Origin: an uncultured Erysipelotrichaceae bacterium
Lineage (GTDB): Bacteria; Bacillota_I; Bacilli_A; Erysipelotrichales; Erysipelotrichaceae
Length of the DNA: 37,620 nt
Direction of reading: 5' to 3'
NCBI GenBank assembly: GCA_944326095.1
Contig: CALVCO010000012.1
Span: 1-37,620, forward strand
This document shows, one piece after another, positions 1 through 37,620 of the stretch (within the stretch, counting starts at the first letter, position 1; each line of letters starts with the position of its first letter). The translations under genes and the position numbers were made by a program. The notes under the pieces are model-generated. The model made no database searches, had not been told where the DNA came from, and saw only the letters and a list, made by a program, of their open reading frames with translations.

Positions 1-64
1 TTTAAAAGAAGAAAGGAGCAGGCAATTCCTCCCTAACTTATAGAAGTTAGAGTATCCTTGCCTA
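1..64 (+). mobile_element. Probable right end of an IS200/IS605-family element (partial)
   Basis: A 7-bp stem CTAACTT/AAGTTAG (33-39 with 44-50) sits inside an outer pairing of GGCAA (21-25) with TTGCC (58-62). A small hairpin nested in a GGCAA...TTGCC frame is the arrangement I know from right ends of IS200/IS605 elements, where the 3' end of tnpB also encodes the omega (reRNA) scaffold. Two forward frames are open from the window edge into the hairpin, which fits the tail of an ORF, but too little is present to recognise a protein. Directly beyond it lies the middle of an AbiEii-like gene, as expected at an insertion junction. The rest of the element is outside the window. Confidence 0.5.
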
Positions 65-72
65 ATATTTAG

Positions 73-412
73 ATGAAGGATTATTATGATATTTATTATA
101 TATCTAATAAGTTTGATTTCGATGGTGAGATTCTTACTGAAGCTATTAAAAAAACATTTGTTAATAGTGAACATTATTTTACCATTGAACAATTTTGTGA
201 GGTTATAAACTTTAGGAATAATGCCAATATGCAAAAAAAAGTGGAAATCCTTTATCAAAAAAATTAATCATCCGATAGATGATTATAATATTATTTTAAA
301 TGCAATTGAAAATTTTCTTAAATTGCCCTTATCAGCAATATTTGAAAATAAATCTTTTAATTATTATTGGTTATCAAGTCAATATACATGGATAAAATGT
401 AAGAATAAATAA
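73..412 (+). pseudogene. AbiEii-type toxin (nucleotidyltransferase), C-terminal remnant with frameshift
   Basis: The first frame (73 to about 235) opens with KDYYDIYYI, continues with FDGEILTEAIKKTF, and resembles the second half of AbiEii/AbiGii nucleotidyltransferase toxins, the GTP-using toxin of type IV toxin-antitoxin/abortive infection pairs. The similarity continues in a different frame after a run of eight A at 233-240, giving MQKKWKSFIKK followed by the helical tail that ends at 412. The protein therefore needs a one-base shift in the A-run. The N-terminal nucleotidyltransferase core and the AbiEi antitoxin are absent, and a TAG precedes the first ATG. The fragment abuts the apparent IS200/IS605 end, so an insertion probably broke the gene before it decayed. 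Family assignment is from remembered motif similarity. Confidence 0.6.
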
Positions 413-448
413 AAAATCGCAAAGAATATTAAAATTCTTGCGATTTAT
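413..448. terminator. Bidirectional intrinsic terminator
   Basis: AATCGCAA plus GAAT pairs with ATTC plus TTGCGATT, with one bulged A, around an ATTAAA loop. A-rich and T-rich flanks on both sides suit termination of the remnant at 73-412 on the plus strand and of the convergent gene 452-1120 on the minus strand. Confidence 0.7.
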
Positions 449-451
449 TTT

Positions 452-1120
452 CTAATAAATTTTTCGTTGATTAGCTCTTAATAGTCTTTTAAATATATTT
501 AAATTTAAGGTTTGATAAAGAATTAAAAATACTCCACTACCAACGCATAAGAATAAACTAGAAGAGGATAAGATATCACTTAAAGGATAATATAACCAGA
601 ATAATTCATCAACTATCATAGGTATAAATAAACCTATGATAAATAATACTACTGCTAAGATGATACGATTTGTTTGGTTAGCTTTCCATTTGTTATATTC
701 ATCATTTACTAAATCATAATCAGCTTCACTAAGCTCTAGATTAACTAAGATATTACGGTCATTTTTGATTAAGTTATTTCCTTTAATAATTAATACTACA
801 CCAACAAATATCATTAAAACCATTAATAATACTCCAATACTATCAATATAGAAGATATTACTCATTATTACTGGTGGTAAAGTAGAAGTAATAAATAAGA
901 ATATAGCTATAGCTAGTCTAGTATTAAAAGCTTTACGATTACTAATATAATCAATGATGGCACTTGTAGGAGTGTGTAAACCATACATTTCCATTAAGGT
1001 TTTACCTATTGGGGGCTTTTTATTATTAATATTATTTTCTTCTGAATCTTTTTCTTCTAATATTTTAGATAATTCTTCACTAGTTACTTTACTAGTATTT
1101 TCTTGTAATTCTTTTTCCAT
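452..1120 (-). CDS. Membrane protein of unknown function, four predicted TM segments
   Basis: I do not recognise the family of this 222-residue protein. The first 60 residues are charged and rich in Glu, Lys and Asn (cytoplasmic, probably flexible). Two hydrophobic segments follow at about 69-90 and 95-113, then a soluble acidic linker (about 118-150), then two more hydrophobic segments at about 152-175 and 183-203, ending in a basic tail KRLLRANQRK. Two TM hairpins with a basic C-terminus suggest both ends are cytoplasmic. The start is supported by AAAGGAACG upstream and by an extended -10 (TGCTATAAT) at 1145-1153. It is divergent from the fructokinase gene and ends at a clear terminator, so it is a single-gene unit. 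Confidence 0.75.
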   Translation of the reverse strand: MEKELQENTSKVTSEELSKILEEKDSEENNINNKKPPIGKTLMEMYGLHTPTSAIIDYISNRKAFNTRLAIAIFLFITSTLPPVIMSNIFYIDSIGVLLMVLMIFVGVVLIIKGNNLIKNDRNILVNLELSEADYDLVNDEYNKWKANQTNRIILAVVLFIIGLFIPMIVDELFWLYYPLSDILSSSSLFLCVGSGVFLILYQTLNLNIFKRLLRANQRKIY

Positions 1121-1144
1121 ATTAATCGTTCCTTTAGTATTCTA

Positions 1145-1180
1145 ATTATAGCATAATCTTAATAAAAAATATGTTATACT
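1145..1180. promoter_or_regulatory. Overlapping divergent promoters for 452-1120 and the fructokinase
   Basis: On the minus strand TGCTATAAT occupies 1145-1153. On the plus strand TGTTATACT occupies 1172-1180. Each promoter's -35 region falls on top of the other's -10 region, so RNA polymerase probably cannot occupy both at once. No good -35 hexamer is visible for either, and the extended -10 seems to compensate. Confidence 0.5.
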
Positions 1181-1199
1181 TAAAAAAAGGAGCCTAAAT

Positions 1200-2174
1200 A
1201 TGGAAGATGCATTATGCGTAATTGGGGAGGCATTAATTGATTTTATTCCTCAAGAAAAGAATTGTCGTTTAAAGGATGTTAATGGCTTTACAAAAGCAGC
1301 AGGAGGAGCAGTTGCTAATGTAGCTGGTACGGTAGCAAAGCTTGGCATTAAAGCTAAATTATTAACTAAAGTTGGTAAAGATCCTTTTGGTGATTATCTT
1401 TTGGAATGCATGAAAAAACAAAATATTGATATATCTTATGTTAAGCAAACATCATTATATGATACTTCATTGGCCTTTGTTTCTTTAGATGATAAAGGGA
1501 ATAGGGATTTTAAATTTTATCGTAAAACGGCAGCTGATTTAGCATATGCTATAGAAGATATTGATGAAAGTTGTTTAGATGATGTTAAAATTATTCATTT
1601 TTGTAGTGTAGATTTAGTACCTTCCGCAATGAAAGAAGCTCATAAATATTTATTAGAATTAGCTAAAAAGCATAATATATTAATTAGTTTTGATCCTAAT
1701 TTGCGTTTTTCTTTATGGGATGATTTAAACTTATTAAAAGAAACCGTCTTAGAATTCATGAAATATGCTAATATTATTAAAATATCTGATGAAGAATTAG
1801 CTTTTATAACTGGATGTAATAATATTAATGAAGCTAAAGATAGTATCTTAAAAGATAATTGTGAACTATTAATTTATACTAAAGGTAAAGATGGAGCAGA
1901 AATATTTACAAAAAATAATCATTTAGCAATTGATGGTTTAAATGTTAAAGCTATTGATACCACAGGAGCTGGGGATAGTTTTATAGGCGCTTTTATTTAT
2001 CAATTATTAAAAAATAAAGATTATGATTTAGCTAATATTGCAAAAGAAAGATTAGAAGAATATTTAAAATTCGCTAATTATTATGGAGCATATATGACCA
2101 GTGTTGAAGGAGCTTTAGCTTCATTAGCTGATCAAAAAACTATCGATGAATTTATTAAATTGGTAAATTCTTAA
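1200..2174 (+). CDS. scrK: PfkB-family sugar kinase, probable fructokinase
   Basis: A cytoplasmic ribokinase-fold kinase that would phosphorylate fructose at C6 with ATP. It starts with the family's N-terminal strand CVIGEALIDFIP (residues 6-17; the Asp-14 region binds sugar). It has the Gly-Gly-x-x-x-Asn signature at 35-40 and a central FDPNLR motif, and ends with the PfkB C-terminal signature DTTGAGDS (253-260), in which Asp-259 is the catalytic base and GAG forms the anion hole. Its 324 residues match full-length fructokinases. AAAGGAG lies 7 bases before the ATG. No sugar transporter or invertase lies nearby, so the substrate (fructose, or another ketose or nucleoside) rests on family resemblance. 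The 3' end overlaps the convergent acyltransferase gene by 20 bases. Confidence 0.85.
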   Translation: MEDALCVIGEALIDFIPQEKNCRLKDVNGFTKAAGGAVANVAGTVAKLGIKAKLLTKVGKDPFGDYLLECMKKQNIDISYVKQTSLYDTSLAFVSLDDKGNRDFKFYRKTAADLAYAIEDIDESCLDDVKIIHFCSVDLVPSAMKEAHKYLLELAKKHNILISFDPNLRFSLWDDLNLLKETVLEFMKYANIIKISDEELAFITGCNNINEAKDSILKDNCELLIYTKGKDGAEIFTKNNHLAIDGLNVKAIDTTGAGDSFIGAFIYQLLKNKDYDLANIAKERLEEYLKFANYYGAYMTSVEGALASLADQKTIDEFIKLVNS

Positions 2175-3366
2175 ATTGCTTTTTTAATTTAATTAATATT
2201 AATGATAAAAGATGTGTAATAGCTAAAACTAAAAATATTTGCCAATAAGGATTGCTATAAATATTTAGAATTTGAAATTTAAATAATAAATAAATGATCA
2301 TAGGATGGACAATATAATAATATTTAGAATAGCCACGGAAGTTAATTTTCGTGGTCTTTTTACTTATGAATATTACACTAACAAATAAAAAATAAGTTAA
2401 AGGTATACATGAAAGTAAGATATTACTATTTAAACGTTCGGTATTGCGTAATAATACAGCTTCTAAAGCTAATAAAAATATAGAAATTATTAAAAGGATA
2501 AAACAATGATTAGTTACTAATTTGTCTTTTTTACCTATCCAATATCCTAATACGGTATAGAATAGACCAAAGAATAGAAAGTTACGGGTAGTTATAAAAA
2601 TATCAAAATAGAATTTGATAATTTGGGTAATAGCTAAAGGTAATATGCCATAATAAGTTTCTGTGGCGCCAAATAATAATAGAATAAAAGAAATAATTAA
2701 TAAGTATTTTAATTTAAAATGCTTTTTCCATTTATTTAAGACTAAAAGCGATAATATTACTGCTGGAAAATACCATAGATGATAATATATGCCAGCATAT
2801 ACTAAGGCAACAAGCATTACTAAAGGAAAACCAATGACCATTAAGGGAATAAATAATATATCAGGAATTCTTTCAAGATAACTCATGATAAAAAGACGAT
2901 TATCATAAGCATAAGAAATTAGGATAGGTAAGTAGGCTAAGCTATATATTAAATATGAAGGAATCATTTTTTTACAATAGCTAATAATATAATTAGGATT
3001 ATCTTTTTCTTTTTTGGCTACAAAATAACCAGTAATCATAAAAAAGATAGGTACACATATTCTAGTAATAATATTATTAAAAGCAAAATCTACATTAGGA
3101 TAGTAATAATGTAAAAAAGGGCGTAAATGTAGAATTAATATTAAAATAGCGCAAATATATTTTAGAATATCTAAATTATTATAATTAATATGATTATTTA
3201 AAGCATTTTTATCAATATTATTTTGAATATACATCGTTAAAAAGCTAATAATAATTATGCAAATAAATAGGGCAATATAATTTACTTGCCACTTATTTAA
3301 ATAACAAAGTAATAATGATAATAGACTAATGACTAAAGTGATGATAATGGCATTTTTATTTCTCAT
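2155..3366 (-). CDS. Acyltransferase-3 family membrane protein
   Basis: An integral membrane acyltransferase of 403 residues with about ten hydrophobic segments. Two N-terminal helices (about 7-50) precede the acyltransferase-3 core. The core begins LDILKYICAILILILHLRPF; its His is the family's conserved catalytic His, here followed by Arg. The third core helix carries RICVPIFFMITGYF, also typical. Members transfer acetyl or other acyl groups from the cytoplasm to cell-surface glycans, peptidoglycan or teichoic acids. No extracellular SGNH domain is fused, unlike OatA, so the acceptor is unknown. The extra N-terminal helix pair resembles that of VanT/WecH-like members. The gene has a TATAAT -10 on its own strand at 3393-3398 and an AAGAAAG ribosome site. 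Confidence 0.8.
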   Translation of the reverse strand: MRNKNAIIITLVISLLSLLLCYLNKWQVNYIALFICIIIISFLTMYIQNNIDKNALNNHINYNNLDILKYICAILILILHLRPFLHYYYPNVDFAFNNIITRICVPIFFMITGYFVAKKEKDNPNYIISYCKKMIPSYLIYSLAYLPILISYAYDNRLFIMSYLERIPDILFIPLMVIGFPLVMLVALVYAGIYYHLWYFPAVILSLLVLNKWKKHFKLKYLLIISFILLLFGATETYYGILPLAITQIIKFYFDIFITTRNFLFFGLFYTVLGYWIGKKDKLVTNHCFILLIISIFLLALEAVLLRNTERLNSNILLSCIPLTYFLFVSVIFISKKTTKINFRGYSKYYYIVHPMIIYLLFKFQILNIYSNPYWQIFLVLAITHLLSLILIKLKKQFKNLPI

Positions 3367-3392
3367 AATATTTATTCTTTCTTGTTTAGAAT

Positions 3393-3398
3393 ATTATA
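3393..3398 (-). promoter_or_regulatory. -10 element of the acyltransferase gene
   Basis: A perfect TATAAT on the minus strand, 27 bases ahead of the start codon. No convincing -35 is seen at 17 bp. Confidence 0.4.
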
Positions 3399-3424
3399 GC
3401 TTAATATTGTAATAATAAAAATAA

Positions 3425-3499
3425 GTTAGTATTAACTAACATTTTTTATTGACATGATAATTTATGGTGCTATACTATTAATAGTTAGTTAAAGCTAAC
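3425..3499 (+). promoter_or_regulatory. feoAB promoter bracketed by two palindromic operator candidates
   Basis: A strong sigma-A promoter: TTGACA at 3449-3454, a 16-bp spacer, TATACT at 3471-3476, with an extended -10 TG. The palindrome GTTAGT-ATTA-ACTAAC (3425-3440) lies just upstream of the -35. A second, one-mismatch copy GTTAGT-TAAA-GCTAAC (3484-3499) covers the start-site region. Their centres are 59 bp apart. The layout suits a dimeric metal-dependent repressor. The half-site resembles the TTAG-type sites of the DtxR/MntR/IdeR family more than a Fur box, but that is my inference. Confidence 0.65.
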
Positions 3500-3525
3500 G
3501 CTTAGATCTAAGGAAGGTGTTGTAA

Positions 3526-3741
3526 ATGAATTTATCACAAGGCGAAATTGGAAAAGAGTATGAGATAGTTGATATAACCCTTGATGATGAAGAAGTAAAG
3601 GAATTTTTATTTACTTTAGGATGTTTTAGTGGGGAAAAGATAACCATTATAGATCATCAAAGACAGAATTTAGTTGTATCAATTAAAGATGCTCGATATA
3701 ACATCGATTTAGAATTAGCCAATTTTATCTTGGTTCATTAA
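3526..3741 (+). CDS. feoA: FeoA, ferrous-iron transport accessory protein
   Basis: A small cytoplasmic SH3-like protein of 71 residues that partners FeoB in ferrous iron uptake. The N-terminal LSQGEIGKEYEIVDI strand, the central LGCFSGEKITII turn and the closing strand around IDLELANFILV are typical of single-domain FeoA. AAGGAAGGTG lies about 7 bases before the ATG. It is the first gene of the operon, 34 bases ahead of feoB, downstream of the palindrome-flanked promoter. Confidence 0.9.
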   Translation: MNLSQGEIGKEYEIVDITLDDEEVKEFLFTLGCFSGEKITIIDHQRQNLVVSIKDARYNIDLELANFILVH

Positions 3742-3775
3742 ATAAATTGATTTACTTATTTGGAGGATATTATTT

Positions 3776-5770
3776 ATGAGAATTGCATTTGCAGGTAATC
3801 CCAACAGTGGTAAGACCACGATGTACAATGCGTTGACTGGTAGAAATGAAAAAGTAGGAAACTGGGCTGGTGTTACTATTGATCGTAAAGAAAGTAAGAT
3901 TAAAAAAGCTTATTATCAAGGCAGTGAAGAATTAATCGCCGTTGATTTACCAGGTGCTTATTCAATGTCACCATTTACTAGTGAAGAAAGTATTACTAGT
4001 TCATATGTTAAAAATGAGCATCCTGATGCGATAGTTAATATTGTGGATGCGACTAATCTTAGCCGTAGTTTGTTTTTTACTACACAATTATTGGAATTAG
4101 ATGTTCCAGTAGTAGTTGCTTTAAATAAGAGTGATATTAATCGTAAAAAAGAAACAGAAATCAATATTGAACTTTTGGCAAAAGAATTAAAATGTCCAGT
4201 AGTTGAAACAGTATCTATAGCTAATGATGCGAATGGTTTGGATAAATTAGTTAAAACTATTGTTAGTTTAAAAGGTAAAGGACAAGAAGCACCTTATATT
4301 CAAGGCAATATTGATTTAACTAATAAAGATGAGGTTGAAAAAGCTGACCGTCTACGTTTTGAATTTGTTAATAAAATTGTAAATAAAGTAGAAAAACGTA
4401 AGATTAAAACTAATGAAATTAATAAACAAGATAAGATAGATAAAATTCTTACTAATAAATGGATAGGTATTCCATTATTTGCGCTTATTATGTGGTTTGT
4501 ATTTGATATATCACAATCAAGTTTTGGACCATGGCTAGCAGATACTTTAGTAGCTTGGATTGAAGAATTTCAAGCATATGTAGCTACTTTAGCAGAAGGT
4601 GCATCACCAATTGTTCAAGCTTTATTAGTAGATGGTATTATCGGTGGTGTAGGAGCAGTAGTAGGTTTCTTACCACTTGTTATGGTAATGTATTTCTTAA
4701 TTGCTTTATTAGAAGATTGTGGATATATGGCAAGAGTTAGTGTCATAATGGATCCAATATTTAAAAAAGTAGGTTTATCTGGTAAATCAATTATCCCTAT
4801 GGTAATTGGTACCGGTTGTGCCATTCCAGGAATCATGGCTTGTCGTACAATTCGTAATGAACGTGAAAGAAGAACGACTGCTATGTTAACACCATTCATG
4901 CCATGTGGTGCTAAACTTCCAGTAATTGCATTATTTGCAGGAGTATTCTTCCAAGATGCTTCTTGGGTAGGTACATTGATGTACTTTGTTGGTATTGCTT
5001 TTGTATTTTTAGGAGCATGGTTAATAATGAAGATTACTGGTCAAAAATATCGTAAATCATTCTTTATTATGGAGCTTCCAGAATATAAATGGCCTAGTTT
5101 AAAACGTGCTACTATTTCTATGTTTTCTAGAGCTAAAGCTTATATTATTAAGGCTGGTACAATCATTTTAGTATGTAATGCAGCTGTACAAATTATGCAA
5201 ACATTTAACTGGCAATTCCAAGTAGTTGAAGAAGGTATGGAAAGTACATCTATTTTAGCTAGCATCGCTTCACCATTTGCAATTCTTTTAATTCCTTTAG
5301 GATTTGGTGTATGGCAACTTGCTGCAGCAGCAATTACAGGATTTATTGCGAAAGAAAATGTTGTAGGTACATTAGCTGTTGTATATGGCTTAACTAATTT
5401 AATCAATGTAGATGAATTAGTATTAATGAGTGGAGCAAATGAAGTAGCTGCAACTTTAGGTTTAACAGCGGTTAGCGCTTTAGCATATTTGATGTTTAAT
5501 TTATTTACTCCTCCATGCTTTGCCGCCATTGGGGCAATGAATTCAGAAATGCAAGATAAAAAATGGTTATTTGGCGGTATCGCTTTACAACTAGCAACCG
5601 GATATACTGTAGCTTATTTAGTATATCAAGTAGGTACACTAGTTACTACAGGTACACTTGGTCAAGGCTTTGTTCCAGGATTAATTGTAATAATTGCTTT
5701 TGTTGCAATAGTGGTTTATTTAATTAAACGAAGCAATAAAAATATTGCGAAGGAGTATGCATTAAGATAA
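3776..5770 (+). CDS. feoB: FeoB, GTP-dependent ferrous iron transporter
   Basis: A membrane transporter of 664 residues that moves Fe(II) into the cell under control of an N-terminal G domain. G1 is GNPNSGKT (7-14), the switch region is GNWAGVTID, G3 is DLPG (57-60) and G4 is NKSD (117-120). A helical guanine-dissociation-inhibitor-like domain follows to about residue 215. The membrane domain carries both Gate repeats. The family's conserved Cys motifs are present, GTGCAIPG in the first half and MPCGAKLPV in the second. The protein ends soon after the last helix in KRSNKNIAKEY, with no fused FeoC-like domain. It sits between feoA and a Cys-rich small protein, giving the standard Firmicute order. 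Confidence 0.95.
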   Translation: MRIAFAGNPNSGKTTMYNALTGRNEKVGNWAGVTIDRKESKIKKAYYQGSEELIAVDLPGAYSMSPFTSEESITSSYVKNEHPDAIVNIVDATNLSRSLFFTTQLLELDVPVVVALNKSDINRKKETEINIELLAKELKCPVVETVSIANDANGLDKLVKTIVSLKGKGQEAPYIQGNIDLTNKDEVEKADRLRFEFVNKIVNKVEKRKIKTNEINKQDKIDKILTNKWIGIPLFALIMWFVFDISQSSFGPWLADTLVAWIEEFQAYVATLAEGASPIVQALLVDGIIGGVGAVVGFLPLVMVMYFLIALLEDCGYMARVSVIMDPIFKKVGLSGKSIIPMVIGTGCAIPGIMACRTIRNERERRTTAMLTPFMPCGAKLPVIALFAGVFFQDASWVGTLMYFVGIAFVFLGAWLIMKITGQKYRKSFFIMELPEYKWPSLKRATISMFSRAKAYIIKAGTIILVCNAAVQIMQTFNWQFQVVEEGMESTSILASIASPFAILLIPLGFGVWQLAAAAITGFIAKENVVGTLAVVYGLTNLINVDELVLMSGANEVAATLGLTAVSALAYLMFNLFTPPCFAAIGAMNSEMQDKKWLFGGIALQLATGYTVAYLVYQVGTLVTTGTLGQGFVPGLIVIIAFVAIVVYLIKRSNKNIAKEYALR

Positions 5771-5773
5771 ATT

Positions 5774-5920
5774 ATGATTGATTTAATTGTTTTAGGGATA
5801 ATAGTGCTTATTGTAGGATTTGCTTTAGGATATATAATTAAAGAAAAGAAACAAGGTTCAAAGTGTATAGGTTGTCCATTTGCTAAAACATGTGCTAAAA
5901 AACGTCATAATAATTATTAA
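5774..5920 (+). CDS. FeoB-associated Cys-rich membrane protein
   Basis: A 48-residue protein, three bases after feoB. One N-terminal TM helix (MIDLIVLGIIVLIVGFALGY) leads to a basic stretch and a small Cys cluster, C-I-G-C-P-F-A-K-T-C, with Cys at 34, 37 and 42. This matches the short FeoB-associated Cys-rich membrane proteins that take the place of FeoC in many Firmicutes. It may help assemble or gate FeoB or handle Fe(II) at the inner face; the role is not established. No strong ribosome site is visible, so it is probably translated by coupling to feoB. Confidence 0.75.
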   Translation: MIDLIVLGIIVLIVGFALGYIIKEKKQGSKCIGCPFAKTCAKKRHNNY

Positions 5921-5948
5921 GATTCATCGCTTAGATGGATCTTTTTTT
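5921..5948 (+). terminator. Intrinsic terminator of the feo operon
   Basis: GATTCATC (5921-5928) pairs with GATGGATC (5934-5941), one G-T wobble, loop GCTTA, followed by seven T. It begins directly after the stop codon of the Cys-rich gene. Confidence 0.8.
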
Positions 5949-5973
5949 GATATTATTATATAAAGGTGATTAT

Positions 5974-6612
5974 ATGAAAATTAAAAGATTTATTATCACT
6001 ATAGTTATACTAATTGCTTGTTCAATTATTTTTTGTTATCAAAATACTTCAAATTATCGATTAGCTAATTTATATGATGTTAATATCGAAATAGTTAAAA
6101 TAGGTAATGATGAAGATAATGATGGCATTGATGATCAATTGGATATTTTGCAAGGAGCAATAGATTATATAAATACAAACCCAAAATATAAGAGTAAATA
6201 TTACCAAAATGGTTATACCGATGATGGTTATGGCACTTGTACAGATGTGGTTGCCTATGCCTTTAAAAATGCTGGGTATGATTTAAGAGAATTGGTAGAT
6301 GAAGATATTCATAAGTATCCAGATGATTATGATATAGTAATTATTGATAAAAATATAGATTTTCGCAGAGTTAAAAATCTAGAAATCTTTTTTAAACATA
6401 ATGCATTATCACTAACTACAGATATAGCTGATATAACTTCTTGGCAAGCTGGTGATGTGGTTATTTTTGATAATCACATAGGCATAGTATCTGATAGAAG
6501 AAATAGGAAAGGTATTCCATATATAATTCATCACAGTGGTCCTTGGCAAAGAAGTTATGAAGAAGATGTTTTAGAAAAATATAAAGTGATTGGACATTAT
6601 CGAATAAAATGA
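5974..6612 (+). CDS. DUF1287 family extracytoplasmic protein
   Basis: A 212-residue protein with an N-terminal hydrophobic segment (about 5-21), so either secreted or anchored. The body matches my memory of DUF1287, a papain/NlpC-P60-like fold: GTCTDVVAYAF with Cys-89 as candidate nucleophile, NIDFRRVKNLEIFF, a WQAGDVVIFDNHIGIVSD segment supplying the candidate His, and a closing HHSGPW...IGHYR. Members are usually annotated as unknown; cell-wall amidase activity is a guess from the fold. DEDNDGIDD at 46-54 resembles a calcium-binding loop of the dockerin/thrombospondin type. I chose this ATG, not one 13 codons upstream, because AAAGGTG lies 6 bases before it and the upstream ATG falls inside the feo terminator. 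Confidence 0.75.
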   Translation: MKIKRFIITIVILIACSIIFCYQNTSNYRLANLYDVNIEIVKIGNDEDNDGIDDQLDILQGAIDYINTNPKYKSKYYQNGYTDDGYGTCTDVVAYAFKNAGYDLRELVDEDIHKYPDDYDIVIIDKNIDFRRVKNLEIFFKHNALSLTTDIADITSWQAGDVVIFDNHIGIVSDRRNRKGIPYIIHHSGPWQRSYEEDVLEKYKVIGHYRIK

Positions 6613-6775
6613 AATTTGTTATTTTGTAGTTTTTTCTCAAATTTGTATTTTTAATGCTATTTTTATATGTTTCTCCTATTATTATCCGTATTAATTATCT
6701 TAGAAATATAGTATATTATCTAAGCAAAGCGTACAGAAATTCTCATGATTATATAAGTGTTTTGAATATATAAAT

Positions 6776-6811
6776 AAAAAAGAACCAAGATAATATTTCT
6801 GGTTCTTTTTT
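6776..6811. terminator. Bidirectional intrinsic terminator
   Basis: A perfect 12-bp stem AAAAAAGAACCA (6776-6787) / TGGTTCTTTTTT (6800-6811) around a 12-base loop. It can end transcripts from the DUF1287 gene and any leftward read-through. The 160 bases between 6613 and 6775 hold no gene I can support. Confidence 0.75.
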
Positions 6812-6880
6812 GGCTACTTTATAGTAGTCTTCTCTGTGCAAGAATATTATCATAAATTTATGGATTTAGTCAATTTTAAG

Positions 6881-6908
6881 TTGAAAAAAATGTTTAATTT
6901 GCTATAAT
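6881..6908 (+). promoter_or_regulatory. Promoter of the small RNA
   Basis: TTGAAA (6881-6886), 16-bp spacer, TATAAT (6903-6908) with the extended TGC in front. One of the best sigma-A promoters in the window, and no coding gene follows it on this strand until past 8200. Confidence 0.75.
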
Positions 6909-6914
6909 TGTTGT

Positions 6915-7030
6915 ACCGAAGCAATATGCTTGACTGGTCAATGATTAGTGAATGGTAAAATACTAAGCGTATGTTAAGTACGTCTTCCTAATCAGGAGCT
7001 CATTCTTTGATTAAAGGGTGAGCTTTTTTT
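6915..7030 (+). ncRNA. Free-standing structured small RNA next to a DUF3800 gene
   Basis: About 115 nt between a strong promoter and a strong terminator, with no open reading frame of note. Local stems are AAGCA/TGCTT (6919-6923, 6927-6931), TTAGTG/TACTAA (6945-6950, 6961-6966, one wobble), CGTA/TACG (6968-6971, 6979-6982) and TTCCT/AGGAG (6985-6989, 6994-6998). The terminator is a 12-bp stem (6997-7008 with 7013-7024) closed by GATT and followed by T's to 7030. It is not 6S, 4.5S, tmRNA or RNase P RNA as far as I can see. The neighbour, convergent on the other strand, is a DUF3800 gene. Several structured RNA motifs associated with DUF3800 genes are known to me from comparative genomics, so this may be a member or a new one. 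Confidence 0.65.
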
Positions 7031-7778
7031 AGTTTGGAAGTCTAAGGATTATGTCTATTTTAAAGTTTTCTTTTAACTTCTTATTTGCACTTTCCCAATC
7101 ACTAGTAATAACAAAAGTTTGGCGAATAGTATTTGCAATTATGTCAGCCATTTGAATTGCACAATCTTTTTTAGAGTCTTTATATATTACTTCTACTTGT
7201 AAATCTCCGTATATGATAGGTTTAAAGCATTTTGCATAATTGTAATTGATAATACCATATTTCAATTCTTCAATAAGGCCTTCTCGTAAAGAATAATATC
7301 CATTAGATTTAGTTGGCATTTGATCAATGTTGATATGTAAATATATTGGCATATTAGGATTGATTGATTTATCTTTAATTAAATAGTTAACTGAATTTTT
7401 AATTATTCTTCTTTGAGCATATTCACTGAACCTTCCTTTTGAATTTTTGTTTGTTATAATTTCGCTAGATAAGTTTTTGTTATAAATTATTGTAGAAAAA
7501 GTTGTAAATTGTTTACTCAAATTTATTAATCTTCGCCTATCTTTATTACTTATAATAATTCCTTTTATTTCTGGGCAAATATGGTTGCAACTACTTATTT
7601 CATTATTGCAGTATTGGCATTTGATATTTTTAATGATTGACTTGTATTTGTTTATAAATTTTGACTTCTCATTAGAATTTTTAAAAATAATACCAGCAAA
7701 AATAGCGAAATCTTCATATTTTGAAATTTTACCTGAATCATCCATGTTGATATATATGTGTTGTATGTTTTTGACCAT
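7029..7778 (-). CDS. DUF3800 domain protein
   Basis: A 249-residue soluble protein. It opens HIYINMDDSGK (residues 7-17); the strand with Asp-13/Asp-14 then Ser-Gly matches the YxDESG start of DUF3800, an RNase H-like fold with acidic active-site residues. Asp-152 in HINIDQMP and the C-terminal AIQMADIIAN (Asp-212) supply the other acidic positions. A Cys cluster C54-x2-C57-x6-C64-x3-C68 between strands looks like an inserted zinc-binding loop. Function is unknown; a nuclease is suggested by the fold only. There is no Shine-Dalgarno: the start codon directly follows a run of A. The stop codon lies in the T-tract of the convergent small RNA's terminator. Confidence 0.75.
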   Translation of the reverse strand: MVKNIQHIYINMDDSGKISKYEDFAIFAGIIFKNSNEKSKFINKYKSIIKNIKCQYCNNEISSCNHICPEIKGIIISNKDRRRLINLSKQFTTFSTIIYNKNLSSEIITNKNSKGRFSEYAQRRIIKNSVNYLIKDKSINPNMPIYLHINIDQMPTKSNGYYSLREGLIEELKYGIINYNYAKCFKPIIYGDLQVEVIYKDSKKDCAIQMADIIANTIRQTFVITSDWESANKKLKENFKIDIILRLPN

Positions 7779-7793
7779 TTTTTTTTTTTTTTT
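7778..7793 (-). repeat. A16 homopolymer at the DUF3800 start codon
   Basis: Sixteen consecutive A on the coding strand, the last being the A of the ATG. It occupies the position where a ribosome binding site would lie. Tracts of this length slip during replication, so spacing in the leader could vary between cells. Confidence 0.8.
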
Positions 7794-7827
7794 CTGCTAA
7801 TTAATAATAATGCAATTTAGAGCAACC

Positions 7828-8144
7828 TCATAAAACCTCTCCATGTCGTCTATTCATGTGCCAGATAACGCGTCCAATTATAGCAATTTGGGTGGTTTTG
7901 TCTGTGTTAATTTTGATTGGTTGGTGGAATTTTTCGGTACTGTTAGGCATGAGGGTGATGGTAGAACCATTAACAGATAAACGTTTAAGAGTTGTCTGAC
8001 CATCGATAAAAGCCACTGCGATAGTGCATCTTTAATTGTTGTTAGGATATTGTTAACCTATTCAGCGATAACGATTGACCTATCTTCAATTATATTACTC
8101 ATGCTACTGCCATTTACCTTAAAAGCATGAAACCTTTTTTTCAT
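7828..8144 (-). pseudogene. Peptidase S24 / LexA-like repressor, broken C-terminal domain
   Basis: The first part (8144 down to 8061) reads FHAFKVNGSSMSNIIEDRS, the LexA/CI autoprotease strand with its nucleophilic Ser in GSSM, and stops at TAG (8058-8060). The second part (8016 down to 7828) continues in another frame as AFIDGQTTLKRL, with the general-base Lys, and ends with the usual IIGRVIW strand. The two catalytic halves are therefore separated by a stop and at least one frame change, with a further TAA just upstream of the second half. The N-terminal helix-turn-helix is missing. This is a dead phage-type repressor or UmuD/LexA relative. Confidence 0.8.
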
Positions 8145-8160
8145 CATTTGATATTTAATA

Positions 8161-8224
8161 GTGAAAAGTTTTTTTAAACTCAACCTTTTATAAAATCGGG
8201 GGTTGCGTTTAAAAAACTTTTCAC
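8161..8224. repeat. Long near-perfect inverted repeat
   Basis: A 25-base left arm (8161-8185, starting GTGAAAAG) and a 24-base right arm (8201-8224, ending CTTTTCAC) are reverse complements except for one extra T and one mismatch. The spacer is 15 bases. It lies between the broken repressor and the rightward small genes. It could be a regulatory hairpin of the old phage switch, a terminator, or a small mobile hairpin. Confidence 0.8.
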
Positions 8225-8232
8225 TCTAAAAT
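8203..8232 (+). promoter_or_regulatory. Candidate promoter for the small prophage genes
   Basis: TTGCGT (8203-8208), 18-bp spacer, TAAAAT (8227-8232). The -35 lies in the right arm of the inverted repeat. The left arm, read on the minus strand, offers a mirror-image TTGAGT-17 bp-TATTAA, so the repeat could seed divergent promoters. Confidence 0.35.
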
Positions 8233-8262
8233 AAATCTTACGTAGGAATTAATGGAGAAAAC

Positions 8263-8364
8263 ATGCATAATATAAATATTATTGCTAAAATAAAAGGGAC
8301 AAGTAAAGAAGAATATGCAAAGTTAACTCATTTTGTTAATTTAGATAAAAAGGAGAAGAAATAA
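8263..8364 (+). CDS. Small protein of unknown function (33 aa), prophage remnant
   Basis: ATG preceded by ATGGAG at 5-base spacing. The product is 33 residues and strongly basic at the C-terminus (NLDKKEKK), with no TM segment or motif I know. Its stop codon overlaps the next start codon (TAATG), so the two are probably translationally coupled. It may be a shortened version of a larger phage protein. Confidence 0.45.
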   Translation: MHNINIIAKIKGTSKEEYAKLTHFVNLDKKEKK

Positions 8365-8714
8365 TGAATAATATGTATGGTGGAGAATGCATTGTTCCTA
8401 TAAATGAGATTGGTATAAAAGAATTAGATGATATGTCTATTGAAAATTCAAAAAATAGAATAGTTTTTAAAATATCACAAGAAGAAACAGATGATTTTTT
8501 TGATATAGATGGTTATGGGCCTTATGTACATTTTTTCGATTTAGATTCATTAGCGTTTGAAATAGATATGGCAGAAACAGGATTGATTCCATATGAATAT
8601 TTAGGACGTTGTTTAGCCATTATGCAACAACATGGTAAATTTCCTGATGGTGCTATTGCGCAAGCATTAAAAACAGCTTTAAATTATGGCACTTGTGTTG
8701 AAGTTACATTTTAA
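8364..8714 (+). CDS. Hypothetical acidic protein (116 aa), prophage remnant
   Basis: Not recognised. A soluble, markedly acidic protein of 116 residues: an N-terminal strand-rich part, an Asp/Glu-rich middle (QEETDDFFDIDGYG), and a helical C-terminal half with LGRCLAIMQQHGKFPDG followed by AIAQALKTAL. No TM segment. AAGGAG lies 8 bases before the ATG. It is coupled to the 33-residue gene upstream and followed after 34 bases by the YjcQ remnant. The gene lies among phage fragments but its own reading frame is intact. Confidence 0.65.
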   Translation: MNNMYGGECIVPINEIGIKELDDMSIENSKNRIVFKISQEETDDFFDIDGYGPYVHFFDLDSLAFEIDMAETGLIPYEYLGRCLAIMQQHGKFPDGAIAQALKTALNYGTCVEVTF

Positions 8715-8748
8715 TGAAAACAATTCGTGTTCTTTAGGAGAATAAAAC

Positions 8749-9033
8749 ATGTCAAAAGATGATTACTACGTTATAGTAACTAAAATATTGGTGTATCTGT
8801 ATAAGAAGTATAAACAGCTTGAAGTAGACCGATATTATATTTTACCAATGACAAAAGACTTTCCTATCCAAAAACAACAATTGTTTGATACTATCGAGAT
8901 GATGAAGGGCCAAGGATTGATAAAAGGAAATGTAACAAAAGCTTGAGGTGAAGAAATCATAGCAATCGATTATTCTAGTTTAAAGATACTTCCAAGTGGT
9001 ATTGATTATCTTCAAGATAATTCTAAGGTATAA
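8749..9033 (+). pseudogene. YjcQ-family protein interrupted by an in-frame TGA
   Basis: The open part starts KDDYYVIVTKILVYLYKKY, the characteristic start of YjcQ, a small winged-helix-like protein common in phages and mobile elements of Firmicutes. It stops at TGA (8944-8946), residue 66. Reading on in the same frame gives GEEIIAIDYSSLKILPSGIDYL, the expected C-terminal strand and Gly-Ile-x-Tyr-Leu helix, up to a TAA at 9031-9033. So a single codon, plausibly TGG to TGA, splits an otherwise full-length 94-codon gene. TTTAGGAG lies 10 bases before the ATG, and a terminator follows at 9053. A 65-residue truncated product could still be made. Confidence 0.7.
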
Positions 9034-9052
9034 AAGAGTTTACCATTCATTT

Positions 9053-9075
9053 AGCGCAAAATATGCGCTTTTTTT
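9053..9075 (+). terminator. Intrinsic terminator after the YjcQ remnant
   Basis: AGCGCA (9053-9058) / TGCGCT (9064-9069), loop AAATA, then a T-run to 9075. Confidence 0.75.
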
Positions 9076-9091
9076 ATAGGAGGAATAAGTA

Positions 9092-9121
9092 ATGTTTAGA
9101 CTTATTTTGTATGAAAGCTAA
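9092..9121 (+). CDS. Possible 9-codon minicistron ahead of the terminase fragment
   Basis: AGGAGG (9079-9084) is the only strong ribosome site here, and it fits an ATG at 9092 coding MFRLILYES. The stop overlaps the ATG of the terminase fragment (TAATG). It may be a coupling leader or simply the joined ends of a deleted small-terminase gene. Confidence 0.3.
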   Translation: MFRLILYES

Positions 9122-9369
9122 TGGTAGAAAAAAGAAAAGGAAATCAATATCCTACACAATCACATACGATTGAATATGTTAAATCAAAAGGACAAGAGGC
9201 AATAGATTTATACAATTCAACAGGTAGAACTGCTCAAGAGTGGCAAGAGTTGTTTTTGTTTGATATTTTGGCAATAAATGATGATGAATTATATGTTCAT
9301 ACTAAATTTGGTTATTCAGTTCCTAGACGAAATGGTAAAAATGAGATTGAAAAACGTATAGAAGAATAA
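9121..9369 (+). pseudogene. Phage terminase large subunit, N-terminal fragment
   Basis: 82 residues. QYPTQSHTIEYVKSKGQEAI, then AQEWQELFLFDILAI, and VHTKFGYSVPRRNGKNE are the N-terminal region and Walker-A-like segment (PRRNGKNE) of large terminases, the DNA-packaging ATPase. A full-length protein would be about 550 residues. Here the frame diverges after GKNEI and ends in EKRIEE. The Walker B and nuclease domains are absent from the window, so the fragment cannot package DNA. It is the clearest evidence that 7828-9370 is an old prophage. Confidence 0.8.
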
Positions 9370-9379
9370 AAGTATAAAA

Positions 9380-9415
9380 GCCTACCTTATTTTTATATAG
9401 GGTAGGCGATTTTTA
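9380..9415 (+). terminator. Intrinsic terminator
   Basis: GCCTACC (9380-9386) / GGTAGGC (9401-9407) with an AT-rich loop, followed by GATTTTTATT. Closes the prophage remnant on the plus strand. Confidence 0.6.
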
Positions 9416-9437
9416 TTGCAAAAGTATGTCATGGCAT

Positions 9438-9462
9438 AAAAAAAGCCTTTAAATAAAGGCTC
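9438..9462 (-). terminator. Terminator of the tRNA-Leu gene
   Basis: Read on the minus strand, AGCCTTT / AAAGGCT (9456-9462 with 9445-9451), loop ATTT, followed by seven or more T. It lies 12 bases beyond the tRNA 3' end. Confidence 0.8.
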
Positions 9463-9473
9463 AACTTACAAAT

Positions 9474-9557
9474 GGTGCGGGTGAAGGGACTTGAACCCCC
9501 ATGCCTTGCGGCGTCTGATCCTAAGTCAGGTGCGTCTGCCAATTTCGCCACACCCGC
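9474..9557 (-). tRNA. tRNA-Leu (anticodon UAG)
   Basis: On the minus strand the sequence runs GCGGGTGTGGCGAAATTGGC through to CACCCGCACCA. The 7-bp acceptor stem GCGGGTG/CACCCGC is perfect. The anticodon loop CTTAGGA carries UAG, read as Leu (CUA and probably other CUN codons). A variable arm consistent with class II tRNAs is present (GACGCCGCAAGGCA), and the T loop is GGTTCAAGTCC. The CCA end is encoded. The eroded prophage lies at the 3' end of this tRNA, a common phage attachment position. Confidence 0.95.
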
Positions 9558-9569
9558 GTTTGCCTAGTA

Positions 9570-9598
9570 ATTATACCAATTCCTACAAATAAAAGCAA
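9570..9598 (-). promoter_or_regulatory. Promoter of tRNA-Leu
   Basis: Minus strand: TTGCTT (9593-9598), 17-bp spacer, TATAAT (9570-9575) with extended TGG. The -35 overlaps a short hairpin (AAAAGC/GCTTTT, 9591-9606) that also contains the stop codon of the AraC gene. Confidence 0.7.
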
Positions 9599-9604
9599 GC
9601 GCTT

Positions 9605-10465
9605 TTACATATAATGTTGTCTAAAGGCCGTAGGCGAAATACCAAAACATTTTTTAAAGGAGTTAGAAAAGTAATAAATATTATCAAAGCCAACATTATT
9701 GGCGATATCTACTATTCTTAAATCTTTATCTTGTAACATTTCTAAAGAACGATCTAATTTATAAGCAATTATAGCTTTAGATACGGATGTTTTCATAACT
9801 TTTTTAAAACAGGTATATAAATATGATTGCGATACATTTAAATATTTACAGATATCTTGGACTTTGACATTTTCTGATAGGTGATTATCAATATAGCGCA
9901 ATGATTCGATTACACATTCTTGCGTACGATTTGTATAATGATTGTCGATATTTTGTTCAATATTATTATTCATTAGATAATAACTTTCGCATAAGATAAA
10001 TATTTTTTCAATCGCTATTTTAATTAGATAATAATGGCCATATTCATTATTAATCATCATATTATAAGTACGTTGTAAAAATGAGTGGATATTATCATTT
10101 AATAAATTATCGAATTTTAAGATATTTTTTTCTTCAACTAAATTTAGTTTATTTTCTTTATTATGAAATTTAATATTAAAATTTAAGATAAAACAGGTAG
10201 CTGTTTTACTAATACATTTGATATTATAGGCATTAAAAGGTGGTACTAATAAGATATCACCTTTTTCAATAGTAAATTGAAAGCCTTTAGTTTCAACTGC
10301 ATACTTTCCATTAGTAACAATTGCTAGACGATAAGTATATATAGACGTAATAAAAGAACTTTGTGATTGATGATTTTCATAAAGATAAAAAGATATAGGA
10401 ATCATTTCAAATTGTAACATCGTTTTAGATATGTTATCAGGTATAAGAATTTTATTTATTTTCAT
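9605..10465 (-). CDS. AraC-family transcriptional regulator
   Basis: 286 residues. Residues 1 to about 100 form a cupin-like ligand-binding domain, with GKYAVETKGFQFTIEKGDIL then LVPPFNAYNI. A helical linker follows, and residues 185-286 hold the paired helix-turn-helix domain: ESLRYIDNHLSENVKVQDIC with SQSYLYTCFKK as the first HTH, RIVDIANNVGFDNIYYFSNS as the second, and the usual FKKCFGISPTAFRQ tail. Members of this architecture generally sense a small metabolite. It is divergent from the flavoprotein reductase at 10575, which is its most likely target; the ligand is unknown. Confidence 0.9.
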   Translation of the reverse strand: MKINKILIPDNISKTMLQFEMIPISFYLYENHQSQSSFITSIYTYRLAIVTNGKYAVETKGFQFTIEKGDILLVPPFNAYNIKCISKTATCFILNFNIKFHNKENKLNLVEEKNILKFDNLLNDNIHSFLQRTYNMMINNEYGHYYLIKIAIEKIFILCESYYLMNNNIEQNIDNHYTNRTQECVIESLRYIDNHLSENVKVQDICKYLNVSQSYLYTCFKKVMKTSVSKAIIAYKLDRSLEMLQDKDLRIVDIANNVGFDNIYYFSNSFKKCFGISPTAFRQHYM

Positions 10466-10479
10466 AAAATAATTATAAC

Positions 10480-10512
10480 ATTAGTTATGAATTTTATAAA
10501 ATGTAAACTAAT
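10480..10512. promoter_or_regulatory. Inverted repeat in the AraC/reductase divergent region
   Basis: ATTAGTT (10480-10486) and AACTAAT (10506-10512) are exact reverse complements with 19 bases between them. They lie between two divergently transcribed genes. It is a candidate operator for the AraC regulator, although AraC sites are more often direct repeats. Confidence 0.3.
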
Positions 10513-10574
10513 TATTATATTGTGAAAAATTTACTTTATTATAAGATATAAATGAAAACGGAGGAAAATATAAA

Positions 10575-12527
10575 ATGAAAAAGCTAATGGCATTATTAAT
10601 GGCTTCTTTATTAGTATTGAGTGGTTGTTCATCTAGTACTACTACAACAACTAATGAAGAAACTGAAGCTCCATCAACTACTGAAGCTACAGTAAGTGTT
10701 GATGAAGAAAAAAGTGCTGATGTCATCGTTGTTGGTGCAGGGCCTGCTGGTTTAAGCAGTGCGATTGCTGCTGTAGACAATGGTGCTGAATCAGTAATCG
10801 TTATTGAAAAGGCTGATAAGACAGGAGGTAACTTATTATTAACTTCTGGTTCAATGTCAGCTGCTGAGACTTCTATTCAAGAAGAAGAAGGTATCGAAGA
10901 TACTAAAGAATCATATGTTCAAGATATCTTGAAAAATGGTGCAAACTTAGGTAATGAAGAATTAATTCGTGCTTATGTTGAAGAAGATACTGCGGCATTT
11001 GAATGGATGTTAGATAATGGATTATATGAAATGTTCCCAGAAGGTAGAGCTAAAGCAGTATTTGCTCCTGAACATCAATTATATTCTGTAGAACGTACTT
11101 ATAAACCAAAGGCTACAGCTGAAGGTTATTCTAGTGCTGCTCATCAAGTATTAGATACTTATGTTAAAACTTTAGATCAAGTTTCATTTGATTTTAATAC
11201 TAAGGCTATTAAATTAGAAGCTAATGAAAATGGTCAAGTATTGAGCGTATTAGCTACTAATAATGATGGTCAAACTATTAAATATACTGCTAATAAGGGT
11301 GTTATCATGTGTACTGGTGGTTATAGTGGTAACTTTAACTTATTGGAAAAATATGCTGAAAATGGTGGCGATTATTTAACAAGTACTACTTCAATGGGTG
11401 AAGGTTTATATTTAATGCAAGAAGTTGGTGCTTATATTGATGAAGAAAATATGAGCTATATTCCAACATTCCCAATGGGTGTTCAAACTGGTGAAAGAAC
11501 TGGTACTATCGGTTCTACTTATACTTGGAAAGCTGGCGGTATTACTGTTAACCAAGAAGGTAATCGTTTCGTAAATGAACAAGAATCTAAAGTTGATGTT
11601 CGTGAAGTTGCTTTAGAGGAACAACCTGGTGCAGTTCAATATGATATCTATACTGATAAGATTCTTGAAGATTTAAGAGCTGCTGGTGGTTCTATGATGT
11701 TTGATTTATATTTTGCTGAAGGTGGTAGAGCTGAAGGTTTAGTTCAAAGTGCTGATACTTTAGAAGAATTAGCTGAAAAGATTAATGTTCCTGCTGAAAA
11801 TTTAGTAGCTACAGTTGAAGCTTACAATGCTGCAGTAGATGCAGGTGGTGTTGATGATTTAGGACGTAGCTATGATCCATCTACTGTTGGTACTACTTAT
11901 AATCTAGCTATTAATAAGATTGAAGGCGACAAATATTATGCTATTCCATTAAAGGCATTATGTGTAATGACTTTAGGTGGAGTTACAATTGATACTACTG
12001 GTCATGTTCTTGATGAAGCTGGTAACCAAATTCCTGGCTTATATGCAGCTGGTGAAGTTGTTGGTGGTATCTGGGGTAAATTCGTTTCTGGTGGTACTGG
12101 TGTAATGGGCCCTATTACATTTGGACGTATTGCAGCTAAATCAGTTATGAATGATGAATTAGCTACTGGTTATACAGTTGCTCCTGCTTCAAATATCTTT
12201 GATAAAGCTTTATTTGAAAATAATACTGAAGTTGTAGAACGCTTTGATATGAGTACAGCTTTAACTGATGGTACTTATAGTGCTACAGTTGATGGTCAAG
12301 ATGGACCAATGGAAGTTGAAGTTGAAATTGCTGAAGGTAAGATTGCTAATGTAACTATTGTTTCTAATAATGAAACTGAATCTGTTGCTGCTAATGCTTT
12401 AAGTAGTTTACCTGAAACTATCGTTGCTGAAAATAGTGTTAATGTAGATATCGTTAGTGGTGCTACTTTAACTTCTAATCGTATCTTAGATGCAGTTACT
12501 GATTGCTTAAATCAAGCTAGTAAATAG
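10575..12527 (+). CDS. Extracellular FAD/FMN-dependent reductase lipoprotein (flavocytochrome c / fumarate reductase-like)
   Basis: 650 residues. A signal peptide ends in the lipobox LVLSGC (Cys-18), followed by a Ser/Thr/Glu linker, so the enzyme is tethered outside the membrane. FAD_binding_2 domain from about 48: dinucleotide motif GAGPAG (54-59), then GGNLLLTSGSMSAAE, and a C-terminal GLYAAGEVVGG. An FMN_bind domain occupies about 565-650 and ends in D625-I-V-S-G-A-T631, the ApbE flavinylation motif, so FMN is expected to be bound covalently on Thr-631. Such proteins accept electrons from extracellular flavin-based chains and reduce a substrate such as fumarate, urocanate or another enoate. 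The stretch after GEVVGG reads IWGKFVSGGTG instead of the fumarate-reductase GANRLGG, so the usual catalytic Arg is not there and fumarate is doubtful. GGAGG lies 10 bases before the ATG. Confidence 0.9.
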   Translation: MKKLMALLMASLLVLSGCSSSTTTTTNEETEAPSTTEATVSVDEEKSADVIVVGAGPAGLSSAIAAVDNGAESVIVIEKADKTGGNLLLTSGSMSAAETSIQEEEGIEDTKESYVQDILKNGANLGNEELIRAYVEEDTAAFEWMLDNGLYEMFPEGRAKAVFAPEHQLYSVERTYKPKATAEGYSSAAHQVLDTYVKTLDQVSFDFNTKAIKLEANENGQVLSVLATNNDGQTIKYTANKGVIMCTGGYSGNFNLLEKYAENGGDYLTSTTSMGEGLYLMQEVGAYIDEENMSYIPTFPMGVQTGERTGTIGSTYTWKAGGITVNQEGNRFVNEQESKVDVREVALEEQPGAVQYDIYTDKILEDLRAAGGSMMFDLYFAEGGRAEGLVQSADTLEELAEKINVPAENLVATVEAYNAAVDAGGVDDLGRSYDPSTVGTTYNLAINKIEGDKYYAIPLKALCVMTLGGVTIDTTGHVLDEAGNQIPGLYAAGEVVGGIWGKFVSGGTGVMGPITFGRIAAKSVMNDELATGYTVAPASNIFDKALFENNTEVVERFDMSTALTDGTYSATVDGQDGPMEVEVEIAEGKIANVTIVSNNETESVAANALSSLPETIVAENSVNVDIVSGATLTSNRILDAVTDCLNQASK

Positions 12528-12532
12528 TCATT

Positions 12533-12567
12533 AAAAAGTTGTAGATTTATTTCTACAACTTTTTTTA
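12533..12567 (+). terminator. Intrinsic terminator of the reductase gene
   Basis: AGTTGTAGA (12537-12545) / TCTACAACT (12552-12560), followed by eight T. Confidence 0.85.
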
Positions 12568-12584
12568 TGTGCTAAAATAAAAAC

Positions 12585-12686
12585 ATGAAGATTAGATTAA
12601 AAGATAAACCAAGAAAAATATTAATAGTTATTTTAAGTTTTATTGTATTACTTTTGGTAATTCAAACCATTTATTTATTAAAGTAG
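12585..12686 (+). CDS. 33-residue single-TM protein, possibly leaderless
   Basis: A basic N-terminus (MKIRLKDKPRK) is followed by one hydrophobic helix (about residues 12-32), giving a small inner-membrane peptide. The frame closes at TAG, whose bases run into the AGGAGG of the aldo/keto reductase gene. No Shine-Dalgarno is visible. Instead TGCTAAAAT (12570-12578) ends six bases before the ATG, so transcription would begin at or next to the start codon. Function unknown. The alternative is that this is only the promoter and leader of the next gene. Confidence 0.45.
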   Translation: MKIRLKDKPRKILIVILSFIVLLLVIQTIYLLK

Positions 12687-12695
12687 GAGGGCATT

Positions 12696-13805
12696 ATGCA
12701 ATATCGTTCATTTAATGATTTTAAGACATCAATTTTAGGCTTTGGCTGTATGCGATTTCCAATAGATGAAAAGGGGAATATCGATGAAGAAAAGACTTTT
12801 AATATGTTAGATAAGGCCTTAGAAAATGGGGTAAATTATTATGATACAGCTTATCCTTATCATAATAAGAATTCTGAATTAGTTCTAGGTAGATGGTTAC
12901 AAACTATTGATCGTGATAGTGTATATGTGGCTAGTAAATCACCAGTGTGGTTAATTAATAATATTCAAGAATTCGATGAGATGTTAAATAAGCAATTAGA
13001 ACGTTTACAAGTAGATCATTTAGATTTTTATTTGTTACATGCATTAAATGCTGAAAGATTTAATAAACTTTGTGATATGGGCTTATTTGAACATTTAGCT
13101 GATGTTAAGGCAAGTGGTAAAATATCGCATATTGGTTTTTCATTTCATGATGATTATGAAGTATTTGAAAAAATTATTAAGCATTATCCTTGGGACTTTT
13201 GTCAGATTCAATATAATTATATGGACATCAATTATCAAGCTGGTGATAAGGGTTATGAATTAGCTAAAAAAATGCATATTCCTATGGTAATAATGGAACC
13301 AATTAGAGGTGGAATGTTAGCTAATGTACCTTCAGAAATAAAAGAACTATTTAATAGTTATGATGATAATAGCCCAGCTAGTTGGGCATTGAGATGGGTA
13401 ATGGCTCATGATAATGTGATGTGTGTATTATCAGGAATGTCTAATATGGATCAAGTTGTTGATAATTTGCATACAGCAAATTTAGATCTTAATTTAACTG
13501 ATAGACAAGAAAAAATTTATAAAGAGGCTAGAGCGTTATTTAATAAGCGTATTCAAGTTAATTGTACGGGATGTCGCTATTGTATGCCTTGTCCTTTTGG
13601 GGTAGATATTCCTGATAATTTTAAAGTATATAATGAAGGATTTATCTATGATTTAAAAGATAAAAATAAAAAGGAATATCAATTTATTGATGAAAGTCAT
13701 CGTAGTAATGTTTGCCAAAAATGTGGGGCATGTATTACTAAGTGTCCTCAACATATTGATATTCCACATATGTTAGAAATGATAACTAATACTTATCAAG
13801 ATTGA
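12696..13805 (+). CDS. Aldo/keto reductase with C-terminal 4Fe-4S domain
   Basis: 369 residues. A TIM-barrel aldo/keto reductase with the tetrad Asp-50, Tyr-55, Lys-81 and His-115 in place. A ferredoxin-like tail follows the barrel, with Cys-290/293/296/299 (CTGCRYCMPC) and Cys-340/343/346/350 (CQKCGACITKC). This fusion is a known family of putative oxidoreductases in anaerobes; it probably links NAD(P)H to iron-sulfur electron flow, but the substrate is unknown. AGGAGG lies 5 bases before the ATG. Its position after a flavinylated reductase hints at shared redox metabolism. Its stop codon abuts that of the convergent ABC exporter with no base between. Confidence 0.9.
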   Translation: MQYRSFNDFKTSILGFGCMRFPIDEKGNIDEEKTFNMLDKALENGVNYYDTAYPYHNKNSELVLGRWLQTIDRDSVYVASKSPVWLINNIQEFDEMLNKQLERLQVDHLDFYLLHALNAERFNKLCDMGLFEHLADVKASGKISHIGFSFHDDYEVFEKIIKHYPWDFCQIQYNYMDINYQAGDKGYELAKKMHIPMVIMEPIRGGMLANVPSEIKELFNSYDDNSPASWALRWVMAHDNVMCVLSGMSNMDQVVDNLHTANLDLNLTDRQEKIYKEARALFNKRIQVNCTGCRYCMPCPFGVDIPDNFKVYNEGFIYDLKDKNKKEYQFIDESHRSNVCQKCGACITKCPQHIDIPHMLEMITNTYQD

Positions 13806-15554
13806 TTATTGTTGCATCATATCTTGATCAAGTAAGCGATCATTTTCGCGAAATTGTGCTTGATATAATTTAGCATAGGCACCCTTTGAGGCTAACAATG
13901 CTTCATGGGTGTCTTTTTCTATGATATTACCATTGGCGATTACCGCTATTTCATCTGCCGTTCTAATAGTAGATAGACGATGAGCTACAATGATGGTTGT
14001 TCTACCTTTACATAATTCATCTAAAGCTTGTTGAATTAAAATTTCCGTCGTATTATCTAAGGCTGAAGTAGCTTCATCAAGAATTAATATTGCTGGATTT
14101 TTTAAGAATACTCTAGCTATAGATAGACGTTGTTTTTGTCCACCAGATAATTTAGTTCCTCTTTCACCAATTTGCGTATCAAAACCTTTAGGTAAAGACA
14201 TAATATAATCATAAATATTAGCTTTTTTACTAGCTTCAACTACTTCTTCATAGGTTGCATCTAATTTTCCATATAGGATATTTTCATAGAAGGTACCAGT
14301 GAATAAGAAGACATCTTGTTGCACGATACCAATATTTTTACGTAAAGAATCTAAAGATAAATTATTAATATTTATACCATCAATGGTTATTTCTCCACTA
14401 GTTACATGATAAAAATTAGGTAATAGATGACATATAGTAGTTTTACCACCACCACTTGGACCTACTAGGGCTAATTTTTCTCCTGGTTTAATTTTAAAGT
14501 TTATATCATTAATAATTTGTTTAGAATCATTATATTTAAATGAAACATTTTTAAAGACAATTTCACCTTGAGGATTATGTAATTCTTGTGGATTAGCTGG
14601 TTCTTCTTCCTCTTTTTGATCCATGATTTCTAAGAATCTTTCAAAACCAGTTACACCATTTTGATATTGTTCCATAAATTGAATCAAAGTAGTTACTGGT
14701 GTAATGAAAAGATTGATAGATACGATAAAGGTTGAATAATCACCAAAAGTAATTTGTCCATTATAAAGGAAAATACCTCCGGCAATTAAGACAATAACAT
14801 TAAATACATCGGTAATAAATTGGGTAGAAGAATGAAATTGACCCATGGCTTTATAAGCTTTTTTACGATTTTCTACAAAGCTTTTATTACCTACTTCAAA
14901 TTTTTCTAATTCTTTTTTACTATTGGTAAAAGCTTTAGTTATTCTAATGCCACCAATACTATTTTCTAAGGCAGCATTGATAATAGCGATACTTTTGCGG
15001 CTTTCCATAAAGGCAATGCGCATTTTTTTACGCATTACTAAAGAGATAATAACTAAAAAAGGAACACAAGTAAAAATGATAAGGGTTAATGAAAGATTGA
15101 TTGTAGATAAATAAATGAAAGAACCGATAATCATTACTCCAGAAATAAAGAAGTTTTCAGGTCCGTGATGGGCTAATTCACTTATGTCCATTAAATCATT
15201 GGTCATTCTTGACATGATTTTTCCTGTTTCATGATTATCATAATATTCATATGGTAGTCTTTGTAATTTATTAAACATGTCTTTTCGCATGGCTGCTTGC
15301 ATCTTTACGCCGATTACATGTCCATAATATTGGACAAAATATCTTAGTAACATACGAATAAAATAAAGTACAAATAGGGTTATTCCTAAAATGTAAATCA
15401 TTTTAATTTGCCTATTAGGAATTACATTATTTAGCATTTCTCTGGTGATGATAGGATATATCATCCCGATGATAGATATGGCTAGGGATGCTAGCATATC
15501 TAGGGCAAACATCTTTAAATGAGGTTTGTAATATTGAATGAATCTTTTTAACAT
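13806..15554 (-). CDS. ABC exporter, fused membrane and ATPase domains
   Basis: 582 residues, the usual half-transporter size, working as a homo- or heterodimer. The first ~320 residues form the six-helix exporter domain (two start helices, then the MKMQAAMRKDMFNKLQRLP coupling region). The ATPase has Walker A GPSGGGKTT (365-373, Lys-371), Q-loop GIVQQDVFLF, signature LSGGQKQR (469-476), Walker B ILILDE with catalytic Glu-494, and switch His-525. It is related to MsbA/LmrA/BmrA, which export lipids, drugs or peptides; the substrate cannot be told here. No peptidase domain, so it is not a bacteriocin C39 exporter. AAAGGAAA precedes the start. A terminator separates it from the esterase gene upstream, but read-through is possible. 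Confidence 0.9.
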   Translation of the reverse strand: MLKRFIQYYKPHLKMFALDMLASLAISIIGMIYPIITREMLNNVIPNRQIKMIYILGITLFVLYFIRMLLRYFVQYYGHVIGVKMQAAMRKDMFNKLQRLPYEYYDNHETGKIMSRMTNDLMDISELAHHGPENFFISGVMIIGSFIYLSTINLSLTLIIFTCVPFLVIISLVMRKKMRIAFMESRKSIAIINAALENSIGGIRITKAFTNSKKELEKFEVGNKSFVENRKKAYKAMGQFHSSTQFITDVFNVIVLIAGGIFLYNGQITFGDYSTFIVSINLFITPVTTLIQFMEQYQNGVTGFERFLEIMDQKEEEEPANPQELHNPQGEIVFKNVSFKYNDSKQIINDINFKIKPGEKLALVGPSGGGKTTICHLLPNFYHVTSGEITIDGININNLSLDSLRKNIGIVQQDVFLFTGTFYENILYGKLDATYEEVVEASKKANIYDYIMSLPKGFDTQIGERGTKLSGGQKQRLSIARVFLKNPAILILDEATSALDNTTEILIQQALDELCKGRTTIIVAHRLSTIRTADEIAVIANGNIIEKDTHEALLASKGAYAKLYQAQFRENDRLLDQDMMQQ

Positions 15555-15570
15555 AAAAATTTCCTTTCAT

Positions 15571-15597
15571 TAAAACAACCTGTTGTAACAGGTTGTT
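15571..15597 (-). terminator. Terminator between the esterase and the ABC exporter genes
   Basis: A perfect 11-bp stem AACAACCTGTT (15574-15584) / AACAGGTTGTT (15587-15597) with a 2-base gap, followed on the minus strand by TTTT. It includes the esterase stop codon and probably only attenuates transcription into the ABC gene. Confidence 0.65.
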
Positions 15598-16354
15598 AGC
15601 ACATATATTCTAAGTAATATACCATTTGTTTTTTCCACCATGGCCAATCGTGAGCAACATCATGTCCCCAAAAATCAATCCATGCATGGATATCTTTATA
15701 ATCAAATAATTCTTTAATTCTTGCGGTATCTTCGATCATTGGATGTTCCCAAGCACCTTGACCAACGCAGATAATGATCTTGCGTTCACGATACATTTGC
15801 ACATAAGGATGATCGTAAGGCATTCCTTCAATGTAACTTACAGGATTATTCATATATAATAAATCATCCATATAACCATCAGGGAAGAAGAAACGCATGT
15901 CGTAACAACCACTTAAGGCAATGGTACCACTGAAGATATCAGGATGGCGACAGAAGAAATTTAAAGCGTGGCTAGCTCCCATTGAACAACCATTGGTAAT
16001 AATTCCTTCATAGCGTTTACCAGCATTAGCTTTTTCATTAATATGAAAAATATATGGAACTAATTCTTCGACAATATAATTATAATAACGCTCATGATTT
16101 TCCATGCGTGTACGACCATCTAAAGTAGTTGAAGACCAGCTTTCTTTATCAATAGAATCCACGCAGAATACTTGAATTCGTCCACTATCAATAAATTTAG
16201 CAATCGTTTCAATCATCTTTTGATCTTCATAATCAAAGAAACGTCCATTTTGGCAAGGAAATACTAGCATTGGTCTACCACAGTGGCCATAGACCTTAAA
16301 TTCCATTTCTCGATCTAAATAGCTACTGTAGGTCTTAAAATATTCAATTTTCAT
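15596..16354 (-). CDS. Esterase-family alpha/beta hydrolase
   Basis: 252 residues, cytoplasmic (no signal peptide). Fold and motifs match the putative esterase family (esterase D / antigen 85-like): nucleophile elbow NGCSMGAS with Ser-124, and a C-terminal GHDVAHDWPWWKKQMVYYL with His-235 as the likely catalytic His. Close relatives are annotated simply as esterase family protein. The gene begins three bases after the ATP-grasp gene ends, so the two form one transcription unit. The paired hydrolase could cleave or transfer an ester product of the ligase; this is inference. Confidence 0.8.
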   Translation of the reverse strand: MKIEYFKTYSSYLDREMEFKVYGHCGRPMLVFPCQNGRFFDYEDQKMIETIAKFIDSGRIQVFCVDSIDKESWSSTTLDGRTRMENHERYYNYIVEELVPYIFHINEKANAGKRYEGIITNGCSMGASHALNFFCRHPDIFSGTIALSGCYDMRFFFPDGYMDDLLYMNNPVSYIEGMPYDHPYVQMYRERKIIICVGQGAWEHPMIEDTARIKELFDYKDIHAWIDFWGHDVAHDWPWWKKQMVYYLEYMC

Positions 16355-16357
16355 ATA

Positions 16358-17548
16358 TTATCCTTTCTTGGCAGTGCAATATTCGATGAAGCTATGTACT
16401 TCTTTTTCCGTTTTAAATCTTGCAGTATACATATCATTGCCCATTGCTGCACTAACAATATCTGGCATATTTTCATGCATACAAATCTTGCCTTCATAGC
16501 GTGCAAGAATTTTTGCTTCTGAATTCTTATAATTAAAGCCATTGCGTCTACCTACATAGGCACAATAATATGGACGATTCATATTATATGGCAATACATG
16601 ACCCATGACCATTTGTGCATATATTGCATAGACATCAATGTCATTAGCAAAGTTCATCATATCCGGAGTATAGCCTCCAGGAGGACGCATATTTACTTCT
16701 AAGCCTAAGATTTCTCCTTTTTTAGCTAGGCCTTCTTTATCTTCTAATAGGCGGAAGTATTCACAATGGAAAAAGCGCGCTCTTGGTTTAAAAGAAGCAA
16801 TTACCGCTTTACCAATTTTTTGTAAATCTTCAGGAATCTTACGAACAGAATAGTAATAACATTCATCAACATTATTAACAATATCCATGATAGGCGTAGG
16901 GAAAACATGTGAAGTTTCAAAAATTACTTTACTATTTTCATCACATATACCATCATAAGATACAATTAGACCATTGATAAATTCTTCCATAATATATGGT
17001 ACACTTGGTAAAGTACGATAAAATAATTCTAATTCAGCATCATTTTTAATCTTATAAGTAGCGCTAGCTCCTACTCCATTATCAGGTTTAACAACCACTG
17101 GATAGCCTACTTTCGCAATAAATTTTTTAGCTTCTTCTAAGGTGCTTACCATATGATAGCGAGCAGTCTTAATCCCAGCTTTAGCATAATATTCTTTCAT
17201 CTTAGACTTATATTTATAATGTTCTAATTCATCTGGGAAAGCTCCAGTAGTTATATTAAAATCTTGGCGTAAGCGTGCATCGCTTTGTAACCAATATTCA
17301 TTATTGGATTCTAACCAGTCAATCTTTCCATATTTATATGCAAAATATGCTACAGCGCGATATACTTCATCATAATTTTCTAGAGAAGAAACTTGATAAT
17401 AGTCAGTTAATGATTCTTTTAATTCGTTTGATAGATAATCATATGGATCCTCAGCGATTCCTAAACTATTTTGACCTAAATTTTTAATAGCACGGGCAAA
17501 CTGATAATAGTTTCGTGGAAAAGTTGGGGAAATAAAAATGAAATTCAT
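16358..17548 (-). CDS. ATP-grasp ligase
   Basis: 396 residues. An N-terminal Rossmann-like pre-grasp domain (NFIFISPTFPRNYYQFARA), then an ATP-grasp core resembling carbamoyl-phosphate synthetase/biotin carboxylase: VGYPVVVKPDNGVGA (ATP-binding strand with Lys), EEFINGLIVSYDG, and the Mg-binding end LGLEVNMRPPGGYTPDM. Such enzymes join a carboxylate to an amine or thiol through an acyl-phosphate. I chose this ATG rather than one 19 codons upstream because AAGGGGG lies 10 bases before it, the protein then starts directly on the first beta strand, and the -10 element falls inside the longer version. Co-transcribed with the esterase. The product is unknown. Confidence 0.8.
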   Translation of the reverse strand: MNFIFISPTFPRNYYQFARAIKNLGQNSLGIAEDPYDYLSNELKESLTDYYQVSSLENYDEVYRAVAYFAYKYGKIDWLESNNEYWLQSDARLRQDFNITTGAFPDELEHYKYKSKMKEYYAKAGIKTARYHMVSTLEEAKKFIAKVGYPVVVKPDNGVGASATYKIKNDAELELFYRTLPSVPYIMEEFINGLIVSYDGICDENSKVIFETSHVFPTPIMDIVNNVDECYYYSVRKIPEDLQKIGKAVIASFKPRARFFHCEYFRLLEDKEGLAKKGEILGLEVNMRPPGGYTPDMMNFANDIDVYAIYAQMVMGHVLPYNMNRPYYCAYVGRRNGFNYKNSEAKILARYEGKICMHENMPDIVSAAMGNDMYTARFKTEKEVHSFIEYCTAKKG

Positions 17549-17573
17549 AAAATTGGCCCCCTTATTATGAAAT

Positions 17574-17582
17574 ATTTTAGCA
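17574..17582 (-). promoter_or_regulatory. Extended -10 promoter of the ATP-grasp/esterase operon
   Basis: TGCTAAAAT on the minus strand, 26 bases ahead of the ATG at 17548. No clear -35. Confidence 0.45.
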
Positions 17583-17662
17583 TAATCTAAATGAAAAATA
17601 TGCAAAAATTGTGTAATAAATTAGTATTTGTAATAAAATATTTATAGACAAGGGGGAATAAT

Positions 17663-18868
17663 ATGGTACATCAAGATGCTTCAAGGTGTTTGAAATGTAA
17701 AAATGCCTTATGTCAAAAACATTGTCCAGTTTCTACGGATATTCCAAAAATAATAGAATTGTATTTAAATGGAGAAAATTTAAAAGCACAAAAACTATTA
17801 TTTGATAATAATCCTTTTAGTGCCATTTGTAGTATTGTTTGTGATCATCAAAGACAATGTTTTGGTAATTGTGTATTAAATTTTAAAAAAGTTCCGATTC
17901 ATTTTTATGAAATTGAACAAGAATTATCTATTCCTTATTTAAAAGAAGTACATTTTACTAAAAATAAGATAACAAAAGAAAAAATAGCGATTGTTGGTGG
18001 AGGACCAGCAGGTATTAGTTGTGCCTTATTATTAAGTGATCAAGGCTATGATGTAACAATATATGAAGCTAATGATAAGCTAGGTGGTGTATTGACTTAT
18101 GGTATTCCAGATTTTCGTTTAAGCAAAGATTTGGTATATCAATATGCACGAATTTTAAAAGAAAAGGGCGTAAAAATAAGATTAAATTGTCATATAGGCC
18201 ATACTATTTCTTTAGCTGAACTTAAAGAAGATTATGATGGCATAATTTTAGCTGTAGGAGCAGGTGATGCTAAGATGATGCATATTCCTAATGAAACTAG
18301 ATATAATGTTCATTATGCTATAGATTATCTAAAAGCTCCTGAAAGTTTTGATTTAGGTAAGAAGGTCATTGTTTTAGGTGGTGGCAATGTGGCGATGGAT
18401 GCTTGTCGCATGGCAAATAGACAAGGCTATGATACTTATGTATATTATCGAAAGACTTTTGAAGATATGCCAGCTAATAAAAATGAAGTTGAAGAAGCTA
18501 TTAATGAGGGCATTAAGTTTAAAACTTTTGAAGTGCCTATAGCTATTGATGATACAGGTATGGTGTTTGCTAAGGGTGAAAATATCCTTGATGAAAATGG
18601 TCGTAAGAAGACAAAGATTATTGAAAATACGGAACATCATGTTGATTGTGATAGTATAATTGTAGCGGTTAGTCAAACCTTGCATATTGATTTTCCTGAA
18701 TTAAAATTAAATAAATGGAATTTTTATGAAACTAATCAAGGACATATGACTAGCATGGATAAAATATTTGTATGTGGTGATGCATATCTAGGTGCTAAGA
18801 CGGTAGTATCAGCAGTAGAAGATGCTAAAGAGGTCGTAAGGGAGGTTATCAATAGTTTTAATGGATGA
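17663..18868 (+). CDS. GltD-like NAD(P)H oxidoreductase with iron-sulfur domain
   Basis: 401 residues, homologous to the glutamate synthase small subunit and related electron-bifurcating subunits. The N-terminal Fer4-type domain has Cys-9/12/17/21 and Cys-56/60/66/70. The FAD site is VGGGPAG (111-117), followed by LGGVLTYGIPDFRL, typical of this family. A second nucleotide site, VIVLGGGNVAMDACR, binds NAD(P)H. The C-terminal VCGDAYLGAKTVVSAVEDAK closes the FAD pocket. No large glutamate synthase subunit lies nearby, so it is probably a stand-alone oxidoreductase and not GOGAT. AAGGGGG lies about 6 bases before the ATG. First gene of a four-gene overlapping operon. Confidence 0.9.
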   Translation: MVHQDASRCLKCKNALCQKHCPVSTDIPKIIELYLNGENLKAQKLLFDNNPFSAICSIVCDHQRQCFGNCVLNFKKVPIHFYEIEQELSIPYLKEVHFTKNKITKEKIAIVGGGPAGISCALLLSDQGYDVTIYEANDKLGGVLTYGIPDFRLSKDLVYQYARILKEKGVKIRLNCHIGHTISLAELKEDYDGIILAVGAGDAKMMHIPNETRYNVHYAIDYLKAPESFDLGKKVIVLGGGNVAMDACRMANRQGYDTYVYYRKTFEDMPANKNEVEEAINEGIKFKTFEVPIAIDDTGMVFAKGENILDENGRKKTKIIENTEHHVDCDSIIVAVSQTLHIDFPELKLNKWNFYETNQGHMTSMDKIFVCGDAYLGAKTVVSAVEDAKEVVREVINSFNG

Positions 18869-19142
18869 ATTACAAGTAGCTAGAAATCTAATCAATGAAA
18901 TAGATGATAAAATGGCTAAATTATTTGAAGAAAGAATGCAAGCTGTAGAAAAAGTTATTGCCTATAAGATGGAACATGGTTTAGCTATATTTGATGAATC
19001 TAGGGAAAAAGAAGTTATTGATAAAAATATGCAAAAAGTTTCAAATATTTATCAAGAATATTATGTTAAATTTTTAAAAGAAATGATGGATATATCCAAA
19101 CAATATCAACAACAAATTATGGAGGAAAATAAAAATGGGTAA
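18861..19142 (+). CDS. Chorismate mutase (AroQ type)
   Basis: 93 residues, an all-helical stand-alone chorismate mutase that converts chorismate to prephenate for Phe/Tyr synthesis. The active-site set of the AroQ family is present in register: Arg-8, Arg-25, Lys-36, Asp-45, Arg-48, Glu-49, and a Gln near 84/85 (E. coli numbering minus three). It overlaps the GltD-like gene by 8 bases and the next gene by 8, so it is translated by coupling. No other aromatic pathway gene lies in the window. Confidence 0.88.
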   Translation: MDELQVARNLINEIDDKMAKLFEERMQAVEKVIAYKMEHGLAIFDESREKEVIDKNMQKVSNIYQEYYVKFLKEMMDISKQYQQQIMEENKNG

Positions 19143-19584
19143 ATTATTAATTAAATTAAGAAAAGATAATATGCAAGCAATGAAAGAAAAAGATAATGTT
19201 AAAAAAGGTGTGCTTAGTTTAGTAATTGCTTCCATAGCTTTAGCTGAAAAAGAGAATAATGTTACTTTAGATGAAGCTGATGAATTAACTTATATACAAA
19301 AAGAACTTAAACAAGTAAGAGATAGTTTAGCGCAAACTCCAAGTAATCGTGAAGATTTAATTGCTCAAGAAAAACAAAAGATTGCTATATTGGAAAGTTA
19401 TTTGCCTAAACAAATGGATGAAGAACAAATCAAAGAAGCAATTTTAAAAATTATTGATGAAAATAATTTAGAAAAGAGTAAGAAATCACAAGGAGTTATC
19501 ATGAAAACGATGATGGCTGATTATAAAGGTTTAGTAGATGGTAAATTAGTTAATAAAGTTTTAGGAGAAATTTTAAATGGATAA
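19135..19584 (+). CDS. yqeY: GatB/YqeY domain protein
   Basis: 149 residues, the stand-alone form of the helical tail found on GatB and some Gln-tRNA synthetases. Recognisable parts are the N-terminal LLIKLRKDNMQAMKEKD, the central TYIQKELKQVRDSL, ILESYLPKQM, and the C-terminal MKTMMADYKGLVDGKLVNK. It is thought to bind tRNA; the cellular role is not settled. GGAGG lies 9 bases before the ATG. It overlaps both neighbours by 8 bases. Confidence 0.9.
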   Translation: MGKLLIKLRKDNMQAMKEKDNVKKGVLSLVIASIALAEKENNVTLDEADELTYIQKELKQVRDSLAQTPSNREDLIAQEKQKIAILESYLPKQMDEEQIKEAILKIIDENNLEKSKKSQGVIMKTMMADYKGLVDGKLVNKVLGEILNG

Positions 19585-20047
19585 AACTAATGCCATGCGC
19601 TTTTTAGATAAACAAAAAATTAATTATGAATTAAAGACTTATGATGTTAGTGATGGACAAATTGATGGTTTAAGTGTTTGTAAAAAGTGTCAAATTGAAC
19701 CATCTATGGTCTATAAGACTTTAGTAACTAAGGGTAGTGATCATAATTATTATGTATTTGTTGTGAATGTTAGCGATGAATTAGATTTGAAGAAGTGTGC
19801 TAAAGCTATTGATGTAAAAAATGTAGAAATGATTCATGTTAAGGATATAAATAAGATAACAGGTTATATTCGCGGAGGATGTAGTCCTATAGGTATGAAA
19901 AAAAGCTTCATGACTATTTATGATGAAAGTATCATGAAGCAAGATGAAATTTATGTTTCAGCAGGAAAGCTTGGTATGCAACTTAAAATTAATAAAGATG
20001 ATTTAATTAGTATTACTAAGGGAAAAGTTTTTGATATTAAAGCTTGA
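19577..20047 (+). CDS. ybaK: YbaK/EbsC-type Cys-tRNA(Pro) deacylase
   Basis: 156 residues, a cytoplasmic editing domain that hydrolyses Cys-tRNA(Pro) mischarged by prolyl-tRNA synthetase. KTNAMRFLDKQKINYEL opens the fold. MVYKTLV provides the conserved active-site Lys, and GYIRGGCSPIGMKK is the family's Gly-rich signature. It is the last gene of the operon, overlapping yqeY by 8 bases and followed by a terminator. Two consecutive tRNA-related genes suggest a translation-quality role for this half of the operon. Confidence 0.9.
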   Translation: MDKTNAMRFLDKQKINYELKTYDVSDGQIDGLSVCKKCQIEPSMVYKTLVTKGSDHNYYVFVVNVSDELDLKKCAKAIDVKNVEMIHVKDINKITGYIRGGCSPIGMKKSFMTIYDESIMKQDEIYVSAGKLGMQLKINKDDLISITKGKVFDIKA

Positions 20048-20073
20048 ATTACCGTTTTCGGTAATTCTTTTTT
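20046..20073. terminator. Terminator between convergent ybaK and VanZ-like genes
   Basis: AATTACCG (20047-20054) / CGGTAATT (20059-20066), loop TTTT, followed by CTTTTTT. The stem spans the ends of both convergent genes. Confidence 0.8.
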
Positions 20074-20498
20074 ATCTTAATAAAAGCTAATAGGCAAATA
20101 AAGCCAAAGATAAAACCACAACTATCTAATAGACAATCACTTAATTGCGCGCTTCTTCCAGGAGTAAAGGATTGAATAGTTTCATCGATGAAAGGTATGC
20201 TAATAAAGATAAGATTAAAATATGTATTTTTAAATAATGGTCTTAAGTTATGAGCAATCATTACTAAGCTACCTAAGATGGCATATTCCATAAAATGAGC
20301 GGTTTTGCGCACGATATGATTTAAGAAATTTAAATCAAGATGAATATTAAAATAGTTTAAAATATCATCAATAATATAGACAAAAAAGAAAGATTGGTTA
20401 TCGCTAGTTTGAGCATTTTTTAAGGAATAACTAAATATTATTAATATCCAGATGAATACTAGTAACCAACCGATATTTCGATAAATACTTTTTTTCAT
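20049..20498 (-). CDS. VanZ-like membrane protein
   Basis: 149 residues from this start. Four hydrophobic segments with the VanZ signature: RKTAHFMEYAILGSL near the middle, then IDETIQSFTPGRSAQLSDCL and a last helix. VanZ relatives give low-level teicoplanin resistance in enterococci, but most family members have no known role. The start is set at MKKSIYRNIGWLL; the 19 residues possible upstream are not VanZ-like and would run across both divergent promoters. There is no Shine-Dalgarno, and TGTTATAAT ends 6 bases before the ATG, which suggests a leaderless mRNA. Confidence 0.8.
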   Translation of the reverse strand: MKKSIYRNIGWLLVFIWILIIFSYSLKNAQTSDNQSFFFVYIIDDILNYFNIHLDLNFLNHIVRKTAHFMEYAILGSLVMIAHNLRPLFKNTYFNLIFISIPFIDETIQSFTPGRSAQLSDCLLDSCGFIFGFICLLAFIKIKKNYRKR

Positions 20499-20504
20499 GA
20501 GAAT

Positions 20505-20528
20505 ATTATAACAAATTTTTGATATAAT
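20505..20528. promoter_or_regulatory. Divergent extended -10 promoters, VanZ-like and YitT-like genes
   Basis: Minus strand TGTTATAAT at 20505-20513 and plus strand TGATATAAT at 20520-20528. Only six bases separate the two motifs. Confidence 0.5.
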
Positions 20529-20553
20529 TATAGTGTTATAAAGGAAGTAGGCC

Positions 20554-21399
20554 ATGAGAAAACATTTATTGAATATTTTATTGATTTTGCTTGGTAATTT
20601 ATTGTTGGTAATTGGGGTAGGAGTCTTTATTTTACCCTTTAATATATTGTCAGGAGGCGTAGCAGGTGTAGCGGTTGCGCTTAATCCTATATTAAATATT
20701 GATAGAGAATTAGTAATTAATGGAGTAATAATTGGTTTCTTTATTGTAGGTTGGATAATACTTGGTAAAGGATTTGCGGTTAAGACGGTTTTATCTTCTA
20801 TTGCCTATCCCATTTTTTTGACTATATTAACGCCTTATTTTCCTTCTTTAGATTTAAATCCTTTTATTGCGAGTATCTATGGTGGACTTGTATGTGGAGT
20901 TGGTATTGGCTTAGTAATGCGTTGTGGGGCTAGTACAGGGGGTATGGATATACCGCCGATGATTTTAAATAAATTATTTAATTTTAAAATTAGTAGTTGT
21001 GTAATGATAATTGATGCTTTAACTGTATTATTAGGAATATATGCTTATAATATTGAAGCAGTTTTAATTGGCTTATTTAGTGTTTTTACAACTAGTTTTG
21101 CGATAGATAAGGTATTGAGCTTTGGTGGTTCTAGTTCAAAAGCTGTTTGGATTATTTCTGATTATTATAAAGAAATTATTGATGAAATTGGTAAAGTATT
21201 AGATCGTGGTACGACTATTACTGAAGGTCGTGGTGGTTATACTAATGTAGAAAAACCAGTAGTATTATGTGTTGTTAGTAGTAGTCAATATCCACAATTA
21301 ATAGAAATAATACATAAATACGATGAAAAAGCCTTTGTTTTTGCGACTGATGCGACGGATGTCCGTGGTGAGGGCTTTAGTTTTGGATTTAGAGTATAG
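20554..21399 (+). CDS. YitT family membrane protein (DUF161 + DUF2179)
   Basis: 281 residues. Five or six TM helices over about 5-185, with FILPFNILSGGVAGVA in the first and GLVMRCGASTGGMDIP in the fourth, the two Gly-rich motifs of the YitT family. A soluble DUF2179 domain (about 215-275) has RGTTITEGRGGYTNVEKPVV then a short ferredoxin-like strand set. Function unproven; transport is often assumed. AAAGGAAG lies about 8 bases before the ATG. A single-gene unit followed after 34 bases by ftsE, which has its own promoter. Confidence 0.88.
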   Translation: MRKHLLNILLILLGNLLLVIGVGVFILPFNILSGGVAGVAVALNPILNIDRELVINGVIIGFFIVGWIILGKGFAVKTVLSSIAYPIFLTILTPYFPSLDLNPFIASIYGGLVCGVGIGLVMRCGASTGGMDIPPMILNKLFNFKISSCVMIIDALTVLLGIYAYNIEAVLIGLFSVFTTSFAIDKVLSFGGSSSKAVWIISDYYKEIIDEIGKVLDRGTTITEGRGGYTNVEKPVVLCVVSSSQYPQLIEIIHKYDEKAFVFATDATDVRGEGFSFGFRV

Positions 21400-21410
21400 T
21401 ATGTTATAAT
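21383..21410 (+). promoter_or_regulatory. Promoter of the ftsEX operon
   Basis: TTGGAT (21383-21388), 16-bp spacer, TATAAT (21405-21410) with extended TGT. It overlaps the end of the YitT-like gene. Confidence 0.6.
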
Positions 21411-21433
21411 TAAAAAAGTTTGGAGCTGATAAC

Positions 21434-22126
21434 ATGATCGAATTAACAAATGTTAACAAGACTTATAAAAATGGGGTTAATGCCCTACATAATGTCAATT
21501 TAACTATCAATCAAGGAGAATTTGTTTATATCATTGGGCCTACAGGCTCAGGTAAGTCTACCTTGATCAAACTATTAGATGGGGAAGAGATACCTTCATC
21601 TGGTACAGTAAAGGTTGTAGGAATCAATGTAGGAAAATTACGTCATAATAAAGTTCCTTTATATCGAAGAAATATTGGTGTTGTCTTTCAAGATTATCGC
21701 TTGCTACCTAAGAAGACCGTCTTCGAAAATATTTCTTATGCCTTAGAAGTTATCAACATGCGCAAAGATGCGATTAGACATCGTGTGCGTAGAGTAATGA
21801 ACCTAGTTTCGCTTGATGATAAGGGCAATTCTTTTCCTAGTGAATTATCTGGTGGTCAACAACAGAGGGTAGCGATTGCTAGAGCGATAGCTAATCGTCC
21901 TAAGGTATTGATTGCGGATGAGCCTACAGGTAATCTTGATCCTGCTAAGTCGGATGAAATCATGACTTTATTAGAAAAGATTAATCGTGAAGAAGGTACT
22001 ACTATCTTGATGGTTACGCATGATCTTACTTTAGTAAATAAACATCGCAAAAGAACGATATCACTAGAAAATGGGCATATCGTAGCGGATATGGAAGATG
22101 GAGGCTACATGCAACATGTTAAGTAG
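21434..22126 (+). CDS. ftsE: FtsE, ATPase of the FtsEX complex
   Basis: 230 residues, cytoplasmic. Walker A GPTGSGKST (35-43), Q-loop GVVFQDYRLLPKKTVFENI typical of FtsE, signature LSGGQQQR, Walker B VLIADEPTGNLD and a TILMVTHD switch. FtsE drives FtsX to activate a wall hydrolase outside the membrane during division. Here that hydrolase gene follows ftsX directly. GGAG lies about 8 bases before the ATG. The ftsE stop lies inside the start region of ftsX. Confidence 0.95.
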   Translation: MIELTNVNKTYKNGVNALHNVNLTINQGEFVYIIGPTGSGKSTLIKLLDGEEIPSSGTVKVVGINVGKLRHNKVPLYRRNIGVVFQDYRLLPKKTVFENISYALEVINMRKDAIRHRVRRVMNLVSLDDKGNSFPSELSGGQQQRVAIARAIANRPKVLIADEPTGNLDPAKSDEIMTLLEKINREEGTTILMVTHDLTLVNKHRKRTISLENGHIVADMEDGGYMQHVK

Positions 22127-23021
22127 AATTTTTAGACCGATAAAAGAAGGTTTTTTTGGAGTAGGTCGTCATGCAGCGATGTCTTTGTCGAGTGCTAGTG
22201 CGGTTACGATTACCTTATTTATCATTGGTATATTTTTAATATTTACAGCTAATGTTCAATCATTTACGCTTAATATTGAACAAAGTATGGAAATATCGGT
22301 ATTGATTGATTATGATCATGAACAACAAGAACAATTAGATGCGATAGGTTTAGCTATTGGCAATATAGATGGAGTTAGAAGTGTAAATTTCTCCGATAAA
22401 GATCAAGAATTTCAATATTATATCGATAGCTTTGAAGATGAAGAGGAACAAGCAATCTTTGAACCATTTAGAGAAGATAATCCGATGCATCATGCATATT
22501 ATGTTGAAGTATATGATGGTGATAATCTAGAGACTATAGCTAATCAAATAAGTCAAATTGAAGGAGTTTATGAAGTTAACTATGGTGGTGAAAGTAGTGT
22601 TACCTTAGTTAATGTAATTAATAGTGTTAGAAATGGAGGAGCTATTTTAGCTATTGCCTTGAGTTTATTGGCTGTATTCTTAATTCAAAATACGATTAAG
22701 GTTACTATTTTAGCTCGTGCAGATGAGATTGCTATAATGCGTAATGTTGGAGCTAAAAATGGTTTTATTCGTTCACCATTTTTAGTAGAAGGAATTATCA
22801 TTGGTATTCTTGGAGCTATAATTCCTATTCTTTGTATGATTTTTGGTTATATCTATTTATATGATGCTTTGGGAGGAGTAGTTATTAGTAATATGTTTAC
22901 ATTAATAGCTCCACATCCTTTTGTATTATATTTAGCTTTAATTTTAATTGGTGTTGGTATTGTAGTTGGTTTTATTGGTAGTTGGTTGTCAGTTAATAAA
23001 TATTTGAGGTGGAAGCGATGA
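22116..23021 (+). CDS. ftsX: FtsX, membrane subunit of FtsEX
   Basis: 301 residues. A cytoplasmic start (LSRIFRPIKEGFFGVGRH), TM1 at about 27-49, an extracellular loop of about 120 residues that should contact the hydrolase, then three TM helices closing with SVNKYLRWKR. The first helix's SSASAVTITLFIIG motif is family-typical. I prefer this ATG to one six codons upstream because TGGAGG lies 11 bases before it and family members begin at this point. It overlaps ftsE by 11 bases and the hydrolase gene by 4. Confidence 0.93.
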   Translation: MLSRIFRPIKEGFFGVGRHAAMSLSSASAVTITLFIIGIFLIFTANVQSFTLNIEQSMEISVLIDYDHEQQEQLDAIGLAIGNIDGVRSVNFSDKDQEFQYYIDSFEDEEEQAIFEPFREDNPMHHAYYVEVYDGDNLETIANQISQIEGVYEVNYGGESSVTLVNVINSVRNGGAILAIALSLLAVFLIQNTIKVTILARADEIAIMRNVGAKNGFIRSPFLVEGIIIGILGAIIPILCMIFGYIYLYDALGGVVISNMFTLIAPHPFVLYLALILIGVGIVVGFIGSWLSVNKYLRWKR

Positions 23022-24385
23022 AAAAATTTTTTAAAACATTGCTAGTGATACTATTATTAGTAGGTAATATCAATATTGTATTTGCTGAGGATGATTATGC
23101 GACAAATAGCCAATATTATGAAGATTTATGTACTGGTGGTAATGAGCTTACTGATGAACAAAAAGCAGCTTGTGAGGGTTATCGAGCTTATTTAGCACAA
23201 CAGACTAGTTCGATGCAAGAACAATTAGCGCAAATTGAAGCTCAACGTGAAGAAATTGCTGCTAATATTCAAGAATATGCGCAAAAGATTAGAGATTATG
23301 ATGCGCAAATTGAGACTTTAAATGGTCAAATTGCTTCATTAAATAATGAAATTTTAGTAGTGCAAGCACAAATAGATGAGAAGCAAGCAGAGATAGATGC
23401 TAAACAAGCAGAAATTGATAGTTTAAAGGGTAAGATTGAAGATCGTATGGTTGCTTCCCAATCTAGTATGCGCTTAAATAAATATATTGATTTATTGATG
23501 GGGGCGCAAAATCTTCAAGATTTGCTTAGAAGAGCTAATGGTATTAAGACAATTAGTGAATATGATCAAAATACCATGGATGAAATTAAATTATTAATTG
23601 AAGAATTAAATGCGATTCAAGCACAATTAGAAAGCGATAAAGCAGAATTAGAAGTAATGAAGCAAGATGTGGTTGCTAAGCAACAACAGGTTGTATATTT
23701 ACGTGAAGAAGCAAGAATTGTAAGAGAAGAATATTTAAAACAAGAAGCAGCTCTAGAGGAACAAGGAAATAAGATAGCGACCGATATTAGCACTATTAAT
23801 GAAACAATGAAAGCTATTAGTGCAGAACTTGGTAATGTGGTTTCAAGTAATGGTTGGACTAGACCAGTTAACTGTGGTATTTATGAAGGAACATGGCATT
23901 ATTCAAGTGGTGGTGTGCATTTAGGTGCAGATTTTTCTACAGCGATGGGTACACCGATATATGCTGTAGGTAATGGTGTTGTCTTAAAGAGTAGTGATGG
24001 TTGTCCAGCTGGTTATCTTGGCAATACTTGTGGAGGATCTGGATCGACAGGCGGAGGCAATCAAGTATATTTATTAACTAGTATCAATGGTAGTTTATAT
24101 GCAGTTAAATATTTACATATGTTAGCTGGTACACCGATTGCGCAAGGAACTATCGTCAGTGCTGGTGATAAGATTGGAGAAGTAGGTACTAGTGGTAATT
24201 CTAGTGGTCCTCATTGCCATATTGAAGTATTTTATCTTGGAACAGGCTCAATTCAAGACTATGCGACTAATTGGAATGGTGACTTATCATTTGGAGCAGG
24301 ATGGAGTAGTGCCGCTTTGAACCGTTTGTGTGAAAATGGGGCAGGAGCACCTTGTCGTATTAGACCTGAATCATTGTGGGGCTAA
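23018..24385 (+). CDS. Coiled-coil M23 endopeptidase, presumed FtsEX-activated wall hydrolase
   Basis: 455 residues. Signal peptide (to about residue 23, VFA|ED), a long coiled coil (about 60-275) rich in repeated QAEIDxKQAEID-type heptads, then an M23/LytM domain with zinc ligands His-301, Asp-305 and His-401, and His-399 also in place. Because all ligands are present, it should itself cut peptidoglycan cross-bridges, unlike EnvC, which has lost them. PcsB and CwlO, the known Gram-positive FtsEX partners, carry CHAP or NlpC/P60 domains instead; here M23 fills that slot. The start is set by AGGTGGAAG and by ATGA overlap with ftsX. Four Cys pairs in the catalytic part suggest disulfides. Confidence 0.9.
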   Translation: MKKFFKTLLVILLLVGNINIVFAEDDYATNSQYYEDLCTGGNELTDEQKAACEGYRAYLAQQTSSMQEQLAQIEAQREEIAANIQEYAQKIRDYDAQIETLNGQIASLNNEILVVQAQIDEKQAEIDAKQAEIDSLKGKIEDRMVASQSSMRLNKYIDLLMGAQNLQDLLRRANGIKTISEYDQNTMDEIKLLIEELNAIQAQLESDKAELEVMKQDVVAKQQQVVYLREEARIVREEYLKQEAALEEQGNKIATDISTINETMKAISAELGNVVSSNGWTRPVNCGIYEGTWHYSSGGVHLGADFSTAMGTPIYAVGNGVVLKSSDGCPAGYLGNTCGGSGSTGGGNQVYLLTSINGSLYAVKYLHMLAGTPIAQGTIVSAGDKIGEVGTSGNSSGPHCHIEVFYLGTGSIQDYATNWNGDLSFGAGWSSAALNRLCENGAGAPCRIRPESLWG

Positions 24386-24400
24386 AATTAGCCCCTTTTT
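24378..24400 (+). terminator. Intrinsic terminator or attenuator after the M23 gene
   Basis: GGGGCTAA (24378-24385) / TTAGCCCC (24388-24395) followed by TTTTT. It overlaps the last codons of the hydrolase gene and lies 18 bases before the S41 protease gene, so it probably lowers expression of the latter. Confidence 0.7.
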
Positions 24401-24418
24401 AAAAGAAGGAATGATGAT

Positions 24419-25909
24419 ATGAGCGATAATAAAAAGAGAATTAAATTACAAAGATACCAATGGCCAGATGAAATATTGGCTAAAAAGAAAGCTCGACGCA
24501 AAAGAATTATTAATATAATAATAGTTATAGTTTTAATATTTGCAGCAATCTCAGGTGGCTATTTCTTAGGTACATTTACTACTAGTCGTTTAGTATCTAA
24601 TGGCTCAAATAATACTAGTAAATTATCTTTAGTATTAGATATGATGAAAGATCAATGGTATTTTGCTGATGAGGTAGACAATGTTGAAGAAACTTTGCTT
24701 GATCAAGCTTTACTAGGAATGACAACATTTGAAGTTGATCCTCATACTTCATATATGACAAGTCAAGAAATTGAAGATTTTTTTGCTAGTATTGATAATG
24801 ATTTTGTTGGTATTGGCGTAAGAGTAAGAAATTATGATACTTATTTAGTAGTCGATAGCGTATTTAAAAATAGTCCAGCTGAAGAAAGTGGCTTGGTAGC
24901 TGGTGATATTATCTTTAGTGTTGATGGTGAACTAGTTAGTGATCATGAATATGAAGATGTAGTAAATATGATCAAAGGTGAAGCAAATACTAAAGTATCA
25001 CTTGGCATAATGCGTGATGATGAAAGAATAAGTATTGATGTAATTCGCCAACAGGTAAATACAACAGTTGATGGTCAAATGTTAGATGAGAATATTGCTT
25101 ATGTAGAATTGAGCAGTTTTGGAGAATTAACTTGTGATCAATTAATTACCTATCTAGATGAATTTGAAGCTCAAGGCGCTAATAAATTATTATTAGATTT
25201 AAGAAATGATGGTGGTGGTCATTTAGGTAGTGTTGTAGATATTGGTGGTTTATTCATTGATAAGGATGAGGTAATTCTTGAACAAGAAGCAGCTGATGGT
25301 ACTATCTTACAATATGTATCAGAAGGTAAACGCCATTATGATTATGATGAAATAGTCATCTTAGTTAATGAATCGACTGCTAGTGCGGCAGAAGTACTTA
25401 CCTTAGCCTTAAAACAACAAGTTGATAATGTTACAATTGTTGGAACAACAACTTATGGTAAAGGTACAATTCAAACAACGGTATATTTATCAGATGGCTC
25501 AGCCTTAAAATATACTACTAGTAAATGGAATGCTCCTGATGGCACTAATATCAATAATGTAGGAATTGTTCCTGATGTTATTGTAGAAATACCAGAGATA
25601 ATAAGTAGTCCATATTATGATATGGAAGATGGCATTACGATTGCTTATGATTCGGTTAATATCATAACGATTCAATTACAAAAGGCCTTAATATATCTAG
25701 GTTATAATGTTGATCGTGAAGATGGTTATTTTGATTTATCTACTGAAGAAGCATTAAAAGCATTTGAAAGTGATAATGGTTTAAATGTTGATGGTATCTT
25801 AGATAAAAATGATAATGAAAAAATATTTATGGCTGTTAGTGAAAAATGGGCATTAGATGAATCGGATGTGCAAAAAAATGCTGCTTTAGATATTTTGTTG
25901 GAAGAATGA
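24419..25909 (+). CDS. S41-family C-terminal processing protease (CtpA/CtpB-like)
   Basis: 496 residues. A basic cytoplasmic tail (to about 30) and one TM helix (about 31-52) place the protease outside. The PDZ domain is at about 120-205 (FVGIGVRVRNYD, SPAEESGLVAGDII). The S41 core has Ser-322 in STASAAE and Lys-348 in YGKGTIQ, the Ser-Lys catalytic dyad. A peptidoglycan-binding domain at about 415-480 (LQKALIYLGYNVDREDGYFD) targets the wall. Proteases of this type trim wall hydrolases or signalling proteins. Its place behind the FtsEX-M23 genes makes the hydrolase a reasonable client; this is inference. AAGGA lies about 9 bases before the ATG. Confidence 0.92.
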   Translation: MSDNKKRIKLQRYQWPDEILAKKKARRKRIINIIIVIVLIFAAISGGYFLGTFTTSRLVSNGSNNTSKLSLVLDMMKDQWYFADEVDNVEETLLDQALLGMTTFEVDPHTSYMTSQEIEDFFASIDNDFVGIGVRVRNYDTYLVVDSVFKNSPAEESGLVAGDIIFSVDGELVSDHEYEDVVNMIKGEANTKVSLGIMRDDERISIDVIRQQVNTTVDGQMLDENIAYVELSSFGELTCDQLITYLDEFEAQGANKLLLDLRNDGGGHLGSVVDIGGLFIDKDEVILEQEAADGTILQYVSEGKRHYDYDEIVILVNESTASAAEVLTLALKQQVDNVTIVGTTTYGKGTIQTTVYLSDGSALKYTTSKWNAPDGTNINNVGIVPDVIVEIPEIISSPYYDMEDGITIAYDSVNIITIQLQKALIYLGYNVDREDGYFDLSTEEALKAFESDNGLNVDGILDKNDNEKIFMAVSEKWALDESDVQKNAALDILLEE

Positions 25910-25926
25910 TAATTTAAAATAGAATT

Positions 25927-25989
25927 AATCCCTGTTTTAAAAAATACTTACTTATTAATTAGTATTTTTATGAAATAGGGATTTTTTTT
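25927..25989 (+). terminator. Two-tier intrinsic terminator of the ftsEX cluster
   Basis: Outer stem AATCCCT (25927-25933) / AGGGATT (25977-25983), inner stem AAAAATACT (25940-25948) / AGTATTTTT (25961-25969), then eight T from 25982. Confidence 0.8.
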
Positions 25990-26065
25990 GAAAAATTTAT
26001 TTATTTGTTGTCACCTAATATTGTTTTATTTCATCTATATTATAGAAGTAGGAGATGAACAATTA

Positions 26066-27457
26066 ATGGTTTTTAGTAGTTTGGAGTTTATATTCTTATT
26101 CATGCCCATTTTTTTTGGATGTTATTATTTAGCTCCACGCTTTATGCTAAATATAATATTACTAATTGGAAGTTTAAGTTTTTATTTTATAGGCACAATA
26201 CATAATCCAGAACATTTTATATTATTTGTTATAAGCATGCTCGTAGATTATAAAATAGGGATATTAATTGAGAAGAATGCAAAAAATAAAAAATTTTTTT
26301 TATTAATAGGAATAATATTTCATGTAATATGTTTATCTATATTTAAATATTTAAATTTTATTACAGCTGAAGTAGGAAAAATTATTAATGATACTAATGT
26401 TTCAACTAATATAATATTACCTATAGGTATTTCATTTTATACATTTCAAGGACTTTCATATATAGTAGATGTATATAGAGGAAAGGTAAAAGCGGAAAAA
26501 AGTTTATTAAGATTTACAGTATATATATCTATGTTTGAACAATTAATAGCTGGCCCTATTGTTACTTATGTTCAAGTTAAAAAAGAATTATATGATAGAA
26601 AAATAAATAAACAAAAGATTATAAATGGAATTTGTATATTTGTTTTTGGACTAGGATTAAAAGTATTGCTTGCTAATCCGCTTGGAAAATTATGGTCACA
26701 AACTTGTAATATTGGTTTTGAAAGTATATCAACTCCATTAGCGTGGATTGCGATTGTTGGGTATTCATTGCAAATATATTTTGATTTTTTTGGTTATTCA
26801 TTGATGGCCATTGGTTTAGGAAAAATGTTAGGATTTAATTTGCCCAAAAATTTCAATCATCCATATCTAAGTAAAACTATGAGTGAGTTTTGGCGAAGAT
26901 GGCATATGACATTAGGAACTTGGTTTAAAGAATATGTATATATACCCCTAGGGGGAAATAGAAAAGGAAAACTAATAACTATTAGAAATCTATTTTTAGT
27001 TTGGCTTTTAACGGGAATATGGCATGGTGCTGGATATAATTTCTTATTGTGGGGTTTTATAATTTTTTTAATAATGATATTTGAAAAATATGTTATAAAA
27101 GATTATTTTAATAAACATCCTTTATGTGGACATTTATATATGATAATTCTAATTCCTATAACTTGGGCAATTTTTTCAATAGAAGATATAAATCAATTAG
27201 GCATATTTTTACAACGATTATTTCCAATATTTGGAAATGGAATATGGTCAATTTTTCGTTATGATTATTTAAAATATTTAAAAATTTATTATCCATTTTT
27301 GATAGTTGGCATTTTATTTTCAACTAAATTTCCTTATCGTATATTAAAAAAATTGAATAAAAGAATTGTATATATACTTATATTTATTATCTTTTCGGCA
27401 AGTTTATATTGCATGTATCGAGGTTTAGACGATCCATTTTTATATTTTAGATTTTAG
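26066..27457 (+). CDS. MBOAT-family O-acyltransferase
   Basis: 463 residues with about ten TM helices. It begins MVFSSLEFIFLFMPIFF, the standard start of AlgI/PatA-type MBOATs. SEFWRRWHMTLGTWFKEYVY (His-280) and GIWHGAGYNFLLWG (His-320) are the family's signatures, His-320 being the presumed catalytic His. These proteins pass acetyl groups across the membrane to an extracytoplasmic glycan; the SGNH-fold neighbour would finish the transfer. I chose this ATG, not a TTG 26 codons upstream, because the longer start lies in a terminator T-run and TAGGAG lies 11 bases before this one. First gene of an operon with an SGNH protein, an ECF sigma factor and its anti-sigma factor. Confidence 0.9.
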   Translation: MVFSSLEFIFLFMPIFFGCYYLAPRFMLNIILLIGSLSFYFIGTIHNPEHFILFVISMLVDYKIGILIEKNAKNKKFFLLIGIIFHVICLSIFKYLNFITAEVGKIINDTNVSTNIILPIGISFYTFQGLSYIVDVYRGKVKAEKSLLRFTVYISMFEQLIAGPIVTYVQVKKELYDRKINKQKIINGICIFVFGLGLKVLLANPLGKLWSQTCNIGFESISTPLAWIAIVGYSLQIYFDFFGYSLMAIGLGKMLGFNLPKNFNHPYLSKTMSEFWRRWHMTLGTWFKEYVYIPLGGNRKGKLITIRNLFLVWLLTGIWHGAGYNFLLWGFIIFLIMIFEKYVIKDYFNKHPLCGHLYMIILIPITWAIFSIEDINQLGIFLQRLFPIFGNGIWSIFRYDYLKYLKIYYPFLIVGILFSTKFPYRILKKLNKRIVYILIFIIFSASLYCMYRGLDDPFLYFRF

Positions 27458-27466
27458 GAGGATAAA

Positions 27467-28255
27467 ATGAAAAAATCAAATGTATTTACAATGTTTATTT
27501 TAGCTATATTTATCATAATGGCGACTATTTTGATGGGGATAGAAAAAATACCATCATTGGCTAAAAGTGAAGAAGAATTTGAAAAACAAGAAATTGTTAA
27601 TGATAAAATAACTGAAGATAAAAATATTTTGGATGAAGCTATTGATGAAACTAAAAAAGAATTGCCTGTTAAAGAAATAGCTATGAATGAAACATTATTT
27701 GTTGGGGATTCTAGAACGGTAGGATTAATGGAATATTCAGGTATTACAGAAGCTATTTATTTTTGTGCTGAAGGAATGAATGTATTTAATATTTATGATA
27801 ATCAAATTTCTGTGCCTAATATTGGAAAAGTAACTTTAATAGAATTATTAGATAATAGAGATTTTAATAAAATTTATATCATGTTAGGACTTAATGAATT
27901 AGGATATGAATTTGATAAGATAATGGAAAAATATCAAGAATTAGTTTTATTTATAAAAGAAAAAGAACAGGCAACTGATATAATACTACTTGGCAATCTT
28001 CATGTTACACAAACACGTTCAGAAAGTGATGAAATATATAATAATGAAGCGATAAATAGGCTTAATAAGGCAATTGCTGAATTAGCTGATAATAATAGCA
28101 TTTATTATTTGGATTCAAATGTTTTATTTGATGATGCCAATGGCGCATTAAATCAAGATAAATCTTCAGATAATACGCATTTATATGCTAAATATTATGA
28201 AGAATGGGGAAAATGGATTAAGGAAAAAACTGCATTACTGGTACAGGGGGAATGA
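27467..28255 (+). CDS. SGNH/GDSL-fold protein, partner of the MBOAT
   Basis: 262 residues. A signal anchor (about 8-25), a charged helical stalk (about 33-70), then an SGNH hydrolase fold with FVGDSRTVGL (Ser-82 nucleophile), a LGLNELG block near the middle (in place of the usual GTND) and DNTHLY (Asp-235, His-238). All three catalytic residues are visible. In PatA/PatB and AlgI/AlgJ-X systems such a protein transfers acetyl groups from the MBOAT to peptidoglycan or polysaccharide. GGAGG lies about 6 bases before the ATG. Nine bases separate it from the MBOAT gene, and it overlaps the sigma gene start by 4. Confidence 0.85.
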   Translation: MKKSNVFTMFILAIFIIMATILMGIEKIPSLAKSEEEFEKQEIVNDKITEDKNILDEAIDETKKELPVKEIAMNETLFVGDSRTVGLMEYSGITEAIYFCAEGMNVFNIYDNQISVPNIGKVTLIELLDNRDFNKIYIMLGLNELGYEFDKIMEKYQELVLFIKEKEQATDIILLGNLHVTQTRSESDEIYNNEAINRLNKAIAELADNNSIYYLDSNVLFDDANGALNQDKSSDNTHLYAKYYEEWGKWIKEKTALLVQGE

Positions 28256-28743
28256 TTTTGAATAAAGAAGAATTTTGTGAAAAGATACATATGTATGAAA
28301 ATTCCATGTACTATTTGGCATTTTCACTTGTAAGAAATGATGCTGATGCAGCAGATGTAATTAGCGAAGCAATATATAGGGCATATAGTAATTTAAATAA
28401 ATTAAAAAATAAAAAATCTTTTAAAGCATGGATATTACAAATTGTTCATAATACAGCAGTTGAAATGATTCGAAAAAATTCTAAAATTGTTCCTATGGAA
28501 GATATTGAAAATAAAATACAGGGAAGTATTCAGTATGATTTAACGACAAAAATAACCTTAAAAGAAGCCATTAATCAATTGAAACATCCTTATCAAACGG
28601 TAGTTATACTTTTTTATTATGAGAATTTATCAATTATAGAAATATCGCGAATTACCAATATAAGTATTGTATCTGTTAAAAAACAGTTGTCTCGCGCAAG
28701 AAAGATGCTTTATGAAGTTCTAAAGGAGGACTTTGATTTATGA
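28252..28743 (+). CDS. ECF-type RNA polymerase sigma factor (SigV-like)
   Basis: 163 residues, two-domain sigma factor. Sigma region 2 covers about 10-75 (NDADAADVISEAIYRAYSNL, then SFKAWILQIVHNTAVEMIRK). Region 4 covers about 105-155 (YYENLSIIEISRITNISIVSVKKQLSRARKML reads as its helix-turn-helix). Length and architecture suit an ECF factor held by a membrane anti-sigma factor, and that partner overlaps its 3' end by 4 bases. The start is uncertain: the ATG at 28252 overlaps the previous stop but is one base from GGGGG, whereas a TTG at 28258 has proper 7-base spacing and costs two residues. The SigV label comes from the neighbour's RsiV-like domain. Confidence 0.85.
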   Translation: MILNKEEFCEKIHMYENSMYYLAFSLVRNDADAADVISEAIYRAYSNLNKLKNKKSFKAWILQIVHNTAVEMIRKNSKIVPMEDIENKIQGSIQYDLTTKITLKEAINQLKHPYQTVVILFYYENLSIIEISRITNISIVSVKKQLSRARKMLYEVLKEDFDL

Positions 28744-29633
28744 ATAGAAAAGATAAATATATTAGAGAAAAATTAAATGAAACTAAAGAAGAAATACCAG
28801 CATCAGTAAAAAATAAAATAGAGAAAACTTTAAATTCACTTCCAGAGCAAAAAAGAGGTGATAGTACTTTTGTGGTATTTAGAAAGTTTGCGATAGCGTG
28901 TTTATGTTTTTTATTTGTAGCAATTATTTTATTGCCTAATATTAGTGTTACGTATGCTGAAACTTTAGAAAAAATACCGGTACTTAAAGAAGTTATTAAG
29001 GTAGTAACCATTAGAAATTATTTTTATGATGATGAATATCATGAAATGAATATTGAAGTTCCAAAAGTTGAGGGTGATAGTGAATCAATAGATTTTATAA
29101 ATGCTGATGTTGAAGAATTAACTAAATATATTGCTGATAAATTTTATGAGGAAGCTAATGATTTAAAAGATGAAGCTCATACGGCAGTTTCTATTAATTA
29201 TGAGGTTGTGGTTGATACTAAAGAATGGTTTACTTTAAAATTACAAATTAATACCATGACAGGTAGTGGAAATACTTTCTTTAAGTATTATAATCTTAAT
29301 AAATTGAATGGTAATATTGTTTCTTTAAATGATATCGTTATAGATGATGAATTTTATAATGTTGTCAAAGAAGAAATTAAATCGCAAATGAAAAAACAAA
29401 TGGAAGATAATCCAGATTTAAAATATTGGATAGATGATTCAGTATTTGGTGATGATTTACTATCGATTGATGCTAAACATAATTATTATTTTAGTAGTAA
29501 TTATGATTTAGTCATACCATTTGAAAAATATGAAGCAGCACCTGGATATATGGGAACATATGAATTTATACTAGATAAAAATTTAATTAAAGATTATATA
29601 AGTGATGAAATTAATGAAATACTGTTTGGATAA
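28740..29633 (+). CDS. RsiV-like anti-sigma factor (DUF3298)
   Basis: 297 residues. A cytoplasmic sigma-binding part (1-47; IPASVKNKIEKTLNSLP), one TM helix (about 48-69), then an extracellular region. A candidate signal peptidase cut, VTYA|E after Ala-73, matches how RsiV is cleaved when it senses lysozyme. The C-terminal half (about 180-290) fits DUF3298: NGNIVSLNDIV, then VIPFEKYEAAPGYMGTYEF, close to the end of RsiV and PdaC. In B. subtilis and C. difficile this domain binds lysozyme directly and starts proteolytic release of SigV. That this one senses lysozyme is inference. Confidence 0.85.
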   Translation: MNRKDKYIREKLNETKEEIPASVKNKIEKTLNSLPEQKRGDSTFVVFRKFAIACLCFLFVAIILLPNISVTYAETLEKIPVLKEVIKVVTIRNYFYDDEYHEMNIEVPKVEGDSESIDFINADVEELTKYIADKFYEEANDLKDEAHTAVSINYEVVVDTKEWFTLKLQINTMTGSGNTFFKYYNLNKLNGNIVSLNDIVIDDEFYNVVKEEIKSQMKKQMEDNPDLKYWIDDSVFGDDLLSIDAKHNYYFSSNYDLVIPFEKYEAAPGYMGTYEFILDKNLIKDYISDEINEILFG

Positions 29634-29707
29634 TATTTAATAATGATAGGGAAATGATATCTTATATGATGAAATATGATAAACTATTACATGGAAGGTA
29701 GTGACTT

Positions 29708-31678
29708 ATGGATTTTAAGTTAGTTTCTAAATTTTCACCTACAGGTGATCAACCAAAAGCTATTGAAGAATTAGTAGAAGGTTTAAAAGAAAATAAAAAA
29801 TATCAAGTTTTATTAGGAGCTACAGGTACTGGTAAGACTTTTACAATGGCTAATGTTATCGCAAAAATTAATCGACCTACTTTAATATTTGCCCATAATA
29901 AGACCTTAGCTGGACAATTATATAGCGAATTTAAAGAATTATTTCCAGAAAATAGAGTTGAATATTTCGTGTCAAATTTCGATTATTATCAACCGGAAGC
30001 ATATATGCCCAAAACAGATACTTATATTGAAAAATCTAGTAGTACAAATGATGAATTAGATATGTTAAGGATGGCGGCAGTAAATTCCGTATTAGAAAGA
30101 AGAGATACGATAATTGTTGCAAGTGTTGCATGTATTTATGCCGCTAGTGATCCTAAACAATATAAGGATATGTTTTTTACTCTTAGAGCAGGAGAAATCA
30201 TCGATCGCGATGATATTTTAAGAAAATTAGTTGAAAGACAATATAAACGTAATGATCTTGAACAAGAAAGAGGTTCTTTTAGAGTAAGAGGAGATACGAT
30301 TGAAATCGTACCAGGACATAGTGATCAATTTATTATCAGAATTGAAATGTTTGATGATGAAATTGAAAGAATTGCTGAAGTAGATAGAATTACGGGTAAA
30401 ATAATTAATGCTTATACAGTATATGTAATGTATCCAGCAACAGGTTATGCGCGTGAAATGGATAATATGTATAGGGCTTGTAATGCGATTGAAGAAGAAT
30501 TGCATGATCGACTAGCTTATTTTGAAGCAGAAGGTAAATTATTAGAAAAACAACGTTTGGAACAAAGATGTCTTTATGATATTGAAGCTTTAAGAGAATT
30601 TGGTATTTGTTCAGGAATTGAAAATTATTCAATGCATATTGATGGAAGAAAACCAGGACAAAGACCATATAATCTATTTGATTATTTTCCTAAAGATTTC
30701 TTATTAATAGTGGATGAATCACATGTTTCTTTACCACAGATTAGGGGTATGTATAATGGCGACCATGCGCGTAAAGAAACCTTAGTAGAATATGGCTTCC
30801 GTTTACCTAGTGCTCTAGAAAATAGACCAATGCGCTTTGATGAATTTGAAAGTGTATGTAATCAAGTCATATATTGTAGTGCTACTCCTGGGGATTATGA
30901 ATTGAATCAAGTTCATAATCATGTAGTTGAGCAAATTATTCGGCCTACAGGCTTATTAGATCCTATTATCCGTGTTGAACCTACTAAAGGACAAATCGAT
31001 GTTATATGTGATGAAATCAATGAAAGAATTAAAAAGGATGAAAGGGTCATGATAACGACTTTAACTGTAAAGATGGCTGAAGATTTAAGTGCTTATTTAA
31101 CGGATAGAGATTATAAGGTAGCTTATTTACATCATGAAACTAAGACGTTAGAAAGAACGGAAACAATAAGAGATCTTAGAATTGGAAAATATGATGTACT
31201 AATTGGTATTAACTTATTAAGAGAAGGTCTAGATATACCAGAAGTATCTTTAGTATGTATACTAGATGCCGATAAAGAAGGATTTTTACGTTCCTATCGT
31301 TCATTGATTCAAACAATAGGTAGAGCTGCAAGAAATGCTAATGGGGAAGTAATTATGTTTGCAGATACGATTACGGATTCGATGCAAAAAGCTATTGATG
31401 AAACAAATCGTCGTCGTAATATTCAAGAAGCATATAATGAAGCCCATGGCATCATTCCTAAGACTATCAAGAAGGATATTCAAGACGCTATTCATGGTAA
31501 AGAAACCAAAGAAATGGCTATGCAATATATTAAGAAGAAGAGTAAGACTTCAAAGAAATCTAAAGAAGAATTAATTATATCTTTAGAAAAAGAAATGAAA
31601 GAGGCGGCAAGAGTCTTAGATTTTGAAAGAGCTGCACAATTAAGAGATATGGTCTATGAATTAAAGAGTGAAAATTAA
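29708..31678 (+). CDS. uvrB: UvrB, excinuclease subunit B
   Basis: 656 residues, full length. UvrB verifies damaged DNA with UvrA and recruits UvrC. Walker A GATGTGKT (37-44), the damage-probing beta-hairpin YYQPEAYMP (93-101), helicase motif II VDESH, the motif V/VI region [17 protein letters not shown]...QTIGRAARN, and a C-terminal UVR motif (about 615-650, [20 protein letters not shown]) that contacts UvrC. GGAAGGTAGTG lies before the ATG. uvrA is not in the window downstream, so the usual uvrBA pairing is absent. I see no Firmicute LexA box (CGAAC-N4-GTTCG) in the 74 bases upstream. Confidence 0.97.
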
Positions 31679-31700
31679 TAAATTTGTAAGAATTTATCTT

Positions 31701-31729
31701 TAGACTATTGATTAAAGATATGCTAAAAT
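31701..31729 (+). promoter_or_regulatory. Promoter of the PASTA protein/ABC operon
   Basis: TAGACT (31701-31706), 17-bp spacer, TAAAAT (31724-31729) with extended TGC. It lies in the 75-base gap after uvrB. Confidence 0.55.
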
Positions 31730-31753
31730 TTTATCAAGTGAGGAATTAAAAAA

Positions 31754-33601
31754 ATGGCAGATAAAAAAGATTTTTTAAGTTCGATTGCTCAAGAAGTAGA
31801 AGATACTAGAAAAGGTCGAACACCAAGTAAAAAAGTAATGTCTTTTGAAGACTATGATAAACAAACTAAAATTAATCATGATGATGAAGCAATTTTAGAA
31901 GACTTACCTAAAGCAAGTAAAAAGGTAGAAGAAAGTCCTAAGATTAAAAGGGAAATTCCTAAAAAACCGGTAGTAGAAGAAATAGAATTTGATGAAGAAG
32001 ATGAAGAAGAAAATTATATTTCTGAAGATGAAGGATATAATGTAGGTAATCGCCCACGTAGTTTTGAAGAAGAAAAATTAGAAAAGGTTGAGAAAAAACC
32101 AATAAAAATTGATAGAAAAACAATGATAATTATGATTGTTATTGCTGCTTTAGCTATTGTTGGTATTTATTTTGTCTTCTTTGCACCAAAGATTACCTTA
32201 CCAGATTTTACAGGTAAATCTAGAAGTGAGTTAACAACATGGTTAAGCCAAAATGGTATTCAAAGTTCGGTAGTTGCCTTAAGTGAAGAATATTCAATGG
32301 AATATGATGAAGATGTTGTTATTTCACAACAACAAGCTCCAGGCAAGAAGATTCATGATGATACACCATTGAATTTCACTATTTCATTAGGACCAGATCC
32401 AGATGAATTAATTGCATTCCCAGATCTTATGAATATGGATTATGATAGTGTTAGGGCATGGATTGATGAAAATAAATTATTAAATACCAAGATTAATACG
32501 GTATATAATGACAGTGTTCCGGAAAATGCAGTAATTGATTATAATTTAAGAAATATTACAGAAAATAATTTTACACGTGGAACTAATTTAACAATTAATA
32601 TTTCTCGTGGTAAGGCCCCAGCAGGTAAAGTAAGTATTGAAGATTTAAGTGGCAAAACTTATGAAGAAGTAAAAACTTGGGCAAAAAATAAGAAAATTAT
32701 ATTAACTAGACAAGAAGCTTATAGTGATACAGTAGAAATTGGTAAAGTAATTTCTCAAAGTGTAGAATCTGGTTCAACTATTAATGAAGGTGAAGAATTA
32801 ATTGTCATTGTCTCTAAAGGACAAGCAGTTACTATTCCAAATCTAGTTGGTTATGATGCAACAATGTTAGAAGCTTGGGAAAAAGATGATAGCAATAAAG
32901 TTTTAATTGTTAGACGTGAGACATTTAGTGAGCAACCTGCAGGAACAGTTATCTCTCAATCCATTGAAGCTGGTAGTCAAGTTGATCAAGGTACTGTCCT
33001 TGAATTAGGCATTTCATTATATATGCCACAATTACAAACAAATAGCCAAGAATGGTATGGTAAAGATTATCTAGAATTAGTGGCAAAGGTAGATGAATGG
33101 AATGGTAAGGGCGCTAATATTGCGGTAGGTGCTTGGGATGGTGAAGTATGTGATGATACACTTTCTAAACCAGGACAAATTATTGAATATCGTTGTTTAG
33201 ATGCCAATGGTAATCAATTGCCATATGAAGCTAATGGTTGTGCTAGACCACTACCTTTAAATGCGAAGATTTCTATGAAAGTATCTACTGGGGCATGTCA
33301 AGTAGCTCCTCCAGCTGCAAAAGATGTTACAGTACCTAATACATTAAAATCTTCTGATGATTTTATTTTATGGGCTAGTCAAAATGGTATTACTGTTACA
33401 GAAACAACTGCTGAAAGCACAACTACATCTGGTTGTGAATTATTAAATGAAGATTGGTCTTTAAGTGGTAAAGATCCTGGTGCATATTGTGCATTTAATG
33501 GACAAACTTTAACAACTGGTAAAACATATATCTTAAGAAAATATGTTGAACCAGCTACACCTGAAGCAACAACTCAATCAGTGCAAACACCACAAGAATA
33601 A
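31754..33601 (+). CDS. PASTA-repeat membrane protein without a kinase domain
   Basis: 615 residues. A highly charged cytoplasmic region (1-120, acidic block EEIEFDEEDEEEN), one TM helix (about 123-143), then an extracellular chain of PASTA-like repeats: about 146-213, 219-290, 296-362, 363-429, and at least one more near 525-600. Each begins with a P-x-x-x-x-x-S/D pattern (LPDFTGKSRSELTTWL, IPNLVGYDATMLEAW) and contains VISQ-type strands. Six Cys in the C-terminal part suggest disulfides. PASTA repeats bind muropeptides or beta-lactams in Ser/Thr kinases such as PrkC and in PBPs; here there is neither kinase nor penicillin-binding domain. It shares an operon with an ABC system (14-base gap), so it may act as its wall sensor or partner. 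Confidence 0.88.
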   Translation: MADKKDFLSSIAQEVEDTRKGRTPSKKVMSFEDYDKQTKINHDDEAILEDLPKASKKVEESPKIKREIPKKPVVEEIEFDEEDEEENYISEDEGYNVGNRPRSFEEEKLEKVEKKPIKIDRKTMIIMIVIAALAIVGIYFVFFAPKITLPDFTGKSRSELTTWLSQNGIQSSVVALSEEYSMEYDEDVVISQQQAPGKKIHDDTPLNFTISLGPDPDELIAFPDLMNMDYDSVRAWIDENKLLNTKINTVYNDSVPENAVIDYNLRNITENNFTRGTNLTINISRGKAPAGKVSIEDLSGKTYEEVKTWAKNKKIILTRQEAYSDTVEIGKVISQSVESGSTINEGEELIVIVSKGQAVTIPNLVGYDATMLEAWEKDDSNKVLIVRRETFSEQPAGTVISQSIEAGSQVDQGTVLELGISLYMPQLQTNSQEWYGKDYLELVAKVDEWNGKGANIAVGAWDGEVCDDTLSKPGQIIEYRCLDANGNQLPYEANGCARPLPLNAKISMKVSTGACQVAPPAAKDVTVPNTLKSSDDFILWASQNGITVTETTAESTTTSGCELLNEDWSLSGKDPGAYCAFNGQTLTTGKTYILRKYVEPATPEATTQSVQTPQE

Positions 33602-33615
33602 TAGGAGGAAACCCT

Positions 33616-35184
33616 ATGAACTTTTTAAATCGTGCTATAAAAAATGTTATAAGAAGGCCAACTAAATCAATTCTTTTAGCTATTACTTTCTTTGTAATTG
33701 GTAATTTGGTTATTGTTGGTTTAGGTATTTCTAGTGCGGCAGAAAATGCTAAGACTTTAACGCGCAAACAAATGCGAGCAGTTATTAGTTATGAAGTTGA
33801 TTATCAACAATTTTATGAAGATGCTGATGCGATAGAAAATGAAGATGAGCGTATGGAGTTTTATGAAAATTCTCCTAGATTAGATATGGAGCTTATCAAT
33901 AAGATGATGAGTGATGAAAGAGTGGCTGCAGCTAATAGTTTCAGTAATTGGACTACGATGTACTCTACGGATATGGAAGGAATTAAAAATCCATATGCGG
34001 ATGAAAATATGATGGGTGGGGGAACTATTACTTATGGAGATGGTACAACCTATGAATATATTAATCCAGAGTTTAAGATTCAGGCAAATAATTATCCTAC
34101 GCAGATTGAAATTTATGAAAAGACTTATGAAGTAGTTGAAGGTAGATATTATACACAAGAAGATATAGATAATTTTAATTATGTTTGCTTAATTACGGAT
34201 GAATTGGCTGAACAAAATGGTTTAGGTGTTGGAGATCATATTACTTTGAGTCAAAGTGATCCTACTCATAATGAAACATTGGCCCAACAGTTTAATATGG
34301 ATCCAGAAGAGTTTAATTTTGATTTAGAAATTATTGGTATTTATCATACTACTAAGACTCTTGATCCTAATGATTCTAATACCCAATATATGCTTACTTA
34401 TGAGGTGCCAGCTAATACTATTTTGATGCCTGCTAGTGCATATAATGAATATACCTATAATCTAGGTAAGAAACAATTTGATTATTATGCATCTATGGAT
34501 ACTACGGGAACATATGGAGAATATCCAAGTTTTGAAGAAGTTTCAGCAATTACTTCTTCCGTCTTATTATTAAAAGATCCATTGGATGTTGAAGATTTTG
34601 TAAAAGATTATGAAGGTGAATTAAAAGAATATAATATCTTAAATGCAAATAATGAAGAATTTAAGAAATTATCTAGACCTTTAGATACGATGTCCTTTTT
34701 TGCAAATGTAGTAGTAGGTATTGTAATCTTTACCGCAGTAGTTATCATTACTTTGGTTACTGCCTTGACTTTAAAAACTAGATCATATGAGATTGGCGTA
34801 TTATTGTCTTTAGGTGTTTCTAAAGTGCGGGTGGTTATGCAACTGTTTAGTGAATTATTGATAGTGGCTATTTTAGGCTTTACTCTAAGTATAGCTAGTG
34901 GCTATATGATTGCTGGTAAAGTAGGTGATATGGTATTGGAATATCAAACAGCTACCGAAGATAAATATGTCACCGATGATAATTATGAATATATTGATCC
35001 AAATAGTTATTTTACTAATATTACGCAAGAAGATATGCTTTCACAATATAATGTTACAATTGATGCTTTATTAATTGCGGAAATATATATTGTAGGAATT
35101 GGAGTGGTATTTGTTAGTATTTTAGTTCCTTCTTGGATGATTATGCGCTTTAATCCTAAGCAAATTTTATTGAATACATATTGA
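33616..35184 (+). CDS. FtsX/MacB-type ABC transporter permease, copy 1
   Basis: 522 residues. TM1 at about 18-42 (SILLAITFFVIGNLVIVGLG), a large extracellular domain (about 45-355) and three closely spaced C-terminal TM helices (about 365-395, 412-440, 485-510). The FtsX-like permease core is TALTLKTRSYEIGVLLSLGVSKVRVVMQLF. This MacB topology serves mechanotransmission, not substrate passage through the membrane, in lipoprotein export, antimicrobial peptide resistance or activation of wall enzymes. It has a TAGGAGG ribosome site just after the PASTA gene. Closely related along its whole length to the next gene. Confidence 0.88.
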   Translation: MNFLNRAIKNVIRRPTKSILLAITFFVIGNLVIVGLGISSAAENAKTLTRKQMRAVISYEVDYQQFYEDADAIENEDERMEFYENSPRLDMELINKMMSDERVAAANSFSNWTTMYSTDMEGIKNPYADENMMGGGTITYGDGTTYEYINPEFKIQANNYPTQIEIYEKTYEVVEGRYYTQEDIDNFNYVCLITDELAEQNGLGVGDHITLSQSDPTHNETLAQQFNMDPEEFNFDLEIIGIYHTTKTLDPNDSNTQYMLTYEVPANTILMPASAYNEYTYNLGKKQFDYYASMDTTGTYGEYPSFEEVSAITSSVLLLKDPLDVEDFVKDYEGELKEYNILNANNEEFKKLSRPLDTMSFFANVVVGIVIFTAVVIITLVTALTLKTRSYEIGVLLSLGVSKVRVVMQLFSELLIVAILGFTLSIASGYMIAGKVGDMVLEYQTATEDKYVTDDNYEYIDPNSYFTNITQEDMLSQYNVTIDALLIAEIYIVGIGVVFVSILVPSWMIMRFNPKQILLNTY

Positions 35185-35199
35185 TGAGGAGGATGAATG

Positions 35200-36762
35200 A
35201 TGAATTTTTTAAGAAGAGCGATTAAAAATGTAATAAGAGTTCCTTCAAAATCAATATTATTAGGAATAACTTTCTTTGTGATTGGTAATTTAGTTATTGT
35301 TGGTTTGGGTTTAACTAGTGCATCGCAAAATGCTAAGACTCTAACGCGTAAACAAATGCGAGCGGTAGTGAGCTATGAAATTGATTATGATCAATTTTAT
35401 ATGGATGCTGATGAGATTGAAAATGAAGAAGAACGCAATGAATTTTATCAACAAAATCCAAGAATAGATCTTGCACAAAATGATAAAATGATTGCGGATG
35501 AAAGAGTTAAAGCTGTTGATGCGTTTAACTATCGTATTGTTTATGCTCCAGATTTACAATATGTTAGAAATCCATATGCAGCTTATGATGATTCTAATTC
35601 TTATACGATAGATGCTGAAGGTAATGAAGTTTTATATCAAAATCCTACGATGAAAGTAGAAGCTAATATCTATCCTATGCAAATAGCTTTATATGAAAAT
35701 ACTTATGAAGTAGTAGAAGGACGCTTCTATACACAAGAAGATATTGATAGTGAAAATAAGGTTTGTTTGATTACTGATGAATTAGCAGATTTAAATAATT
35801 TGCGTGTTGGTGATACGATAACTATTGGTAATTATGCTACATATGATATAGATAATTTTGCTAATGCGGGATTAGATACTTCCAATATGTATTTGGATTT
35901 AGAAATTATTGGTATATATCATAATAATAATCAACTTGATCCAAATGATAATAATGCCAAATATCTTCAATCATATGATGTGCCTGCTAATACGATATTG
36001 ATGCCTGCACCTGCATATAATCGTTATAATTATGAAACAAATGTGGTAAGTAATACTTATTATCAACAAATGTATGGTTCTGAGTATGAAATGCCTAGTT
36101 ATGAAGATTATTCACAAATTAGTAGTGCAGTATATTTATTGGATGATCCATTACACGTTGAAGATTTCGTTAATGATTATCAAGATGGATTAGGTGATTA
36201 TCAAATCTTGAATGCGAATAATGATGAATTTAATCGTATGGCTAGACCGCTTGATTCTATTTCAATGTTCGCTAATTTGATATTGATTATCGTTGGAGTA
36301 GCTTCAGTAATTATCATTACTTTAATAGTTGCGTTGACATTAAAAACTAGAACATATGAAATGGGTGTTTTATTGTCAATGGGTGTTAGTAAGATGAAAG
36401 TTATTTTACAACTATTTATTGAATTATTAATTGTGGCGATTATAGGTTTTAGTTTAAGTATATTGAGTGGTAGTTTGATTGCGGGTAAAGTTGGAGAAGT
36501 AGTTCTTGATTATCAAGTAGCTACTGAAAATGAATATGCATCGGAAGATGATAATAATATTATCTATTTTGGTGGAGTAGATTCTTATTTTACTCAAGTT
36601 AGTCAAGAGGAAATATTGGCACAATATGAAGTGACTATTAGTCCAATGATTATTGCGGAAATTTATATTTTAGGATTAGGTGTGGTATTTGTTAGTATTT
36701 TAATTCCTTCAATGATGATTATGCGCTTTAATCCAAAACAAATTTTATTGGATACCAATTAA
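35200..36762 (+). CDS. FtsX/MacB-type ABC transporter permease, copy 2
   Basis: 520 residues. A paralogue of the preceding permease: both begin with the same pattern (FL-RAIKNVIR-P-KSILL, then ITFFVIGNLVIVGLG), share AKTLTRKQMRAV, YEVVEGR(F/Y)YTQEDID, DPLHVEDF/DPLDVEDF and the final MIMRFNPKQILL. Differences are concentrated in the outer half of the extracellular domain. The pair probably forms a heterodimer around one ATPase dimer. The second of two adjacent ATGs is chosen because GGAGG lies 7 bases before it and it aligns with copy 1. Gaps to its neighbours are about 15 bases, indicating one transcript. Confidence 0.87.
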   Translation: MNFLRRAIKNVIRVPSKSILLGITFFVIGNLVIVGLGLTSASQNAKTLTRKQMRAVVSYEIDYDQFYMDADEIENEEERNEFYQQNPRIDLAQNDKMIADERVKAVDAFNYRIVYAPDLQYVRNPYAAYDDSNSYTIDAEGNEVLYQNPTMKVEANIYPMQIALYENTYEVVEGRFYTQEDIDSENKVCLITDELADLNNLRVGDTITIGNYATYDIDNFANAGLDTSNMYLDLEIIGIYHNNNQLDPNDNNAKYLQSYDVPANTILMPAPAYNRYNYETNVVSNTYYQQMYGSEYEMPSYEDYSQISSAVYLLDDPLHVEDFVNDYQDGLGDYQILNANNDEFNRMARPLDSISMFANLILIIVGVASVIIITLIVALTLKTRTYEMGVLLSMGVSKMKVILQLFIELLIVAIIGFSLSILSGSLIAGKVGEVVLDYQVATENEYASEDDNNIIYFGGVDSYFTQVSQEEILAQYEVTISPMIIAEIYILGLGVVFVSILIPSMMIMRFNPKQILLDTN

Positions 36763-36775
36763 AAAGGAGGATATC

Positions 36776-37453
36776 ATGAGTAGTATATTGAGACTTGAAA
36801 AAATCAATTATGGATATGAAGATGGTGGTTATCGCCGTCAAATTCTTAAAGATTTGAGTTATGATTTTGATAGTGGTAAATTTTATACCATATTAGGACC
36901 TAGTGGTAGTGGTAAGACGACACTATTGAGTATTATTGCTGGATTAGATAAGCCTGATAGTGGTGAAATTTATTATGAAGGTGAAAATGTTAAGACTATT
37001 GGCTTGTATAAATATCGCCGTAATAAAATTGGTATTGTCTTTCAATCTTATAACTTAGTTAATTATCTTACAGGTTTAGAAAATATTGAATTGGCGATGA
37101 GTGAAACTGATAATAAGATACCTAAAAATCATAAGGAAGTAGCTTATGCTTTATTGGCTAAATTTGGTATTGTAAAAAGTAAAGCTGATCGTTTAGTTAC
37201 TAGACTTTCTGGTGGTGAGCAACAACGTATTGCGATTGCAAGAGCAATTGCTTCCAATGTTGATTTAATATTTGCCGATGAACCTACAGGTAACTTAGAT
37301 AGCGCTACTGAAGAAGAAATCATTAAGATATTTAAAATGCTAACTGAAGAATTTGGTAAGACAGTAATTGTAGTTACCCATAGTAATGAAGTTAGTAAAC
37401 TTAGTGATCATCGTGTCTTATTGCATGAAGGTATATTGAAGGAAATTGAATAA
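36776..37453 (+). CDS. MacB/LolD-type ABC transporter ATPase
   Basis: 225 residues, cytoplasmic. Walker A GPSGSGKTT (41-49), Q-loop GIVFQSYNLVNYLTGLENI, signature LSGGEQQR, Walker B LIFADEPTGNLD and switch VVTHSNE. Length and the EPTGNLD box match the LolD/MacB/BceA class that pairs with FtsX-fold permeases, here the two upstream genes. No two-component system lies in the window, so a Bce-type detoxification module is not shown. AAAGGAGG lies about 6 bases before the ATG. Confidence 0.92.
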   Translation: MSSILRLEKINYGYEDGGYRRQILKDLSYDFDSGKFYTILGPSGSGKTTLLSIIAGLDKPDSGEIYYEGENVKTIGLYKYRRNKIGIVFQSYNLVNYLTGLENIELAMSETDNKIPKNHKEVAYALLAKFGIVKSKADRLVTRLSGGEQQRIAIARAIASNVDLIFADEPTGNLDSATEEEIIKIFKMLTEEFGKTVIVVTHSNEVSKLSDHRVLLHEGILKEIE

Positions 37454-37500
37454 AAAGATGTTAAAAAGTGACATCAAACATATTTGAAATAAAAAATATA

Positions 37501-37540
37501 GCACGTTTTGAGCATATAAAATAGCTAGAAACGTGTTTTT
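37501..37540 (+). terminator. Terminator of the PASTA/ABC operon
   Basis: CACGTTT (37502-37508) / AAACGTG (37529-37535), with a 3-bp AGC/GCT helix in the loop, followed by five T. Confidence 0.65.
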
Positions 37541-37543
37541 ATT

Positions 37544-37620
37544 TGTAAGCGTCAAAATGTACCCATCTATAAATAAAAGCGTTCATCCTACATAATAATG
37601 ATGATAGGAGGATTAGAAGA
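37544..37620 (+). mobile_element. Possible left end of an insertion sequence (IS21-like?) or start of the next gene
   Basis: TGTAAGCGTCAAAATGTACC at 37544 resembles, from memory, the TGT...GTCAAAATGTACCC ends of IS21-family elements. AGGAGG near the window edge (about 37606) signals a gene starting just outside. Neither can be confirmed from what is present. Confidence 0.3.

Follow-up and report, generated by a model that had tools for sequence, protein, structure and literature searches.

An MBOAT-SGNH pair as the putative wall-protecting enzyme of a SigV/RsiV-type operon in an uncultured Erysipelotrichaceae bacterium

The window (the whole stretch of DNA that was analyzed, 37,620 nucleotides) carries genes for an MBOAT, an SGNH protein, a sigma factor, and an anti-sigma factor that form a single tight operon (Table 1), and several distant bacteria keep the same set of genes, in the same order and with a promoter of its own. 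We rate as slightly better than even the prospect that it is a self-controlled stress operon of the SigV/RsiV type, in which an MBOAT-SGNH acyl-transfer pair would be the wall-protecting enzyme and which would operate by the steps proposed below. Within this scheme, lysozyme is the probable signal and peptidoglycan the probable target, and the transferred group is probably acetyl. Evidence against this explanation includes the scores of the sigma factor and the RsiV-like protein, both of which fall under the NCBIfam equivalog cut-offs.

Table 1. Features of the operon and its upstream border, with positions counted in the window.
Feature	Position	Strand	Details
Terminator-like hairpin and T run after the S41 protease gene	25920..25990	+	AATCCCTGTTTTAAAAAATACT...AGTATTTTTATGAAATAGGGATTTTTTTT, about -24 kcal/mol
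Predicted ECF-type autoregulatory promoter	26009..26037	+	-35 TGTCACC (26009-26015), N16, -10 CATCTA (26032-26037)
MBOAT acyltransferase gene	26066..27457	+	463 aa; PF03062
SGNH hydrolase-fold partner gene	27467..28255	+	262 aa; PF13472
ECF sigma factor gene, SigV-like	28252..28743	+	Sigma70_r2 + r4_2
RsiV-like anti-sigma gene	28740..29633	+	RsiV NF052658, DUF3298

The initial annotation had described four tightly spaced genes encoding an MBOAT, an SGNH protein, an ECF sigma factor, and a DUF3298 anti-sigma factor, and both the open reading frames and their Pfam domains agreed with this layout. Nine bases separate the MBOAT stop (27457) from the SGNH start (27467), and the two following junctions are overlaps of 4 bases, one between the SGNH and sigma genes (28252-28255) and one between the sigma and anti-sigma genes (28740-28743). 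The sigma factor start may instead be a TTG at 28258, which is better placed behind a GGGGGA box. Because a strong intrinsic terminator-like hairpin closes the upstream S41 protease gene, the four-gene operon appears transcriptionally separate; a simple terminator scan omitted this hairpin, the loop of which is longer than the scan permits. The GC content of the operon is 25%, versus 29.6% for the window. Since other membrane and surface genes of the genome are similarly GC-poor (21-27%), base composition offers no evidence of transfer, and horizontal transfer inferred from composition was rejected.

It had also been suggested that the same gene order be sought in related genomes. The arrangement recurs in seven others (L007-L010, G055 [L025], G052 [L026], and G510 [L098]), with gene trees of the operon members that broadly agree, which argues that it did not arise by chance; in G052, the SGNH gene is broken by a transposase. 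The motif NGTMMCY-N16-CRTCTW lies 57-100 bp 5' of the first start codon in all eight four-gene operons, with constant spacing, and the simulated chance of the motif is at most 0.00025 per 250-bp upstream region. This conserved motif is consistent with an autoregulatory ECF promoter of the SigV type ahead of its own operon. The narrower form TGTMACY-N16-CRTCTW has only two exact matches across the 1.6-Mb genome. Allowing at most one mismatch gave 20 genome sites, fewer than the 38 obtained with the reversed control, which leaves the operon site as the one credible match and gives no basis for claiming a broader regulon; two-mismatch matches inside the window carry little information. A literature search for SigV promoter text with TGAAAC returned none. 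In three congeners, uvrB immediately follows the S41 gene and the operon is absent between them, and congeners carry an SGNH-DUF4358-sigma-RsiV set with no adjacent MBOAT (a literature search on DUF4358 with MBOAT found none). Sister RsiV operons have polysaccharide deacetylases and LbpA-like traps in place of the MBOAT-SGNH pair, which suggests that the effector is swappable; proteins of these two kinds serve lysozyme resistance in C. difficile and E. faecalis (PMC9044953, PMC5014341).

The regulatory half of the operon was assigned as a SigV/RsiV-type sensor, in agreement with the initial annotation. The anti-sigma factor matches DUF3298 (PF11738, E 7e-11) and the RsiV model NF052658 (E 7e-62 over residues 15-287; 209 bits, under the curated cut-off of 250), and its top sequence match in the PDB is the RsiV-lysozyme complex 5JEN (E 7.5e-27). 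The same entry was the best fold match (Foldseek E 2.8e-11, TMt 0.67-0.70), obtained with a weak query model (pLDDT 54). The sigma factor scored 134 bits against TIGR02954 (cut-off 188.5) and 114 bits against SigV (cut-off 190). From its cytoplasmic N-terminus, the RsiV-like protein runs through a transmembrane helix, the TYA-E site, and the amphipathic stretch ETLEKIPVLKEVIKVV to a DUF3298 ectodomain holding H147, SGNT (residues 176-179), and YEAAPGYM (29529-29552). A candidate signal peptidase site after the helix had been proposed from the outset, and the motif (T71-Y72-A73, cut before E74; Ala73 codon at 28956-28958) indeed abuts the helix, with Ala73, like Pro80, invariant in the seven RsiV proteins aligned. 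A putative cleavage site followed by an amphipathic stretch is thus found where RsiV carries them, and the anti-sigma factor has the traits that regulated proteolysis requires.

The membrane-bound half of the putative effector is an MBOAT protein (PF03062, E 1.2e-25) for which the best NCBIfam model is DltB, at 146 bits far under the cut-off of 375; its nearest solved relatives are the DltB structures 6BUG and 8JEM (E about 1e-19, or 4e-30 with a profile). Its catalytic-type His320 is encoded at 27023-27025, and its C-terminus, FLYFRF (27437-27454), fits the FXYXXF acyl-shuttle motif, so that it shows both PatA traits; His280, His320, and Tyr460 are unchanged across eight homologues. In PatA, the tyrosine of FXYXXF was shown to carry the acetyl group (PMC12148441). 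The SGNH partner (Lipase_GDSL_2, PF13472, E 1.5e-11) has one N-terminal membrane helix (residues 6-23) and a disordered linker before the catalytic domain, with residues S82 (27710-27712), G103, N143, D235, and H238 (28178-28180); all four SGNH blocks are unvaried across nine homologues. It had been described as PatB-like, a label that did not hold: the window protein lacks DUF459, the PatB family (two of the nine homologues match it weakly, E 0.0016 at best), as well as DHHW or ALGX domains, and its assignment as a PatB or DHHW/AlgX protein was rejected. Searched against the PDB, its sequence profile found only PAF-AH/GDSL esterases and neither OatA nor PatB, and its AlphaFold model (pLDDT 70) was closest to PAF-AH and sialate O-acetylesterase. 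As had been proposed, the two proteins would fill the role of B. subtilis OatA beside an RsiV-type sensor. OatA joins AT3 and SGNH in one protein, whereas here the MBOAT and SGNH are separate genes, and neither of the two AT3 proteins in the genome is an AT3-SGNH fusion: one is a bare AT3, and the other, on contig C6, was rejected as an OatA candidate since its AT3 is fused to an alpha/beta hydrolase. The genome also lacks a match to DltD (PF04914). As DltD and an AT3-SGNH protein are both lacking, wall O-acetylation could plausibly stem from the MBOAT-SGNH pair. No PdaC domain was found in the genome.

In the mechanism that we propose, the RsiV-like protein would keep the sigma factor at the membrane in the resting state. 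Binding of a ligand by the ectodomain, most likely c-type lysozyme, would allow signal peptidase to cut after Ala73, and the only M50 site-2 protease encoded in the genome would complete degradation of the anti-sigma factor. The released sigma factor would then drive the operon from the predicted promoter. The MBOAT would load the tyrosine of its C-terminal motif with an acyl group, which is probably acetyl donated by acetyl-CoA, and this group would pass to the SGNH protein, tethered in the membrane, at Ser82. The SGNH protein would finally acylate a polymer of the wall, with the MurNAc C6-OH of peptidoglycan as the likeliest acceptor, thereby blocking lysozyme.

Whether lysozyme is the ligand was weighed on the 17 lysozyme-contacting residues of RsiV (PMC5014341, Table 2). 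The window protein keeps nine of them (H139, S168, T171, D225, Y255, E256, P259, G260, and Y261), above its overall identity of 26% (hypergeometric P 0.012, uncorrected for the number of proteins tested), and this enrichment is significant in near relatives only (P also uncorrected). The lysozyme contact surface is partly conserved, Ser169 being replaced by Gly in the window protein. Lysozyme might instead be the ligand of its relatives only, and the sensor might respond to a different muramidase, to a hydrolase from a phage or a competitor, or to a cue of envelope stress; we regard this possibility as distinctly unlikely. Of the eight RsiV proteins linked to such an operon, seven have the Ser169 to Gly change, Tyr261 is Ala or Ser in the four more distant ones (L007-L010), and some DUF3298/DUF4163 proteins, such as Rv1980c, fail to bind lysozyme (PMC5014341). 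However, all eight keep H139, S168, Y255, E256, P259, and G260, to which the window protein adds Y261, T171, and D225, and the B. subtilis RsiV mutation with the greatest loss of lysozyme binding is the bulky S169W, which does not imply that Gly does harm. The RsiV-like proteins of the congeners without the MBOAT, in contrast, lack H139, P259, and Y261.

As for the target, the same sensor and regulation could serve a pair that acylates another surface polymer (a secondary wall polysaccharide, a teichoic-acid-like polymer, or an exopolysaccharide), lowering lysozyme access through charge or steric effects without blocking MurNAc O-6. We consider this rather unlikely, although characterized Gram-positive pairs (PatA1/PatB1 and DltB/DltD) use such polymers (PMC9487903, PMC12148441), and three further MBOATs occur in the genome, at least one of them (contig C44) with a DHHW/AlgX partner. 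DltB is also the nearest solved relative of the window MBOAT, and without DltD no Dlt charge modification is expected. The window SGNH protein, however, belongs to neither the DHHW/AlgX nor the DltD type, and RsiV usually shares its operon or regulon with OatA, PdaV, and PgdA, which act at the peptidoglycan level (PMC5014341). It is more improbable still that the SGNH protein is an esterase stripping acyl groups, with the MBOAT serving a different partner and the operon tuning wall turnover rather than resistance. Its nearest folds and the MBOAT-less sets of the congeners would fit such a role, but the MBOAT and SGNH genes are adjacent and co-inherited in eight genomes, and the MBOAT bears the shuttle motif that delivers acyl groups to the SGNH serine (PMC12148441).

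According to a 2025 account of MBOAT-SGNH systems, peptidoglycan O-acetylation in Gram-positive bacteria requires oatA alone, which suffices (PMC12148441), and we found no paper linking sigV/rsiV with an MBOAT in the literature searched. If the preferred reading of an RsiV-controlled, peptidoglycan-acylating pair is true, an MBOAT-SGNH system wired to a lysozyme receptor of the RsiV type would break this oatA-only rule, and RsiV would be a plug-in sensor used with varied wall-protection enzymes (OatA, PdaV/PgdA, and MBOAT-SGNH). The broader claim, which we hold tentatively and a little short of evenly balanced, is that a Gram-positive lineage acetylates peptidoglycan by such a pair under lysozyme-receptor control, with a non-PatB SGNH and a membrane part unrelated to OatA, and that this cassette, common to the order of the window bacterium and to Lachnospiraceae-type bacteria, is a third type of RsiV effector beside OatA and the deacetylases. 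The operon-linked RsiV proteins also offer natural variants (S169G and Y261A/S) for probing the lysozyme interface.

Comparison with known systems places the operon closest to its regulatory relatives on one side and to MBOAT-SGNH pairs on the other. Like B. subtilis sigV-rsiV-oatA-yrhK, it combines a homologous RsiV-type anti-sigma factor and ECF sigma factor under apparent autoregulation with a putative wall-modifying enzyme and a signal-peptidase-type site after the transmembrane helix. Convergent assembly of the response, as initially suggested, is thus not what we found, since the sensor and sigma factor are homologous to RsiV and SigV and only the effector is replaced: an upstream MBOAT and SGNH in the window, a downstream fused AT3-SGNH OatA in B. 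subtilis. The window also differs in its candidate site, two residues ahead of that of B. subtilis RsiV, in Gly for Ser169, and in a genome without DltD. The C. difficile operon pdaV-prsA2-csfV-rsiV-lbpA likewise has its effector gene upstream of the sigma and anti-sigma genes, and its RsiV is thought to be cut at V-X-A, at the position aligned with T-Y-A of the window (PMC9044953); it differs in having, instead of an MBOAT-SGNH pair, PdaV, a deacetylase, and LbpA, which traps lysozyme. Gram-negative PatA/PatB shares the two-protein split, the C-terminal FXYXXF, and the SGNH catalytic blocks, whereas the window has a PF13472 rather than a DUF459 protein, a Gram-positive host, and a SigV/RsiV-type switch. 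PatA1/PatB1, from the Bacillus cereus group, is also an MBOAT and SGNH pair in a Gram-positive host, but it modifies the secondary wall polysaccharide and not peptidoglycan (PMC9487903), and PatB1 is a DHHW protein with a permuted SGNH core, whereas the order in the window protein is the canonical GDS...N...DxxH. Finally, DltB/DltX/DltD shares the MBOAT fold and the tyrosine shuttle to an SGNH serine, with the shuttle motif borne by the DltX microprotein in the Dlt system and by the MBOAT itself in the window.

The four genes outlined in the initial annotation were recovered at the same coordinates on the + strand, joined by one 9-base gap and two 4-base overlaps, and Pfam names them, in order, MBOAT, Lipase_GDSL_2 (SGNH), ECF sigma and DUF3298. 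The best NCBIfam model for the last product was RsiV (E 7e-62) and the sigma factor matched SigV-type models, in both cases with scores under the curated equivalog cut-offs. A motif, NGTMMCY-N16-CRTCTW, was found with identical spacing 57-100 bases 5' of the first gene in 8/8 four-gene operons (not fully independent, three Lachnospiraceae loci being mutually close), against a chance level of at most 0.025% of 250-base stretches in simulated sequence of equal composition. Exact matches to TGTMACY-N16-CRTCTW occur only twice genome-wide, and this rarity, together with the conservation of the motif, supports the predicted autoregulation of the operon by its own sigma factor. Two related operons lacking an adjacent MBOAT (L031, L032) carry a looser version with equal spacing.

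Features of the operon, its surroundings and the compared loci
Feature	Location	Remark
MBOAT gene	window 26066-27457	
SGNH gene	window 27467-28255	
ECF sigma gene	window 28252-28743	
RsiV-like anti-sigma gene	window 28740-29633	
Strong hairpin + T run	window 25920-25990	end of S41 protease gene preceding operon
Promoter TGTCACC-N16-CATCTA	window 26009-26037	ends 28 bases ahead of MBOAT start codon
Wall-hydrolysis neighbourhood	window 21434-25909	just upstream of operon; ABC ATPase/FtsX pair, PcsB-like M23 peptidase, S41 protease with peptidoglycan-binding domain
Bare AT3 acyltransferase gene (PF01757)	window 2155-3366	SGNH domain absent
DUF3800-I RNA (Rfam)	window 6908-7035	51.7 bits (gathering 44.2); adjoins next entry
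249-aa ORF	window 7029-7778	opposite strand
MBOAT-SGNH-sigma-RsiV order	L007	Eubacteriales MAG
MBOAT-SGNH-sigma-RsiV order	L008, L009, L010	Lachnospiraceae MAGs
MBOAT-SGNH-sigma-RsiV order	G055, G052	window's family
MBOAT-SGNH-sigma-RsiV order	G510	window's order, different family
Second ECF sigma gene, two small unassigned genes, another MBOAT, 366-aa protein	L025:10036-14095 (G055)	directly 3' of rsiV
DDE_Tnp_1 transposase gene	L026:6407-8197 (G052)	opposite strand; interrupts SGNH gene
SGNH ORFs, split	L026:5897-6334, 8279-8743	MBOAT, sigma, rsiV intact
SGNH-DUF4358 lipoprotein-sigma-RsiV-like operons without adjacent MBOAT	L031:390-3000, L032:1692-4357, L033:33-2671, L034:85-2756	same-genus and same-family genomes
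AT3-alpha/beta-hydrolase fusion (unusual)	L037:6294-8183	own genome, contig C6; adjoins two further MBOAT genes
sigV-rsiV, then two or three LbpA-like ectodomain genes + polysaccharide deacetylase	L100:8820-11328, L101:6480-8511	
AAAC-N17-TATCTA	L120:2292-2448 (G111)	within short S41 gene-uvrB gap of congener

The search for the same gene order in related genomes, proposed at the outset, returned it in seven others. Identity to the window declines in roughly one sequence (G055, G052, G510, L007, L008-L010), and the four gene trees broadly agree, the RsiV tree being weakly resolved and G052 having no intact SGNH. RsiV-like matches of any kind occurred in 28 of 316 genomes searched order-wide; among the RsiV-positive genomes whose surroundings were read, four, including the window's own, carry the operon. 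In three congeners (G111, G132, G048) uvrB lies directly 3' of the S41 gene with no operon between, indicating from gene order that the cassette is gained or lost as a unit. The element in the G111 gap resembles the SGNH-DUF4358 operon promoter of that genus, and uvrB is possibly ECF-controlled there. The genes following rsiV in G055 form a candidate second ECF-controlled acylation operon, in tandem with the first.

The top PDB match of the RsiV-like protein by sequence (E 7.5e-27) was 5JEN, the RsiV-lysozyme crystal structure, as it was by fold with a weak query model (pLDDT 54). Among the 17 lysozyme-contacting residues of RsiV (Table 2 of PMC5014341), nine are retained (H139, S168, T171, D225, Y255, E256, P259, G260 and Y261) against 26% overall identity (P 0.012, uncorrected). 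H139, S168, Y255, E256, P259 and G260 are invariant across the eight operon-linked RsiV proteins, while Y261 is absent from those of L007-L010. S169 is Gly in seven of the eight; since the only change tested there in B. subtilis was the bulky S169W, glycine is not known to abolish binding. The SGNH-DUF4358-linked RsiV-like proteins of congeners are without H139, P259 and Y261, and may thus sense a different ligand. A candidate signal-peptidase-type site, T71-Y72-A73, sits at the presumed cleavage place of C. difficile RsiV (PMC9044953) and is followed by ETLEKIPVLKEVIKVV, hydrophobic at the positions guarding the site in B. subtilis (PMC6066255); the genome encodes one M50 site-2 protease. For the window's sensor, lysozyme is the probable signal.

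The conserved histidines are present in the MBOAT, whose sequence closes with FLYFRF. This is the FXYXXF motif whose Tyr, in PatA, is acetylated before the SGNH partner passes the group on (PMC12148441). All eight aligned MBOATs keep Tyr460 (C-terminus MYSVF in L009, YFRF in the others), and the G510 protein, outside this alignment, ends in FLYFQF. In the SGNH protein, a membrane helix is joined through a disordered linker to a domain whose GDSR, Gly103, Asn143 and D235xxH238 are invariant in nine homologues. It belongs to neither DUF459 (PatB), DHHW/AlgX (PatB1) nor DltD; among solved structures, PAF-AH and sialate O-acetylesterase come closest to it in fold. The proposed PatA/PatB-like pair therefore holds as a two-part working design, but not as membership of the PatB family. 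Besides this MBOAT the genome encodes three more, one partnered with a DHHW protein, and neither DltD nor an AT3-SGNH fusion was found in it; the AT3 protein of L037 was rejected as OatA because of its alpha/beta-hydrolase domain. Peptidoglycan is, on balance, the likelier target of the pair. Operon, regulation and predicted enzyme chemistry are well supported at the sequence level; for an RsiV-type lysozyme-sensing operon whose MBOAT-SGNH pair acts on peptidoglycan, taken whole, the chances are close to even.

No linkage of sigV/rsiV to an MBOAT was found in the literature searched, an absence limited to that literature. Effectors already known from RsiV operons include OatA (B. subtilis) and PdaV (C. 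difficile) (PMC5014341, PMC9044953). Within the window's order and class, further RsiV operons (L100, L101, L103) encode polysaccharide deacetylases, Pfam-confirmed in L100 and L103 and assigned in L101 from a near-identical start, together with RsiV-like ectodomains that stand alone and are built much like LbpA of C. difficile. Taken with OatA and PdaV, these operons give a picture in which the sensor is homologous throughout and the wall-protection enzyme attached to it can be exchanged, so that the "convergent assembly" of the initial annotation is apt for the effector but not for the sensor.
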